Positions 1 through 56,707 of a stretch of 56,707 nucleotides of DNA are shown in pieces. Numbering within the stretch: the stretch's first letter is position 1; each line of letters starts with the position of its first letter. Position numbers and translations under genes: made by a program. The notes under the pieces were generated by a model. It was given only the letters and a program-made list of their open reading frames with translations. It had not been told where the DNA came from and made no database searches. Source of the stretch: Clostridiales bacterium (GTDB lineage Bacteria; Bacillota; Clostridia; Tissierellales; GPF-1); assembly GCA_013619125.1 (NCBI GenBank), contig JABXKS010000046.1, positions 1 through 56,707 of the forward strand, written 5' to 3'.

Positions 1-1
1 T

Positions 2-298
2 CGCGTAGCGAAGGCAGACAATTTTATGGAAGGGGCATACCCGGCAAAGGGAAAAACCACTTGGAAAGACAGCGTATTGTTTGTTGTTTTAATGCTTTCA
101 TTTAATATAGCGGTGAATATGTATCCGATTCAATGGGTAACCGGCCCGTCTCTGGTCATGTTACCTGTTTTCTATACCTGGCTGGCGGTTCGGCATTTTC
201 AAATTTATCGGAAGGGTAAGCCTTTTGTGTTTGTGAGCATCTTCTGGATGCTCGTAATATTTGCAAATGTAGTGACATGGAATCGATTTGTTGGTTGA
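2..298 (+). CDS. small membrane protein, possibly 5'-truncated by the window edge
   Basis: Short hydrophobic protein of unrecognised family. From the ATG at 26 it has 90 residues with about three membrane segments (near residues 17-33, 42-56 and 68-86) separated by basic stretches such as YRKGK. The frame stays open from position 2 to that ATG, and the only SD-like bases in front of it are a weak GAAGG about 11 nt away. The true start may therefore lie upstream of the window. A second small membrane protein follows about 80 bp downstream behind its own promoter. No function can be given. Confidence 0.5.
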   Translation, partial: RVAKADNFMEGAYPAKGKTTWKDSVLFVVLMLSFNIAVNMYPIQWVTGPSLVMLPVFYTWLAVRHFQIYRKGKPFVFVSIFWMLVIFANVVTWNRFVG

Positions 299-350
299 TT
301 TTTGATTGGATTCCTTTCCCCTCAGAAAACTGACAAGATAGTGAAGTGGG

Positions 351-356
351 TATAAT
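351..356 (+). promoter_or_regulatory. -10 element for the 376-747 membrane protein gene
   Basis: A perfect TATAAT lies 15 bp after CTGACA at 330-335, a spacing shorter than ideal. Transcription would begin near 362, just ahead of the ribosome binding site AGAGGTG at 364-370. That leaves almost no leader and excludes the in-frame ATG upstream as the start. Confidence 0.5.
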
Positions 357-375
357 AAAGATGAGAGGTGATGAG

Positions 376-747
376 ATGATTGTTTGGTTGAATGGAATTC
401 ATGTTATTCTGACGATTTGGTTTACGGTTCGGATTTATCGATTGGCAAGGGATGATCATTATCAGAGTGTAAGCTATCCCAGAAAAGACCGGGAAATGAA
501 ACAGGATCGCTTTGGATATTTTGCGTGGCTGATCTTTTTTGTCTTTGTATTATTTATTTATCCGTTGCGAGAGGTGACCGTACCGATCTTGATTCCGATG
601 GAAATTGTGATTGTTTGGAATGCCTATCAGTACTACAAACATAGCAAACAATCAAAACCGCTTGGCTTGGCAATATTTAATTTCTTGCTGGTGGGTTTCC
701 TTGCCATTGTTAATTTGGATGCGCCGTCGATCTTGGACATGTTTTAG
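376..747 (+). CDS. small integral membrane protein, unknown function
   Basis: Protein of 123 residues from the ATG at 376, which lies 5 nt after AGAGGTG; earlier in-frame ATGs sit on or before the likely transcription start. It is predominantly hydrophobic, with about four membrane segments: near residues 2-20, then FAWLIFFVFVLFIYPL, a segment rich in I/P/V, and a C-terminal one. A charged loop containing YPRKDRE lies between the first two. It resembles its upstream neighbour in size and composition, but the family is not recognised. A terminator follows. Confidence 0.6.
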   Translation: MIVWLNGIHVILTIWFTVRIYRLARDDHYQSVSYPRKDREMKQDRFGYFAWLIFFVFVLFIYPLREVTVPILIPMEIVIVWNAYQYYKHSKQSKPLGLAIFNFLLVGFLAIVNLDAPSILDMF

Positions 748-786
748 GCAAGCTTACGATCCAAAGGGAATGTTGAATGAGTAAAG

Positions 787-813
787 ACAGCACGAAATTT
801 GTGCTGTTTTTTG
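787..813 (+). terminator. rho-independent terminator
   Basis: ACAGCAC and GTGCTGT form a 7-bp stem around a GAAATTT loop, followed by a run of T. It ends the small membrane protein gene. Confidence 0.8.
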
Positions 814-911
814 ATGGCAATTATTACTCATGCACATCAAGAAAAGGACGGATGTCCTAGTATACGAAGAGAAATCTCGGATAAGCTGAGAAAAAAGAGG
901 GAGAGTGGAAG

Positions 912-2303
912 ATGAAAGCATGGGAAGAAGTACGAAAAATCACCGATAAAGCAGTGCCGGTTCGTTTGGCGGAAGAGGATCAAACTTGGGATGCCTATAA
1001 TGAGGTGGAACGTCAAATCGATTTTATGTTGAAGCTGTATTGGAATAGCAATGTACCAGGTTCCTTTGCGCCGGAAAGCTTGGCGTTGGCATCCATCCAG
1101 GCTGTTGAAAATCAAGGCCGAAGCGTTGAAGGCGGAATGGAGTTATACCGAGCGGGACAGCAAGCGGTAGAGGATAACGATATGGTTGCCTTGAATCGAA
1201 TTACGGCTGTTCTGAAGAATCGTGTGAATGAAGCAAAGATAGAATCGGATCATCCTTATTGGAAGACAGAGCTCTTTGACACGTGGAAAGATTTCGAAAA
1301 GGCGACTAAATTTCCAGCGACTCTGCAGTGTGATGTGACTACAGAAACTTTTTGGAAGCAGACCTATGCCGGATGGATTACGCAAATTATTGGTGCAGCT
1401 TATGGCACAGCACTGGAAGGCTATACAACAGAGCAATTGGAAAAGAAGTTCGGGGAGATGGATGAATATGTCCGCACACCCAATACTATGAATGATGATA
1501 TCACCTATGAATTGGCGTTTTTAAATGCCTTTGAACGGGAAGGATATGCCATCACCTCGCGAGATATCGCGGCGGAATGGCTGGCATTGGTTCCTGCGGG
1601 TTGGTCTGCTGAACAAGTTGCCCTCGATAATATCAGACTTGGGATTATGCCTCCTGAATCTGGGCGATTGCATAATGCCTTTAACGAGTGGATCGGTGCG
1701 CAGATGCGCGGGGTGATCTGTGGAATGGCAGCGCCAGGCAATGCGAAATTGGCCGCTGAGCTGGCTTGGAAAGACGGAGAAGTCTCTCATATCAGCAATG
1801 GGATTATCGGTGAAGTATTCAATGCGATGCTGGCGGCTATGGCCTATGAGCGGAAAGATATGCGCGCAATGTTGGTGGAAGTGATTGATGGGCTGCCTGC
1901 AGCTAGTGAGTACACCCAGATCGTTCGCTTTGCGTTGGATCAATGTCAATCTAATGAGGACTGGCGTCCAGCCTGGAAAGCATGTGAGGAGCGGGTAACG
2001 ACTTTCAATTGGATTCATACTTATCCCAACGCGGCGGCGGAAGTGGTTGCGATGTGGTATGGCGATGGCGACTTTGACCGCACCTTGATTTTGTCCGGCA
2101 AGTTGGGGCAGGATGTCGATTGCAACGCGGCACAGATCTTGAGCATTTTGGGTATTATGAATGGACTGGATTCCGTGCCAGAACGCTGGACGGCGCCGTT
2201 TGCGAATGACAACCTGGAGACGTATGTGCGTTCCATGAAAGAGATGACGATTACATCTTTAACGGATTGGACAGTCAACGCAGTCAAGAAGGCAAGAGCA
2301 TAA
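912..2303 (+). CDS. ADP-ribosylglycohydrolase-fold protein, paralogue 1
   Basis: Protein of 463 residues. A helical N-terminal region of about 140 residues precedes an ADP-ribosylglycohydrolase (ARH/DraG) domain. Seen in the sequence: GAAYGTALEG (161-170), the metal-binding NDDI (194-197, matching the T/N-D-D motif of the family) and the C-terminal GQDVDCNAAQ (399-408, matching the DxDCNAA signature of bacterial ARH proteins). Family members hydrolyse ADP-ribose links on proteins, nucleic acids or small molecules using two Mg ions; the substrate here is unknown. The ATG at 912 has the purine-rich GGGAGAGTGGAAG in front. A paralogue at 6261-7688 is about 70-75% identical by eye and nearly the same length, so the pair arose by duplication. 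Cytoplasmic, with no signal peptide. Confidence 0.85.
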   Translation: MKAWEEVRKITDKAVPVRLAEEDQTWDAYNEVERQIDFMLKLYWNSNVPGSFAPESLALASIQAVENQGRSVEGGMELYRAGQQAVEDNDMVALNRITAVLKNRVNEAKIESDHPYWKTELFDTWKDFEKATKFPATLQCDVTTETFWKQTYAGWITQIIGAAYGTALEGYTTEQLEKKFGEMDEYVRTPNTMNDDITYELAFLNAFEREGYAITSRDIAAEWLALVPAGWSAEQVALDNIRLGIMPPESGRLHNAFNEWIGAQMRGVICGMAAPGNAKLAAELAWKDGEVSHISNGIIGEVFNAMLAAMAYERKDMRAMLVEVIDGLPAASEYTQIVRFALDQCQSNEDWRPAWKACEERVTTFNWIHTYPNAAAEVVAMWYGDGDFDRTLILSGKLGQDVDCNAAQILSILGIMNGLDSVPERWTAPFANDNLETYVRSMKEMTITSLTDWTVNAVKKARA

Positions 2304-2326
2304 AAGAAAAGTTGGTTTGTAGATGT

Positions 2327-2357
2327 AAAAAGAGAGAGGATGACCTCTCTCTTTTTT
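2327..2357. terminator. bidirectional terminator between convergent genes
   Basis: AGAGAGAGG and CCTCTCTCT enclose an ATGA loop, with A-runs on the left and T-runs on the right, so it can end transcription from both the ARH gene (plus strand) and cysK (minus strand). Confidence 0.85.
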
Positions 2358-2361
2358 GCAT

Positions 2362-3273
2362 CTACTCATAAATGCCCATGGATAGGTACTTTTCTCCGCC
2401 ATCCGGGGCGATGGTCACCAACTGATCGCCAGCCTTATAGGACTCGGCCAAACGCAGGGTCGCCAGAATATTGGCGGCGGCAGAAATGCCTACAAAGAGT
2501 CCCTCTTCCTGAACCAACTTCTTTGTAAATGCGAGGGCGTCTTCCGTAGTGACGGTCAGTACTTGATCAACGTATTTCGCACGATAGATCTCGGGGATGA
2601 AGCCCGCGCCGATTCCCTGGATCTTATGGGGACCCGGGGTGCCGCCGGAGAGCACGTCGGATTCTGCGGGTTCGACTGCAACAATTTGAATATCTTTATT
2701 TTCTTCTTTCAGTCGCTTGCCAACACCTGTAATCGTGCCACCAGTTCCCACTCCGGCAACAAATGCAGCAACATTGGGAAGATCGGCAAGGATTTCCTCA
2801 GCAGTTGTTTCATAGTGCTTGAGGGGATTGTGCTTGTTAACAAATTGGTAGGGAATGAAAATGTTTGGGTCGTTGTCCTTCATTGTAAAAGCCAGGTCAA
2901 TGGTGCCTTTCATGCCTTTCGATCCGGGTGTCAATTCGAGATGCGCGCCATATGCGGCAATCAATTGGCGGCGTTCCAGGCTCATGCTATCCGGCATGAT
3001 AATGGTAACGTCATACCCTTTCAGACGTCCAATCAAGGCGAGGGCAATGCCGGTGTTGCCGCTGGACGGTTCGACGATCTTCATTCCAGATTTTAGAGAG
3101 CCGTCTTCTTCAGCGGCTTCAATCATGCCCAAGGCTGCTCGATCTTTGACGGACCCGCCTGGGTTCATGCTTTCTAGTTTCACGTAGACCTCAGCTCCTG
3201 AAGCTGGGGTTATTTTCTGTAGTTTTACCATAGGTGTATTTCCAATCAAGTCAATTAAATTCTTGTAAATCAT
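2362..3273 (-). CDS. cysK: cysteine synthase (O-acetylserine sulfhydrylase)
   Basis: Protein of 303 residues, the normal length for CysK. It makes L-cysteine from O-acetylserine and sulfide with PLP. The PLP lysine is K43 in NPGGSVKDR, the phosphate/substrate loop is SSGNTG (70-75), the PLP-phosphate loop is GVGTGGT, and LIGNTPMV lies at the N-terminus. The start codon follows AAAGGAGG on the minus strand. The gene stands alone behind a Cys T-box leader, so it should be expressed when charged tRNA-Cys is scarce. No cysE lies beside it. Confidence 0.95.
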   Translation of the reverse strand: MIYKNLIDLIGNTPMVKLQKITPASGAEVYVKLESMNPGGSVKDRAALGMIEAAEEDGSLKSGMKIVEPSSGNTGIALALIGRLKGYDVTIIMPDSMSLERRQLIAAYGAHLELTPGSKGMKGTIDLAFTMKDNDPNIFIPYQFVNKHNPLKHYETTAEEILADLPNVAAFVAGVGTGGTITGVGKRLKEENKDIQIVAVEPAESDVLSGGTPGPHKIQGIGAGFIPEIYRAKYVDQVLTVTTEDALAFTKKLVQEEGLFVGISAAANILATLRLAESYKAGDQLVTIAPDGGEKYLSMGIYE

Positions 3274-3290
3274 GATAGCCTCCTTTCAAT

Positions 3291-3539
3291 AAAAAAACAC
3301 ACCTCACCTCAATTAAGAGGCGAGGTGTTATCTCGCGGTTCCACTCTAGTTCAGGGTTCGTTGACCCTCTCAGTTTGATACAGTCATATCATCTCTCGAT
3401 AACGGGAGAAGCCCGTACACACCTACTCATTTCGGCAGTCCGCTTAGAAGAGCACTTCAATCAAACATTCTTAAGAGGTCACAGCAACCCTCTCTCTCTG
3501 GGAAGAATTATCTCATTTACTTTCCTTCATCATTGCGTT
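3291..3539 (-). ncRNA. T-box leader of cysK, probable Cys (UGC) specificity
   Basis: The minus strand carries the conserved T-box core GAGTGGAACCGCG (plus coordinates 3334-3346). Before it are Stem I features: an AGTA loop-E-like motif, the CAGAGAGAG purine run and GAAG just ahead of a UGC triplet (3452-3454) that reads as a cysteine specifier. The terminator is CACCTCGCCTC/GAGGTGAGGTG (3300-3327) followed by a T-run. Uncharged tRNA-Cys would favour the antiterminator and allow cysK expression. The specifier is placed by analogy with the Asn T-box in this same window, where GAAG also precedes the codon. Confidence 0.9.
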
Positions 3540-3545
3540 TTTTGT

Positions 3546-3574
3546 ATTCTACATAGTTCTACCCGCCCTGTCAA
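3546..3574 (-). promoter_or_regulatory. sigma-A promoter of the cysK T-box leader
   Basis: On the minus strand a perfect TTGACA is followed after 17 bp by TAGAAT. The predicted start, near 3539, is immediately upstream of Stem I of the T-box. Confidence 0.85.
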
Positions 3575-3610
3575 GGATTGAACCAAAAGAATTCTTTTAA
3601 TAGGAAAATA

Positions 3611-3619
3611 TGGTATCAT
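3611..3619 (+). promoter_or_regulatory. extended -10 promoter of the VanY-like gene
   Basis: TGGTATCAT is an extended -10 element with a weak -35 (TTCTTT at 3592-3597, 16 bp away). It diverges from the cysK promoter and precedes the AAGGAGG of the 3648 gene. Confidence 0.5.
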
Positions 3620-3647
3620 AGAAAGAGACAGACAAGGAGGTTGACGC

Positions 3648-4607
3648 ATGAAAAAAATAGGATTTATATTGTTATTGGCACTGGTGGTTTTAACAGGCTG
3701 CAGTCGAGGAGGAATACCGGAACCAACGACTGAGACGATTGAACCGACAGAGCCTGTGATTGTGGAACCAGTAGAACCGGAACCGGATCCGGAGCCGGTA
3801 TTGGTGATGGATGAAAGTCCGGTGATTTTCCAGATGGGCGAGGAAGCGGAGGAGATTCTTCCGGTTCAACAGGCGTTGTATTTGATGAATTATGATGTGG
3901 AAGAAACCAGCATCTATGATGAAAAGACCGAAGCGGCAGTTTCGATGTTTAAACTGACGCAAGAGGATTTGATTCCCAACGGGGAATGTACGGAATGGAC
4001 ACGGGATCGCATTCTTTTGGAAGCCGATCGACGATCGATAAAAGAACCGAATGATCTTTTGGTTTTGGCGAATAAGACATATTATCTAGCGGCTGATTAT
4101 GTGCCGGAAGATCTGGTGCAACCGGATGTTTTCAACTACTATGAAGACAAGCGCGAGCTTCGCGAACCAGCAGCAAGGGCTCTTGAGGAACTGTTTGTAA
4201 CGGCTAAGGAAGAGACTGGCGTGAAATTGGTATTTCGTTCTGGATTCAGAAACTATGATATTCAAAAGATCATCTTTGAACGCAAGGTGAAGGAGCGGGG
4301 ATTTGAAGCGGCCAATCAGGTGAGTGCAAAGCCGGGGCAGAGTGAGCATCAGACGGGTCTTGCAGCGGATATTACCAGCTGGAGTGTGAAAAACGCCTTG
4401 GATGAAGCTTTTGGAGAAACCCCAGAGGGGATTTGGGTAGCGGAAAACGCCCATCGATTCGGTTTTATTATCCGCTATCAGATTGATACGGTGGATATTA
4501 CCAAGTATCAGTACGAGCCTTGGCATCTGCGTTTTGTTGGGATTGAAGAAGCAACAAAGATTGTAGAAGCAGGGGTTACCCTGGAGGAATATCTAGGAGA
4601 AATCTAG
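3648..4607 (+). CDS. lipoprotein D,D/L,D-carboxypeptidase of the VanY/LAS family
   Basis: Protein of 319 residues with a lipoprotein signal (lipobox LTGC, mature Cys 18), so it should be anchored on the outer face of the membrane. A Pro/Glu-rich linker (about 22-52) is followed by a small helical region resembling a peptidoglycan-binding domain (about 60-130) and a C-terminal LAS peptidase domain. Metal and catalytic motifs visible are FRSGFRNYD, SEHQTGLAADI (the SxHxxGxAxD Zn motif) and EPWHLRF (ExxWH with the third Zn ligand). The family trims peptidoglycan stem peptides. The start is set by AAGGAGG. Its stop codon shares one base with the GTG start of the next gene. Confidence 0.88.
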   Translation: MKKIGFILLLALVVLTGCSRGGIPEPTTETIEPTEPVIVEPVEPEPDPEPVLVMDESPVIFQMGEEAEEILPVQQALYLMNYDVEETSIYDEKTEAAVSMFKLTQEDLIPNGECTEWTRDRILLEADRRSIKEPNDLLVLANKTYYLAADYVPEDLVQPDVFNYYEDKRELREPAARALEELFVTAKEETGVKLVFRSGFRNYDIQKIIFERKVKERGFEAANQVSAKPGQSEHQTGLAADITSWSVKNALDEAFGETPEGIWVAENAHRFGFIIRYQIDTVDITKYQYEPWHLRFVGIEEATKIVEAGVTLEEYLGEI

Positions 4608-5560
4608 TGGAACAATGGAATGATAAGCGTTACCATAATTTGAATTTTGAATTGCGTCAGCAATTTGGCAAAAAAATGGTGAAATTGAGTTTGGATGGTG
4701 GTTTTACCTGTCCAAATCGAGACGGCACCCTTTCTGAGAAAGGGTGCGTCTTTTGTAGTGAGCGGGGAAGCGGCGATTTTGCCGGAGAGGCGAATTCGCC
4801 TGTATCAACACAGATTAATGACCAGATTGAGTTATTGAGGGGAAAATGGCCAAACGTTGGCTACCTCGGCTATCTGCAGAATTTCACTAATACCTATGGC
4901 AGCATGGGGCGATTGCAGAATTTATATCGAGAAATCCTGTCAGATACTCGTATTGAGGGGTTGGTGATTGCCACCCGGGCAGATTGTCTGGAGGAGGAGG
5001 TAATTACATTATTGGAAACGTTAAGCCGAGAGACCTTTCTGTGGGTGGAATTGGGGATTCAGTCGATTCATGCGTCCACGCGTGATTGGATGAATCGCCA
5101 TGAGGATTTAGATCAGGCCATGGCAATGATTGACCGGCTTCAGTCCTGTGGAATTCGGGTGGTTATTCATCTGATTTTGGGCCTCCCTGGAGAGAGTCGG
5201 GAAGAGATGATCGAGAGTGTGAAAGTGGTTGGAAATCTTCACCCGTGGGGAATGAAACTTCATCTTCTTCATATCATGACAAAAACACCCCTTGCACAGT
5301 GGTATCGAGAGCATCCTTTTGATATGATGGAGAAAGAAACTTATATCGATTTATTGGTGGACTGCTTGGCTCAGCTACCGCCAGAAAGTACGATTCATCG
5401 ATTGACGGGGGATGCGCCTCGGGATCGGTTAATTGCTCCCAAATGGGCAGTTCGAAAACGATTGATCCTCAATGGGGTAGATCGGGAATTGAGGCAACGG
5501 AATTTATGGCAAGGAAAGAACTGGACGGGGAGCAAGCGAGTATGGAAATTCAATGGATAG
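4607..5560 (+). CDS. radical SAM protein, YhcC/TIGR01212-like
   Basis: Protein of 317 residues with a GTG start 6 nt after AGGAGA; the start overlaps the preceding stop by one base. The iron-sulfur cluster motif is a cysteine in FTCPNRDG followed by GCVFC (a CxxC pair), the spacing typical of the YhcC family rather than the usual CxxxCxxC. Other family features are the AGEANSPVSTQ segment, WVELGIQS and the HLILGLPGE strand. YhcC-type proteins have no established reaction. Its 3' end overlaps the sfsA start by 19 bp, which suggests translational coupling. Confidence 0.85.
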   Translation: MEQWNDKRYHNLNFELRQQFGKKMVKLSLDGGFTCPNRDGTLSEKGCVFCSERGSGDFAGEANSPVSTQINDQIELLRGKWPNVGYLGYLQNFTNTYGSMGRLQNLYREILSDTRIEGLVIATRADCLEEEVITLLETLSRETFLWVELGIQSIHASTRDWMNRHEDLDQAMAMIDRLQSCGIRVVIHLILGLPGESREEMIESVKVVGNLHPWGMKLHLLHIMTKTPLAQWYREHPFDMMEKETYIDLLVDCLAQLPPESTIHRLTGDAPRDRLIAPKWAVRKRLILNGVDRELRQRNLWQGKNWTGSKRVWKFNG

Positions 5561-6264
5561 AGGGAATCTTTCTTGCAAGACCCAATCGGTTTGTGGCGGA
5601 AGTGCAGATCGATGGAAATCTTGAGCGAGCGCATGTGCCTAATACGGGACGACTGCATGAACTGTTGGTGCCGGGGGCAGCAATCGCCCTGACCATTCAT
5701 GTAGATCCTAAAAGGAAGTATAGGCTTAGCCTGAGACAAGTGAAGTATCGCGGAATCTGGGTGTCGATCGATTCGCAATTGCCAAATCGATTGGTCAAGG
5801 AAGCATTGGAAACGGGTCTGATCTTTTCAGATGAAAAATGGGATAAAATCCAACCGGAAGCAAGCATTGGGAACAGTCGCTTTGATTTTGCCTTGCATGG
5901 AGATAATGGAATTCGCTGGATTGAGGTAAAAGGTGTGACACTCGAGCGTGAGGGGTGGGGATATTTTCCAGATGCGCCTACAAGTAGGGGTACCCGTCAT
6001 ATTCGTCATCTTCAGAAACTGGTGGAAGCAGGAGCAGAGGCTGCGGTTTTTTTTGTCATTCAAAACGCATGGGCGAAGGGGATTACTCCCAATGAGGAGA
6101 AGGATCCGGCATTCGCGCAAGCCGTTTTTGAAGCGCATCAAGCCGGGGTTCGATTTTTTGCATATTGTTGGGAGTTTGAGCACGGCAAGGCAACCTTTGT
6201 TGGTGCTCGTCCTGTAAAGATAAATGGAAATTCAAATCATAGAAAGGAAAGGACGAGAGGATGA
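5542..6264 (+). CDS. sfsA: DNA/RNA nuclease SfsA family protein
   Basis: Protein of 240 residues from the ATG at 5542, matching the usual SfsA length of about 230. The frame is open upstream to 5443, but that part lies inside the radical SAM gene and is not SfsA-like. Family features are the N-terminal FLARPNRFVAEV, HVPNTGRLHEL, the IEVKGVTL nuclease-like strand (about residue 120) and FPDAPTSRGTRHI. SfsA binds DNA and carries a PD-(D/E)xK-type nuclease fold; its physiological role is unclear. The stop overlaps the start of the second ARH gene as ATGA. Confidence 0.92.
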   Translation: MEIQWIEGIFLARPNRFVAEVQIDGNLERAHVPNTGRLHELLVPGAAIALTIHVDPKRKYRLSLRQVKYRGIWVSIDSQLPNRLVKEALETGLIFSDEKWDKIQPEASIGNSRFDFALHGDNGIRWIEVKGVTLEREGWGYFPDAPTSRGTRHIRHLQKLVEAGAEAAVFFVIQNAWAKGITPNEEKDPAFAQAVFEAHQAGVRFFAYCWEFEHGKATFVGARPVKINGNSNHRKERTRG

Positions 6265-7688
6265 AAGCATGGGAATGCGTACGAAAAATTACAGATGAAG
6301 CGATTCCGCGACGACTGGCGGAAGACGAGCAAACCTGGGATGCGATGAAAGAAGTGGAAGCGCAGGTTGATTTTATGCTTCGCCTCTATTGGGATAGCCA
6401 TGTTCCGGGTTCTTATGCCCCGGAAAGTTTAATGCTTGCTTCTATTCAAGCCGTCGAGAACCAGGGAAAAGTGGTTGAAAACGGGCTGGCATACTATGAT
6501 GAGGGAAAGGCAGCCTTGGAGGCTGGCGACATGGTGACCCTTCATCGTGTTACGGCAAAATTGAAATATCGAGTGAATACGGCCAAAAAAGATATGGCTC
6601 ATAGTTATTGGCGCACGGAGCATTATGAGGAATTTCATGAGTTCGCAGCGGAGTCAAGATTCCCGGATTCAATGGCGTGTGATGTATCGGGCAATCGTTT
6701 TTGGGACCAAACCTATGCGGGATGGCTTGCACAGATCATCGGTGCTGCCTATGGAACTGCGCTGGAAGGTTATACCACAGAACAATTGGGAAAAACGTTT
6801 GGGAAACTGGATGAATATGTCCGAGAGCCCAATACTATGAACGATGACATTACCTATGAATTGGCATTTTTGAATGCCTTCGATCATTCGGGGTATCAAG
6901 TAACTTCTAAGGAAATCGCCGCTGAATGGATGGCTTTGGTGCCTGCTGGCTGGTCTGCTGAACAGATTGCTTTGGATAATATCCGAATGGGGATCATGCC
7001 ACCGGAATCAGGGCGTTTATACAATCCTTTCAATGAGTGGATTGGTGCACAGATGCGGGGAGCAATTTGTGGAATGGCAGCGCCAGGAAATCCGAAATTG
7101 GCGGCGGAATTAGCCTGGAAGGACGGCGAGGTTTCGCATATTAGCAATGGAATTATGGGTGAGGTATTCAATGCAATGCTGGTTGCCATGGCCTACGAAA
7201 GACATGATTTGCGTGTTATGCTTCGGGAAGTCATTGAAGGTTTGCCGAAGGAAAGTGAATATACAAGAATCGTTCAGTTTGCTCTCAATCAATGCGCAGT
7301 GCATGAAGACTGGCGAGATGCATGGAAATCATGCGAAGAAAAGGTGAAGCGATATAATTGGATCCATGCCTACCCCAATGCGGCGGCAGAAGTCATTGCA
7401 CTCTGGTATGGAAATGGAAATTTTGACGAAACAATTGTGCTGTCTGGAAAATTGGGACAGGATGTGGATTGCAACGCTGCTCAGATCTTGAGTGTGCTAG
7501 GCATTATGAATGGGCTTTCCGCGATTCCTGAGCGATGGAAGGAGCCGTTTGCCAATGATCGATTGGAAACTTACGTGCGTTCCATGAAAGAAATGACGAT
7601 TCGGTCTCTAACGGATTGGACAGTGACAGCGGTGAGAAAAGCAAAAGAGGAGGCGGACAATCGTGACGGAAGAGAAACAGCAAAATAA
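6261..7688 (+). CDS. ADP-ribosylglycohydrolase-fold protein, paralogue 2
   Basis: Protein of 475 residues, colinear with the paralogue at 912-2303 up to a slightly longer, charged C-terminus. The same motifs sit at the same positions: GAAYGTALEG (161-170), NDDI (194-197) and DVDCNAAQ (401-408). The central block around GIMPPESGRL and GAQMRG is almost unchanged between the copies, which implies a conserved active site. The start is coupled to sfsA (ATGA overlap), and the 3' end overlaps the next gene by 26 bp. The neighbours downstream (nicotinamidase-like hydrolase and nucleoside phosphorylase) fit a role in handling ADP-ribose or NAD-derived nucleosides. That role is inferred from position. 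Confidence 0.85.
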   Translation: MKAWECVRKITDEAIPRRLAEDEQTWDAMKEVEAQVDFMLRLYWDSHVPGSYAPESLMLASIQAVENQGKVVENGLAYYDEGKAALEAGDMVTLHRVTAKLKYRVNTAKKDMAHSYWRTEHYEEFHEFAAESRFPDSMACDVSGNRFWDQTYAGWLAQIIGAAYGTALEGYTTEQLGKTFGKLDEYVREPNTMNDDITYELAFLNAFDHSGYQVTSKEIAAEWMALVPAGWSAEQIALDNIRMGIMPPESGRLYNPFNEWIGAQMRGAICGMAAPGNPKLAAELAWKDGEVSHISNGIMGEVFNAMLVAMAYERHDLRVMLREVIEGLPKESEYTRIVQFALNQCAVHEDWRDAWKSCEEKVKRYNWIHAYPNAAAEVIALWYGNGNFDETIVLSGKLGQDVDCNAAQILSVLGIMNGLSAIPERWKEPFANDRLETYVRSMKEMTIRSLTDWTVTAVRKAKEEADNRDGRETAK

Positions 7689-8379
7689 ACCGGCTGTAAA
7701 GCCACAAGAGAAGAAACAAAATAAGCCTGGTGAAAAGCCACAAGAAAAGAAGCAGGAACGGTCATCATCCAATCGAAGACGACCATCGAATCGAAGACGG
7801 AAAAAGCCAGCGGTTCAGACTGATGATAAAAAACAAAACGAACAAGGAAATCAAGGCGAATCCAATGTAAAGCAAACACCTCAGAAAAAAGATCAATCCA
7901 AGGATGCAAAAAGTCGAAATCAGGGAAAGACGGCTGAGGATAGACCTTCCAAACAAAAAGATCAGCAAGGCGGACGGTCGTCCAATAAAAAGAGCCAGAG
8001 CTCGAATCGTGGAAAGCGACGGGATCAACATGGAACCGATCGAAGAGACTCGACGAGAAAGCCATCTCCAGTTTTCAAAAAAGCGAAAGCCCCTCGACCA
8101 GGCCAGATTCGTCAGATGATATTTAAAAAGAACAACAACGCCTACTTTTCGAAAACGGGAGAGAAAGATATTCGCTTGGAGTTGATGGATCAAGTGGAAC
8201 CTCATGTGTTGTATCGTGGAGCAAATCGCAAGTACTATGTTGCAACAGAGTATAGTGGAATCTTGCATGTCATTGTCGAATTTGAAGAGTATGATGAGGC
8301 AAAAGAAGCGTTGCGCATTCGGGGAGAGCATGATTTTTCGCATGTTTTGGAATTCGATGTTGAGTCAAACATCGATTAG
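7663..8379 (+). CDS. basic, disordered N-terminus plus small C-terminal domain, unknown
   Basis: Protein of 238 residues from a GTG preceded by GAGGAGG. The first 140 residues or so are low-complexity and rich in K, R, Q, S, N and P, with repeated KPQEKK units and RRRPSNRRRKK. Such a tail would be expected to bind nucleic acid or acidic surfaces. The last 90 residues form an ordinary folded domain containing IRLELMDQVEPHVLYRG and a C-terminal acidic end. No family is recognised. It overlaps the ARH2 gene by 26 bp and lies 14 bp before the hydrolase gene, so it belongs to the same operon. Confidence 0.75.
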   Translation: MTEEKQQNKPAVKPQEKKQNKPGEKPQEKKQERSSSNRRRPSNRRRKKPAVQTDDKKQNEQGNQGESNVKQTPQKKDQSKDAKSRNQGKTAEDRPSKQKDQQGGRSSNKKSQSSNRGKRRDQHGTDRRDSTRKPSPVFKKAKAPRPGQIRQMIFKKNNNAYFSKTGEKDIRLELMDQVEPHVLYRGANRKYYVATEYSGILHVIVEFEEYDEAKEALRIRGEHDFSHVLEFDVESNID

Positions 8380-8393
8380 GAAAGGAAGGCGAA

Positions 8394-9071
8394 ATGAAAG
8401 TAGAAAATCTTTCTGAGAACTTTGCACAAGAAACGCAGATTGCGATCACGGGGATGGTGGAGCAATTGAGGGCGAAACCTGCCTTGGTATTGGATCAATT
8501 ACAATTCGATCGTACGGCGATCATTGTGATGGATTTGGTGAATGGGTTTGCCAAGGAAGGACCCTTGGCCGATGAGCGCGTGAAACGATTGATTCCTGGA
8601 ATTGGTCGCTTGCTTGCGGCAGCTTCGGATCGAAAAATTGAGATGATGGCTTTTCGCGATTGCCATAGCAAGGATTCAAAAGAGATGCGGTTTTATCCGG
8701 CTCATTGTTTGGCTGATGAAAAAGAAAGTGACTTGGTTGACGAGATCAAAGGCTTTCGTTTTAGCCATGTGATTTCGAAAAATTCAACCAATGGATTTCA
8801 TACAACGGAGTTTCAAAATTGGTTGAAGGAAACGAGAGTAGATACCATGATTTTGGTTGGGGACTGCACAGATCTTTGTATCCAGCATTTTGCCATCACT
8901 ATGCAAACCTATCTGAATCAGCATAATTTTGAAGGAAGAATCATTGTACCAATCGATCTGGTGGATACCTTTCATCTAGGTGTTCATCATGGAGACTTGA
9001 TGAATGTTGTGAGTTTGTATCAAATGATGAGCAATGGAATTGAACTGGTTCAAGAGATTCAATTCCAATAA
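8394..9071 (+). CDS. isochorismatase-fold cysteine hydrolase, nicotinamidase-like
   Basis: Protein of 225 residues. The catalytic triad of the isochorismatase/nicotinamidase family is recognisable: Asp in IVMDLVNGF (residue 47), Lys in SKNSTNGF, and Cys in GDCTDLCIQHFA following the usual cis-peptide position. Family members hydrolyse amide or ether bonds. The CTDLC context and the length agree with nicotinamide-type amidases, but the substrate is not proven. An N-terminal extension of about 38 residues precedes the core. RBS AGGAAGG. In the operon it follows the basic protein and precedes a nucleoside phosphorylase, which would fit breakdown of NAD-derived products. Confidence 0.8.
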   Translation: MKVENLSENFAQETQIAITGMVEQLRAKPALVLDQLQFDRTAIIVMDLVNGFAKEGPLADERVKRLIPGIGRLLAAASDRKIEMMAFRDCHSKDSKEMRFYPAHCLADEKESDLVDEIKGFRFSHVISKNSTNGFHTTEFQNWLKETRVDTMILVGDCTDLCIQHFAITMQTYLNQHNFEGRIIVPIDLVDTFHLGVHHGDLMNVVSLYQMMSNGIELVQEIQFQ

Positions 9072-9083
9072 GAGGAGGAGACA

Positions 9084-9836
9084 ATGAAGCAACCCCATAT
9101 TTTATGTGAACCATCTGAAATTGCACGATACGCTTTGTTGCCGGGGGATCCGGAGCGCGTGTTGCGTGTTGCAAGTTTTCTGGACGACTGGAAAGAGATT
9201 GCATATAACCGAGAATTTAGAACCATAACCGGAAGCTATCAAGGCGTTCCAGTTACGGTTACCTCGACAGGAATTGGCGGGGCTTCCGCATGTATCGCAA
9301 TTGAAGAGCTTTCTGCCTGCGGAGCAGATACCTTGATTCGAATCGGTAGTGCTGGCGCTTCTCAACCAGAAGTGGAAATTGGCGATTTGATTATTTCGAC
9401 AGGGGCTGTGCGAGAGGAAGGCGCGTCTCGCATGTATGTAGATCAAAGTTATCCGGCTGTCCCGCATTTTTCTGTGCTTCGGGCTTTGGTTGAAGAAGCG
9501 GAGGCAAAGGATTTGCGCCATTTCGTTGGATTAACCCGCAGCCACGACAGTTTTTATGTCGATGATGAGGCGGAGCGCATGGAAAAGGCGCACAGAACCA
9601 AGCTTTTGGGTTCGGATATGGAAACTTCGGCATTGTTTGTGATTGCGGCGATTCGCGGTTTGCGTGCCGGCAGTATTTTAAACAATGTCGTGAAATATGA
9701 AGCCGATGTCAAAGAAGGCATCAATGACTATGTAGATGAGGCGGACCGAGCGGCCGAAGGCGAGAAACAAGAAATTTTGATTGCCTTAGGCGCCATTAAA
9801 CGATTGGCGGAACGGGACCGTGGCAAGGAGGCATAA
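9084..9836 (+). CDS. uridine phosphorylase-like nucleoside phosphorylase
   Basis: Protein of 250 residues of the PNP_UDP_1 family. Motifs: LLPGDPERV (phosphate-binding loop), STGIGGASACIAIEEL, RIGSAGA (phosphate site) and GSDMETSALFV (ribose/base site with the invariant E-M-E-like DME). Such enzymes phosphorolyse uridine or related nucleosides to base and ribose-1-phosphate. RBS AGAGGAGG, 12 bp after the hydrolase gene and directly adjoining the flavodiiron gene. A phosphopentomutase or hexomutase partner would use the sugar phosphate; a phosphohexomutase gene lies at the operon end. Confidence 0.88.
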   Translation: MKQPHILCEPSEIARYALLPGDPERVLRVASFLDDWKEIAYNREFRTITGSYQGVPVTVTSTGIGGASACIAIEELSACGADTLIRIGSAGASQPEVEIGDLIISTGAVREEGASRMYVDQSYPAVPHFSVLRALVEEAEAKDLRHFVGLTRSHDSFYVDDEAERMEKAHRTKLLGSDMETSALFVIAAIRGLRAGSILNNVVKYEADVKEGINDYVDEADRAAEGEKQEILIALGAIKRLAERDRGKEA

Positions 9837-11042
9837 ATGATTAATCATGTTGCAAAAATTACCGAAAGCATTTCATGGATTGGTGTCAATGATCGCCAAA
9901 AACATCGCTTTGAGAACCTATGGCCTTTGGATCGTGGCATGGCGTATAATTCCTATGTGATTATCGACGAGAAAATTGCCGTATTGGATACCGTGGAACG
10001 ATGTTTTTTAGAGGATTACTTGGAGAAATTGAACGAGGTGCTGGCCGGTCGTCCAGTGGATTATCTGGTTATCAATCATATGGAGCCAGATCATACTGGA
10101 ATCCTTCGAGAAATGACGGAGCGATACCCGGATATGCAGTTGGTTGGTAATAAAAAGACCTTTCAATTTATGGATAACTTCTACTGCGTCAACAGCAATC
10201 GTCTGGAAGTGAAGGAAGGCGATGAATTGGATCTTGGAAGTAGAAAATTGACGTTTTCCATGATGCCCATGGTGCATTGGCCAGAAGTGATGGTAACCTA
10301 TGATCAGAAGGAACAGGTTTTGTTCTCTGCTGACGCCTTCGGCTCATTTGGTGCCTTGGACGGCGGCTTGTTTGACTCTGATTTTGATATCCCGAGGGAG
10401 TTTGAATCCGAGATGCGCCGCTATTATTCCAATATCGTAGGGAAATACGGGGCACAGGTGCAGCGTGCGTTAAAGAAGCTGTCCGCCTTGGAGATTCAGA
10501 CGATTTGCCCGCTCCATGGACCGGTTTGGCGCAGCCAAATCCCGTATCTGTTGGATCTTTATGATCGCTGGTCGCGATTGGAAGGCGAGCCGGGTGTGGT
10601 GATCGTATATGGGTCTATGTACGGCCATACAGCGAAAATGGCAGAGCGGATTGCCCGTGGATTGAGGGAAAATGGCGTTGCTGAAGTGAAACTCTTTGAT
10701 GCATCAAAAACGCATCTTTCTTATATGCTGCAGGAAATTTGGAAGTACGACGGATTGATTATCGGCAGTTGCGCCTATAACAATGCTGTTTTTCCTCCAG
10801 TAGCGGATCTCTTGTCAAAACTGGAGCATTGGGGTGTGAAAAACCGTATCGTCGGCGCTTTTGGAAATTACACTTGGAGCGGAGGCGGTTTGAAGGGGAT
10901 TTTGGCAACCTTTGAAAAGCTGAAGTTGGATCCAGTCGGTCCCAATGTAGAGGCGCAAAGTTGCATGCATATCGAGGAAGAAGTATTAATAGATGAATTG
11001 GCAGTCAACATGGCAAAAGCCATTTTGGAGAAAGTGAACTAG
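9837..11042 (+). CDS. A-type flavodiiron protein (O2/NO reductase)
   Basis: Protein of 401 residues with the two-domain layout of class A flavodiiron proteins. An N-terminal metallo-beta-lactamase domain carries the diiron ligands (HMEPDH, the HxExDH motif near residue 80; the MVHWPEVM histidine; a DAFGSFG aspartate; CPLHGP). A C-terminal flavodoxin domain begins near residue 255 with VIVYGSMYGHTAKMAE and ends with GAFGNYTWSGGG for FMN. It reduces O2 to water or NO to N2O, normally fed by a rubredoxin, which is not encoded nearby. Typical of strict anaerobes. RBS AAGGAGG overlaps the end of the preceding gene. Confidence 0.95.
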   Translation: MINHVAKITESISWIGVNDRQKHRFENLWPLDRGMAYNSYVIIDEKIAVLDTVERCFLEDYLEKLNEVLAGRPVDYLVINHMEPDHTGILREMTERYPDMQLVGNKKTFQFMDNFYCVNSNRLEVKEGDELDLGSRKLTFSMMPMVHWPEVMVTYDQKEQVLFSADAFGSFGALDGGLFDSDFDIPREFESEMRRYYSNIVGKYGAQVQRALKKLSALEIQTICPLHGPVWRSQIPYLLDLYDRWSRLEGEPGVVIVYGSMYGHTAKMAERIARGLRENGVAEVKLFDASKTHLSYMLQEIWKYDGLIIGSCAYNNAVFPPVADLLSKLEHWGVKNRIVGAFGNYTWSGGGLKGILATFEKLKLDPVGPNVEAQSCMHIEEEVLIDELAVNMAKAILEKVN

Positions 11043-11054
11043 CAGGAGGGTCCC

Positions 11055-12782
11055 ATGAATTATAAAGAAGCATATCAGCAATGGTTGAGTAATCCATTTT
11101 TTGATGAGGCGACGAGAGTGGAGCTACGTGGACTGGAAGGAAATGAAGCGGAGATTCAAGATCGATTTTATAAGGAATTGGAATTTGGAACGGCAGGCTT
11201 GCGCGGCAAGATTGGGGCAGGCACCAATCGCATGAATCCCTATATTGTTGCCCGTGCCACACAAGGTCTGGCGGAAGTTATTAAATTAGAAGGTCAGGAA
11301 TTTATGGATCGCGGCGTGGCGATCGCCTACGATTGCCGTCATTTTTCTGATGTATTTGCCAAAACGGCTGCTTTGGTATTGGCTGGAAACGGAATCAAAG
11401 CCTACTTGTTTGAAGGCCTTCGACCAACGCCGGAATTATCTTTTGCGGTACGCCATTTGAATTGCGGAGCCGGGATTGTCGTAACAGCAAGCCATAATCC
11501 ACGGGAATACAATGGATATAAGGCGTATTGGGACGACGGAGCGCAGATTCTACCGGAGATTGCCGATGTGGTCACAGAAGAAATTTTGAAGGTGTCCGAC
11601 TTTGAATCGATTCCCATGGCGGAGGAAGCGGAAGCTTTGGCATCCGGCCGGTTAGTAATGATCGGCAAAGAAATCGATGATTTATATATCAATAAAGTGA
11701 AGGCGCTTTCCCTCAGGGACGCGGAATTGGACAAGACCCTTAAGATTGTCTACACCCCGTTAAATGGAGCAGGCAATGTGCCGGTACGTCGAATTTTGGC
11801 AGAGCGGGGCTTTACTGATGTCACTGTGGTTCCGGAGCAGGAACTACCGGATCCTGATTTTACAACCGTCGGTTATCCAAACCCAGAAGATACCAAAGCC
11901 TTTGCTTATTCGGAGCGTTTGGGTAAGAAAATTGGCGCAGATCTTTTGATCGCCACGGATCCGGATTGCGACCGTTTGGCCGTGGAAGTAAAAAATAAAG
12001 AAGGCGGTTATACCGCATTAAACGGAAATCAAACAGGAGCCATGCTGGTACAGTATTTACTTGAGTCTTATACGGAATTGGGTACCATGCCAAAGAATCC
12101 TGCCATCGTCAAATCGATCGTTACGGGAGACTTGGCCAAGGTTATTGCAGAAGGGTATGGGGTGAAGACCTTTGAAGCCTTGACAGGATTTAAAAATATC
12201 TGTTCATGGGCAAGTATTTGGGAAGAAACAAAAGCGCAAACCTTTGTATTTGGATATGAGGAGAGCATTGGATTCTTAGTGGGCGATTTCGTTCGGGACA
12301 AGGACGCGGTGAACGCGGCGATGTTTTTGGCGGAAGCGGCGGCCTACTACCGAACAAAAGGGAAAACTCTTTTGGATATTTTAGACGAGATCTTCCAAAA
12401 ACATGGAACCTATCGGGAACGCCAGGTGGCCTTGGTCTTGGAAGGGATTGAAGGCGCGGAGCGAATCAAACGAATGATGAAGAGTTATCGCGCAAATTAT
12501 CCGAGGATTGTTGGCGGTATTCCCCTCTTGGCTGCAACAGACTACGCGGTTCAAGAGCGAACCATGACACAAACGGGGAAGATGGAATCCATCGATATTC
12601 CGCCGACAAACGGCTTGAAGTTTGAGATGGAAGGGGAGAGCTGGTATGCTCTTCGTCCATCGGGAACCGAGCCGAAGATTAAGCTTTACCTCTATTCCCG
12701 CGCCGAGAACGCGACGGAAGCGGAAGCGAAGCTGGATCGCCTGACAGAGGGTGTTTTAGCAGAATTGAATGCGATTGAATAG
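11055..12782 (+). CDS. phosphoglucomutase/phosphomannomutase (PgcA-type)
   Basis: Protein of 575 residues, the usual length of Firmicute PgcA/phosphopentomutase-like enzymes. It has the catalytic phosphoserine loop TASHNPREYNG, the Mg loop ATDPDCDRLA, GYEESIGF in the sugar-binding domain and RPSGTEPKIK for the phosphate in domain 4. It interconverts hexose (or pentose) 1- and 6(5)-phosphates. RBS GCAGGAGGG. Last gene of the 3.6-12.8 kb run, ended by a clear terminator. A phosphopentomutase role would fit the nucleoside phosphorylase upstream, but this is inference. Confidence 0.93.
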   Translation: MNYKEAYQQWLSNPFFDEATRVELRGLEGNEAEIQDRFYKELEFGTAGLRGKIGAGTNRMNPYIVARATQGLAEVIKLEGQEFMDRGVAIAYDCRHFSDVFAKTAALVLAGNGIKAYLFEGLRPTPELSFAVRHLNCGAGIVVTASHNPREYNGYKAYWDDGAQILPEIADVVTEEILKVSDFESIPMAEEAEALASGRLVMIGKEIDDLYINKVKALSLRDAELDKTLKIVYTPLNGAGNVPVRRILAERGFTDVTVVPEQELPDPDFTTVGYPNPEDTKAFAYSERLGKKIGADLLIATDPDCDRLAVEVKNKEGGYTALNGNQTGAMLVQYLLESYTELGTMPKNPAIVKSIVTGDLAKVIAEGYGVKTFEALTGFKNICSWASIWEETKAQTFVFGYEESIGFLVGDFVRDKDAVNAAMFLAEAAAYYRTKGKTLLDILDEIFQKHGTYRERQVALVLEGIEGAERIKRMMKSYRANYPRIVGGIPLLAATDYAVQERTMTQTGKMESIDIPPTNGLKFEMEGESWYALRPSGTEPKIKLYLYSRAENATEAEAKLDRLTEGVLAELNAIE

Positions 12783-12785
12783 GAG

Positions 12786-12810
12786 AACGCCTTTGGGCGT
12801 TTTTCTTTTA
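12786..12810 (+). terminator. rho-independent terminator
   Basis: AACGCC and GGCGTT pair around TTTG, followed by a T-rich run. It ends the long plus-strand operon. Confidence 0.75.
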
Positions 12811-12891
12811 TCACGATTATTTTGTAACTGTGTTCTATCATTCGGCTTACAAAGTATATCGGTGTACGATGAACGGTGGAGGCGAAGCGGT

Positions 12892-12919
12892 TTGCAATTG
12901 TGGGATTTCATGGTAAACT
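12892..12919 (+). promoter_or_regulatory. promoter of the leader ORF ahead of the MFS gene
   Basis: TTGCAA is followed after 16 bp by TAAACT, with a TGG extension just before it. Predicted start near 12926, directly upstream of an RBS and short ORF. Confidence 0.6.
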
Positions 12920-12937
12920 TAAGGTCGGAGGGCAAAT

Positions 12938-13057
12938 ATGAGAGGTTTAAATCATGCTAATACAACTTTAAATAGTTTACCTTTGTGTTTGCTAGGAATT
13001 TCTGGAATTTCTGCTTTTTACGGGACGGGTGCGTCTAAAATTCGATATGAATCGTAA
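12938..13057 (+). CDS. 39-residue leader peptide or small protein
   Basis: Short ORF with a good RBS (GGAGGG, 5 nt spacing) right after a plausible promoter. It is followed 27 bp later by a strong terminator and then by the MFS transporter gene. The peptide begins MRGLNHANTT and has a hydrophobic middle (LPLCLLGISG). It matches no family known to me. The arrangement of promoter, short ORF, terminator and efflux gene is that of ribosome-mediated attenuation, but it could also be an independent small protein or an sRNA. Confidence 0.5.
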   Translation: MRGLNHANTTLNSLPLCLLGISGISAFYGTGASKIRYES

Positions 13058-13084
13058 AAGGCAAATGGATGATCAAGCTTGTTG

Positions 13085-13113
13085 CAGATCAACTTTTGTT
13101 GATCTGTTTTTTT
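13085..13113 (+). terminator. strong terminator/attenuator before the MFS gene
   Basis: CAGATCAAC and GTTGATCTG form a perfect 9-bp stem around TTTT, followed by a run of T. It lies between the short ORF and the transporter. No strong promoter is seen between it and 13176 (only a TACAAT at 13140-13145 without a good -35). Confidence 0.85.
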
Positions 13114-13175
13114 ATGTCCAATTTAGACCAGGTGGGGATTACAATACTTGATAAATTTCAGAAAGAGGGAGAAAG

Positions 13176-14381
13176 ATGACAAAAACAACCGAAAACAAAC
13201 TACGAGGCAATGTAAAGAAGAATTACTTCTATGCATTTTTATCAAATTTCAATTTAACCCAGGGAGTGTGGATGCTCTACCTGGCATATCGAGGGCTGTC
13301 ATTATTTGAAATTGGAATTATGGAATCCATCTTTCATATTACATCCTTTACAATGGAAGTACCGACGGGGATGATTGCTGACTTGTACGGCAGAAAAACA
13401 AGCCGGGTGATTGGCCGAATTTTGGCCGTTGTTTCAACGCTGATTATGCTTCAGTCGACAAATTTGGTTTTCTTTGCTGTAAGTTTTATCTTCAGTGCTT
13501 TGAGTTACAATATGGAGTCCGGAGCGGGGGATGCCCTGATCTATGATTCCTTAAAGGTGATCGGCGAAGAAAATGACTATATGAAAATTACGGGGCGAAG
13601 AGAGATCTTCTATCAATTGGCATCGACGGGCGCTCTTCTGATTGGCGGATATCTTGCGACGATTGATTATCTGCTGGTCTATAAATTTGCACTGGTTATT
13701 GGTGTGCTGACTGTGCTTCAGACCTTTTCCTTTACGGAACCGGAATACGGAAAGATTACGCATGAGAAGAATGGATTTAGAACTATGGCGAAGCAATTAA
13801 AAACCAGCGTAGGCGTTCTTTTGGCGGACAAGAAGATTGGATTTCTAATCGTTGTCGTGGAAGTCTTTTCTCTGTATTTCACAACGGAATTCTTTTATGT
13901 GCAGAACTTGATGAAATTGGCGGGGCACACGGAATTTGAAATTGGCATCACCTTGGCTACGGGAGCCCTGGGGGGCGCGTTTATGGCATCACGTGTTCAT
14001 AAATTTGATGAGAAATATTCCCCGGATCAATTGCTGCGCGCATTTCCGATTTTGGGGATCCTAGGCTTTTGGTTGATGGCGGTACCGGGTATCACCTGGT
14101 TTGCTTTCATCTTTCTATCACTGATAGAAGGAATGATGTTTGTATCCATCAGTGATTATATCAACCGCTTGATTCCATCGGAACAGCGGGCGACGATCCT
14201 ATCCTTTCAAAGTATGCTCTTCAGTATTTTGATGATTGTGCTGTTCCCGCTTGTGGGGAAAATCGGAGATCTATTTGGATTGGGACGCGCCTTTTTCATC
14301 ATTGCAATTTTCGCAACGGTGACTCTGGGGATTCTTCAATATATGGTGGTGACAAATGCTAGTAAGTTCAAATTGCTATAA
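13176..14381 (+). CDS. MFS transporter, probable drug efflux
   Basis: Protein of 401 residues with about 12 hydrophobic segments. The MFS motif A-like loop between TM2 and TM3 reads MIADLYGRKTSR, preceded by FTMEVPTG, the pattern of small-molecule/antibiotic efflux proteins. RBS AGAGGGAG. The substrate is unknown. Expression may depend on read-through of the terminator at 13085-13113, as explained for the leader ORF, which would link it to translation inhibition. No terminator is evident between it and the asnS T-box promoter. Confidence 0.85.
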   Translation: MTKTTENKLRGNVKKNYFYAFLSNFNLTQGVWMLYLAYRGLSLFEIGIMESIFHITSFTMEVPTGMIADLYGRKTSRVIGRILAVVSTLIMLQSTNLVFFAVSFIFSALSYNMESGAGDALIYDSLKVIGEENDYMKITGRREIFYQLASTGALLIGGYLATIDYLLVYKFALVIGVLTVLQTFSFTEPEYGKITHEKNGFRTMAKQLKTSVGVLLADKKIGFLIVVVEVFSLYFTTEFFYVQNLMKLAGHTEFEIGITLATGALGGAFMASRVHKFDEKYSPDQLLRAFPILGILGFWLMAVPGITWFAFIFLSLIEGMMFVSISDYINRLIPSEQRATILSFQSMLFSILMIVLFPLVGKIGDLFGLGRAFFIIAIFATVTLGILQYMVVTNASKFKLL

Positions 14382-14447
14382 GAGAAGGGTAGATGTTTCT
14401 TTGTGTGGAAAGGCGGGTTCTGAGGGCTTTTTTGAGTGGTTTCAAGA

Positions 14448-14476
14448 TTGACAAAACCCCTTCTCTGTAATATTAT
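14448..14476 (+). promoter_or_regulatory. promoter of the asnS T-box leader
   Basis: A perfect TTGACA is followed after 17 bp by TATTAT. Start near 14483, at the base of the T-box Stem I. Confidence 0.8.
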
Positions 14477-14482
14477 TATTAC

Positions 14483-14720
14483 GGAAAGCTGATGATAGGA
14501 AGAGTAGCTTTTGATCCTTGTGCAAAGCGAGCCAGAGACGGTGGAAGTCTGGTCATAAGGCAGAAGTGAAGAACATCCCGTAGGCGCTGTATTGAAACAT
14601 ATGGAGTAGATGCAGACGGCAACCGACCGTTATCGGATTGAGTGACGCGCAAAGACGCGCGTAACTAGGGTGGTACCGCGAATAGACCTTTCGTCCCTTT
14701 TTGGGATGAGAGGTTTTTTT
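14483..14720 (+). ncRNA. T-box leader of asnS, Asn (AAC) specificity
   Basis: Carries the T-box core AGGGTGGTACCGCG (14667-14680), a Stem I with AGAGTAG and GCCAGAGACGG elements, and GAAG followed by an AAC specifier codon (14572-14574), matching asparagine and the downstream gene. The terminator is ACCTTTCGTCCC/GGGATGAGAGGT (14686-14714) with a long T-run. Uncharged tRNA-Asn should switch on asnS and, by read-through, the alarmone synthetase gene behind it. Confidence 0.93.
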
Positions 14721-14736
14721 TATTTACGATGAATCA

Positions 14737-14844
14737 ATCTTCGTTACGCTTTCAGCAAAGGTTCAAATTGCTGACAAAAAGCAGAGGATTCAATCTGCTA
14801 ATATGCTGCTAAACGAAGATGGTCTGTCTTGAACAAGGTTCAAG
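14737..14844 (+). other. structured RNA segment between T-box terminator and asnS
   Basis: This stretch holds nested inverted repeats not needed by a T-box. An outer 9-bp stem (ATCTTCGTT 14737-14745 with AACGAAGAT 14812-14820) encloses two hairpins, CAGCAA/TTGCTG (14753-14773) and GCAGA/TCTGC (14781-14798), whose loops both contain TTCAA. A third hairpin, CTTGAAC/GTTCAAG (14828-14844), has arms complementary to those loops. No coding potential. Role unknown. Confidence 0.5.
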
Positions 14845-14874
14845 GTAGAATTCATTAGTTGAGGAGGAAAAAGA

Positions 14875-16266
14875 ATGAAAGGCATTAAAATTCGAGAAAT
14901 TCACAACAGTCCGGAACGCTTTGCAGATCAGGAAATTACCGTTATGGGATGGGTGCGCACCAACCGCGGATCCAAACATTTTGGGTTTATTGAGTTGAAC
15001 GACGGTTCTCATTTCAGAGGCATTCAAGTGGTATACGAAGGCGAGCTGGAAAACTTTGAAGCAGTGAAGAAGTTTAGTATTTCATCGTCTTTGCAAGTGA
15101 AGGCTACTTTGGTGCTGACGCCGGAAAATAAGCAACCCTACGAGTTGAAAGCAACGTCCATTGAATTGATCGGGGATTGCCCAAGCGACTACCCCTTGCA
15201 AAAGAAACGCCATAGCTTTGAATATTTGCGCTCAATCGCGCATTTACGTCCGCGAACCAATACGTTTTCTGCGGTGTTCCGCATTCGTTCGTTGGCGGCT
15301 TTCGCGATTCATCAATATTTTCAGGAGCAAGGCTTTGTCTATGTGCATACGCCGATTATCACCGGTTCTGACGCCGAGGGCGCGGGAGAAATGTTTCGTG
15401 TAACAACGCTGGATCTCCAGAATCCACCTCGCACGGCAGAGGATAAACTCGATGAAAAAAAGGACTTCTTCGGCAAGGAAACGAACCTGACAGTATCGGG
15501 TCAATTATCGGCAGAAACTTATGCCATGGCCATGAGAGACGTTTACACCTTTGGACCAACGTTCCGCGCTGAAAACTCCAACACAGCCCGCCATGCGGCA
15601 GAGTTTTGGATGATTGAGCCGGAGATTGCCTTTGCGGATCTTCAAGATAATATGGAAATGGCAGAAGGCATGTTGAAGTATATAATTTCTTATGTGATGG
15701 AAAAAGCACCTGAGGAGTTGGAATTCTTCAATAAATTTGTGGATAAAGGATTATTAGAGCGATTGAACCATGTTGTTTCTTCTGATTTTGCCCGCATCAC
15801 CTATACAGAAGCCATCGAAATTTTAGAGAAGGCAGACAAAAAATTCGACTTCCCAGTTTCGTGGGGGATCGACTTGCAAACGGAGCATGAACGTTATATC
15901 ACAGAAGAGGTGTATAACCGTCCCGTATTCGTTACCGACTATCCAAAGGAGATCAAGGCCTTCTATATGCGCATGAATGACGATCAGAAGACCGTAGCGG
16001 CCATGGACTTGCTTGTGCCAGGTATTGGCGAGATCATCGGCGGCAGCCAGCGTGAAGAACGTCTGGAGGTATTGCAGGCGAGAATTCAAGAGATGGGTCT
16101 TAATGAGGACGATTACTGGTGGTATTTGGAGCTTAGAAAATATGGAACTGCGAAACATGCAGGATTCGGATTAGGTTTTGAAAGAGCCATTATGTATTTG
16201 ACAGGAATGGCCAATATCCGAGACGTTGTTTCCTTTCCACGAACGGTGAAAAACGCAGAATTTTAA
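14875..16266 (+). CDS. asnS: asparaginyl-tRNA synthetase
   Basis: Protein of 463 residues, class IIb. The N-terminal OB-fold anticodon-binding domain (about 1-110, beginning GKIK-like with [19 protein letters not shown]) is followed by the catalytic core. Motif 2 is in [26 protein letters not shown] and motif 3 in [22 protein letters not shown] and the absence of a GAD insert favour AsnRS over AspRS. It charges tRNA-Asn. RBS GAGGAGG. Controlled by the upstream Asn T-box. Confidence 0.96.
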
Positions 16267-16316
16267 ATCCCAAAATTTGGGGTATTTAGTACTCGAATGG
16301 ATTGGAGGCGTGTAGC

Positions 16317-17102
16317 GTGATTCCAAATTGGAAAGAAATTTTAATTGTATACGAACAAGCCGTTGATGAGTTGAAATTGAAGTTCAAGCGCATTCGAAAA
16401 GAATTTGCCGCCATGGACGAATATTCGCCCATCGAATTTGTTACAGGTCGAGTCAAAGAGATCAACAGCATCATCAACAAAGCAAACTTGAGGGGAATTC
16501 CCATATCAGAAGTGGAAACGGGCATTGAAGATATTGCGGGTATTCGAATCATGTGTCAGTTTGAGGATGACATTCATCGCGTAGTGGATCTAATTAAGAG
16601 CCGTTATGATATGGAAGTGGTGGAAGAACGGGATTATATCACGAATCACAAAGAGAGTGGATACCGCAGTTACCATATGATTATTCGTTATCGTGTGAAT
16701 ACTGCTCATGGGGTAAAGCCGGTCTTGGCGGAAATTCAAATTCGGACCCTTGCCATGAATTTCTGGGCGACCATTGAGCATTCCTTGAATTATAAATTCG
16801 ATCAGCAGATTCCCGAGCATATTGGTGCGCGATTGCAGGAGGCTGCTGAAGCCGTTTACAACCTGGATCAACAGATGTCTCAGATTCGGGAAGAGATTAT
16901 GGACGCGCAGGAGTTATTCGCATCACGTGCGCACCTGGTTGAAGATTCTCTGAACATGCTTCAAAACCTGTATATGTCTGGAGATGTTGATGAAATCGAC
17001 GAATTGTATGATGAGTTTATGCTTCTTCAAAAGAAGGGAAACTTGAAGGATTTGGCGGAATTTCGACAGAAACTGGTTGTGACAACCAAAGAACGATATT
17101 AA
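16317..17102 (+). CDS. RelQ-type small alarmone synthetase (GTP pyrophosphokinase family)
   Basis: Protein of 261 residues from the GTG at 16317, placed 8 nt after GGAGG; the upstream in-frame TTG overlaps that SD and is unlikely. RelA/SpoT synthetase domain: IEDIAGIRIMCQFEDD, the substrate loop HKESGYRSYHM and the AEIQIRTLAMNFWATIEH block with the catalytic Glu/Gln. There is no HD hydrolase, TGS or ACT domain, so it should make (p)ppGpp only. A C-terminal acidic helical tail follows. It lies 50 bp after asnS with no T-rich terminator between, so it is probably cotranscribed under the Asn T-box. Confidence 0.9.
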   Translation: MIPNWKEILIVYEQAVDELKLKFKRIRKEFAAMDEYSPIEFVTGRVKEINSIINKANLRGIPISEVETGIEDIAGIRIMCQFEDDIHRVVDLIKSRYDMEVVEERDYITNHKESGYRSYHMIIRYRVNTAHGVKPVLAEIQIRTLAMNFWATIEHSLNYKFDQQIPEHIGARLQEAAEAVYNLDQQMSQIREEIMDAQELFASRAHLVEDSLNMLQNLYMSGDVDEIDELYDEFMLLQKKGNLKDLAEFRQKLVVTTKERY

Positions 17103-17143
17103 GAAAAGCTGGGTTGACTTTAGTCGACCCAGCTTATTTTTAT
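17101..17143. terminator. terminator between the RelQ-type gene and the convergent flavodoxin gene
   Basis: AAGCTGGGTTGAC and GTCGACCCAGCTT form a 13-bp stem around TTTA, with T-runs on the plus side and a TTTTCTT on the minus side. The stem overlaps the last codons of the minus-strand gene. Confidence 0.85.
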
Positions 17144-18181
17144 CTCATTGGCAAGATTCTTTGCGAATTCAGCGGCTTGAAACTCGATGTTCGGCCGTGC
17201 AAAAATCGCCTCCCTGTTGTTTGCGGTTGCAGTCAAGGAGAACCGTGGAGGCAGCCTGAAGGTCTTGTTGATAGTCAAGGCGCTGATCAATTGATGTTGC
17301 AGGCATTCGGAACCAGAATTGCCAGATACCACCAGTCCGAACAAACTCTTGTTGTAGAAATTGTGGGTTCGGAACAGGGCGGTCATCCGATTGATGGTTG
17401 CCGTCAGATTGGCGGATAAGGCGTCGTTGTAATTGGGGCAAGCCCAGAGGATGGCATCGGCTTCTAAGATGGCAGGATAGATCTCCTCGACCATCACGCC
17501 TCCATAGAAACAGCGCATCTGTTCGCCAAAGTGTTTGCAAGTGGTATAGGGACAGCCGATGCAATCGCGCACGGTGCCGTTTTCAATATGAATCTCCTGC
17601 ACCTTGACAGACTGCGGGAGATTTTTTTTGACCATTTCCCATAATTGCAAGGTGCTTGAGGTGGCTGCATTGCTTGCGTGCAGTACCAAAAGGGAAGGAC
17701 GACTCTTTTTTACGGGACTGTCGGCCAAGAGTCGAGCCACCAGATATTCACATTCGGCAAGGCAGACTTCCTGACGGGATTTTCGCTGGACAGTTTCTAA
17801 AACCTTCATGTTAATCAAATCTTTTGCAGCCTCGACAATGGGTCTTCCCATAAATCGGCAGCCCAATTCATTGGCCCGTAAAATCAAGTCGACAGCAAAC
17901 TCCCGGCTGTACCGTTCGGAGGAGCTGTGGATCAGAATGGCTGCTTCGCTTCCAGTGAAGGATTGTGCCGTTGGATCCAACTGCATGAAAAAGGTGGATA
18001 GTTCCGGGCAGAGGTTCCAAGTATTGACTTGAACGGCAAAGAGAATCCGTGCATTTTGCAAATCAGGCAAAGATTCTCCGGCGTGATAGACACCATCGGG
18101 ATGATGGGTCCATGCAGCGCTGAGCATGCGTTTTAATTGTTGCGAAGATTCACCGATTTGAATCACATAAAAGGGCTTCAA
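17120..18181 (-). CDS. flavodoxin-fold NADPH-dependent FMN reductase-like protein
   Basis: Protein of 353 residues, last gene of a three-gene minus-strand operon. The C-terminal half (about 163-340) is a flavodoxin/FMN reductase domain beginning SLLVLHASN, with CIGCPYTTC (Cys 207, 210, 215) after the first beta-alpha units and WACPNYNDALSANL at the FMN site. The CxxC pair resembles that of iron-sulfur flavoproteins, although the spacing is not the classic four-cysteine motif. The N-terminal half, with GRPIVEAAKDLI, looks like a second, degenerate flavodoxin-like domain. Its ATG overlaps the LDH-like gene's stop (ATGA), so the two are coupled. Substrate unknown. Confidence 0.7.
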   Translation of the reverse strand: MKPFYVIQIGESSQQLKRMLSAAWTHHPDGVYHAGESLPDLQNARILFAVQVNTWNLCPELSTFFMQLDPTAQSFTGSEAAILIHSSSERYSREFAVDLILRANELGCRFMGRPIVEAAKDLINMKVLETVQRKSRQEVCLAECEYLVARLLADSPVKKSRPSLLVLHASNAATSSTLQLWEMVKKNLPQSVKVQEIHIENGTVRDCIGCPYTTCKHFGEQMRCFYGGVMVEEIYPAILEADAILWACPNYNDALSANLTATINRMTALFRTHNFYNKSLFGLVVSGNSGSECLQHQLISALTINKTFRLPPRFSLTATANNREAIFARPNIEFQAAEFAKNLANEIKISWVD

Positions 18182-19425
18182 AGGATCGCCTCCAATCCTT
18201 GATGGGTTTCCTTGAGCCGTTTCATCAAGGAATCGGATAGGGGCAAACGTTCGAATTCAACGCCGTGATCGAGGAGTTGATTGGCTGCACCAAAGTAAAC
18301 GCCTCCAAGGAAATTAGCGCTCAGATGCCAGTCGCCCCGAATCATAGAAAGAATAGACAAGGCGCCGGATGAGAGTGCTGGGGCGATATAGGGCTTAAAG
18401 CCAGTTTCTCGAACCAGGTGATTAGCATTTAAGGTAGCTTCTGTTAGCAAGAGGCTTTTTGATTCCTCGTACTCATCAATGGAATTGGCGACAACTAACC
18501 CTTTTCCATGAGGACCATAGGCACGTCCGTGGATCAAGAAGTCAGGATCTTGAATGGTCGACTCAGCAAGGTAAGCGGCTCTGGCATACATGACGCCCAG
18601 GCCGAAACCATGGATCTGTTCGGGGCGAAGCCCTTGGAAATCCAGCCCATCCTGATTCGCATTGCTGTCTAGATAAGCGGACAGGCAAAGCGGATCAACG
18701 GGATCCGAAACCACGCAAAACTCTCCCTGGAAATCTTTCAGCCTGGCCATTTGTGCATATTCTTTTAAGATCTTTCGATTGCCTTCCAATTGCACCATGC
18801 GAACATCGCCCGAGGTTTGAGACAGGGGTGGAATGCCCTTTGAGGCGCAAAAAACAAAATAATCGCCATCAAAGACTTCTTCTTTTTCAATGGCCCGTAC
18901 CCGTGGTGCTTGTTTGGTTTGTCCGAAAGAGAGAATTTGATTGGTCTCCAGGACGAATCGGCGTTGCGTTTCAGGACTTCGATCATAGATGCCGATCTCC
19001 TCGATGCAATCACCGCCAGCCAGGCATAGACCGATTAAAAGGGTGCTGCCCACATCACCGAGGGCGACCAGATTCAAATGAATGCCAGTGCGCTTTCGAG
19101 GAAGGGTTGATACAAGGCGTTCCCATTTTGGCCATGCAAGGTTGATGGCCCGGATGGGAATACCTTCGGGAACAAAATCGATTAGCGAGGAGCCAGGAGA
19201 CGACGCTGTCTTTAAGCGATCCAAGGTGTCATGGTCGAGGAGGGTTGCCTTCTGACTAAGTGGAAATTGCACGGCGTTTTTTCCCGGTTCTCCCGAGAAG
19301 AGCACGATAGCCTCTTTGGTATGTTTTGGAAACCGGGGAACCAGCGCCTCTTTCCATTCTGGGATGGGTTGATCGGCAATACAGCCGATGTTTTTATCCG
19401 CTAGATGATAGAAATAGGGTCTCAT
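18178..19425 (-). CDS. divergent lactate/malate dehydrogenase-fold protein
   Basis: Protein of 415 residues. After about 110 unrecognised residues comes an LDH/MDH-like core. The Rossmann start is LNLVALGDVGSTLLIG (118-132) with an acidic residue ending strand 2 (IYDRS, Asp148). VVSDPVDPLC (238-247) parallels the VxNPVD motif, GFGLGVMYARAAY (273-285) parallels the GxTxLDxxR helix, and YGPHGKG (303-309) parallels the GEHG loop with the catalytic His. The C-terminal part covers the substrate domain. It is longer than true LDH (about 315) and too divergent to assign a substrate. Coupled by ATGA overlaps to both neighbours. Confidence 0.65.
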   Translation of the reverse strand: MRPYFYHLADKNIGCIADQPIPEWKEALVPRFPKHTKEAIVLFSGEPGKNAVQFPLSQKATLLDHDTLDRLKTASSPGSSLIDFVPEGIPIRAINLAWPKWERLVSTLPRKRTGIHLNLVALGDVGSTLLIGLCLAGGDCIEEIGIYDRSPETQRRFVLETNQILSFGQTKQAPRVRAIEKEEVFDGDYFVFCASKGIPPLSQTSGDVRMVQLEGNRKILKEYAQMARLKDFQGEFCVVSDPVDPLCLSAYLDSNANQDGLDFQGLRPEQIHGFGLGVMYARAAYLAESTIQDPDFLIHGRAYGPHGKGLVVANSIDEYEESKSLLLTEATLNANHLVRETGFKPYIAPALSSGALSILSMIRGDWHLSANFLGGVYFGAANQLLDHGVEFERLPLSDSLMKRLKETHQGLEAIL

Positions 19426-22400
19426 TTTTCCTCCTGAGTAAAGAGCGACTGAATTCGCTTAAGATGTGCTTGATCGTATTCGATATATTCGGATACTTTT
19501 AAGGATGAGTCATACTCCAATAAGTCGCTGCGATCCGGGAAGCGAGGCGAAGTAAAGATTTCACCCAGGTTCGTGATGCAAAGCGCGCGATCGTTGATTT
19601 GCTGATATTCGCGTTCCAAGGTGCGGAAAATTTGATAGGTGTTTTTCAAGACCGTTTCCGACAGCTTGTAGATCGCCGATATGGGTGCGTTTTTGATATA
19701 GCTCGGCGAGGCATAGGGCAAAATAAAATTCACCGATGGAATCATGTTGGATTTATAATCGGTTATTCGCTCAACAGCATCTCCTCCGATAAAGGGATAG
19801 AGGATGCTTTCGTTGAACCAAACATTCAGATTGGGAACAAAATATGCGGATTCCACATCCAAATCTTCCAACTCCATCAGTTCCTGCCCTTGACTGGAAA
19901 GGATGCCCACGATGGTTTTTTCCACACGAACATTGTATTGGCTGAACTTTGGTCGAATCGCTTGAATCCGATAGCCTTTATGGAGAATATCATCGATGAG
20001 GAGAACGGGCCGCTGGAACGATTTCATCATGCGGATCTGTTCATCCAAACTGAGATAGTATGGGGCTTGGTGGATATAGAATGAATCTGCATCGCCTGTA
20101 TACGTCTTCTCTGTATGGAGGGTTTTCGTCGCCGTATTGGGCACGATCCTTCCCTTTAGAATCGAACCATATGGGACGCATAAATTGGGGCCCAGGGTGC
20201 GTACGGGTCCTTGAACGGGATCGACGTGATTGTTGCGACAAATGATCTCCATCAGTTTTTCATTCATAATCTTTCGATCAAAAGTTAAGAGCAATTGTCC
20301 AGGATACAGGGCGACCATGGCTTCTCTGAGTGCATCGCGGCTTTTGTGAATGGCGCGAATAACCTTTGGATTGTTGCGGAACGGTTCTTTTAAAAGCGCC
20401 TTCATATTTAAGTAGAGGGTGCTTGGGTGCGTCATGGAAACCAGGAAGATCGGCGATTCTGACTCCTTTGATTCCTCGGGCACCGAGATAAACCCCTGAA
20501 GTTTTAGGATCTTATAGTTTCGTTCATCGATTGCCGGATGGTGAAGGGGTTCATGGTACACGGCCGATGTGTAATCCTTTTGTAATGCGAAGCCCAGTGT
20601 TTCCGTCAAAAGAATCTGTCCCAAGTGACGATAGGGAGATCCTTGATGGGTGTAAATCCCGGCGATCAAGGCAATACGACCGATTGCTTTTTGACGAATG
20701 AAATCAGCGGCGGTATGATCATGGAATTCCCTGAAGATCATGGAGTTTCTCAACCAGCGGAAGGGAACAACCCCGATAATGACATTGTCTTTTGTTTCTC
20801 TTGCAATCAGAAGTCTTGCGCTGTCCATATCAAAAAATGATTTAAGATCGATGGGGAAATCACCAAATTGACTGCGGAGTTCAGAGACAATCTCATAGCG
20901 GAAATCTTCAATAATTTCAAAATTCAAAGTGCGCGTGGATACCGGAGATTTCATTTGTGGTTCCTGGCGGTAAAATCCGCGCGCCATAATATATTTTTGC
21001 GCAAGGGGATCAATCAACATGGAGACATCACGGTTTTGATCGATGTATTTGCGAATTTGCGTGGAGGAGATATCTTCATATTCCTCTGGCAGGCAGAGGC
21101 GCACTGCAGGTTCTTTCATGCGATCCAAAAACGGTTTCAGGGGATCTGGTTCCACCTTGTCGCAATTTCTCTCAAAGATGACATGAGGGAAATGATAGAT
21201 GGAGAATTCGGCTGTCGTGGTATAAGCGGACGCGTGAAGGACAACATCGCTACCGACGACAATGGAAATGAAATCTTCCCTAAAGCATTCTTGCAATTCT
21301 TTCAGATCCGTCGAATTTGCGATATTGACAGACAGAGAAGATGGGAAAAGATAGATATTTAATTCATCGGCGATAGACATGTCGATGATGTTTCTTCGGA
21401 TCATATTGGGCTGGGTACGTTTCGACCAAGAAAACTCGTCTACAGCCAAGAAGACCTCATATCCCATATTTCGAATATTCTGTGCAATCTTCTTATGCGA
21501 GATAGAGAAGGGATCGAAGGTACCTGGGAAGAAGGCTTTCTTTTGATTAGAAAAAACGGGAACTTTTCGGTTGGTGAATTCATAATCAGCAATAAATCGA
21601 TAGATGTGGTTCAAGGAAACAGAATCATTTAAGCGAAGCAAATCTGTTCGTCGGCCTGTTGCGGCCAGAACCAGCATCTTCTTTGCGACAATGGACAGCA
21701 GGTGTTGCTTTTCGATCATATTTAATTTATTTGAGCCAAAGACGTCCTTACCTAAAACCAGGAAGGCTTCTCGCTTTACTTCTTGATCAAAGTTAACGAA
21801 GCTATTTAAGAGAATGCTCACCATGGTTACCAAACGGCGTTTCAACACCTCGTCGTTCTCTTGGAATCTGGGGCCGTATTGCGAGTAATTTTGGATGCAA
21901 ACCCCGATTGTTTTTAGCATCAAGACGGCAATCTGCTGATTGGAAACCTTGGTTTTATCAACGAAATCATCAATAATCTCATCCAATTCCCTTGGTTGCA
22001 AGTGGAGCATAACCCGGCCTAAATAGCGGGGAATAAAATTGGTGAATTGAAAGTTCTCCATCTCCAAAGCGCGCATGAGTTCGATGGTCACATCATTTTT
22101 TTGCTCCTTGCTCAAATACGGAAAGATTTCGACTAAGGCGATCCCTGCATGGTTTCTGACATTTTCCACTTCACTTACCTTCAGCAGGTTGCAAAAATGA
22201 ATGGCTGTATGAATCTTGTCGATGTTTGGGAATCCATCGATTAGAAAATCAGCCAGCAAATGGACGTGAACCTTTTTGATTACCCATGGGGTCGCTGTTT
22301 TTAGATTTTGCAAATAGAGATCGGAAAGATCCTCGCCATCAACGCGGCAGATCTCATAATAGTGTTCAATGACAGGTTTCGGCACACGGATGCGCCCAGC

Positions 22401-24293
22401 CAATTTATAGCGAAGGTAGTTCTCGGCGGGGTCCTCGGACGCGTCGAGCTTGCGTTTTAAAATTCGCCCAAGTTCATCGATAAACCAGCCTTGATTGGGA
22501 ACCTTGTTGACCAGATTCCAGATTCGTTCCAAGGCGGTGATGCGAATGATGCGTTCGGGATCAGTCAGCGCGCCCAGCAAAAGTCGCAGGGGCTGAATCA
22601 TCACGGACTCATCAAAATTTTTCATGGGGATCCGCTTGATGATCTGCATCAAGTAGAACTTGGTTCGGAAGATGGCGAAATTCCCTTTGGTGTAGTTGGA
22701 CAGCACGATCTTGCGATAGGCGTCTAATTGACCCTTTTTCGTATTTTGAAACAGGGTCGCCAGCATCACGCGCAAATTGTGAGTGATCCAGACTTGATGC
22801 TGCTCGATCAATTGCGTATCCGGATGCAGGATTTTTTGGATATAGCTGTTCAACAAGTCCTCGCTGCTGTAAAGGGTTTCCGGCAGGTTCGCGTCTTTTG
22901 GAATTTCTTTTCGGTACTCTTCGTCGAAATTGGCAATGAGCATACCGATGATTCCGGCAGCCTGGCGGCGAATGTCACCGTCTTTGTTGGTCAATAGATC
23001 GTATAAAAACTGAATGGTGATCAGTTTTTGATCCTGAGTGAGGTAGGTGGTATACTCCTCCAATACCGATAGATATCCGCGAAGTTTTTGCGGATCACTC
23101 TCGCTTCTCGCTTGCTCCAGAATTCCGCTCAAAGAGCCAACGGATCGGAAGTTATGCATCAAATCGATATTGTGTCGAATCGCCATAAACTTTATGTTTT
23201 CAATGACCTCTTGACGATGCATCAGGGCGTAATGGCGAATGGGAGCAGGCTCGTACGGCACATGTTCCAGATTAAGATTGACATTCTGATCGTACAAAAA
23301 GGATTCAAAGTCTTTTAGCTTTGCATAAACCTTTCTGTATCGGTTCGCCTTTACTTCGTCGACGTTGTCGAGCTTGTTTAATATGATATCGAAGGCTTCG
23401 TCCAGGGAGAAAATATGCATATGGCGTTCCCCGTTGGGAAGGATTCGGTTTTTTACGCGAAAATCACAATAGATCAAGAGCAAAGATTCCAGAGGCAAGT
23501 TTTCCAACTCAAGATCCCATGTGGAATGATTGGTTGCGATATGACCGATATAGAGAAGATCATGACGCTTGGTCCATTCATCGGTATAGAAGTAATGAAA
23601 ATAGGGCACGCGCTGCAGGCATTCGCCTGTGCAGCCGAATTTGCCAATATCGTGGGAGGCCGCCGCACCGGAAACAACTCCCAAGTCTACGGGGATTCCC
23701 AATCGAAAACATTGGCGTCCAATATGAACCGCCAAAGAATGCACGCCGGAAACGTGGTGGATGTTGTTGTGATTGGTTAATTCAAAATGGAGTTTCATCA
23801 ATTCGTACACCATGTCATGGTCGAAGGCGGTTACAAATTTACGATACTCGTGCCGATTGATGATCATTTCATCGTCAACGGGCAAAAAGTCCAGGTGATA
23901 ATCGAATGGGGCTTGTTCGGTTTCCTTCTCGACTTCGCTGAAAAAACGGAAGAAGTGAACGAATAATTCCGCGGCTAGATCAAATTGAGGAGAGAACTCG
24001 ATTTCGATGCTGGATGGATAGGCGCGTTTGAGGATGACTTGATAACAATAGGCAAGCCAGTCGGCGGGCGGCTGACGCTTGGAAAGATCGTATAGAATAG
24101 GCTCGCAAAGCGAGAGAACGGAGCGCCCAGAATAGTTGTGCTGGGTGCAGATGCGTTCGAAATGTTGCTTGAAATCATGTGCTTGAATTGATAATTGAAT
24201 ATAAGCAGCCACGTCTTGATTTTCTATGAGCCACTCGAGGTGATCGAAAGATTGAACAAATTTTTGGTATTGTGCCAAGGTAGTTTGATTCAT
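19422..24293 (-). CDS. 1623-residue multidomain protein: HD, HEAT-like, NadD-like, GNAT-like, PRTase-like
   Basis: First gene of the operon, RBS GAGGAGG. Regions in order: a helical N-terminus (1-160); an HD phosphohydrolase domain with a full metal set (His185, HD 214-215 in SHDIGK, His251/His256, Asp277); a long helical stretch resembling HEAT/ARM repeats (about 360-900); a nucleotidyltransferase with FFPGTFDPFSISH (921-933, HxGH degenerate to SISH) and ISSTQIR (1075-1081), as in NadD-type enzymes; a region resembling a GNAT acetyltransferase (about 1125-1290, GRIALIAGIYTH); and a phosphoribosyltransferase-like region with VLLIDDILHKG (1430-1440, the PRPP loop). No signal peptide or membrane segment. 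The combination suggests a nucleotide-processing machine, but I know of no characterised protein like it. Confidence 0.7.
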   Translation of the reverse strand: MNQTTLAQYQKFVQSFDHLEWLIENQDVAAYIQLSIQAHDFKQHFERICTQHNYSGRSVLSLCEPILYDLSKRQPPADWLAYCYQVILKRAYPSSIEIEFSPQFDLAAELFVHFFRFFSEVEKETEQAPFDYHLDFLPVDDEMIINRHEYRKFVTAFDHDMVYELMKLHFELTNHNNIHHVSGVHSLAVHIGRQCFRLGIPVDLGVVSGAAASHDIGKFGCTGECLQRVPYFHYFYTDEWTKRHDLLYIGHIATNHSTWDLELENLPLESLLLIYCDFRVKNRILPNGERHMHIFSLDEAFDIILNKLDNVDEVKANRYRKVYAKLKDFESFLYDQNVNLNLEHVPYEPAPIRHYALMHRQEVIENIKFMAIRHNIDLMHNFRSVGSLSGILEQARSESDPQKLRGYLSVLEEYTTYLTQDQKLITIQFLYDLLTNKDGDIRRQAAGIIGMLIANFDEEYRKEIPKDANLPETLYSSEDLLNSYIQKILHPDTQLIEQHQVWITHNLRVMLATLFQNTKKGQLDAYRKIVLSNYTKGNFAIFRTKFYLMQIIKRIPMKNFDESVMIQPLRLLLGALTDPERIIRITALERIWNLVNKVPNQGWFIDELGRILKRKLDASEDPAENYLRYKLAGRIRVPKPVIEHYYEICRVDGEDLSDLYLQNLKTATPWVIKKVHVHLLADFLIDGFPNIDKIHTAIHFCNLLKVSEVENVRNHAGIALVEIFPYLSKEQKNDVTIELMRALEMENFQFTNFIPRYLGRVMLHLQPRELDEIIDDFVDKTKVSNQQIAVLMLKTIGVCIQNYSQYGPRFQENDEVLKRRLVTMVSILLNSFVNFDQEVKREAFLVLGKDVFGSNKLNMIEKQHLLSIVAKKMLVLAATGRRTDLLRLNDSVSLNHIYRFIADYEFTNRKVPVFSNQKKAFFPGTFDPFSISHKKIAQNIRNMGYEVFLAVDEFSWSKRTQPNMIRRNIIDMSIADELNIYLFPSSLSVNIANSTDLKELQECFREDFISIVVGSDVVLHASAYTTTAEFSIYHFPHVIFERNCDKVEPDPLKPFLDRMKEPAVRLCLPEEYEDISSTQIRKYIDQNRDVSMLIDPLAQKYIMARGFYRQEPQMKSPVSTRTLNFEIIEDFRYEIVSELRSQFGDFPIDLKSFFDMDSARLLIARETKDNVIIGVVPFRWLRNSMIFREFHDHTAADFIRQKAIGRIALIAGIYTHQGSPYRHLGQILLTETLGFALQKDYTSAVYHEPLHHPAIDERNYKILKLQGFISVPEESKESESPIFLVSMTHPSTLYLNMKALLKEPFRNNPKVIRAIHKSRDALREAMVALYPGQLLLTFDRKIMNEKLMEIICRNNHVDPVQGPVRTLGPNLCVPYGSILKGRIVPNTATKTLHTEKTYTGDADSFYIHQAPYYLSLDEQIRMMKSFQRPVLLIDDILHKGYRIQAIRPKFSQYNVRVEKTIVGILSSQGQELMELEDLDVESAYFVPNLNVWFNESILYPFIGGDAVERITDYKSNMIPSVNFILPYASPSYIKNAPISAIYKLSETVLKNTYQIFRTLEREYQQINDRALCITNLGEIFTSPRFPDRSDLLEYDSSLKVSEYIEYDQAHLKRIQSLFTQEEK

Positions 24294-24406
24294 CGGTAGC
24301 CTCCTCGATAAGATTTCACTATTATTATATAATAATTAAGGTGATTATACAGGATCTTTCCAGTTTTTTTGCAGTTTCTTACACAACAGACGAAATAGAC
24401 GAACTA

Positions 24407-24415
24407 TGGTATAAT
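24407..24415 (+). promoter_or_regulatory. extended -10 promoter of the 24446 gene
   Basis: TGGTATAAT is a perfect extended -10. It lies inside the longer open frame that begins at 24341, which argues that the real start is the GTG at 24446 rather than any upstream codon. It diverges from the giant gene operon. Confidence 0.65.
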
Positions 24416-24445
24416 AAGGGAAAACAAAAGGGGGGGGAATGCGGC

Positions 24446-25039
24446 GTGGAATGGCAAGTTGAAGCAATCGAAAAGCGAGTCTATCAATTAAAAGTTTCTA
24501 GATCAAATTATGAACGTTTGGAATCCATTCGCTCATCGATTTCCGCCCTGGAAGAACTGCGCGAGATGATCGAGCGGGAAGAGGCATGCAAGAAAAAGCA
24601 AGAGGTTCCCCAGATTCGAGAGGGAATCGTTGAAAAGCTGTTGGCAGAAATTGATTTTGTCTATAAGCCAACCCTGAAAGAAGATATCTACGAGAGCGAT
24701 TATCTAGAGCAATTTTCTCAACAACGCCGAGCAGATCTGGTGTTGTGTGGTGCACTGGAAGCCTTTAACGAGTTTTGGACGGCGAATTCCGTTGAATTCG
24801 GGAATGTGTTTGCTTCTTTACCCGCGAAACTGATCGGGGAAGAAAAGGCCGAGAATTTGATTGCTTTGGGGTGGCAAAGGGTGCAGGTACGCCTGTCTTT
24901 GGCCAGCGATGTGCAATTGAGCGAGATCTATCGATCCTGCGAGCGAGCCTTCTCGAATTATTTGATTGTGAAGGAAAACAAGGGGAGTCGGTTTATTATT
25001 TTGGAATATTTGATTGGAAACGAGAAACAAAATAAATAG
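24446..25039 (+). CDS. unknown helical protein, divergent from the giant operon
   Basis: Protein of 197 residues from the GTG at 24446, after a G-rich SD (AGGGGGGG); the earlier in-frame GTG at 24341 precedes the promoter. The N-terminal half is rich in E, K, R and L and probably a coiled coil (YERLESIRSSISALEELREMIEREE falls in this stretch, residues about 18-45). The second half is an acidic, mostly helical domain. No motif for catalysis, DNA binding or membrane insertion is recognised. It shares an upstream region with the 1623-residue gene, and a regulatory or partner role is possible only by position. Confidence 0.65.
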   Translation: MEWQVEAIEKRVYQLKVSRSNYERLESIRSSISALEELREMIEREEACKKKQEVPQIREGIVEKLLAEIDFVYKPTLKEDIYESDYLEQFSQQRRADLVLCGALEAFNEFWTANSVEFGNVFASLPAKLIGEEKAENLIALGWQRVQVRLSLASDVQLSEIYRSCERAFSNYLIVKENKGSRFIILEYLIGNEKQNK

Positions 25040-25074
25040 AGGCCTGGCGCAAAGCGCCAAGCCTCTTTTCTTTT
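25039..25074. terminator. bidirectional terminator
   Basis: A 12-position stem (GAGGCCTGGCGC with GCGCCAAGCCTC, one mismatch) around AAA, with T-rich sequence to the right and A-rich to the left. It serves the plus-strand 24446 gene and the minus-strand TSUP permease gene. Confidence 0.85.
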
Positions 25075-25075
25075 G

Positions 25076-25867
25076 TTATGGCTGCAGGATATTGAAAATC
25101 ATAATAAGAGCAGCTAGGAGATTGGTGGCGGCAAAGATCTTTCGCAGGTTTTTTGGCTTGCTTTTAACCGCAAACTTGCTGCCGAGCCAGCCACCGAGCA
25201 CCGCTGCAACCACCAGTGGGATGGCGAAGTACAGATCGAAGTTTCCATGTACACTGTGGCCAAGAAAGCCCATCAGGGCGGTTACTGCCACCATGGCAGA
25301 GGATGTGCCCACGGCGATCTCCATGGGGATGCCGCAAAGCATAACCATCAGAGGAATCTTGAAAGCGCCGCCGGAAATGCCAATGGCTCCTGCGAAGAAG
25401 CCGACTACCGCTGTAATGGGGAGGGTGATCCAAAGATTGACCGTATAGCTGTATTCCCCAAATTGACGGTTCCAATAGCCAATTTTTTTCTTTTGTTCCC
25501 GCGGCTTTTCATTGACGTTGATAAACATAAAGAGCGAGATGATGATCAGCAAAACGGCAAACATGATTTTCAGGGTTGTACCTTCCATATGTCCGGCGAA
25601 GTATCCTCCGACAAAGGCCATAATATCCGTTGGCGGATCAATCATCAAGGCGAGTTTCCAATCGACGCGCTTATGGTTGTGAAAGATCACCATGGAAGTG
25701 AAAGCTGTCGCCATCATAATCAATTGTGAAGTGGTTGCCGCGTGTTGCATGGAGGTACCAGCCAGCACCATGGCGAGAACGTAGAAATTGCCGCCTCCTT
25801 TTCCAACCATGGACATGGTGATAGCGATCAGTAGAATAATGGCGGATAAGAGAAACGTGATGTTCAT
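25076..25867 (-). CDS. TauE/SafE (TSUP) family anion permease
   Basis: Protein of 263 residues with about eight membrane segments and the two pseudo-repeats of the TSUP family: MVGKGGGNFYVLAM near the N-terminus and GAIGISGGAFKIPLMVML in the second half, each followed by a helix with T/S-rich TTSQ or TSSAM. Members carry sulfite, sulfoacetate, sulfonates or other small anions out of or into the cell. Substrate not indicated by the neighbours. RBS GGGAGG on the minus strand; it lies about 90 bp after nadK, beyond a terminator. Confidence 0.85.
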   Translation of the reverse strand: MNITFLLSAIILLIAITMSMVGKGGGNFYVLAMVLAGTSMQHAATTSQLIMMATAFTSMVIFHNHKRVDWKLALMIDPPTDIMAFVGGYFAGHMEGTTLKIMFAVLLIIISLFMFINVNEKPREQKKKIGYWNRQFGEYSYTVNLWITLPITAVVGFFAGAIGISGGAFKIPLMVMLCGIPMEIAVGTSSAMVAVTALMGFLGHSVHGNFDLYFAIPLVVAAVLGGWLGSKFAVKSKPKNLRKIFAATNLLAALIMIFNILQP

Positions 25868-25917
25868 TGAAAGCCTCCCGGTTTAAAAAATGGCTAGTTT
25901 ATATGTGGTATATGCCG

Positions 25918-25949
25918 AAAAAACCGCACCCCTTCTGTAAAGGATGCGG
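25918..25949 (-). terminator. terminator after nadK
   Basis: On the minus strand CCGCATCCTTT and AAGGGGTGCGG pair (one G-T wobble) around ACAG, followed by six T. It separates nadK from the TSUP permease gene. Confidence 0.8.
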
Positions 25950-25957
25950 AATTGAGT

Positions 25958-26764
25958 TTAAAGAAATTTGGTTTTGATATTGGACCAAAAGTGATGTTCT
26001 TGGGTCGTCAACCTAGTCAATTTGTGTTCCGAGACCCAAAACTTCAGGTTGGTGATGTCTCGGTAGGCCAATTGAACACCGTCGACAACGATGAGAATGG
26101 AGTTTTCATCCCGATATTCCGGAACCAACTCGATGGTCATGTTAAAGGGGACGATCACGCTATTGGTCAAGGAACGATACACCCGTGAATTGATGGGAGC
26201 CAAAGCGGTCATTTGAAGAACACCCAGGGTTGGGTAAACCAGGCTGCCACCCGCTGACATATTGTAGGCGGTGCTGCCCATGGGGGTGGAGATGATAATC
26301 CCGTCGCCCGAGTAGCTTTCCAGGGTTTCATCGCCAATATTGATATTGAGATGGATGACCTTGGAGTCGATCCCCTTGATCACAATCTCGTTGATCCCTG
26401 TCAGGGGAATGCATTTATCTTCGGTGCAAACAGCGCTTTCAACCAGATAAAGCCGTTCCAATTGAAAATCATCATTTTGCAAATGGTCGATCAAACAGTC
26501 AATGTCTTCTGGACAGAGTTCTTGAAAAAAGCCAAGATGACCAGTATTGATGCCGATAAAGGGGATCTCTGGGAAGCCGACTTCCCTCATGCCGATTAGA
26601 ATGACCCCGTCGCCGCCGACGCAAATATTGAGATCTGCATCATTGTCATAGGTGGCAGACACATCAAATTCTTTTGCGAGGAGTTTTTCGCGCAGTTCAT
26701 CCACAACGCGTTCTGAAGTTTTTTGGAAATTGTGCAGGATATTGATTTTCTGGATTTTTCGCAT
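25958..26764 (-). CDS. nadK: NAD kinase
   Basis: Protein of 268 residues, normal for NadK. It phosphorylates NAD to NADP. Diagnostic motifs: VGGDGVILIGMR (the GGDG motif), GINTGHLGF, NEIVIKG and the glycine-rich GDGIIISTPMGSTAYNMSAGG region, here from about residue 150. RBS GGAGGGG on the minus strand. Its promoter faces that of the RluA gene. In many Firmicutes nadK neighbours recN, argR or rluD genes; here only an RluA-family gene is adjacent, divergently. Confidence 0.95.
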   Translation of the reverse strand: MRKIQKINILHNFQKTSERVVDELREKLLAKEFDVSATYDNDADLNICVGGDGVILIGMREVGFPEIPFIGINTGHLGFFQELCPEDIDCLIDHLQNDDFQLERLYLVESAVCTEDKCIPLTGINEIVIKGIDSKVIHLNINIGDETLESYSGDGIIISTPMGSTAYNMSAGGSLVYPTLGVLQMTALAPINSRVYRSLTNSVIVPFNMTIELVPEYRDENSILIVVDGVQLAYRDITNLKFWVSEHKLTRLTTQEHHFWSNIKTKFL

Positions 26765-26779
26765 TTTTCCCCTCCGCTA

Positions 26780-26822
26780 TTTACTCAATCTCTATTATAA
26801 ACTATAATAGGGAAAGTTCAAA
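26780..26822. promoter_or_regulatory. overlapping divergent promoters of rluA-like and nadK genes
   Basis: Plus strand: TTTACT (26780-26785), 17 bp, TATAAT (26803-26808). Minus strand: TTTGAA (plus 26817-26822), 17 bp, TATAAT (plus 26794-26799). The two elements interleave, so the polymerases should compete. Confidence 0.6.
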
Positions 26823-26840
26823 CGAAAGAAAGGAACGATA

Positions 26841-27713
26841 ATGAAAGAAGATTTTCGACTATCGATAAAAAAAGAATATACCTCACTTCAATATGCCTTG
26901 GAAGATCTAATGTGTGTTTCGGGCCGACAATTTCGACGAATCGTTCGTCAGCGTCTGGTTAAGGTGGACGGCGTCTTTCCTTCTCGTCCGGGAGCGATTC
27001 ATTCGGGCTCTGTCATTACCATCCGGTTTCCTGATGAAGAGATTGAATATCCGGCGGAATCGATTCCACTGGACGTGCTCTACGAAGACGAGGACATGTT
27101 GGCAGTCAACAAGCCACCCTATATGCTGACTCATCCATCGAGAGAGGTTTTTACCGGCACCTTGGCGAATGCCATCGCGGGATATTTCAAGGAGATTGGA
27201 TTGAAGCGGAAGGCGAGATTCGTAAATCGATTGGATATGAATACCTCAGGGATTGTATTGGTTGCCAAGCACTCTTACGCTCATCAGCAATTGAGTGATC
27301 AGGAGAAGGTTAAAACCTATCAAGCCTTGGTGGAGGGAACACCTCCTGCAGAGGGACTGATTGAAGCGCCCATCGCCAAAGATCCGACGGAAGGATCGGT
27401 GCGTCGCATCGTTCATCCAGATGGGAAGCCCTCAAAGACCGGGTGGAAATGTCTGGAGACCAATCAAGGAGTTTCCTTACTGGAGGTTCGCTTGTATACG
27501 GGAAGAACCCATCAAATCCGAGTGCATCTTACGCATAAGGGCTGGCCAATCTTGGGTGATTCGCTCTATGGCAACGAGGAATCGGCACCGCGTCAGATGC
27601 TTCATGCCGCAAGCTTGGAACTTCAATCCATTCGAACGAAAGAACCTATTTTTATCGAAGCGTCGATTCCTGATGATTTCAGGAAAATATTGACAGATAG
27701 CAAAGCCTTGTAA
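26841..27713 (+). CDS. RluA family pseudouridine synthase
   Basis: Protein of 290 residues. An S4-like N-terminal segment (SGRQFRRIVRQRLVKVDG) is followed by the catalytic domain, with VNRLDMNTSGIVLVAK (R-L-D with the nucleophilic Asp), KPPYMLTHPS and the TGRTHQIRVHL motif near residue 220. It isomerises uridine to pseudouridine in rRNA or tRNA; the site is not predictable. RBS AAAGGA. Monocistronic, followed by the 6S RNA gene. Confidence 0.93.
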   Translation: MKEDFRLSIKKEYTSLQYALEDLMCVSGRQFRRIVRQRLVKVDGVFPSRPGAIHSGSVITIRFPDEEIEYPAESIPLDVLYEDEDMLAVNKPPYMLTHPSREVFTGTLANAIAGYFKEIGLKRKARFVNRLDMNTSGIVLVAKHSYAHQQLSDQEKVKTYQALVEGTPPAEGLIEAPIAKDPTEGSVRRIVHPDGKPSKTGWKCLETNQGVSLLEVRLYTGRTHQIRVHLTHKGWPILGDSLYGNEESAPRQMLHAASLELQSIRTKEPIFIEASIPDDFRKILTDSKAL

Positions 27714-27767
27714 TATACTAGAAAGGCAATTGTAAAATTGGCTCAGCTGCATACTGTGCAATAATTA

Positions 27768-27776
27768 TGGTATAAT
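27768..27776 (+). promoter_or_regulatory. extended -10 promoter of 6S RNA
   Basis: TGGTATAAT, a perfect extended -10 with a poor -35 (TGCATA). The predicted start near 27783 coincides with the 5' arm of the RNA's closing stem. Confidence 0.7.
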
Positions 27777-27782
27777 ATAAGT

Positions 27783-27968
27783 AATCCAATAGTTCTGGGG
27801 TGTTCGTATCTTTCTTGATAATTCAACCGACAGAATGTATTCGGGAGAACGGGGTTCTTTGTTTGGGCGCATGCCTCTTTTTGAGGACACGGCTGATCAT
27901 CGACAGTTCACCCACCTGCGAAGACCGCGGGCGTGAATTATGAGCGAGGTACGGCACTTTGGATTGAG
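27783..27968 (+). ncRNA. ssrS: 6S RNA (RNA polymerase-binding regulator)
   Basis: A 186-nt gene with no coding potential. The 5' end carries CTGGGGTGTTCG and the 3' end ACGGCACTTTGG, matching the conserved ends of 6S RNA (CTGAGATGTTCG and GCGGCATCTCGG in E. coli). AATCCAA (5') pairs with TTGGATT (3'), and GTGT-CGTATC pairs with GAGGTACGGCAC apart from one bulge. The middle then leaves a large internal loop where RNA polymerase would bind as to an open promoter. The call rests on end motifs and pairing, not on a covariance search. Confidence 0.75.
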
Positions 27969-27974
27969 ACTGAT

Positions 27975-28009
27975 AACCCTTAAGCAGCTATGGCTTGAGG
28001 GTTTTTTTT
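27975..28009 (+). terminator. terminator of 6S RNA
   Basis: AACCCTTAAGC and GCTTGAGGGTT form an 11-bp stem (one T-G pair), followed by eight T. Confidence 0.88.
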
Positions 28010-28035
28010 AATCAAATCCTAAAGGGGGGTTGACA

Positions 28036-29760
28036 ATGAGAAAGAAGAAAAGAAATATCAAAAAACGAGTAAGTTTCGTTTTGCTTTTATTGATCGTGGT
28101 TTTGGGAATTTCAGCCTATCATGGCTGGAACTATCACAAGATTCAATATCAGCAGTATTGCTCGGAGTGGGGAATTCCAAGTCGAATCGACGAGATGAAT
28201 TGGTTGGAGCCGTATACAGCGGCTGTTATTGACGATCAACTGGTGTCCTTTCGCATGGATTCCAATGGCGATGTGAAGATCACGAAGATGAATGAGGCGG
28301 GACAAATCATTGGTGACAGATCGGAGAGCTTGATTAAGGAAAATGCGATTCGGAATATGTACTATATAGAACCGTATTTGATCTATCAAACAGGCGATCA
28401 GGTGATTGCCTATGCATATGACGAAAACGCAAGTGAGGAAGAAGGCCGTCACTTTGGGGAACCAATTTTCCTTGCCAATGAGATTTTGGGGCTCGAACCC
28501 TGTTCATCAGATCCTAGCCGATTTCTGGTGTATACGCGGAATTCAGCGACACTCTATGAGGTGTCAGCAAAAGGGATCGTGGAAGATCGATCTTACATAA
28601 GTGAGAAGGCGATTACGCGGGCAAAAGCAGAGTGGGTGAATGGCAATTTTGCACTTCTCTACTATACCGACCGCACCTATGAACTGACGGAAGGAATTAC
28701 AAAAAACGAACTGATTTTAACGGATTTTGACGGAAATGATCCACAGCAATTAACGACGGTTTCTTCTGTTTTGCCGGTTACCTTGGTGAACTTGAATATC
28801 CTGAACAACAAGGAACTGAACGAGTCTTATGTGATTTATGAAAAAAAACGCAGCGATCGCGGGACTACGAGTTATAGTTTGGAAAAAATCACAATCAATC
28901 CGATAACCTTGGCGGTCCTTCATTCCGAGGAAATCCCAACGAATCTTTTGGGGAAAACCATTCAAGCTGGATATTGGGAAGAGACGCCGTATATCCTGAC
29001 AACGGGCATCTATCATTCGCAATTTTCACCGATGGCAGAGATGGGGGAAAACGGGGAAAATCCTTGCACCATTGATCCGAGTATTAGGAAAAATAGTGAA
29101 TCTATGAATTTGGTCACTCTGGAAGGGGAGATGCGTGCGCCACAGGACGTACATTTCTTTGCTTCCACCTATGAGAATTCTGTAGCACCTATGATGGTCA
29201 GTTGGAATGGGTATGAATATGCCTTCTTCAAGGATGTGACGGCAGGGAGTTATTGGCTGATGGTCACCACTAACCATCCGGATTATCAAGTGACTCATCC
29301 GCTGATAGATCAGGATCGAGGCGAAGGAATTGGATTTGGCTTAACGGCACCGATACAGGTGATTTCCAATGGAATCATCTATATTTGGACTGAATTTTTA
29401 GCGCTGTTCATTTTGCTTGGAGCAGTGGTTTTGGTGAACACACGGCGGGATCGCGCAATGACGAAGAAGCATTTCTTCTTTTATTTGGGGTTGTATATCG
29501 TGGTTAATATCGTCTTCGTTTATCGATTCCGCTATATGGGCGGACCGATACCCAATGCACCAGCCTTTGTCAACGGACCAGGAGCGTTTATCTATGTGCC
29601 GCTTCTGATAAATGCCATCACGTATGGATTGTTGCGTGTTTTGGGACGAATGAAAGAAACGGATGAAATGGCGCCAATTATCACCTTTATTTTGGTGGAT
29701 ATCTTCTTGATCAACTTGGTCTTTGTGCCATTTACACAAATTCTGACATATTTGTCGTAA
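28036..29760 (+). CDS. membrane protein with large extracytoplasmic domain, unknown
   Basis: Protein of 574 residues from the ATG at 28036, 6 nt after GGGGGG; the in-frame TTG two codons earlier sits on the SD. The basic N-terminus (RKKKRNIKKR) and one membrane helix (about 13-31) are followed by roughly 420 residues outside the cell with beta-propeller-like YxxD and WxxG repeats. At the C-terminus are about four membrane helices (from FLALFILLGAVVLV near residue 455). No enzymatic motif is seen and the family is not recognised. Flanked by 6S RNA and a LacI regulator, each with its own signals. Confidence 0.75.
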   Translation: MRKKKRNIKKRVSFVLLLLIVVLGISAYHGWNYHKIQYQQYCSEWGIPSRIDEMNWLEPYTAAVIDDQLVSFRMDSNGDVKITKMNEAGQIIGDRSESLIKENAIRNMYYIEPYLIYQTGDQVIAYAYDENASEEEGRHFGEPIFLANEILGLEPCSSDPSRFLVYTRNSATLYEVSAKGIVEDRSYISEKAITRAKAEWVNGNFALLYYTDRTYELTEGITKNELILTDFDGNDPQQLTTVSSVLPVTLVNLNILNNKELNESYVIYEKKRSDRGTTSYSLEKITINPITLAVLHSEEIPTNLLGKTIQAGYWEETPYILTTGIYHSQFSPMAEMGENGENPCTIDPSIRKNSESMNLVTLEGEMRAPQDVHFFASTYENSVAPMMVSWNGYEYAFFKDVTAGSYWLMVTTNHPDYQVTHPLIDQDRGEGIGFGLTAPIQVISNGIIYIWTEFLALFILLGAVVLVNTRRDRAMTKKHFFFYLGLYIVVNIVFVYRFRYMGGPIPNAPAFVNGPGAFIYVPLLINAITYGLLRVLGRMKETDEMAPIITFILVDIFLINLVFVPFTQILTYLS

Positions 29761-29856
29761 ACCTACTGCCATGTCTGGAAAAACGCTATCCTTTGTTAGG
29801 AAGATGTGATAGATTATAAGGTAGGGAAAATAGGAAAATAATTGTGGAGGTGGCAT

Positions 29857-30861
29857 ATGGCAATTACCATTAAAGATGTTGCAAAAAAGGCAGGTGTCTC
29901 GATTTCGACCGTTTCCCGCGTGGTCAATGATTCAAAGCCTGTGAGTCCAGAATTGAAGATAAAAGTGATGGAAGTCATTGAAGAATTGGGATATCGCCCA
30001 AATGAGGTGGCACGTTCTTTGGTAACGAAGAAGTCATATCTGATTGGGGTTATTGTTCCGGATATCGGGCAGTCTCATGTGGCCAATATGTTGCGTGGAA
30101 TTGAAGAAGTTGGGAAGATGTATAACTATGACATCTTGCTATGCTCGAGCTACGGTGAGATGAATGCAGAGTTGAACTATTTGCAATTATTGAATCGAAA
30201 ACAAGTTGAAGGTTTGATTATCCTGTCAGCGAAATTGGAAAAAGAAGTGGAAGCGTATATCAACGCCTTTAATCTTCCATTTGTTTTCTTGAGTACGAAT
30301 GATTATCGAGAAGAATACCGTTCGGTGGATATTGATAATAAAATTGCGGTTTATGAAATGGTCACATACCTACAGCAATTGAATCATAAGGAGATCGCTT
30401 ATATTGGAACAAAGCCTGGCAAGAAGACCAAGGCTGAAGTGAAGCACGATGCCTTTGTGAAAGCCATGAAGGACAGCGGTTTGCCAAGTAATCTTGTGGT
30501 TGAGACAGAATCTATGTCAAAAGACGCGGGATATGAAGCGGCCAAAGAGCTCTTAAATGGCCGAAATCATCCAACAGCAGTTTTTTGCGCAAGCGATGAG
30601 CTGGCGATTGGCGTAATGAATTATTGTCATGATCAAGGAATTCGTGTGCCGGAAGATCTTTCGGTGACGGGAATGGGCGATATTGAAATGGCATCGTACA
30701 TTCGACCGAAACTGACAACAATCAGTATTCCTTATTATGATATCGGAGCCGTATCGATTCGACGGATTGTAAAAGTATTGAAGGGTGAGGAGCAGACAGA
30801 GGCCGAAATTAAACTGCCGTTCCAAATCCACAAGCGAGAAAGTTGTAAAAAGCGAGCGTAA
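29857..30861 (+). CDS. LacI family transcriptional regulator
   Basis: Protein of 334 residues from the ATG at 29857 behind GGAGGTGG; an earlier in-frame TTG is not needed. The N-terminal HTH reads TIKDVAKKAGVSISTVSRVVND, followed by the hinge GYRPNEVARSL and a periplasmic-binding-like effector domain (VIVPDIGQSH, FCASDELAIGVM, VTGMGDIEMASYIRPKLTTI). It should repress or activate sugar or nucleoside genes. The next gene, 36 bp away, is hutH, an unusual partner, so its ligand is uncertain. Confidence 0.93.
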   Translation: MAITIKDVAKKAGVSISTVSRVVNDSKPVSPELKIKVMEVIEELGYRPNEVARSLVTKKSYLIGVIVPDIGQSHVANMLRGIEEVGKMYNYDILLCSSYGEMNAELNYLQLLNRKQVEGLIILSAKLEKEVEAYINAFNLPFVFLSTNDYREEYRSVDIDNKIAVYEMVTYLQQLNHKEIAYIGTKPGKKTKAEVKHDAFVKAMKDSGLPSNLVVETESMSKDAGYEAAKELLNGRNHPTAVFCASDELAIGVMNYCHDQGIRVPEDLSVTGMGDIEMASYIRPKLTTISIPYYDIGAVSIRRIVKVLKGEEQTEAEIKLPFQIHKRESCKKRA

Positions 30862-30897
30862 GTTTTCACTCGTTGGACACCGAAAGGGGGAGACGAA

Positions 30898-32427
30898 TTG
30901 AAGGGCATTGAAATTACTGGAGAGCATTTAACCATTGAGCAGGTTGTTGAAATCGCGAGAGATGGGCTTTCCGTTAAAATTAGCTTTGAAGCGTTGAACC
31001 GCGTCGCTGAGGCGCGCGCGGTTGTGGAAGATTTTGTCGAGAACAATCGAATTGTCTATGGAATTACAACCGGTTTTGGGAAGTTTAGTGATGTGTATAT
31101 ATCAAGTGAAGACGCGGAGACTTTGCAGCGTAATTTATTGGTCAGCCATGCATGTGGGGTAGGGAAACCTCTACCCGAAGATGCAGTGCGGGCTACTATG
31201 TTGCTCAGGGCCAACGCATTATTGAAGGGGCATTCGGGCATACGACCGGAAACCCTTTCTTTATTGGTAGAAATGCTGAATCGCGGCGTTCACCCGGTTA
31301 TTCCGGAAAAGGGATCCCTGGGCGCCAGCGGTGACCTTGCTCCTTTGGCGCATATGGCGCTAGTTTTGATTGGAGAGGGAGAAGCAATTTATCAGGGCGA
31401 AACATTGCCCGGCGCGGATGCGATGAGGCGAGCGGGACTTACCCCGACGGTTCTCAGCAGCAAAGAGGGCCTGGCCTTAATCAACGGGACGCAAGTGATG
31501 ACTGGAATCGGTGCTCTTGCCTATTGGGATGCTGAAAACCTTGTGAAGCAGGCGGATGTGATCGCGGCCATGACCTTGGAAGCATTGGAAGGGATTATTG
31601 ATCCCTTTGACGCCAGGATCCATGAATTGCGGCCTCATCCCGGTCAGATTACTACGGCGAAAAATATCCGAACGATCTTGACGGGCAGCAAACATGTGAC
31701 ACACCAGGGAGAGAAGCGCGTGCAAGACGCCTATACCCTTCGGTGCATTCCGCAGATCCATGGCGCGACGAAAGATGCCCTTGGCTATGTGCGGGAAAAA
31801 TTAGAAATTGAAATCAACGCGGTAACAGATAATCCATTGATCTTTCCGGAAACGGGGGATGTCATCTCTCAGGGGAATTTCCATGGGCAACCCATGGCCC
31901 TCGCCTTTGATTTCTTGGGGATCGCGGTGAGTGAAATCGCCAATGTTTCCGAGAGAAGGCTTGAGCGTCTAGTGAATCCATCTTTGAGTGGCTTGCCCGG
32001 TTTCCTGGCAAAAGAAGGTGGTTTGAATTCCGGGTATATGATCGTACAGTACAGTGCGGCTTCGTTGGTTTCAGAAAACAAGATTTTGGCGCATCCTGCC
32101 AGCGTAGATTCGATTCCTTCCTCAGCGAACCAGGAAGATCATGTTTCCATGGGAACGATTGCGGCAAGGAAGGCGGCTGAGATTGTCGGCAATGCTCGGC
32201 ATGTATTGGCCATGGAATGGATGGCAGCATGTCAAGCCTATGATTTAAAAGAAATGGACGCGTGTGCGCCGGCAACTCAAGCAGGTAGAAGCTTGTTGCG
32301 GGAGACCGTGCCGTTTTTGGAAAGAGATGAAGTGATGTATCCATTGATTAACCGTGCATCGCAACGGTTGGCGGAAGCGGACTTGTTGCGCGTGGTCGAA
32401 GCGGAGATTGGATCTTTGGATCGGTAA
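30898..32427 (+). CDS. hutH: histidine ammonia-lyase
   Basis: Protein of 509 residues with a TTG start after AAAGGGGG. It converts L-histidine to urocanate and ammonia. The self-forming MIO cofactor derives from the Ala-Ser-Gly in GSLGASGDLAPLAHM. Other active-site segments are VYGITTGFGKFSD (with the catalytic Tyr), QDAYTLRCIPQIHGA, NPLIF and QEDHVSMG. Full length, with no missing motif. The rest of the hut pathway (urocanase, imidazolonepropionase, FtcD/HutG) is not in the window. Confidence 0.95.
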   Translation: MKGIEITGEHLTIEQVVEIARDGLSVKISFEALNRVAEARAVVEDFVENNRIVYGITTGFGKFSDVYISSEDAETLQRNLLVSHACGVGKPLPEDAVRATMLLRANALLKGHSGIRPETLSLLVEMLNRGVHPVIPEKGSLGASGDLAPLAHMALVLIGEGEAIYQGETLPGADAMRRAGLTPTVLSSKEGLALINGTQVMTGIGALAYWDAENLVKQADVIAAMTLEALEGIIDPFDARIHELRPHPGQITTAKNIRTILTGSKHVTHQGEKRVQDAYTLRCIPQIHGATKDALGYVREKLEIEINAVTDNPLIFPETGDVISQGNFHGQPMALAFDFLGIAVSEIANVSERRLERLVNPSLSGLPGFLAKEGGLNSGYMIVQYSAASLVSENKILAHPASVDSIPSSANQEDHVSMGTIAARKAAEIVGNARHVLAMEWMAACQAYDLKEMDACAPATQAGRSLLRETVPFLERDEVMYPLINRASQRLAEADLLRVVEAEIGSLDR

Positions 32428-32437
32428 GGAGAATTTT

Positions 32438-32632
32438 ATGTTGGATCAAAAAAAGTTGGATGAATTAAATCGTCTGGCACGAAAGAAGAAAGCAGCAGGA
32501 TTGACTGAAGAAGAGCTGAACCAATTGAATGAGTTGCGGCAAGAGTACCTTTCGAATTTTCGAAATAGTTTCCGCAATCAGTTGGATTCGGTCATCATCG
32601 TTGATCCGGAAGAAGAGGGGGAAAAATCATGA
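32438..32632 (+). CDS. DUF896 (YnzC-type) small protein
   Basis: Protein of 64 residues from the ATG at 32438 (RBS AAGGAGA). The pattern of DUF896 is plain: KKLDELNRLARKKKAAGLTEEE, then LRQEYLSNFR and an acidic tail. The B. subtilis homologue YnzC forms a short helical hairpin of unknown function and lies in an SOS-linked operon. Its stop overlaps the aminopeptidase start (ATGA). Confidence 0.92.
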   Translation: MLDQKKLDELNRLARKKKAAGLTEEELNQLNELRQEYLSNFRNSFRNQLDSVIIVDPEEEGEKS

Positions 32633-34059
32633 CGGAAGAAAAATCAAAGGGACAAATCCTGGAAGAAAAACTAACAAAAAAATGGGATTTCGTCTGGGAC
32701 AAGGTTGACGGAAAAGAAGAACAAGCTATTTATGATTTCTCAAAAGGTTATATGGAATTTTTGGATGTTGGAAAAACAGAGCGTTTGGCTGCTGGCGAAG
32801 TGATTCGTCAGGCGGAGGAAATGGGCTATGAGCCGATTGAATTTTTCCTAGAAAGCGGAAAAACGCCTGCACCAGGCACCAAGATCTACGCTAATAATCG
32901 TGGCAAGGCTGTAGTGCTTTTTCACTTCGGACAAAAACCGTTGACGGACGGCATGCAAATTGTCGGTGCTCACTTGGATGCGCCCAGAATCGATTTAAAG
33001 TCGTTCCCACTTTATGAAGATGGTGGATTGGGACTTTTAAAGACGCATTATTACGGTGGCGTACGCAAGTACCAATGGGTTGCAATGCCCTTGGCACTTC
33101 ATGGAACCGTAGTGAGAAAAGACGGTACCATTGTGGAAGTCTCTATTGGAGAAAAGGCGGATGAGCCTGTCTTTATGATTTCCGATTTGTTGCCGCATTT
33201 GGCAAAGGATCAGAATCAACGAAAATTGCATGAGGGGATTGCCGGGGAAGAATTGAACATCATTATTGGTTCTGTTCCTTTCAAGGATGATAAGGTTTCC
33301 GAAAAAATCAAGTTGAATCTATTGAACATTTTGAACAAAAAATATGATATTGAGGAAGCAGATTTTGTTTCCGCAGAATTTGAAGCGGTACCTGCAGGTC
33401 AGGCACGGGATCTTGGTTTGGATCGCTCTTTGATTGCAGCCCATGGACACGATGATCGCGTTTGTGGTTACACGGGTATGAAGGCTGTATTTGAAGCAGA
33501 ATCGCCAGTTCACACGGCGGTTGCCTTATTGGTAGACAAAGAAGAGACTGGAAGCCATGGCAATACGGGCATGGATTCAAAATTCTTTGAGTTTACCGTT
33601 GCTGAGTTGTTGGGCGCTTCCATGGAAAGCTACAATGACCTTGCACTTAAGCGGGCGCTTCGTCGCTCGAAGGTGTTGTCGGCCGATGTAAATGCCGGAT
33701 TTGATCCGACGTTCCCATCTGTTATGGATCCGAAAAACTCATCATACCTTGGCAAAGGTGTTGTGCTTACAAAGTATACTGGATCTCGCGGCAAGGGTGG
33801 TTGCAATGACGCCAATGCAGAATTTGTTGGTGAAGTTCGAAATATCTTTGATGCAAATGCAGTCATCTGGCAAACGGGTGAATTGGGCAAAGTGGATCAA
33901 GGCGGCGGCGGTACCATTGCCTACTTGATGGCAGCCTATGATATGGATGTTATCGACTGCGGCGTTCCCGTGTTAAGCATGCACGCGCCATACGAGATTG
34001 TTTCCAAAGCGGATGTATATATGACATATAAGGGATATAAAGCTTTTGTAGAAGCGTAA
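32629..34059 (+). CDS. M18 family aminopeptidase
   Basis: Protein of 476 residues. Zinc and catalytic motifs of the M18 family: VGAHLDAPRIDLK (His-x-Asp), SLIAAHGHDDRVCGYTGM (bridging Asp), LLVDKEETGSHGNTGM (Glu-Glu) and the C-terminal SMHAPYEIVSKAD (metal His). A cytoplasmic dodecameric exopeptidase that removes N-terminal residues, often acidic or aspartyl. Coupled to the DUF896 gene; terminated by a strong hairpin. Confidence 0.93.
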   Translation: MTEEKSKGQILEEKLTKKWDFVWDKVDGKEEQAIYDFSKGYMEFLDVGKTERLAAGEVIRQAEEMGYEPIEFFLESGKTPAPGTKIYANNRGKAVVLFHFGQKPLTDGMQIVGAHLDAPRIDLKSFPLYEDGGLGLLKTHYYGGVRKYQWVAMPLALHGTVVRKDGTIVEVSIGEKADEPVFMISDLLPHLAKDQNQRKLHEGIAGEELNIIIGSVPFKDDKVSEKIKLNLLNILNKKYDIEEADFVSAEFEAVPAGQARDLGLDRSLIAAHGHDDRVCGYTGMKAVFEAESPVHTAVALLVDKEETGSHGNTGMDSKFFEFTVAELLGASMESYNDLALKRALRRSKVLSADVNAGFDPTFPSVMDPKNSSYLGKGVVLTKYTGSRGKGGCNDANAEFVGEVRNIFDANAVIWQTGELGKVDQGGGGTIAYLMAAYDMDVIDCGVPVLSMHAPYEIVSKADVYMTYKGYKAFVEA

Positions 34060-34062
34060 GCG

Positions 34063-34098
34063 AAAGACCGATCGATCATGATCGGTCTTTTTTTTTCG
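34063..34098 (+). terminator. terminator after the aminopeptidase gene
   Basis: AAAGACCGAT and ATCGGTCTTT pair, extended by a GATC palindrome, followed by nine T. Confidence 0.88.
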
Positions 34099-34102
34099 TT
34101 TT

Positions 34103-34131
34103 TTGACAAGAGTCCTCGCGAAATATACACT
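34103..34131 (+). promoter_or_regulatory. promoter of the DeoR-aldolase-oxidoreductase operon
   Basis: TTGACA, 17 bp, TACACT. Start near 34138, ahead of AAAGGAG and the ATG at 34172. Confidence 0.75.
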
Positions 34132-34171
34132 GTAATCAATCGGAAGCGTTCAAGAATGAAAGGAGTCGATC

Positions 34172-34945
34172 ATGTTTGGTGAAGAGAGACTGGTAGCAAT
34201 TTTGAATCTGTTGAGTCAGAAAAAACGCGTCACGGTCCAGGAATTATCGAAACAGTTTCAGGTGTCGGAAGTGACCATTCGACGAGACTTGAATCGCCTG
34301 GCAGATGATGGATATATCACCCGCACCTATGGCGGAGCCATGCTGGAAGGCGCGGCGGAACAGGAGTTGTCTTTTGAACATAAGAAGCGTGAAATGCCCG
34401 AGATCAAGGAGTTGATCGCTGAACGAGCGGCAGCCATGGTAAAGGAAGGGGATACGATCGCGTTAGACGCTTCCACCATTACATATCGCATGGTGGAATA
34501 CTTAAAGGGAAAAAGGATCACCATTATTACCAATAGTTTGGATATCGCGGAAGAGGTTGCTCATCATCCAGATATGACCTTGATTTTGTGCGGGGGAATT
34601 TTGCGTCACGATACCCGTGCGTTAATGGGTCCCGTTGCGGAGCGTCAATGGCGTGAATATCGCGCGGACCTTGCCTTTATTGGATGCAATGCGGTTCACC
34701 CTGATTTTGGACTGATGACGACCAATGCTGTGGATACCTACAGCAAGCGAGCGATACGCGAGATCTCGAAAGAAGCCTATATGGTGGCGGAGACGGCTAA
34801 GTTTGGACGAACATCCCTGCATCGAATCTTTTCCTTTTCGGAAATCGATGGAATTATTACCGATGCAAGTGACCCCGATGGAATCAAACGAACCATTCAA
34901 GCTACAACAAAGATATTGATTGCGAAAGCAAAAGAGGAGGAATAG
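34172..34945 (+). CDS. DeoR family transcriptional repressor
   Basis: Protein of 257 residues. HTH of the DeoR family at the N-terminus (RVTVQELSKQFQVSEVTIRRDLNRL) and a C-terminal sugar-phosphate sensor domain with TIALDASTITYRMVEYL, ITNSLDIAEEV, LCGGILRHDTRALMGPVAE and AFIGCNAV. It probably represses its own operon and is relieved by a phosphorylated sugar. RBS AAAGGAG. The aldolase gene starts 3 bp after its stop. Confidence 0.93.
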   Translation: MFGEERLVAILNLLSQKKRVTVQELSKQFQVSEVTIRRDLNRLADDGYITRTYGGAMLEGAAEQELSFEHKKREMPEIKELIAERAAAMVKEGDTIALDASTITYRMVEYLKGKRITIITNSLDIAEEVAHHPDMTLILCGGILRHDTRALMGPVAERQWREYRADLAFIGCNAVHPDFGLMTTNAVDTYSKRAIREISKEAYMVAETAKFGRTSLHRIFSFSEIDGIITDASDPDGIKRTIQATTKILIAKAKEEE

Positions 34946-34948
34946 GGT

Positions 34949-35788
34949 ATGTTGGTAAATATGAAGGAAATGCTACAAACGGCAAAGGCGGAAGGATATG
35001 GCGTAATCGCTACGGATGCTTGGAATTCAACAAGCCTCAAAGCGATGGTAGAGATTGCACAAGAGAAAAAGGCGCCGATTATTTTATCTTTGGCGGAGGT
35101 TCATCTCTCAAATATCACAGCTAAAGAAATGGCAGAATTGGCAAAGATCTATACGAAAGACACAACGGTTCCTATGGCGTTACATTTCGATCATGGCATG
35201 ACATTCGACGAGATTGTCAAGGCGATCCATGCGGGATTTACTTCCGTTATGATAGATGCGTCTTCTTGTGATTTTGAAGAAAACGTACGTAGAACCAAGG
35301 AAATTGTAAAGATTGCCCATGCGGTCAATGTAAGCGTAGAAGCAGAAATTGGTCATGTCGGCGGCGCGGAAGGCGGTGGTGACGACGGACTTGGAAGTCT
35401 GTTGACAGATCCGGAAGAAGCGGTGCGCTTTGTCCAAGAAACCGGAGTGGATTGTCTGGCGGTTTCCGTGGGAACAGCCCATGGTTTGTATACCGGTATT
35501 CCGAAATTGGATTTTGAACGATTAGAAGAAATTGCGAAAGTAGTTTCAGTTCCTCTGGTTTTGCATGGAGGAAGTGGATCTGGCGATGAAAATCTTCGAA
35601 AAGCAGTCGAATTGGGCATTAGCAAGATCAATGTATTTTCGGATATGTTGAAAACAATCGAAGTAAATACGGAAAAAGCGGGAGAAGATATTTTCGGATT
35701 GGATCGAGAAAAAATCGCCAAAGAGTCTGTGAAGGAATGTGTTGCGCATTATATGAAGGTGTTCAAATCAGAGGGAGTTTGTCAATGA
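34949..35788 (+). CDS. class II (zinc) ketose-bisphosphate aldolase, GatY/KbaY/FbaA-like
   Basis: Protein of 279 residues. Zinc site and catalytic residues: LHFDHG (Asp-His), EAEIGHVGGAEGG (metal Glu and the lysine-poor loop of this subgroup), SVGTAHGLY (metal His) and LHGGSGSGDENLRKA (metal His and phosphate loop). It cleaves a ketose-1,6-bisphosphate or related phosphoketose into DHAP and an aldehyde. GAGGAGG lies inside the end of the regulator gene. The stop overlaps the next start as ATGA. The substrate is probably not central fructose bisphosphate, given the operon. Confidence 0.9.
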   Translation: MLVNMKEMLQTAKAEGYGVIATDAWNSTSLKAMVEIAQEKKAPIILSLAEVHLSNITAKEMAELAKIYTKDTTVPMALHFDHGMTFDEIVKAIHAGFTSVMIDASSCDFEENVRRTKEIVKIAHAVNVSVEAEIGHVGGAEGGGDDGLGSLLTDPEEAVRFVQETGVDCLAVSVGTAHGLYTGIPKLDFERLEEIAKVVSVPLVLHGGSGSGDENLRKAVELGISKINVFSDMLKTIEVNTEKAGEDIFGLDREKIAKESVKECVAHYMKVFKSEGVCQ

Positions 35789-36921
35789 TCGGATACAGTG
35801 TAATCGGATATGGCGGGATTGCGAAGACCCATTTGATGGGGATCAATAATTTCCGCGCGCTAGAGTTGGATCTCCCGATGGTAGAAAAGGTTGCCATGAT
35901 CGGCAGCCGCCAAACCCCGGAAAAAGAAAAGCTTGCGCAAGATCTCGGATTCTCTTATTTCTCTGCGGAGCGTGCTGAAGTGTTGGCGGATGAAAAAGTA
36001 GATGTGGTGGATATTTGCGCACCAAACAAGTTTCATGCACCATTTACTATTGAAGCCTTGCAAGCGGGGAAAAACGTCTATTGTGAAAAGCCTTTTGCAA
36101 TGAATCGGGCAGAAATTGCAGCTATTGGAGAAGCGTTGAAAACCTCGAAGGGAATCATGCAGGCGAGTTATAACAAACGCTTTTTGCCAGCGTTCTCCAT
36201 TGCGCGAGCAGCCATTCGATCCGGTGTTTTAGGCAAGGTGACGAGTTTTCGGGCGGAGTATTATCATTCCAGCTATTTAAACCCAGAAAAACCATATGCG
36301 TGGCGTATGAGCAAAGAAGCCTCCGGCGGTGGGGCTTTGGCTGACTTGGGAAGCCATGCGACCGATCTGGTTCGCTTGGTTCTGGGCGATGTGGATTCTG
36401 TGTTGACAGATATGAAAACCGTTGTGCAGGAGCGTAAAGATGCCAAAGGCGAATTGGTTCAAGTGGATGTGGAAGATTGGGTTATGAGTCGACTGGTGAT
36501 GAAGAGTGGAGCTGTGGGGTCTGTAGAGGCATCACGAGTTGCAGTTGGAAAAGAGGGCTTCCGGTTTGAGGTATATGGCGAACAAGGATCCTTTATCATC
36601 GACCCCATTCTTGATCCATGGAAAGTGAATTTTACAAATGAGATGGGACAAACGGCGCAAATTCCGAAATCATCTTATCAAGAAGACACGTTCTTCCAAT
36701 TGGTAGAGGGACTTTATCCAAAGAACAAGTTGTTTACTCATGGATGGATGCTTGATTCGCATACGGCATCTCTTGCGAGTTTTATGAAAAGAATTGAAAC
36801 AGGAAGTATTATTGACGGCGTGCCGACTTTTGAGGAAGCGGCGCGAACCGATGCGGTTTTGGAAGCTGGATATGAGTCGGCGAAAACTGGAAATATTATA
36901 AAAGTAATCTATGATTTTTAG
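35785..36921 (+). CDS. Gfo/Idh/MocA family oxidoreductase
   Basis: Protein of 378 residues from the ATG at 35785 (coupled by ATGA; the longer frame upstream lies inside the aldolase gene). N-terminal Rossmann fold (VIGYGGIAKTHLMG), DICAPNKFHAPF, GKNVYCEKPFAMN (the EKP motif with catalytic Lys) and GGGALADLGSHATDLVRL (catalytic His of the second domain). It oxidises or reduces a sugar or polyol with NAD(P). Together with the aldolase and DeoR it forms a small sugar pathway, substrate unknown. Confidence 0.92.
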   Translation: MIGYSVIGYGGIAKTHLMGINNFRALELDLPMVEKVAMIGSRQTPEKEKLAQDLGFSYFSAERAEVLADEKVDVVDICAPNKFHAPFTIEALQAGKNVYCEKPFAMNRAEIAAIGEALKTSKGIMQASYNKRFLPAFSIARAAIRSGVLGKVTSFRAEYYHSSYLNPEKPYAWRMSKEASGGGALADLGSHATDLVRLVLGDVDSVLTDMKTVVQERKDAKGELVQVDVEDWVMSRLVMKSGAVGSVEASRVAVGKEGFRFEVYGEQGSFIIDPILDPWKVNFTNEMGQTAQIPKSSYQEDTFFQLVEGLYPKNKLFTHGWMLDSHTASLASFMKRIETGSIIDGVPTFEEAARTDAVLEAGYESAKTGNIIKVIYDF

Positions 36922-36922
36922 C

Positions 36923-36955
36923 AAAGAGAAGGCGGATGATCCGCTTTCTTTTTTT
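36923..36955 (+). terminator. terminator of the aldolase-oxidoreductase operon
   Basis: GGCGGAT and ATCCGCT pair around G, flanked by AAAGA and TCTTT, followed by a T-run. Confidence 0.75.
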
Positions 36956-37240
36956 AGAGTTTCTTACTTTTTCTTACAAGGAACCTGTTCCTTTTGCTTT
37001 TTATGTCAGAGTGAATTAATAACTTATCATCGTGGCGTTGAAAAAGATGGAAAATGACGAGGAAACGATAATATTACCTTGAATTTCCCTTATTTTTTGG
37101 AATAAATATTCAAAAAACGATTTGTGGATAACTCTCATTTATGTAATAAAATGGTATTTATATTTTGATAGACGTTGGTCTTTGTCCCCGTTAAAATAGA
37201 AAATAGGTGAGTTTACACAGAATTAATAGGGGAGGAAAAT
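36956..37240 (+). other. AT-rich intergenic region
   Basis: About 285 bp without an ORF that has both an RBS and family likeness. It contains runs of A and T, several TATTTATAT-like stretches and a small CTTACAAGGAACCTGTTCC palindrome-like segment (GGAAC/GTTCC near 36982-36994). A TTGATA (37165-37170) lies too far (21 bp) from TAAAAT (37192-37197) to be a convincing sigma-A promoter. The promoter of the lipoprotein gene must lie here but is not clear. Confidence 0.4.
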
Positions 37241-38761
37241 ATGAAGAAGATCATTTCAATTTTATTAGTGATAGCGCTACTGCTCACGATGACAGCTTGT
37301 TCGTCGGGAAGTGCAGAACCAGCGGCTGAAGCATCAAGTCAAGAGACTGCGAAGAGTAGCTTTATGGCATCTGGTGAAGGGGAGGACGCTACGGAACCGG
37401 AGCAACTTGTTGAGCCGGATAAAGAACCGGATCCTCAGCCTATAAAAAAGAATGAAATTCTAGTGATTGCGGAAAGCGATCTTGGAAGCAACTTTGAATT
37501 TGGCTACAACAATGACGGATTCACCCTTGTTTATCCAAACAGCGGTAATGAATACCAGATGGCTTGGTACAATGATGATATAGAGATTGAATCTGCATTC
37601 CATGACGTGTATGGATGCCATTACATTTTGAAGAGCAATGAAGAACGAAAGACAAAGGAGTTTTATTATACGACTTCCAACGGTTCTTTGGGTAATTCCA
37701 TCCATTACGTGAATTTGGAAACGCGAGAAGATCGATTCGTCGCCCAAGGGATCCTGTATGAAGCTTTGTCTTACGGGTATTTCAACGGCAGATTGATTGT
37801 TTGGATCGACGGTATCAATGTGAAGAATGGGTTGGAAGAAGGATACTACATTTATGAAACGGACGGCACGATGTTGACCTATGTCGGTCTGGAAAATGAT
37901 GAGACCTTCATCAAGACGGGTGAGCATGAGAAACGAGAAAAACCGCAAGTGCCAGTAGAACCTAAGCCCCAACCAGAGCCCGAAAAACCCTTGGAGCCAG
38001 AGCCAGAGCCAGCTAAGCCAATCGTAGTGAGCGAGAAAGATGTGTTGCTTGTTAATGAAGAATACCAATTTGACTTAAGTGGTGATGGCAAGTTGGAGAC
38101 ATTCGAGTTTGTAAAGGAAAACGACAATCAACCGAAGCTAGTTGTAAATGGCGCGAGTCGGGTTTTTCAAAATATCGAACCTGACCTTTTATTTATGGAG
38201 TATCGAATCATCGATTTGAATCCCGCAGATCCATATAAGGATTTGGAAATTATAGAAGCTGCACCACCGTATGAGCAAAGCATTCATTTTGTACGCATAA
38301 AAGATGATCGTGGCAATTCGAAAATTGAGTACTACGGTCCCTTAACCGTTGCATGTGAAGATTACGAGAATGACCGAGTGCTTTATCAAGGAAATGATAA
38401 AATTTTAGTCATTGAAATGTCCAAGATTGTGACGGCATTTTATCAAAAATTCTATGAACTTGGTTATGAGTCCGTGACGGACATCTCGAGACCGGATATC
38501 ACCAAATATATGCAACCTTATCGCACAACCTTGAATAAAGACATATGGGCTTTTCCAACATCGGAGTACACCGATAGTGGGGCGGTATATCTGAATGCTG
38601 GGGATCAAATTATTATCCATGGAGAGTCGGAAGGAAATCTCTGGATTGAATATTTGGGAGAGGCGTCATCGGAATTTCTGTGGCTTTTGGGAAATACGAT
38701 CACACATCAACCGGATAACAATGGACAATACTTATTTACCGGTGTTCAATTTTGGAGTTAG
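37241..38761 (+). CDS. lipoprotein with acidic Pro/Glu linkers, unknown function
   Basis: Protein of 506 residues. Lipoprotein signal with lipobox MTAC (Cys 20). An S/A/E-rich stalk is followed by a beta-rich N-terminal domain (about 70-215), a PEPEKPLEPEPEP-type rigid linker (about 225-260), a second domain starting with an EF-hand-like loop DLSGDGKLE (typical of VCBS/dockerin-like Ca loops), and a C-terminal segment reminiscent of bacterial SH3 domains (VYLNAGDQIIIHGESEGNLWIEYL). It is probably held on the outer membrane leaflet facing the wall. RBS GGGGAGG. The next gene encodes another lipoprotein 20 bp away, so they are cotranscribed. Confidence 0.75.
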   Translation: MKKIISILLVIALLLTMTACSSGSAEPAAEASSQETAKSSFMASGEGEDATEPEQLVEPDKEPDPQPIKKNEILVIAESDLGSNFEFGYNNDGFTLVYPNSGNEYQMAWYNDDIEIESAFHDVYGCHYILKSNEERKTKEFYYTTSNGSLGNSIHYVNLETREDRFVAQGILYEALSYGYFNGRLIVWIDGINVKNGLEEGYYIYETDGTMLTYVGLENDETFIKTGEHEKREKPQVPVEPKPQPEPEKPLEPEPEPAKPIVVSEKDVLLVNEEYQFDLSGDGKLETFEFVKENDNQPKLVVNGASRVFQNIEPDLLFMEYRIIDLNPADPYKDLEIIEAAPPYEQSIHFVRIKDDRGNSKIEYYGPLTVACEDYENDRVLYQGNDKILVIEMSKIVTAFYQKFYELGYESVTDISRPDITKYMQPYRTTLNKDIWAFPTSEYTDSGAVYLNAGDQIIIHGESEGNLWIEYLGEASSEFLWLLGNTITHQPDNNGQYLFTGVQFWS

Positions 38762-38780
38762 GGCATAAAGGAGAGAAGAC

Positions 38781-40742
38781 ATGAAAAAGAGAATCAGTGT
38801 ATTACTATTGGTATTAATCATGATCACGCTTAGCGCCTGCGGTGGTGCTTCAGCAAGTTCAGAACCAGTTCCACAATTGGCGATTGAGAAAGATGTGACC
38901 ATGTTGTTAAAGGGAATTGGTGATTCCTTCGACATGGTGAAATCACTTGGAAACCTGCCAGAAGCGCAGGTGAATGGCAATCTTTACTATTATCAGAATG
39001 CGAACACGGAAGGGTATTTTTCTGGTTTTGACCTAGGAGTTGAATTGGAAACGGATGGGCAAACCGTGAAGCAGATCTTTATTCAACCGATCGGAGAGGC
39101 GAAAATCACGGCAAATCAACTTGTGATTGGTGGAAACGTAGTGGATGCCAAAGCAATTTTTGGGGAAGGTGAATTGAGTTCTACTGAGACGAATGGAGCA
39201 ATCAGCAACTTCATGACCTTTGCGGACCCAACCTATCAGATGAAAGCAACAGCAAAAGACCAGAAAATAATTGCAGCCGCTTTTACCAAGTTGGCAGTAC
39301 AATCATCATCTGACAATCCACCGGAAGTATCGGTCGACGCGAAGCCGGAAGTGGATGTAAAACCGGATGATAAGACGACGGATGCGGCGCCTGAATCCAA
39401 TCAAGCAGCTCAGCCGGAACTGACGAAAAATTCAACCTTTGACATGTTGCTTGTGTATTTGGGACAGGATTTTTCGACTGTTGAAGAAGAGTTGGGAACT
39501 GAGTATGATCGTATTGAGGAAGCCTATGAAGATTTAGCGATTTATCGCGAAGACGGGCTAACAATAACCTTCTCCATTAACTATGACACCAACGTGGTCT
39601 TTACGATTGGGATTGGGTACGACTCACTCGGTACGGAACTTGATACTAGTATTCCATTGGGTCTTGGCGGCATAAATCTCGGCATGACTGCGAAGGATGT
39701 TGTGTATAATCAAGATGTTTATGGAGATTATGCGCTCTATGTTGCCACTGACAACAAAAATGTGGTGTACAACATTCAAGCGATGCAAATGTATCCTGAT
39801 TTTGTCTTTGAGGCGCCGGAAGTTGTAGAAAACCCAGCGGATGATGGTTATGCGTTGTCCATTGAAAACCACGAGAAGTATTCCATCCTGAGCCTTACGT
39901 ACAACTCGACCGGAGAGACCATTGAACTGGTAAACACCAAGGGACGTACTGACGGGGATCATTTTTTTGACGGGATGGACGTGAAAATCCTGAATGCAAA
40001 GGCGAGTAAAGACGGGAAAACCATTTATTTTGAAACGGATGATCCGAAGATGACGAGTGGGTACGGCGCGTCAAACAATACGATATTCACCTATGACTTG
40101 CAATCTGGGTATGAAGAGAACCTGTGTCTAGGATTCTTGGAAGAACCAGTGAAGGTCAATCCGTACGAAGACTATGTCATCATTACCTATTATGAACCGA
40201 ATCCAAAGGGTGGATACTATGAACCCTATATTTTAATCGATCAAGAGGGAACATATACATTCTTGGGCACTGAATTGGAAACCGATTTGGGCGATCAGAT
40301 CAGACGCGCCTTGAACGGGGAGATTGATGAATATGCCATGGATATGCCGAATGCAGAGTCCATTAACGGCATCTATGTGAATTACGCGAAATATTCGGCC
40401 GTTGTTGCCGAGGATTATAAAGGTGTGAATCTCGATAAATTCATCAGCAATCAGACGATTCAGAATCCATACTTTACGGATGACGGACAACCCTTGTATC
40501 CGGATCATTTTGCCGTATTCGGCACCATTTACAATGTACGTTGGAAGGTCGGAGTCAACATGGATGAGTCGCATGTTTATCCGGTTGCAGACAAGATGAC
40601 GGACACCTATGTCACCTATGAAACGTGGCGACCTGGTGATATGTCGGTGGATACATTTTTATTTGAAGACCAGAATGGGAAAGAATATCAGATTATTATT
40701 GAAGATATGAGTGACAATATTGATTTGGTCATGATTCCGTAG
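38781..40742 (+). CDS. large lipoprotein with tandem related domains, unknown function
   Basis: Protein of 653 residues, lipobox LSAC (Cys 20). Two related domains are visible: one starting VTMLLKGIGDSFDMVKSLG (about 35-180) and one starting FDMLLVYLGQDFSTVEEELG (about 218-345). They are joined by an acidic D/P/K linker. Both begin with a helix followed by paired strands, suggesting an internal duplication. The C-terminal 300 residues are beta-rich with DUF-like repeats, family not recognised. RBS AAAGGAGAG. Ends with a strong terminator. Confidence 0.75.
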   Translation: MKKRISVLLLVLIMITLSACGGASASSEPVPQLAIEKDVTMLLKGIGDSFDMVKSLGNLPEAQVNGNLYYYQNANTEGYFSGFDLGVELETDGQTVKQIFIQPIGEAKITANQLVIGGNVVDAKAIFGEGELSSTETNGAISNFMTFADPTYQMKATAKDQKIIAAAFTKLAVQSSSDNPPEVSVDAKPEVDVKPDDKTTDAAPESNQAAQPELTKNSTFDMLLVYLGQDFSTVEEELGTEYDRIEEAYEDLAIYREDGLTITFSINYDTNVVFTIGIGYDSLGTELDTSIPLGLGGINLGMTAKDVVYNQDVYGDYALYVATDNKNVVYNIQAMQMYPDFVFEAPEVVENPADDGYALSIENHEKYSILSLTYNSTGETIELVNTKGRTDGDHFFDGMDVKILNAKASKDGKTIYFETDDPKMTSGYGASNNTIFTYDLQSGYEENLCLGFLEEPVKVNPYEDYVIITYYEPNPKGGYYEPYILIDQEGTYTFLGTELETDLGDQIRRALNGEIDEYAMDMPNAESINGIYVNYAKYSAVVAEDYKGVNLDKFISNQTIQNPYFTDDGQPLYPDHFAVFGTIYNVRWKVGVNMDESHVYPVADKMTDTYVTYETWRPGDMSVDTFLFEDQNGKEYQIIIEDMSDNIDLVMIP

Positions 40743-40756
40743 AGATAAGAGCAGAA

Positions 40757-40787
40757 GGGCTGCACCCTAGAGGGTGCAGCCTTTTTT
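40757..40787 (+). terminator. terminator of the lipoprotein pair
   Basis: GGCTGCACCCT and AGGGTGCAGCC form an 11-bp stem followed by six T. Confidence 0.9.
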
Positions 40788-40799
40788 GACGCTTATGAT

Positions 40800-40828
40800 T
40801 TGACTTTCTGGAACGAATCGGGTAATCT
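40800..40828 (+). promoter_or_regulatory. promoter of the SorC-type regulator gene
   Basis: TTGACT, 17 bp, TAATCT. Start near 40835, which excludes the longer frame beginning at 40800 and fixes the ATG at 40869. Confidence 0.8.
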
Positions 40829-40835
40829 AAACGAA

Positions 40836-40855
40836 ACAAAGGTAATGACAAATGT
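40836..40855 (+). promoter_or_regulatory. candidate autoregulatory operator of the SorC-type regulator
   Basis: ACAAAGGT, AATG, ACAAATGT. The right half is the exact reverse complement of ACATTTGT in the operator at 41854-41873, and the 8-4-8 layout is the same; the left half matches in 5 of 8 positions. It sits at the transcription start, which suits autorepression. Confidence 0.4.
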
Positions 40856-40868
40856 AAGGGGCGATTAT

Positions 40869-41807
40869 ATGGATAGCGAAATGATGAAACTCATTCAAGT
40901 CGCAAAGTTGTACTATGAAGAGAATATGACACAATCCCAAATCGCAAAGCAGCTTGGAGTATCGAGGCCATTGGTGAGCAATATGCTGTCAAAAGCCCGG
41001 AATACAGGGATTGTTGAGATAAAAATCAAGGAGCCGTTTGGTAACAATATGCTTCTTCTGAATCAATTAAAGAACCTCTTTAATGTACAAGGAGGCTATG
41101 TATTGCCGTCGTCGCAATCGGCTTATCTGACGGATAAGGCGATAATCAACCAGGCGCAGTTTTTTATCAAAGAAGAGATTCAGGAGATGAAAGCCATCGG
41201 TCTTGGATGGGGATACACGATTCGAGAGGTTGTGGAAGCGCTGAAGGAAGATGATTTTTCTGGATCCAACGAGGGAATTGTTTGCCCTTTGATTGGAACG
41301 GCATCCATTCCGAACAAAGGATATCACCCATCGGAATTGGTGCGCGAGTTTTCAACAAAAACGGGGTATGAACCTCATTTTTTGTTTGCGCCGGCCTTTC
41401 CAACTACGGATCAGGAACAAGGCTTGTACATCAATACCGATAATTATCAGGACGTGGAAAAGTTATGGAATCAGCTGGATACGGTGGTTTTCGGAATGGG
41501 CGCATACCCATCAGTACCAGACCATGCAACGGCTCTGCGGTTTGGAAAAGAATTGAATAACCAGGGTGCGGTAGGGAAGTTTTTATCTTATTTTTTTGAC
41601 AAGGATGGACAGATTATTCATGGCGAAAATGACTTTGCCATTCAAATTCCTTTGTCCAAACTGGGACGGGTAAAACGCGTGGTGGCGGTTTGTCCAGCTG
41701 AAATCAATGCAAAGGCAATTTTGGGGGCATTGAAGACCGGATTTATCACACATATTATTGTGACGGAAGAACGTGCGCGCGAGGTGATCGCGATAAAAGC
41801 TGATTAG
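40869..41807 (+). CDS. SorC/LsrR-type transcriptional regulator
   Basis: Protein of 312 residues (ATG 40869, RBS AAGGGGCG). N-terminal HTH: AKLYYEENMTQSQIAKQLGVSRPLVSNMLSKA, the signature of SorC/DeoR-type regulators including LsrR. The C-terminal sugar-phosphate-binding domain has AIGLGWGYTIREVVEAL, GIVCPLIGT, VVFGMGAYPS and VGKFLSYFFDKDGQI, as in LsrR/CggR. It probably represses the dhaL-lsrF operon downstream and responds to a phosphorylated intermediate of that pathway. A terminator separates the two units. Confidence 0.9.
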   Translation: MDSEMMKLIQVAKLYYEENMTQSQIAKQLGVSRPLVSNMLSKARNTGIVEIKIKEPFGNNMLLLNQLKNLFNVQGGYVLPSSQSAYLTDKAIINQAQFFIKEEIQEMKAIGLGWGYTIREVVEALKEDDFSGSNEGIVCPLIGTASIPNKGYHPSELVREFSTKTGYEPHFLFAPAFPTTDQEQGLYINTDNYQDVEKLWNQLDTVVFGMGAYPSVPDHATALRFGKELNNQGAVGKFLSYFFDKDGQIIHGENDFAIQIPLSKLGRVKRVVAVCPAEINAKAILGALKTGFITHIIVTEERAREVIAIKAD

Positions 41808-41831
41808 AACCGCAAAGCGGTTCTTTTTTTT
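41807..41831 (+). terminator. terminator of the SorC-type regulator gene
   Basis: GAACCGC and GCGGTTC pair around AAA, followed by eight T. The stem begins at the regulator's stop codon. Confidence 0.88.
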
Positions 41832-41850
41832 GTTTTCAGAAAACTCGCCG

Positions 41851-41879
41851 TTTACATTTGTTATTACATATGTTAGATT
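41851..41879 (+). promoter_or_regulatory. promoter and operator of the dhaL-VOC-dhaK-lsrF operon
   Basis: TTTACA, 17 bp, TAGATT. The spacer is filled by a near-perfect palindrome at 41854-41873: ACATTTGT, TATT, ACATATGT (one mismatch between half-sites). A repressor bound here would block polymerase. The SorC-type regulator encoded just upstream is the obvious candidate. Confidence 0.7.
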
Positions 41880-41908
41880 GTAATTATGAATATAAGGAGG
41901 CGGCTGAA

Positions 41909-42529
41909 TTGACAACGACTTTTTTAAAACAATTGCTCCTGCCCGTGACAAAATTGCTGACAGAAAATATGGCGTATTTAACGAAATTGGATTCAGCAAC
42001 TGGAGACGGCGATCACGGGGTCACGATCGGAAAAATTGCAGAAACAATTCGTAAAACCATGAATGGGCTTACTGGTGAGGAAAACGTTGCGGAGGTTTTG
42101 GAAGATCTTTCGTGGGAAATAATGAATGTGAATGGTGGATCTGCAGGACCGCTTTGGGGTTCTTTTTTTGAGGGCTTGGCAGAAGGTGCGGCTATGAAGG
42201 CGAAAAATGATCAGGATCAGTTGAAGAATATGTTGATCAAAGCACAGGAAAGTTTCTATGAGATTTCAAAAGCAGAAGTTGGTCAAAAAACCATGATCGA
42301 TGCCATTGTTCCAGCAACCAAGATTTTGCAAGGAAGCGAAGCCTCTGTAGAAACTTTGGCGGAAGAAATGGCGGCAGCAGCCGTTGCGGGCGCGGATGAC
42401 ACGATCAATATGATTGCAAAATTTGGCCGTGCGAAGACGCTGAAAGAAAGAAGCATTGGGCACAAGGATCCTGGGGCAGTATCTTTTAGTTTGTTTTATC
42501 GGGGAATTGCTATCGGTCTTCAAAAATAA
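41909..42529 (+). CDS. DhaL-like ATP-binding subunit of a dihydroxyacetone kinase
   Basis: Protein of 206 residues from the TTG at 41909, 8 nt after AAGGAGG; the longer open frame begins inside the promoter. The all-helical DhaL fold is indicated by the Mg-nucleotide motif LDSATGDGDHG (Asp 28, 33, 35), NGGSAGPLWGSFF, GQKTMIDAIVPA and GRAKTLKERSIGHKDPGA. It donates phosphate from ATP (or from a PTS partner) to the substrate held by DhaK. No DhaM phosphotransfer protein is in the operon, so ATP is the likely donor. In this context the substrate may not be dihydroxyacetone. Confidence 0.9.
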   Translation: MTTTFLKQLLLPVTKLLTENMAYLTKLDSATGDGDHGVTIGKIAETIRKTMNGLTGEENVAEVLEDLSWEIMNVNGGSAGPLWGSFFEGLAEGAAMKAKNDQDQLKNMLIKAQESFYEISKAEVGQKTMIDAIVPATKILQGSEASVETLAEEMAAAAVAGADDTINMIAKFGRAKTLKERSIGHKDPGAVSFSLFYRGIAIGLQK

Positions 42530-42546
42530 AAAAAGGAGGATGAAGA

Positions 42547-42867
42547 ATGAGTATGGAGATTATGCACATTGGCGTACCGACGAAAACGCCACAAAAGAAT
42601 GAGGTGTATTCGGAGGGATTGAAGCTTTTTATTTCGGGTCCCGACAACAATCCAATGAAATTCGAGTACCTTCGGTTTGAAGCGGATACGCCGATGCATC
42701 CAGATGTAGTTAATAACATCCACATCGCCTATAAGGTAGATAAGCTTGCTGATTATACGGACAAGTACGAAGTCTTGGAAGGTCCAATGGAAGCTGCAGA
42801 AGAGTTGACGATTGTATTTGTTAAGATCGATGGCGCGGTTTGTGAATTAATGGAATTCCATAACTAG
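42547..42867 (+). CDS. VOC (glyoxalase-fold) small protein, possible isomerase
   Basis: Protein of 106 residues, RBS AAAGGAGG. The VOC superfamily pattern is visible: His7 in MHIGVPT, an acidic position in KFEYLRFE (Glu 40/45), His59 in NNIHIAYKV and Glu 100/103 in CELMEF near the C-terminus. These are the four usual metal-ligand positions (H-E-H-E). VOC proteins catalyse isomerisation, epimerisation or ring opening at a metal centre. Placed between dhaL and dhaK, it likely rearranges the phosphorylated product before LsrF. That role is inferred. Confidence 0.7.
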   Translation: MSMEIMHIGVPTKTPQKNEVYSEGLKLFISGPDNNPMKFEYLRFEADTPMHPDVVNNIHIAYKVDKLADYTDKYEVLEGPMEAAEELTIVFVKIDGAVCELMEFHN

Positions 42868-42880
42868 GGGGAACGAGAAG

Positions 42881-43879
42881 ATGAAGATGAAGAAATTTAT
42901 CAATGAGCCAAAAAACTTGACGGAAGAATTGCTGGAAGGACTTGAATTGTCGAATCCCGAGTTGATTGAATTCGTCGACAAAAAAATGATTGTCAACAAG
43001 AAGTTGAAGGATGCGGATCGTGTAACCATCGTTACCTTGGGCGGAACTGGCCATGAGCCAGCGATCAGCGGATTTGTCGGCGAAGGAATGGTTGATATTT
43101 CAGTGCCTGGCGATATCTTTGCGGCACCTGGTCCTGGTCCATGTTTGGATGCGATTCGCATGGCGGACAAAGGCAAAGGTGTTTTGTTTGTTGTATTGAA
43201 TCATGCGGGTGACATGTTGACGGGCGATATGGTGATGAAGCGTGCGAAAAAAGAAGGCTTGAACGTAGTGAAAGTCGTTACACAAGATGATATTTCAAAC
43301 GCGCCAAGAGAAGAAGCCCATGATCGTCGTGGTTTGGTTGGCTGCGTGGCTGTGTACAAGGTTGCAGGCGCAGCGGCAGCGGCAGGAAAATCTTTGAAAG
43401 AGGTTGCGGCAGTGGCACAGAAATTTGCCGACAATATGGCGACCATCGCGGTGGCTTCACGCGGGGCGACTCACCCATCAACAGGTGAAACCATTTCTAT
43501 TCTTGGGGAAGATGAGATGGAAATAGGTATGGGACAACACGGAGAAGGCGGCGGTGGACGTCAAACGATGGGAACTGCCAACGATACAGCAGAAATCATG
43601 CTGGGTGCCTTGTTAAAAGATTTGGAAATCAAAGAGCAAGAAAAGTTGATGGTCATGGTGAATGGCACTGGAGCAACGACTCTTATGGAGCTATTGCTTG
43701 TATTCCGTCAATGTCACAAGACCCTGGCTACAAAAAACATTGAAGTTGCGGCAAGTTTAGTAGGCGAATATTTGACTGTACAAGAAATGTGTGGATTTCA
43801 ATTGTGCATTGCACGGATGGATGAAGAGATGATCAAGTATTGGCATGCACCTTGCAAAACCCCATACCATACAGTATAA
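42881..43879 (+). CDS. DhaK-like substrate-binding subunit of a dihydroxyacetone kinase
   Basis: Protein of 332 residues. Motifs of DhaK are intact: GGTGHEP (54-60, with His58), NHAGDMLTGD (catalytic Asp111) and GMGQHGEGG with His220, which covalently binds the ketone of the substrate. Length and motifs indicate an active kinase subunit. Substitutions around the pocket (ISGFVGEGM and NHAG in place of the usual AHAGYVG and NYTGD) suggest a substrate other than plain dihydroxyacetone. RBS GGGGAACGAG region; 13 bp after the VOC gene. Confidence 0.92.
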   Translation: MKMKKFINEPKNLTEELLEGLELSNPELIEFVDKKMIVNKKLKDADRVTIVTLGGTGHEPAISGFVGEGMVDISVPGDIFAAPGPGPCLDAIRMADKGKGVLFVVLNHAGDMLTGDMVMKRAKKEGLNVVKVVTQDDISNAPREEAHDRRGLVGCVAVYKVAGAAAAAGKSLKEVAAVAQKFADNMATIAVASRGATHPSTGETISILGEDEMEIGMGQHGEGGGGRQTMGTANDTAEIMLGALLKDLEIKEQEKLMVMVNGTGATTLMELLLVFRQCHKTLATKNIEVAASLVGEYLTVQEMCGFQLCIARMDEEMIKYWHAPCKTPYHTV

Positions 43880-43891
43880 GGAGAGAGTAAA

Positions 43892-44770
43892 ATGGCAGAT
43901 AGAGACGGCATTCAAGAGGGCAAGAATTTTTACCTGGATCAAAAATCCGACAACAAGAGTTTCCATGTAAAAGGCATGGAACATTGCGATTGGGGCATGA
44001 AACATCGTTTATCACGCATCTTTAATCCAGAGAGTGGACGTACAGTCATGTTGGCCTTTGACCATGGTTACATTATGGGAGCGACAAGCGGATTGGAACG
44101 TTTGGACATCGCAGTGCCGCCTTTGGCGGAGCATGCAGATGTTCTGATGGCGACCCGTGGCGCGCTTCGAAGCTGCATTAGCCCAACCTTTGACAAAGCG
44201 GTTGCATTGCGGGTATCCGGTGGTTCCACTGTATTGCAGGATGATATGAGCCTGGAATATTTTATGGTAAATATGCAGGAATCATTACGCATGGACGCGG
44301 CTTGCATCGCGATTCAAACCTATATCGGTTCAAAGAACGAGGCACAGACATTGAGGAACTTGAACGAAGCAGTTAACCAGGGCAACCAATATGGCATTCC
44401 TGTTTTGGGTGTTGTAGGGGTTGGCAAAGAGATGGAAAGGACGTCAAAATTCTTTTTAACAGCGGTTCGCACCGTGGCTGAGATGGGCGCGCATATTGTG
44501 AAGACATACTATTGCGATGACTTTGAAAAAATCGTGGCTGCTTGTCCCGTACCGATCGTGGTAGCCGGTGGCAAGAAGATTCCGGAAAAAGACGCGTTGG
44601 AATTGGCGTATAATGCGATTTCAAAGGGTGCGGCGGGTGTTGACATGGGTCGGAATGTATTCCAAGCTGAAGATCCCGTAGCGATGATTCAAGCAATTCG
44701 AAAAGTTGTTCATGAAGGAAAAACAGGTGAGGAAGCTTACAAATTCTATATGGAAACAAAGAAAAGCTAG
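43892..44770 (+). CDS. lsrF: LsrF: 3-hydroxy-5-phosphonooxypentane-2,4-dione thiolase-like
   Basis: Protein of 292 residues very similar along its length to E. coli LsrF as I recall it: DWGMKHRLSRIFNPESG, TVMLAFDHGY, HADVLMATRGALRS, GASGVDMGRN-like GAAGVDMGRNVFQ and CPVPIVVAGGKK. The catalytic Schiff-base lysine is Lys204 in HIVKTYY (E. coli Lys203). LsrF transfers an acetyl unit of phosphorylated AI-2 (as the 2,4-dione isomer) to CoA, giving DHAP and acetyl-CoA. RBS AAGGAGAG. Last gene of the operon. Confidence 0.92.
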   Translation: MADRDGIQEGKNFYLDQKSDNKSFHVKGMEHCDWGMKHRLSRIFNPESGRTVMLAFDHGYIMGATSGLERLDIAVPPLAEHADVLMATRGALRSCISPTFDKAVALRVSGGSTVLQDDMSLEYFMVNMQESLRMDAACIAIQTYIGSKNEAQTLRNLNEAVNQGNQYGIPVLGVVGVGKEMERTSKFFLTAVRTVAEMGAHIVKTYYCDDFEKIVAACPVPIVVAGGKKIPEKDALELAYNAISKGAAGVDMGRNVFQAEDPVAMIQAIRKVVHEGKTGEEAYKFYMETKKS

Positions 44771-44814
44771 CAGGCGAATTTTATAAATTCATTTGGATTT
44801 CAAGAGAGTATAAG

Positions 44815-44843
44815 AAAAAAGACGCTTCGGCGTCTTTTTTTTG
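44815..44843. terminator. bidirectional terminator after lsrF
   Basis: AAGACGC and GCGTCTT close a TTCG tetraloop, with A-runs left and T-runs right. It ends both lsrF and the minus-strand Cache-HAMP gene. Confidence 0.9.
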
Positions 44844-44849
44844 ATGCTT

Positions 44850-45779
44850 TTATTCCTTCGAATTTTCAGACTCTGTTTCTTCGGAGCTTTTGTCATTCTT
44901 TTTGTAGTGGAGTTCGAGCTCCCGATAAGCGTGTTTTTTGCTCTCAATTTCCTCAATGATCGATATTTTCATCTGATTGAATTGCTCGTTTAGCTCTATG
45001 ATTTCCCGATGTCGATTGATAGGTGGCTGAGCAAGATAGTAATTGCCTTTGGTGATTTCACGCATTTGATTGCGTAATTGAATCAGTGGATCGGTCATAT
45101 ATTTGCTTGTTTTGGAGACTGTGAGAAGGACCAAAAGGATGATGATCGTCAATGCAATGGAGGTGTAGAAGTAAATTCGGTTTGCACCAGCATTGAAATC
45201 AGACATATAGATGCTGGAGACGAGGATCCAATCCCACTCTTCATTATATTCCTGGTAACTGCGTTTCTCTTCAATGACCTCCGTATAGGGATGTTTCCAG
45301 CTATAGGTGGAATATCCTCCGCCATTTATTGCTTTCTCAATAATATCCTGGGAGACATAAAAGTCTTTTCCACTCATATCTTTGATGTCCCATGTGTTTT
45401 GCCCTTCCATGGAGGGGTGGGCAATCAAATTGGATTCGGCGTCTAGAACAAAGAAATAGCCATTTTCTCCCAGATTCCCCGCATTGGGATTGATGGGGCG
45501 AAAGCCACTTGCATCCATGGGCCCCAGAATCAATCGTTTGATATTCTCTTGTGCCGCTTCCAGGGTGACAAGCCCATTGAGAACTTCATTGTTTTTTTGT
45601 TTGATCACTTCCTGCAGCAGACGAACACCGCTTTGCAAGGCGCTTTCGCCGCTTTTTTCCAGCTCCCCTTTTGCAATCTGATACCCGATGGTTGCGATTA
45701 TGAGATTGGATGCCAGAACAAGAATCAAGGTATATAAGGTCAATTTTGTTCGGAATGACGATTGTTGGAATTTCTTCAT
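44850..45779 (-). CDS. Cache-HAMP membrane sensor without an output domain
   Basis: Protein of 309 residues from the ATG at minus 45779, set by GGAGGTGAC; the longer frame is not needed. Membrane helix 1 (about 13-33), an extracellular Cache domain of the single-Cache_2 kind (GENGYFFVLDAESNLIAHPS and VSSIYMSDF), membrane helix 2 (about 210-230), a HAMP segment, and a charged coiled-coil tail ending in acidic SSEETESENSKE. No methyl-accepting, kinase or GGDEF domain follows. It may signal through a partner, most simply the GGDEF/EAL protein encoded just upstream in the same unit. Confidence 0.8.
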   Translation of the reverse strand: MKKFQQSSFRTKLTLYTLILVLASNLIIATIGYQIAKGELEKSGESALQSGVRLLQEVIKQKNNEVLNGLVTLEAAQENIKRLILGPMDASGFRPINPNAGNLGENGYFFVLDAESNLIAHPSMEGQNTWDIKDMSGKDFYVSQDIIEKAINGGGYSTYSWKHPYTEVIEEKRSYQEYNEEWDWILVSSIYMSDFNAGANRIYFYTSIALTIIILLVLLTVSKTSKYMTDPLIQLRNQMREITKGNYYLAQPPINRHREIIELNEQFNQMKISIIEEIESKKHAYRELELHYKKNDKSSEETESENSKE

Positions 45780-45848
45780 AGTCACCTCCAGTCTTAGTAA
45801 CATCATACCCACGACTCAGGTCGATTAAATTGGATTTTGATTTTGGTA

Positions 45849-48470
45849 TTAGATTTTCCGCAAAAAAGCTTCGGCATCATCTGAGGCAAGGGGGCGGCTG
45901 TAGTAGTCCCCTTGAATCAAATCAAGATTCAGCTCCAAAGCATAGGCGCGTTGCTTCTCCGTTTCGACACCTTCTATCACAATCTGATAGGAGAGAGTTT
46001 GAAGCATTTGGGCAATGGAACGCAATACTAGACCATCATCAATCGTGGGATAATCCTTGATGAAGAGACGATCAATTTTGATCTTGTCGACGGTCAGTTC
46101 TTTTAAATAAGCAAGGGAAGAATATCCAGTTCCAAAGTCGTCGATGGATAATTTGAATCCAAGATCAGACAGGGTTTTTAAACGTGATTTGCAAAGCGAA
46201 ATATTTTGCATCAGCAGGGACTCTGTAAATTCTAGTTCAATCAATTCCTTTGGCAACGTGCATTGGTTTCTAAATCTGTGAATCCATTCAAGAAATTGAG
46301 GATATTCCAATTGGCCCATAGAAATATTGATGGATATTGGAACTGTTTGTATCCCTTTGTCGAGCATGGCGCGTTGGAAGGAACAGGCTTCAACAAAAAT
46401 CCATTCTCCAATGGGAATGATCATGCCGTTGTTCTCTGCGATCGGAATGAATTCTTCTGGAGAAACAGAGCCGAGTTCGGGATGGAACCATCGAAGCAAG
46501 GATTCCATAGCGACTGTTTTGGCTGTGCGCGGATCCACTTGCGGTTGATAATGGAGTTGGAATTGATTCTTTTCTAAGGCTTCTTTCAGAGATGCTGCAA
46601 TGGCTAAGTAGCGTCGATAAGCATCCGATAGACGCTTGTCTTGAAAGACCATGGCCGTGTGCTGAGCCGCTTGAATTCTCGCTTGTTCCAATAGGGTATT
46701 CGGTTGATCTCCGTCCGTTGGATAAATGGCGAGACCGATGGAAAATGGGAGTGTCACCATATTCGCTTCGGTTTCTTCCAGTCGACTTTTCATCTGTGCA
46801 AGTTTGGCGAACAAATCTTTTTTTGATTGCAGCATGGGAAATGTAAGGGTGAATTCCATGATGCCGCTGCGGGACAGTATGCCTTGCGATTGGCTGATCT
46901 CTTCAATTAGTTTTTTGGCTATCTGTTTGATCGCTCGGTTGTGGAACTCGGTGCTTTTTTCAGTTTCTTCATTTTCGTTTAATTGAATGACAGCCACTGC
47001 CATTTCTCTCTCGCTTCGTTTATGGGGTTGAAGGGCTTCCGACAATAATTTAGGAAGCAGCGTTTCATTGGGAAGATCCGTCAGCAGATCATAGTATGTG
47101 GAGTGGTAATCCAAAACACGTGTATCTCGGGTCGGATCTATATCGCTGTAGACGCCATAATACCGCGTGGATTCGTTGGCATGAACGAATTTTTGGACTT
47201 TCACCCATTTTAAAATTTCATCTCCCGATCTGGTTCTTTCCCATAGTTTGCCTTCCCAGATGCCACTTTCGGCAAGTGCGTCCAAAAGATTACGGTAATA
47301 AGCAGGCGTGTTGTTTTTCGATCGAAAAGCTGAAAAGGATTTTTCCAATAACTCATCCTGGCTGTATCCTATCATCATACAAAAAGAAGGATTGGCATAA
47401 ATGATTTTCCGTTGGTCATTTGTGATAACAAGAGATTCGTTCAGGGACTCAAAGACTTCACCCATCAAACGCTCCTGATTTCGGGCATATTCACGTTGTG
47501 AGAAAGAACGGGCTAGATAGAAAGACGCTATAATCCAGAGGAGAAAAAGCGCGCCTTCCGTAATCATGAAAATGCGAACATCTAAGCTCTCGATATACAA
47601 AAGGGAAGGCGGTTTGCTTTGGATAAGCAAAGACAGAACAAGATTGCTTGAAAATGGAAGATTCCCTTTGTTTTGGATCAAATCGCCCATGCTGAAATCG
47701 ATAAAATGCGTATAGGCGGAACCTTCTGTATCAGCATTTTCCACGATTCTTGATTGGATCATCGTCTCAGACAAATTCCAATCGGACCGTGGGGATTCAA
47801 ACAGTTTTTGCTGGTTGAAGTAGAATCCGTAGAAATCGTCGGGATGATTTTTTGCGCGGCTATGAATCATGGAGATTAAGGGAATCATATTAAAATCGAT
47901 CTGCAGGTAGCAGGCGATCTCATTGTTTTTATTGAGTATGGGAAGCGAGAACAGGAGAGCTGGCTCCATGGCTTCTGGTATGGTGCGAATTGTCGGCAGA
48001 AGCGTATTGATGATTTCTGGATCCTCATAGTATAAATCCTTGTGAGAAGGTGAAAAAAGAGTCGTGCCATCGGCTGTCACTTGAATGACAGGATTTCCCT
48101 CTGGGCTGTAAAGTGTCAGGGTGCGGTAGGTGTCGTTTTTATTTTGGAAGTTATGGAAGATGCGACTCATTTCGGAAATAGCCTGTGCGTCGTTTGGGTT
48201 GGCGATATAGGTTGCCACCTCGCTGGAATCACCCAAAACGAACAAATCATTTTGAATGCTGTAAATCTCGGTTTCAAACGACTGTTGAATCAGGTAAGCT
48301 TCCGATTGGTGGAATGCTTCAGCCAGGGCGGAAGCTTGTTGCTTTTCCTGACGGAGCAAGAGGGCAAGCAAAATAAGCCCTAGGATTGCGACAAATGCAA
48401 TCAGTGCTGTCAGTCGTTTGACGAAATATTTTCTATTAATTTTTTGTTGGTGGAGAATGGGTTTGTTCAT
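45849..48470 (-). CDS. PAS, degenerate GGDEF and EAL protein (c-di-GMP phosphodiesterase)
   Basis: Protein of 873 residues. Membrane helices at about 20-40 and 303-321 enclose an extracytoplasmic sensory domain; PAS about 335-450; GGDEF domain about 455-612 in which the signature is replaced by SRSGIMEF (533-540), so no cyclase activity is expected; EAL domain 620-873. The EAL motif is ESL (656-658). Metal and catalytic residues are present: Asn715, Glu747, Asp777-778 (SIDDFGTGYSS), Lys798, Glu833 (EGVET) and Gln853. It should hydrolyse c-di-GMP. The Cache-HAMP gene follows about 70 bp downstream on the same strand. Confidence 0.9.
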   Translation of the reverse strand: MNKPILHQQKINRKYFVKRLTALIAFVAILGLILLALLLRQEKQQASALAEAFHQSEAYLIQQSFETEIYSIQNDLFVLGDSSEVATYIANPNDAQAISEMSRIFHNFQNKNDTYRTLTLYSPEGNPVIQVTADGTTLFSPSHKDLYYEDPEIINTLLPTIRTIPEAMEPALLFSLPILNKNNEIACYLQIDFNMIPLISMIHSRAKNHPDDFYGFYFNQQKLFESPRSDWNLSETMIQSRIVENADTEGSAYTHFIDFSMGDLIQNKGNLPFSSNLVLSLLIQSKPPSLLYIESLDVRIFMITEGALFLLWIIASFYLARSFSQREYARNQERLMGEVFESLNESLVITNDQRKIIYANPSFCMMIGYSQDELLEKSFSAFRSKNNTPAYYRNLLDALAESGIWEGKLWERTRSGDEILKWVKVQKFVHANESTRYYGVYSDIDPTRDTRVLDYHSTYYDLLTDLPNETLLPKLLSEALQPHKRSEREMAVAVIQLNENEETEKSTEFHNRAIKQIAKKLIEEISQSQGILSRSGIMEFTLTFPMLQSKKDLFAKLAQMKSRLEETEANMVTLPFSIGLAIYPTDGDQPNTLLEQARIQAAQHTAMVFQDKRLSDAYRRYLAIAASLKEALEKNQFQLHYQPQVDPRTAKTVAMESLLRWFHPELGSVSPEEFIPIAENNGMIIPIGEWIFVEACSFQRAMLDKGIQTVPISINISMGQLEYPQFLEWIHRFRNQCTLPKELIELEFTESLLMQNISLCKSRLKTLSDLGFKLSIDDFGTGYSSLAYLKELTVDKIKIDRLFIKDYPTIDDGLVLRSIAQMLQTLSYQIVIEGVETEKQRAYALELNLDLIQGDYYSRPLASDDAEAFLRKI

Positions 48471-48566
48471 CAGGTCCTCCTATAACCTTTATACCTTGAA
48501 TTGGTGAACTGAATACTGGAACTTCATATGAGGCATGTAAAAGAGGGAGGTTCATGTGAAAGCCAT

Positions 48567-48587
48567 TTAATCAAATCATTTGAAAAA
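48567..48587 (+). promoter_or_regulatory. operator 1 of the sugar ABC operon (ROK-type, imperfect)
   Basis: TTAATCAAA, TCA, TTTGAAAAA: the left half equals that of the perfect operator at 48625-48645, the right half is degraded in two positions. It lies just upstream of the -35. Confidence 0.6.
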
Positions 48588-48591
48588 ATGA

Positions 48592-48620
48592 TTGACAACG
48601 TTTGCGAATCTGTGTAGGAT
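48592..48620 (+). promoter_or_regulatory. promoter of the sugar ABC transporter operon
   Basis: A perfect TTGACA, 17 bp, TAGGAT preceded by TGTG. Start near 48627, inside the second operator. Confidence 0.8.
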
Positions 48621-48624
48621 GTAA

Positions 48625-48645
48625 TTAATCAAACGATTTGATTAA
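48625..48645 (+). promoter_or_regulatory. operator 2 of the sugar ABC operon (perfect palindrome)
   Basis: TTAATCAAA and TTTGATTAA around CGA, a perfect 21-bp inverted repeat over the transcription start. This form suits ROK repressors, and one is encoded in this operon at 51678-52805. Confidence 0.75.
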
Positions 48646-48665
48646 ATGATTTAGGAGGTGCTTGG

Positions 48666-49529
48666 TTGAACAAGAACAAATTAACACCCTATTTATTGAT
48701 TGCACCAACCTTTGTGTTGTTCACAATCTTCTTTCTGTTTCCATTGTTCTATTCTTTCTCCTTAACCTTTGTGGAGTGGAATGGATTTGCGATCGATAAG
48801 ACATTTGTAGGATTTAGCAATTATTTGCGTTTGTTTGAAGATGAAGACTTTATCAACGCGTTAAAGAACACCATAACTTATGCACTTTTGACTGTACCGC
48901 TTAGTGTGTCGATTTCCTTGGTACTCAGTTACATCTTGGATGAAAAAGTAAAAGGCTTTCAGGCTTTAAAAGGCATTTTCTTCTTGCCTCATATTGTTTC
49001 ACTGGTAGCTGTCGGCGTAGTTTGGTCTTGGATCTATTTGCCGGATAAATACGGTTTGCTGAATGTAATTCTTGGTTTCTTTGGCATTGAGATTCACCAA
49101 TGGTTGCATGATCCGGATATGGCGCTAATTTCTCTGGTCATTATCGGAGTATGGAAGAGTATTGGCTACAATATGGTCATCTTTATTGCTGGGTTGGTTG
49201 CGATTCCGAAATCTTTGTATGAAGCGGCTGAGATCGACGGTGCGCAGGGATTGCAGCGATTTGTTTATATCACCTTGCCTCTGTTGAAACCGACTATCTT
49301 CTTTGTCATGGTATCGAGCACCATTTATTCGCTCTTCCAAATCTTCGATATCGTCAAAGTAACCACCAATGGCGGACCGATTGGCAGAACTGAGATGCTG
49401 GTGACGTATTTGTACAAGGTTGGATTCACGAATTATGAAATGGGATATGCTTCTGCCATTGCCTTCGTATTGTTTGCAATTACAGTATTGATTACGATTG
49501 TGCAGAAGAAGTTTATTGAGGAGAAATAG
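48666..49529 (+). CDS. sugar ABC transporter permease, MalF/UgpA type
   Basis: Protein of 287 residues with a TTG start 5 nt after AGGAGGTG. Six membrane segments. The cytoplasmic EAA loop that contacts the ATPase reads YEAAEIDGAQGLQRFVYITLPLLKPT (about 190-215). CUT1-family uptake of oligosaccharides or sugar derivatives. No ATPase gene is in the operon, so a shared MsmK-type ATPase from elsewhere in the genome is expected. Confidence 0.93.
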   Translation: MNKNKLTPYLLIAPTFVLFTIFFLFPLFYSFSLTFVEWNGFAIDKTFVGFSNYLRLFEDEDFINALKNTITYALLTVPLSVSISLVLSYILDEKVKGFQALKGIFFLPHIVSLVAVGVVWSWIYLPDKYGLLNVILGFFGIEIHQWLHDPDMALISLVIIGVWKSIGYNMVIFIAGLVAIPKSLYEAAEIDGAQGLQRFVYITLPLLKPTIFFVMVSSTIYSLFQIFDIVKVTTNGGPIGRTEMLVTYLYKVGFTNYEMGYASAIAFVLFAITVLITIVQKKFIEEK

Positions 49530-50354
49530 ATGAAGAAGTTGAGAAGCCTGTTTAAACATTCCATGCTCTACGGAATCGCTTTGGTGATGATTCTCCCATT
49601 TTTATGGATGCTTTCCACATCGCTGAAGGGACCGACAGAGATATTTTCATTGCCTATTCAATGGATCCCGTCATCGCCGAAATTTGAAAACTACAAAACT
49701 GCGATTACGAGTTTTCCATTTATTCACTTTATGATCAATAGTATTGTGGTTACAGGGTTGATCATTATTGGTCAGCTTTTCACCTCGGTGCTGGCGGCCT
49801 ACGCCTTTGCGCGTATGGAATTCAAAGGAAAAAACTTTCTGTTTATTTTATTATTGTCGGGACTCATGCTTCCAGCGCAAACGATTATGATTCCGATGAT
49901 CTTGACCCTGAATAAATTGAATCTGATCAACACCTTAGCTGGTTTGATTATCCCGTTCACATGGAGTACTTTGATTGTCTTTTTGCTTAGACAGTTCTTT
50001 ATGAAGATTCCGAAGGAAATTGAAGAAGCGGCGATGATTGACGGATGCAATACGTTCCAAATTATCACCAAAATCATTCTTCCAATTTCAAAGCCGATCC
50101 TGTCGACGGCTTTTATCCTCATCTTTATCTATGGATGGAATCAGTATTTTTGGCCATTGTTGATTGTGAACAAAGAAGAGCTGTACACACTCCAGCTTGG
50201 TCTTGCTTACTTCAAAGAAGTCAATTCGATCGAAACGAATTGGGGTGCGTTGATGGCAGGAACAACGTTAACCATGTTGCCCGTTATTACAGTATTTTTA
50301 TTCTTCCAGAAGAAAGTGATTGAAAGCATCGCATTCTCTGGTGGAAAAGAATAG
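49530..50354 (+). CDS. sugar ABC transporter permease, MalG/UgpE type
   Basis: Protein of 274 residues starting directly after the stop of the MalF-type gene (RBS GAGGAG inside that gene). Six membrane helices. The EAA loop reads EEAAMIDGCNTFQIITKIILPISKP, here from about residue 170. Forms the heteromeric channel with its neighbour. Confidence 0.93.
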   Translation: MKKLRSLFKHSMLYGIALVMILPFLWMLSTSLKGPTEIFSLPIQWIPSSPKFENYKTAITSFPFIHFMINSIVVTGLIIIGQLFTSVLAAYAFARMEFKGKNFLFILLLSGLMLPAQTIMIPMILTLNKLNLINTLAGLIIPFTWSTLIVFLLRQFFMKIPKEIEEAAMIDGCNTFQIITKIILPISKPILSTAFILIFIYGWNQYFWPLLIVNKEELYTLQLGLAYFKEVNSIETNWGALMAGTTLTMLPVITVFLFFQKKVIESIAFSGGKE

Positions 50355-50375
50355 CAAAATGAGGAGGAGAAAATC

Positions 50376-51668
50376 ATGAAGAGAAGAGTATTGGCATTAT
50401 TACTGGCAAGCATTATGATTCTTGCACTAGGTTTGAGCGGATGTGCGAGCACATCGTCTGAGCCAGTGGCAACAGAACCGGCGGCGGAAACAAGCGAGCC
50501 GACAACAGAACCGGTACAAGAACCTGTAACGGTTAGCTTCTGGCATGGCTATACACCAGAAAAAACAGAAGTGTTGGATGAAATGATTGCCCGATATCAA
50601 GCGGCAAATCCAACCGTGACTATTGATGCGCGCTTTGTTGCATCTGGTGAAGAAATGCTTCAAAAAGTACAAGCGGCATTGTTGTCTGGGGAAGAGCCAA
50701 ACATGCTTTGGGGATATCCAACTTGGACAGGCGTTTTGGCCAGCTCTGGGAAATTGGTCAACTTGGGAGCCGCAATGGATTCAGAATGGAAAGCGGATCT
50801 TCCTGAAGGAATTTTGAATGCTGGTAAATTTGAAGGCGACGTGTACTCGGTGCCGATTGAGGCGGGAACGCTGTACTTGATCTACAACAAAGACATGTTT
50901 GCAGAAGCGGGAATCGAAAATCCACCGACTACTTGGGATGAATTGTATGAAGACGCAAAGCTTTTAACAAAGGGCGAGCAATATGGCGTTTGGCTTCCAA
51001 TCGAACCAAATGAAAGAACGTCATGGACATGGGAAACGTTTTTATGGCAAAATAATGGAGAGCTGTTAAATTCTGATAGCACAAATATCGGTTTCAATAC
51101 ACCAGAAGGTCTTGAAGCGTTGGAATTCTACACAGGTCTTGTCAAAGACGGTTACTCGCCAACAGCGATTGGCCAAGATCCATTTCTTGATCAGCAGGCT
51201 GCTATGATTTATGGTACGCAAGGCGCCGCAAAAGCATATATCACGAAGTACGAAATGAATGTTGGTGTTGCAATGCTACCAGGTAACAAAACACAGGCAA
51301 CAGCATTGGGATCAAATCACTACTTCATGTTTAAGAGCGATGAAGCAGTTGAACAAGCAACATTGGACTTCATGAAATGGATGACAACTGGGGAGAACCA
51401 TGCAGAGTGGGCGATCCGCACAGGCTACTTGCCAGTTTCGGAATCAGCGCGCACAAGCGAACGCTATCAAAAATTTGGCGAAGAGAATCCGTATATGATC
51501 GAAGCGGCTAAAGCTTTGACAATGGGACAAGCTCGTCCGCCAATTGAAGAGTATCCAAAGCTTTCAAACGTGCTTTCTTCTACGATTGAAAAAATCGTTT
51601 ACGATGAGATGACTGCAGAAGAAGGAATGGCGAAGATTCAAAAAGAAGCGGACTCTATCTTCAAATAG
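50376..51668 (+). CDS. sugar ABC transporter substrate-binding lipoprotein
   Basis: Protein of 430 residues, lipobox LSGC (Cys 22). After a T/E/P-rich stalk (about 24-50) comes a CUT1 extracellular solute-binding domain: VTVSFWHGYTPEKTEVLDEMI, ALLSGEEPNMLWGYPTW, YLIYNKDMFAEAGI and the PPTTWDELYEDAKLL motif. It captures the substrate for the two permeases. Aromatic residues in the cleft (several W) suit a glycoside. RBS GAGGAGG. Confidence 0.93.
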   Translation: MKRRVLALLLASIMILALGLSGCASTSSEPVATEPAAETSEPTTEPVQEPVTVSFWHGYTPEKTEVLDEMIARYQAANPTVTIDARFVASGEEMLQKVQAALLSGEEPNMLWGYPTWTGVLASSGKLVNLGAAMDSEWKADLPEGILNAGKFEGDVYSVPIEAGTLYLIYNKDMFAEAGIENPPTTWDELYEDAKLLTKGEQYGVWLPIEPNERTSWTWETFLWQNNGELLNSDSTNIGFNTPEGLEALEFYTGLVKDGYSPTAIGQDPFLDQQAAMIYGTQGAAKAYITKYEMNVGVAMLPGNKTQATALGSNHYFMFKSDEAVEQATLDFMKWMTTGENHAEWAIRTGYLPVSESARTSERYQKFGEENPYMIEAAKALTMGQARPPIEEYPKLSNVLSSTIEKIVYDEMTAEEGMAKIQKEADSIFK

Positions 51669-51677
51669 GGAGAAAAT

Positions 51678-52805
51678 ATGAATAAAGCAACCAGTCCTGA
51701 GGTAATGAAACTGAATAACAAAAAGGCGATTCTGGAGTTCATTTATTCCGAAAAGAATATCTATCGCGCTCAGATTGCGGATCGGACTCGACTTTCCAAT
51801 CAAACCGTGACGAATTTGGTCAAGGAGTTGAAGGAAGAGGGGTTTATTAAGGAAGTCACGATGGAGACAAAGGGAAAGGGGCGAAATCCCATTGCCCTTT
51901 CCATTGCCTTGGATGAACTATGCGCAATCGGTGTTGAAATTTCAGTGCGCGGTGTAACAGTAGGATGTTTTAACGCCTCTGGGCAGGTCATTCGTCGGGA
52001 TGAACATCCACCGACTGACGTGATCTTGCCTATTGTTAAGGAGATGCTGGAAATGGCCCTAAAAGCAGCAGATGCGAAAACCATTTTAGGTATCGCGATC
52101 AGTGTGGAAGGCGTCATTAATGAAAGCAAGGGACTGGTTGTCAAATCAAGTGTGGGTCTGGAGGGTGTAAACCTGAAAGAAGAATTACGGTATCTGGGGA
52201 TTAAAACCTATATACGAAATGATGTGAATCTTTTGGCGGAAACGAGTGATCGCCAAGAAGAAAACTATATGATGATCCGGTTTGATCGAGGGATTGGTGC
52301 TGCACTATTTTTGAATGGCGCCATCCTCCGCTCGGATCACAATATGGCAGGCGAGTTTGGCCATGCCATTGTGTATTCCAATCCATCTCCACGGCCATGC
52401 AAATGTGGAAAGACGGGTTGCCTAACGACAGAAGCCTCTATGTCAGCCATCGAGACCCATTTCAACATGAGTGTTTTAGATGTAGCTGAGGCGTATCATG
52501 CCGAGGATCCGGAAATTTTTCCGAAGGTGGAACAATTGAGTCGGTATATCGCGGAACCGTTGGCTAATCTAATTACCATTATGGACTTGGAAAAGGTGCT
52601 GGTAACGGGAACCCTAGTGGATTTGCTGGGAGAAAAATTTTTACAGAGCATTCATCGCGCAGTTCACGAGCGATTGAGTGTTTGGAATTCCTTTCAAGGA
52701 ATCGAAGTGTTGGAAGCCTATGATTTTGCAGAGAGAAGTGCGAAATTTGTAGTAGAAAAGTACTTTTTGCGCTGGAGAAACGGAGGCGCAATCTCTAAAA
52801 AATAG
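51678..52805 (+). CDS. ROK family transcriptional repressor
   Basis: Protein of 375 residues. Winged HTH at the N-terminus (YRAQIADRTRLSNQTVTNLVKELKEEG) followed by the ROK fold, with GVEISVRGVTVGCF, GIAISVEGVI and GEFGHAIVY and the zinc site CKCGKTGCLTTEAS. It resembles XylR/NagC-type regulators, whose operators look like the two palindromes at 48567-48645. Short 9-bp spacing from the binding-protein gene indicates autoregulation within the operon. Confidence 0.92.
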   Translation: MNKATSPEVMKLNNKKAILEFIYSEKNIYRAQIADRTRLSNQTVTNLVKELKEEGFIKEVTMETKGKGRNPIALSIALDELCAIGVEISVRGVTVGCFNASGQVIRRDEHPPTDVILPIVKEMLEMALKAADAKTILGIAISVEGVINESKGLVVKSSVGLEGVNLKEELRYLGIKTYIRNDVNLLAETSDRQEENYMMIRFDRGIGAALFLNGAILRSDHNMAGEFGHAIVYSNPSPRPCKCGKTGCLTTEASMSAIETHFNMSVLDVAEAYHAEDPEIFPKVEQLSRYIAEPLANLITIMDLEKVLVTGTLVDLLGEKFLQSIHRAVHERLSVWNSFQGIEVLEAYDFAERSAKFVVEKYFLRWRNGGAISKK

Positions 52806-52825
52806 ATAGAAATGAGGGACGACTG

Positions 52826-55075
52826 ATGAAAATCGCAACGAAAGCCTTTCGCTTCGGCAGCATACAAAGAAAGACCTATAAGCGATACATCAAACGGTAC
52901 CTCTATCGTTATCGAGGCGTTAACGCCGATTTGGTGAATGGCAATGAATTTATTGTCGATGAGCTGATGGAAGAACTGTGTGCTCATGGGACGGTTTCTA
53001 AGGCGGAATTGGAAACCTATTATCTCGCATTGGCAGAAATGTTGCATGCGCTTCCTCAGATGGAGGAAGAAACTGACGAAGAAATTTATCGCGAGGTATT
53101 GCAGATTCGCGAGATATATCGAACCGCAGCGGTAGACCGCTATTTACTGAAAAAGAAAAAAGAAATGAATTGCAAAAATTGGCAGCCTGTTCAGGGCATC
53201 GATCAATCCAAGTTTTTTTGGGAAGCTGCAGAGAAAACGGGATTTGCCACATTGATACTGATGGATGCGGAACTTTTGCAGGCTTGTGCAGATACCTATC
53301 TAAAGCTCAAGGAAATGGGGATTCGGACAAGGGTTTTCATTCAGAAACAAAGACGATTGGATACGAGCGTAACGGGAATGGATTCTCTTCAAGGGTTGAT
53401 TGATCCGGAGGATCGAGTCGATGTTGACGGGGAGAATTTTGGATTTCCACTTCATGAAATCGAGCTGCAAGCCACAGACGAACTTGTGGTAGGCTTTGGT
53501 GAATGGTTTGTGGGGGCATTTCGAACACTTTCTGTAAATGCGTACCTGGTATGTCGATCGCAAGAAATTTTGACTCGTGCGACGACAAACTCCATTGAGA
53601 AAGAGGAAATGCATTGGATTTATGTGCCGGCGGCGTATGATTTGATTGCCTCGATTCCAGTTGTTGAACGAGCCGTGGTGAACTATCGCGTGTTGTCCTG
53701 GATTTCTGAGGAACATGGACTTGAGATTTATCGGCTTCCAGTTCTAGAACTAATGAATCGATTTCCCACTTATTTTCTTCATGGGAGTTCCAATCTGAAT
53801 AGCAGTCTGCCCTTTCAAGTGGGACCGACAGAATCTGAGGAAGACTTCCTGGGGAATAAGAACAAGAGTATTTTTAAATGGGTTCAGAAGCAGGCACCTG
53901 ATATTGAGATGGGCGCAAGAACGATATTGGACCGCAATGGAAATCCTATGAAAGTAACCTTCGCCAAATTAGCACGATTGCAGGCGTATAAGACTCGGGT
54001 AGTTTCGACTGAAAAGGCGCAAGATATTCGTTCCTTCTTTCGCGAGTCAGGAATCGATTACGGTCTGGCTATGAATTATCTGTTTTTTGCAACGGATAAG
54101 AGCATCGCAACCTATAACCAGATGAGAAAAGATCGGCCTCTTGAACAGGTGGATCGTTCGGGGTGGCATATAGATTATCGAAAAAATGAGGCGGGGGAGA
54201 CATTTCCGCTCTATGCAAAAGCGGCCATGGGGGCCGATGAAGACGGAGAACTGCATTTCTTTCGCAAGCGATTGGGTGCTGGTGTGATCAGCTTGAATGA
54301 TCAACGGATTGTATGGCAGGAAAATCAAGTGGATTCGGAAGAGGCGGGAGAGTTTTGTATCTTTACACCGTATGGCGTGAAAACGGATACAGAGGATTAT
54401 CTGTCGACGTGCGTCGTTGTTGGCGAGGACCGAGTCAATCTGGTAGTCGTGAATGATCGTGTTGTATCGATACGAAAGGGCGGTGTCATGCTACCGAATA
54501 TCGGTGTTGTGTTATCCTTCGAAGAGAAGGGCTGGAATCAAAAATTTCCACTTGAACGTTTTGATGAACAAGGGTATGGATGTGCGGAGACGTTCCATTT
54601 TACTCTGTCCTTGGAGAGGGCAGCAGCGTATCGCTGGGTGTATGGCGGTGCTATGTTCTTGATCCATAAGGGCGAGGCATTTGACACGGAAGAAAAATTG
54701 ATGGCGGAATTCAGAAAAGAAGGCTGGTTGTCGGATCTTTCCAAACAGACCCAGGACTCCGAAACCTTTCGTCTAGAGAAGCATCCTCGTTCCATGATGG
54801 GACAAACCCAATCGGGAGAATTCTTTATGGTGGTTTGTTCCGGGCGCAGCAAGCATAGCGTTGGAGCGGATTATCTCGATTTGATTCAGATTGCCAAGGA
54901 CTTGTTTAATGATGTAGAAATGTTGGTGAATGTGGATGGAGGCGCTTCCTCCTTTATGGGGCTGATCCATCGAGGTGAAGTTTTGGAATTGAGCGATGTT
55001 ACTTTTACTAATGATTCCTCTGCTGGTACCTTACGTCCATTGAATTCTATTTTTACAATTACAACTAAAAAATAG
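52826..55075 (+). CDS. 749-residue cytoplasmic protein with C-terminal NAGPA domain
   Basis: The last 200 residues (about 545-749) form a NAGPA/DUF2233 phosphodiester glycosidase domain: TPYGVKTDTEDYL, VVSIRKGGVMLPNIGVVLSF and the family signature VNVDGGASSFMG with the DGG (704-706). NAGPA-domain enzymes remove GlcNAc from a phosphodiester. The first 540 residues are unrecognised; 1-110 are helical and 125-330 look alpha/beta. There is no signal peptide, unusual for NAGPA proteins, so the substrate would be met inside the cell after import by the ABC transporter. Confidence 0.75.
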   Translation: MKIATKAFRFGSIQRKTYKRYIKRYLYRYRGVNADLVNGNEFIVDELMEELCAHGTVSKAELETYYLALAEMLHALPQMEEETDEEIYREVLQIREIYRTAAVDRYLLKKKKEMNCKNWQPVQGIDQSKFFWEAAEKTGFATLILMDAELLQACADTYLKLKEMGIRTRVFIQKQRRLDTSVTGMDSLQGLIDPEDRVDVDGENFGFPLHEIELQATDELVVGFGEWFVGAFRTLSVNAYLVCRSQEILTRATTNSIEKEEMHWIYVPAAYDLIASIPVVERAVVNYRVLSWISEEHGLEIYRLPVLELMNRFPTYFLHGSSNLNSSLPFQVGPTESEEDFLGNKNKSIFKWVQKQAPDIEMGARTILDRNGNPMKVTFAKLARLQAYKTRVVSTEKAQDIRSFFRESGIDYGLAMNYLFFATDKSIATYNQMRKDRPLEQVDRSGWHIDYRKNEAGETFPLYAKAAMGADEDGELHFFRKRLGAGVISLNDQRIVWQENQVDSEEAGEFCIFTPYGVKTDTEDYLSTCVVVGEDRVNLVVVNDRVVSIRKGGVMLPNIGVVLSFEEKGWNQKFPLERFDEQGYGCAETFHFTLSLERAAAYRWVYGGAMFLIHKGEAFDTEEKLMAEFRKEGWLSDLSKQTQDSETFRLEKHPRSMMGQTQSGEFFMVVCSGRSKHSVGADYLDLIQIAKDLFNDVEMLVNVDGGASSFMGLIHRGEVLELSDVTFTNDSSAGTLRPLNSIFTITTKK

Positions 55076-55078
55076 GAC

Positions 55079-55104
55079 GAGGGAAAGGAGAAATCCTTTC
55101 CCTC
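55079..55104 (+). other. stable intercistronic hairpin without a T-run
   Basis: GAGGGAAAGGA and TCCTTTCCCTC form a perfect 11-bp stem closing a GAAA tetraloop, followed by AAATACAAAT. Without a poly-T tail it is unlikely to terminate; an mRNA processing or stability role between the NAGPA and nucleotidyltransferase genes is more likely. Confidence 0.65.
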
Positions 55105-55128
55105 AAATACAAATAGAAGAGGTGTATG

Positions 55129-55878
55129 ATGAGTAGCACGAAAGCAATTGTATTGGCTGCCGGAAAAGGGAGCCGATTGCATTCGGAAGAACAAGTATTG
55201 CCGAAGGTATTGCGTGAGGCAAATGGAAAAGCCTTGTTGGATTATGTGTTACAGGCGACCCGGTTTATCCCTCAGGAAGATACCGTTTTGGTAATTGGAT
55301 ATAAGAGCGCGATGGTGCGTGAGCATGTGCAAGGCACATATCGTTTTGTGGAGCAAGCCCAGCAATTAGGGACGGGACACGCAGTGAAGGCAACAGAAGA
55401 AGAACTGGAGAATTATCATGGTCCGATTCTGGTGGTCTATGGAGATATGCCGGTATTCTCGCCAGAAACTTATCAAGCCTTGATTCGGATCCATGACGAA
55501 TCCCGGGCAGCGGCCACCCTGTTAACGGCAGTTCTTAAGGATCCACCGGATTATGGTCGGATCTTGAGGGACACGGACAATAAAATCGTTGATATTCGAG
55601 AGGTACGGGACTGCACAGCAGAAGAACTGTTGATTCGAGAACTGAACTCTGGTGTATATGTATTTGATTCTCAAAAATTATTTGCTGTTTTGCATGAGTT
55701 GAAAAACGACAACGTGCAAGGAGAATTTTATTTAACGGATGTGCCAAAGCTTCTATTGGCGCGGGGAGAAACGATTGCATCCTATACCCTGGTCGAAAGT
55801 GATGAGGTATATGGGGTGAACACCTTGGAGGAACTCCACTTTGTGGAAGAATTATTGCGGAAAAGAGGGATAAAATGA
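55129..55878 (+). CDS. GlmU N-terminal-like nucleotidyltransferase
   Basis: Protein of 249 residues from the second of two adjacent ATGs, which has the better spacing to AGAGGTG. Sugar-phosphate nucleotidyltransferase core: VLAAGKGSRLHSEE with a Lys in the LPKVL segment, QLGTGHAV (the Q-xGTGHA uridine site of GlmU), YGDMP (metal Asp) and ELNSGVYVF. It lacks the left-handed beta-helix acetyltransferase half of true GlmU. It should join UTP (or another NTP) to a sugar-1-phosphate such as GlcNAc-1-P, or run in reverse. Coupled to the next gene (ATGA). Confidence 0.9.
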   Translation: MSSTKAIVLAAGKGSRLHSEEQVLPKVLREANGKALLDYVLQATRFIPQEDTVLVIGYKSAMVREHVQGTYRFVEQAQQLGTGHAVKATEEELENYHGPILVVYGDMPVFSPETYQALIRIHDESRAAATLLTAVLKDPPDYGRILRDTDNKIVDIREVRDCTAEELLIRELNSGVYVFDSQKLFAVLHELKNDNVQGEFYLTDVPKLLLARGETIASYTLVESDEVYGVNTLEELHFVEELLRKRGIK

Positions 55879-56707
55879 TTAAATTTGGAACGGGTGGATG
55901 GAGAGCCATTGTAGGAGATGAATTTATTCGCACTAATATTGTAAAGGTAGCGCAAGGGCTTTCGGATATGATGAAGGATGAAGGCGTTTCGGAACGGGGG
56001 ATCGTGATTGGCTATGATAAGCGCTTTTTGTCGGATAAATCCAGTGTTTGGATGGCAGAGGTCTTTGCCGGAAACGGAATCTCGGTCAACTATATCAACA
56101 AGGTGGCACCAACGCCCTTGATCATGTATACGGTGAAAGCCTTTAATTGCAATTATGGCATTGCTGTTACTGCCAGTCATAATCCAGCAGACTACAATGG
56201 CATCAAAATTTTTACCAAGGGTGGAAAAGACGCCGACTTGCCAATAACCGAGAAATTGGAGACGTACGTACAACGCATAGACGAGACGGATATCAAGCGT
56301 TTACCCTTTGAAGAAGGGAAAGAAATGGGAGTGATTCGTGTTGTCAATCCATTCAACGATTATATTGATGCCATTATGTCGATGATTGATGTGGAAGCGA
56401 TTCGAAATCGCGAATTGCGGGTCTTGGTGGATCCGATGTTCGGGGTGTCAAAAGCCGCACTGCAGACCGTTTTGACAACGGCTCGCTGTGAGGTGGATGT
56501 GATCAACGACAAGCATGATACCAGCTTTGGCGGGCGAATGCCGTCTCCCACAAAGGAGACCTTGAATAAGCTCAGTAACATGGTCTATGAGAGCCATTAT
56601 GACTTGGGCATTGGCACCGATGGCGATGCAGACCGATTGGGTATTATCGATGAGCAAGGCACTTTCGTGACCCCTAATCAGGTAATGTGTTTGCTGTACT
56701 ATTACCT
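55875..56707 (+). CDS. phosphohexomutase, truncated by the window end
   Basis: Open from the ATG at 55875 to the window edge (277 codons seen). Alpha-D-phosphohexomutase superfamily: FGTGGWRAIVG at the start, the catalytic phosphoserine loop TASHNPADYNG (near residue 97) and the Mg loop IGTDGDADRLG (near 255). It interconverts sugar 1- and 6-phosphates and fits behind the nucleotidyltransferase, supplying or consuming a sugar-1-phosphate. The family's domain 4 (RPSGTEP) lies beyond the window. Distinct from the PgcA-type gene at 11055. Confidence 0.93.
   Translation, partial: MIKFGTGGWRAIVGDEFIRTNIVKVAQGLSDMMKDEGVSERGIVIGYDKRFLSDKSSVWMAEVFAGNGISVNYINKVAPTPLIMYTVKAFNCNYGIAVTASHNPADYNGIKIFTKGGKDADLPITEKLETYVQRIDETDIKRLPFEEGKEMGVIRVVNPFNDYIDAIMSMIDVEAIRNRELRVLVDPMFGVSKAALQTVLTTARCEVDVINDKHDTSFGGRMPSPTKETLNKLSNMVYESHYDLGIGTDGDADRLGIIDEQGTFVTPNQVMCLLYYY

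Follow-up and report, generated by a model that had tools for sequence, protein, structure and literature searches.

A strongly constrained three-gene operon of a Clostridiales bacterium with a predicted nucleotidyltransferase and an HD phosphohydrolase-type domain on one HEAT-containing protein

The DNA analysed here, contig JABXKS010000046.1 of a Clostridiales bacterium (assembly GCA_013619125.1), was taken as a whole (56,707 nt, the window) and carries on its minus strand three neighboring genes, A, B, and C, the first of which encodes a protein of 1623 amino acids. An earlier note had read this protein as a chain of HD, HEAT, NadD-like, acetyltransferase-like, and PRTase-like parts with an LDH-fold and a flavodoxin-fold partner, and had proposed that the operon is an assembly line for a nucleotide or dinucleotide cofactor coupled to redox chemistry. 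How much of this domain reading stands, and what would such an operon make or repair? Most of the domain reading was borne out, with a weak case for the PRTase part and none from sequence for the acetyltransferase. The genes and their signals are as follows.

19422..24293, minus strand: gene A, 1623-aa multi-domain protein (ORF, SD, dN/dS, homologues)
24300-24306: SD of gene A, GAGGAGG
18178..19425, minus strand: gene B, 415 aa, LDH/MDH-fold protein (ORF, Ldh_1_N, structure-profile match)
17120..18181, minus strand: gene C, 353 aa, NADPH-dependent FMN reductase family (ORF with TTG start, FMN_red)
17106..17135, no strand assigned: terminator-like stem of 13 pairs between the convergent relQ and gene C (pattern scan, consensus match only)

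The three genes are real open reading frames that are conserved together. That gene A is more than a chance reading frame is shown by strong constraint, with dN/dS of 0.041 in the comparison with G002 and about 0.02 in that with G001, for which dS is saturating, and by homologues of 32-50% identity, found both in further families and beyond the class. In this contig the A/B overlap is ATGA, as noted before, and the B/C overlap, also given as ATGA, is TTGA; the start codon of gene C is TTG here and GTG in close relatives. Among the relatives, B and C overlap by 4 nt at 16 of 20 loci (one contig being represented twice in this set), and A and B do so at only 4 of 20, the other loci being gapped by 1-130 nt; production of the proteins in fixed proportion, as claimed in the earlier note, is therefore not a general property.

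A genome-wide look at co-occurrence, which the earlier note had suggested, found the genes traveling together. Gene A is present in 32 of the 391 genomes sampled from its large anaerobic class, and the system occurs in 6 sampled genomes from other classes of the phylum. B (>200 bits) was detected in 31 of the 32 A-positive class genomes and in 0 of the other 359, C in 7/7 A-positive and 0/3 A-negative genomes tested, and the order A-B-C is adjacent at 40 of 48 A loci. Neither PADLOC at E<=0.1, by which A, B, and C are assigned to no anti-phage system, nor PHROGs gave any match for the three proteins, and no conserved riboswitch or pathway neighbor pointing to the substrate of the operon was found.

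The A protein can be divided into the following regions.

23859..24293, minus strand: A residues 1-145, N-terminal helical region (predicted helices)
23259..23858, minus strand: A residues 146-345, HD phosphohydrolase-type domain with H180, H214-D215, H233, H256, and D277 (Pfam HD, invariant ligands, hhalign)
21582..23198, minus strand: A residues 366-904, HEAT/ARM superhelix (Pfam HEAT, AlphaFold2, VIA-align)
20946..21551, minus strand: A residues 915-1116, NMNAT/NadD-fold nucleotidyltransferase (NT) with S930-x-x-H933, G1014-x-D1016, and ISSTQIR at 1075-1081 (Pfam, VIA-align, site residues)
20394..20945, minus strand: A residues 1117-1300, GNAT-like by predicted topology only (order b-a-a-b-b-(aa)-b-a-b-a-b)
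19749..20393, minus strand: A residues 1301-1515, PRTase-like, with loop 1430-1443 VLLIDDILHKGYRI and conserved P1385-N-T..K1390..H1393.E1395-K1396 (Pfam, loop residues)
19425..19748, minus strand: A residues 1516-1623, mostly helical C-terminal region (predicted structure; dN/dS 0.028)

When this contig's A was scanned alone against Pfam, only CTP_transf_like exceeded the cut-off, and HD and Pribosyltran gave no match even at E<=10. Residues 1-145 are the least constrained part of the protein (dN/dS 0.094 in the G002 comparison). The HEAT region named in the earlier note is a true superhelix of tandem helix pairs: Pfam HEAT matched 32 of 43 A members at E<=1, the AlphaFold2 model had a pLDDT of 89.4, and the VIA-align rows (Z 11.6-15.1) were almost all HEAT/ARM-type proteins.

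Pfam assigns the NT domain only to the general family CTP_transf_like (41/43 members at E<=1). Its predicted fold superimposes on Mtb NadD (4rpi_B) with a VIA-align Z of 20.8 and 2.4 Å over 186 residues. The ISSTQIR motif is present, (S/T)xxH and SSxxxR are kept in 47/47 non-orphan A copies, and H933 is found in 44/44 members, the first His position of HxGH being Ser in 36 and Thr in 8 of the 44. The description of SISH as a degenerate HxGH is right against NadD only; CoaD of the same genome reads TYGH, and the NMNAT or (T/H)xGH superfamily tolerates T in place of the first H. Both the fold and the two motif types of this superfamily are found in A. The domain is not a NadD by the equivalog model TIGR00482, scoring 35.4-40.6 bits against a cut-off of 112.45 and lacking HxGH. 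A canonical NadD above cut-off is encoded in 31 of the 31 genomes examined, this one included; therefore A is an extra enzyme, and its product probably lies beyond ordinary NAD.

Pfam HD was detected in 31 of 43 A members at E<=1 (best 6.3e-7), and H180, H214-D215, H233, H256, and D277 are invariant in 44/44 members and intact in 6/6 distant ones, so that A has the H...HD...D ligands in a helical domain by which the HD superfamily is recognised. The metal site was rightly called intact at H214-D215 and D277; His185, then named as a ligand, is kept in 34/44, and the ligand is H180. By hhalign the domain reached 97% to an HDIG protein and 85% to the HD of the MocA-type protein L071, the best of 40 controls being 6%, and the best NCBIfam match of this contig's HD segment was NF045665 (E 0.011, weak). 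A YqeK assignment was rejected: the 200-aa HD segment of this contig had no match to the YqeK model TIGR00488 at E<=1, and hhalign with the YqeK of the same genome gave 3%, under the best control (6%). By these comparisons the HD of A is closer to HDIG domains of the MocA-HD (DVU_1551) kind than to YqeK. The NadD-YqeK link invoked earlier does exist as an ordinary nadD-yqeK pair elsewhere in the genome; for A, with an HD of another subgroup, it is an analogy only.

The two parts that follow the NT domain are less well defined. Residues 1117-1300 are the least conserved of five aligned A segments (mean column identity 52% vs 62-71%). The acetyl-CoA-binding loop of GNAT proteins, R/Q-x-x-G-x-G/A, is not conserved there, an acetyltransferase Pfam family matched 1 of 43 members (E 0.23), and hhalign to 20 GNATs of the same genome was no better than controls; the predicted topology fits an acetyltransferase, a proposal for which the sequence gave no support. 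In type I PRTases the PRPP loop consists of an acidic pair followed by T/S-G-x-T. In A the acidic pair is kept in 40/44 members and K-G-Y-R stands in place of T-G-x-T (D1434 and R1442 in 44/44, K1439 in 40/44, with variants in distant members). Pfam Pribosyltran matched 19 of 43 members at E<=1 (best 0.0016), and hhalign to PRTases of the same genome reached at most 11%, with 7 of 12 exceeding the 2% reached by the best control. The IDDILHKG stretch is thus where it was reported, without the usual Thr residues and with weak PRTase matches; residues 1301-1515 weakly suggest a PRTase-like, possibly sugar-phosphate-binding domain.

Gene B has the proposed LDH/MDH fold, Ldh_1_N matching 17/17 members at E<=1 (best 3.3e-8), with this contig's B alone under the Pfam cut-off; against solved structures the B profile found 4q3n (MGS-M5) at 3.7e-7 and the first named L-LDH at 8.9e-7. 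Like bacterial L-lactate/malate dehydrogenases, B carries a Rossmann NAD-type motif (G123, V125, and G126 in 39/39) and keeps R209, R282, and H306, which align with LDH Arg109, Arg171, and His195. Unlike them, it has Met279 at the position of Asp168 (LDH numbering), all four residues being invariant in 39/39, so that His306 is kept and the catalytic Asp168-His195 pair is not; it also has about 110 additional N-terminal residues in most members and scores 26 bits against LDH cut-offs of 303-339. Without Asp168, B is perhaps not a redox enzyme.

For gene C the flavodoxin-fold assignment held: FMN_red was found at 9.1e-20 (71.2 bits vs the Pfam cut-off of 24 bits) and in 16/16 members at E<=1 (best 8.5e-23). 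The protein shares with NADPH-dependent FMN reductases the FMN_red domain and a cysteine cluster, the latter presumably resembling that of iron-sulfur flavoproteins, and differs from both in a 160-aa N-terminal part preceding the domain and in the spacing of the cysteines, which are a possible Fe-S site.

17510..17563, minus strand: C residues 207-224, C207-x2-C210-x4-C215-x8-C224 (all four Cys in 38/38)

Three orphan A paralogues, without neighboring B and C, have damaged NT motifs (3/3) with the HD ligands and PRTase-like loop intact, and their genomes also carry another A with B and C. All three form one clade, and therefore the damage does not represent independent events. Copy L073, outside this clade, has no adjacent B and C, yet its NT site is kept.

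Our preferred reading, held tentatively and at somewhat short of even confidence, is that the operon encodes a tethered NT and HD hydrolase that make or proofread a specialised (di)nucleotide, alongside the redox-type partners B and C. A would be a single-chain multi-enzyme of nucleotide-cofactor metabolism. From its fold and intact motifs, the NMNAT-fold domain would transfer the NMP of an NTP onto a small molecule that bears a phosphate; the HD domain, with its complete metal site, would serve as a tethered hydrolase for editing or trimming and cleave phosphate or pyrophosphate bonds in the same class of molecules; the PRTase-like domain might bind or make a ribose-5-phosphate-containing substrate; and the HEAT superhelix would keep these sites together. 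B (an NAD-binding dehydrogenase fold) and C (an FMN, possibly Fe-S, reductase) may use the NT product as a substrate or work together with it, as their strict co-occurrence with A and the damaged NT of orphan copies suggest, and this product is probably a nucleotide or dinucleotide beyond ordinary NAD. The assembly line proposed earlier is consistent with this reading and close to it, apart from the unsupported acetyltransferase and the weak PRTase. In its favor are the HD, HEAT, and NT domains seen across A members, the conserved HD and NT sites, the co-occurrence of B and C with A, the canonical NadD encoded besides A, and the precedents for pairing an NT with an HD hydrolase in NadD-YqeK and in the MocA-HD protein L071. 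Against it count the low NT score against NadD, the weak PRTase part, the missing GNAT support, the lack of a Pfam HD or PRTase match for this contig's A alone, the single clade of the damaged orphans, L073, the loss of Asp168 in B, and the lack of a conserved riboswitch or neighbor that points to a substrate. It is doubtful that the product is a new NAD-like dinucleotide redox cofactor with a non-nicotinamide moiety, the PRTase-like domain yielding the mononucleotide, the NMNAT-fold domain the dinucleotide, HD editing it, and B and C modifying or using it; in that case the orphan A copies, whose NT would no longer work, would serve in salvage or degradation.

Other explanations share part of this evidence. 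A role in NAD(P) damage control, in which HD destroys wrong or damaged dinucleotides, the PRTase-like and NT domains restore them, and the redox state of the nicotinamide ring is reset by B and C, would agree with an NT closest to NadD (hhalign 92% to the NadD of the same genome vs 85% to its CoaD), with the Rossmann motif of B, and with the proofreading documented for the NadD-YqeK fusion (PMC9426524). We consider it unlikely, as presence of A in only 32 of 391 class genomes would be surprising for a general repair function, the genome already holds an ordinary NadD-YqeK pair, and the HD of A is not YqeK-type by the tests run. The NT may instead use a non-nicotinamide acceptor, like CoaD or glycerol-phosphate cytidylyltransferase, and produce an activated intermediate of the lipid, sugar, or pantetheine type in place of a dinucleotide cofactor. 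PGTFDP with (S/T)xxH is nearer to the CoaD of this genome (PGSFDP..TYGH) than to its NadD (GGTFNP..HMGH), and Pfam names only the general family; NadD is favored over CoaD by fold (Z 20.8 vs 15.7) and by NCBIfam (1.1e-8 vs 5.2e-3), which leaves this acceptor improbable in our view. A sensory or regulatory role for the large A protein, which would bind ATP, PRPP, and NAD-type ligands without turnover while HEAT signals to B, C, or others, would explain the altered PRPP-type loop (K1439, R1442), the unsupported GNAT part, and the damaged NT motifs of orphan copies. It appears very unlikely given the complete, invariant HD metal site, the intact NT site of non-orphan copies, and dN/dS of 0.024-0.052 over the catalytic-type segments vs G002.

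Two known arrangements come closest to A. In mycoplasmas a NadD-YqeK fusion combines an NaMN adenylyltransferase with a proofreading HD hydrolase (PMC9426524). Like that fusion, A has an NMNAT-fold NT and an HD phosphohydrolase on one chain, but its NT falls under the NadD cut-off and carries (S/T)xxH, its HD came out unlike YqeK in the tests applied, and the chain also contains HEAT, GNAT-like, and PRTase-like regions and is accompanied by two partner genes. The DVU_1551-family NTP transferase (NF045665, L071) also combines an NT with an HDIG domain, the closest HD subgroup among those compared; its NT is of the MobA/MocA type and its chain is without HEAT, PRTase, and redox partners.

A literature search found no paper that names or describes the A-B-C system, which, judged from its sequences, appears to be a so far undescribed route for making or checking a nucleotide cofactor. 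It is co-inherited and strongly constrained, and a single scaffold in it carries predicted sites for joining and for cutting nucleotides, with two redox-type partners alongside. The system extends the pairing of NT and HD hydrolase seen in NadD-YqeK and MocA-HD, which suggests that editing of nucleotide cofactors is common, and thanks to its conserved active sites either idea can be put to a direct test in vitro.

The genes for the 1623-residue multi-domain protein (A), its LDH/MDH-fold partner (B) and the FMN reductase partner (C) form a three-gene system that is real and conserved, and in the window (contig C46, from a genome of 3.4 Mb) the three ORFs are arranged head to tail on the minus strand:

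19422-24293, minus strand, gene A, ORF of 1623 aa with a good ribosome site
18178-19425, minus strand, gene B, ORF of 415 aa
17120-18181, minus strand, gene C, ORF of 353 aa

The earlier note described ATGA overlaps at both junctions; this holds for A/B, but the B/C overlap is TTGA. A terminator-like stem lies between C and the convergent relQ gene (a relQ-type small (p)ppGpp synthetase gene, 16302-17102), a convergent arrangement shared by several genomes of the order. Elsewhere in the window there are two T-box leaders, at 14483-14701 (+), upstream of what we take to be an asparaginyl-tRNA-synthetase-like gene, and at 3313-3542 (-), and a 6S RNA match (27789-27969, 64.1 bits).

The A gene was present in 21 of 31 genomes (own genome included; two of these copies are split by contig ends), and two further genomes of the 31 match A in the nucleotidyltransferase (NT) stretch only. 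It was found in 32 of 391 genomes of the class, after exclusion of 31 of the 63 genomes with any A match because they had short matches only, nearly all within the NT stretch. Strong A matches (>600 bits) occurred in 8 of the 398 genomes of the phylum sample, six of them outside the class. B (>200 bits) was detected in 31 class-sample genomes, every one of which is A-positive, once 15 of the 46 genomes with a B match had been set aside as LDH-like (<25 bits); the sole A-positive class genome without B (G204) is 84% complete and its A is partial. The class scans were a loose first look that scored no more than two candidates per genome for A and four for B, and absences in them are therefore not proof. 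Among ten genomes tested for C, the gene was present in all seven A-positive and in none of the three A-negative ones. A, B and C are adjacent and collinear in 40 of the 48 A loci of the first set (window included), with seven of the 32 class genomes that hold A unrepresented among the loci; of the eight exceptions, three are contig ends (L030, L033 and L040), and the rest are two loci with B and C 5-6 kb downstream (L035 and L036), and three second copies of A without neighboring B or C ("orphans"). The three genes also stand together in five of six loci from other classes, the exception being L073. The three genes belong together.

The system is under constraint in close relatives, with dN/dS of 0.04 for A against G002 of the own genus (dS is saturating against G001 of the same genus) and 0.04-0.07 for B and C. 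A 92%-identical copy was found in another locus (L013, Eubacteriales bacterium). A named carrier of A is Acetoanaerobium noterae (L034, NZ_CP154629.1); this 2.63-Mb record is a PLSDB entry, plasmid pTPELB2, with four annotated features, but its size suggests a chromosome.

When the window's own A was scanned alone, the NT domain was the only Pfam match above cut-off, and the other domains emerged from scanning its relatives. The NadD-like nucleotidyltransferase proposed earlier is supported by Pfam matches in 41 of 43 members and by a confident model, which VIA-align matched to Mtb NadD at Z 20.8 and to CoaD at Z 15.7. The HEAT region was likewise recovered: Pfam matched it in 32 of 43 members, and its model, predicted with confidence (pLDDT 89.4), is a superhelix with VIA-align Z scores as high as 15.1. 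Pfam HD was matched at E<=1 by 31 of the 43 members, the best value being 6.3e-7, and the domain's ligands H180, H214-D215, H233, H256 and D277 are invariant in 44 of 44 aligned sequences (the alignment excludes the short pieces L032 and L033 and the near-duplicates L013 and L018) and are kept in six distant members at the positions compared; His185, which had been named as a metal ligand, lies at a variable position, and H180 is the invariant residue.

Two further segments of A were compared by hhalign with single own-genome sequences. For the acetyltransferase-like stretch (GNAT-like segment), 1 of 20 sequences barely exceeded the best control (1.2 vs 0.8%), which is no signal; sequence support from Pfam and hhalign is absent, and what fits a GNAT is the predicted succession of secondary-structure elements. 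The PRTase-like segment matched Pribosyltran at E<=1 in 19 of the 43 members, with 0.0016 as the best value, and against own-genome PRTases hhalign gave at most 11%, 7 of 12 exceeding the 2% that the best of 40 controls reached. The PRPP loop of PRTases usually has Thr at places where A has Lys and Arg: its loop, which keeps the acidic pair, is mostly (V/I)DD-x-L-x-K-G-Y-R. The loop varies in distant members, L075 being without the first Asp. L077 (4195-9015), among the most divergent members at 33% identity, has the loop SDEVINRGRT, which resembles the usual PRPP loop more than those of other members do. Fold searches that took in the GNAT, PRTase and HD parts returned rows filled by NadD/CoaD-type and HEAT/ARM-type proteins, which speak to the NT and HEAT regions. 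Weak single-hit Pfam names, such as Lipid_DES and PAP_assoc, were judged to be chance.

In profile comparison B matches LDH/MDH. The residues of B aligned with Arg109, Arg171 and His195 of LDH are invariant, but all 39 sequences have Met279 where LDH has Asp168; the first ~110 residues, unassigned to any domain, are missing from the shorter B proteins (318-328 aa) of some distant members. The FMN_red match of C (9.1e-20) is joined to an additional, unassigned N-terminal half, and its four cysteines are invariant in 38 of 38 sequences.

Three copies of A that have no B or C close by (L043 6827-11722, L053 5197-10113 and L054 5378-10093) form one clade (node support 1.0) within one family, and count as one lineage rather than three independent events. 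Their NT motifs are damaged, EDASPAQIRS, EEILSCETKD and KDVKLLELPT replacing EDISSTQIRx, while the HD ligands and the PRTase-like loop are intact in all three; (S/T)930, H933, G1014, D1016, S1076, S1077 and R1081 are kept in the first alignment's remaining 41 copies as well as in the six distant ones. The orphan-bearing genomes also carry another A accompanied by B and C; in G225 this set lies on broken contigs. Within these limits, the pattern suggests that it is the NT activity for which B and C are needed, and that the HD and PRTase-like parts serve a use of their own. The L073 locus, with no adjacent B or C, indicates that missing neighbors need not accompany NT loss. Two of the orphans (L053 and L054) adjoin an APH/fructosamine-kinase-type gene.

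Several links to function were sought around A. Glycine reductase (Stickland; PF07355) is found in 28 of 32 A-positive genomes of the class sample (G381 by a weak match) vs 24 of 359 others, but the contrast vanishes within the order (17 of 21 A-positive vs 9 of 10 A-negative, G022 among the nine being weak) and the own genus (G000-G002) is without PF07355; the association is thus explicable by kinship and lifestyle, and was rejected as functional evidence. A sporulation link was also rejected: the own genome has no spoIVA, and among relatives the gene occurs in 14 of the 21 with A and in 6 of the 10 without it. Neither PADLOC, PHROG nor phage records gave a match that would point to a defence or phage origin of A, B or C, and the neighbors of A loci are variable and largely of housekeeping type, none of them telling. 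No riboswitch conserved upstream of A emerged when Rfam was run on the window and 52 loci, some of which represent the same places. In L035 (1867-2704) and L036 (2467-2585), from two genomes of one family, there is an FMN riboswitch upstream of A, but not in the same family's other two loci, L039 and L041; the one in L035 comes before an ECF transporter gene (probably for riboflavin), itself directly upstream of A. A cobalamin riboswitch in L068 (4903-5131, +) is upstream of A on the opposite strand and probably serves a divergent gene.

That A is the cell's NadD is ruled out, since a canonical NadD is above cut-off in all 31 genomes and in the own genome adjoins an ordinary YqeK (L111); A is therefore an additional enzyme. 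Nor is its HD domain supported as a YqeK: in hhalign its profile gave 3% to the own YqeK vs at most 6% for 40 controls, and 95-97% to three small HDIG proteins and 85% to a MocA-type NTP transferase-HD fusion (L071, DVU_1551 family), in a comparison that was not blind, these HDIG proteins (L069-L072) having been chosen as matches to A's profile. NadD-YqeK, for which a proofreading role has been reported (PMC9426524), and the MocA-type fusion each pair a nucleotidyltransferase with an HD domain and in this resemble A, by analogy and not by membership. These two known pairings are the basis of the favored reading, in which A-B-C is a variation on the nucleotidyltransferase-plus-HD theme, with a fair chance of being more than that. 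Judged from its fold and conserved sites, A likely makes or edits a nucleotide-type molecule. No paper on the three-gene system was found in the open-access literature, and it is apparently undescribed. A is an unusual multi-domain enzyme in a conserved three-gene system.
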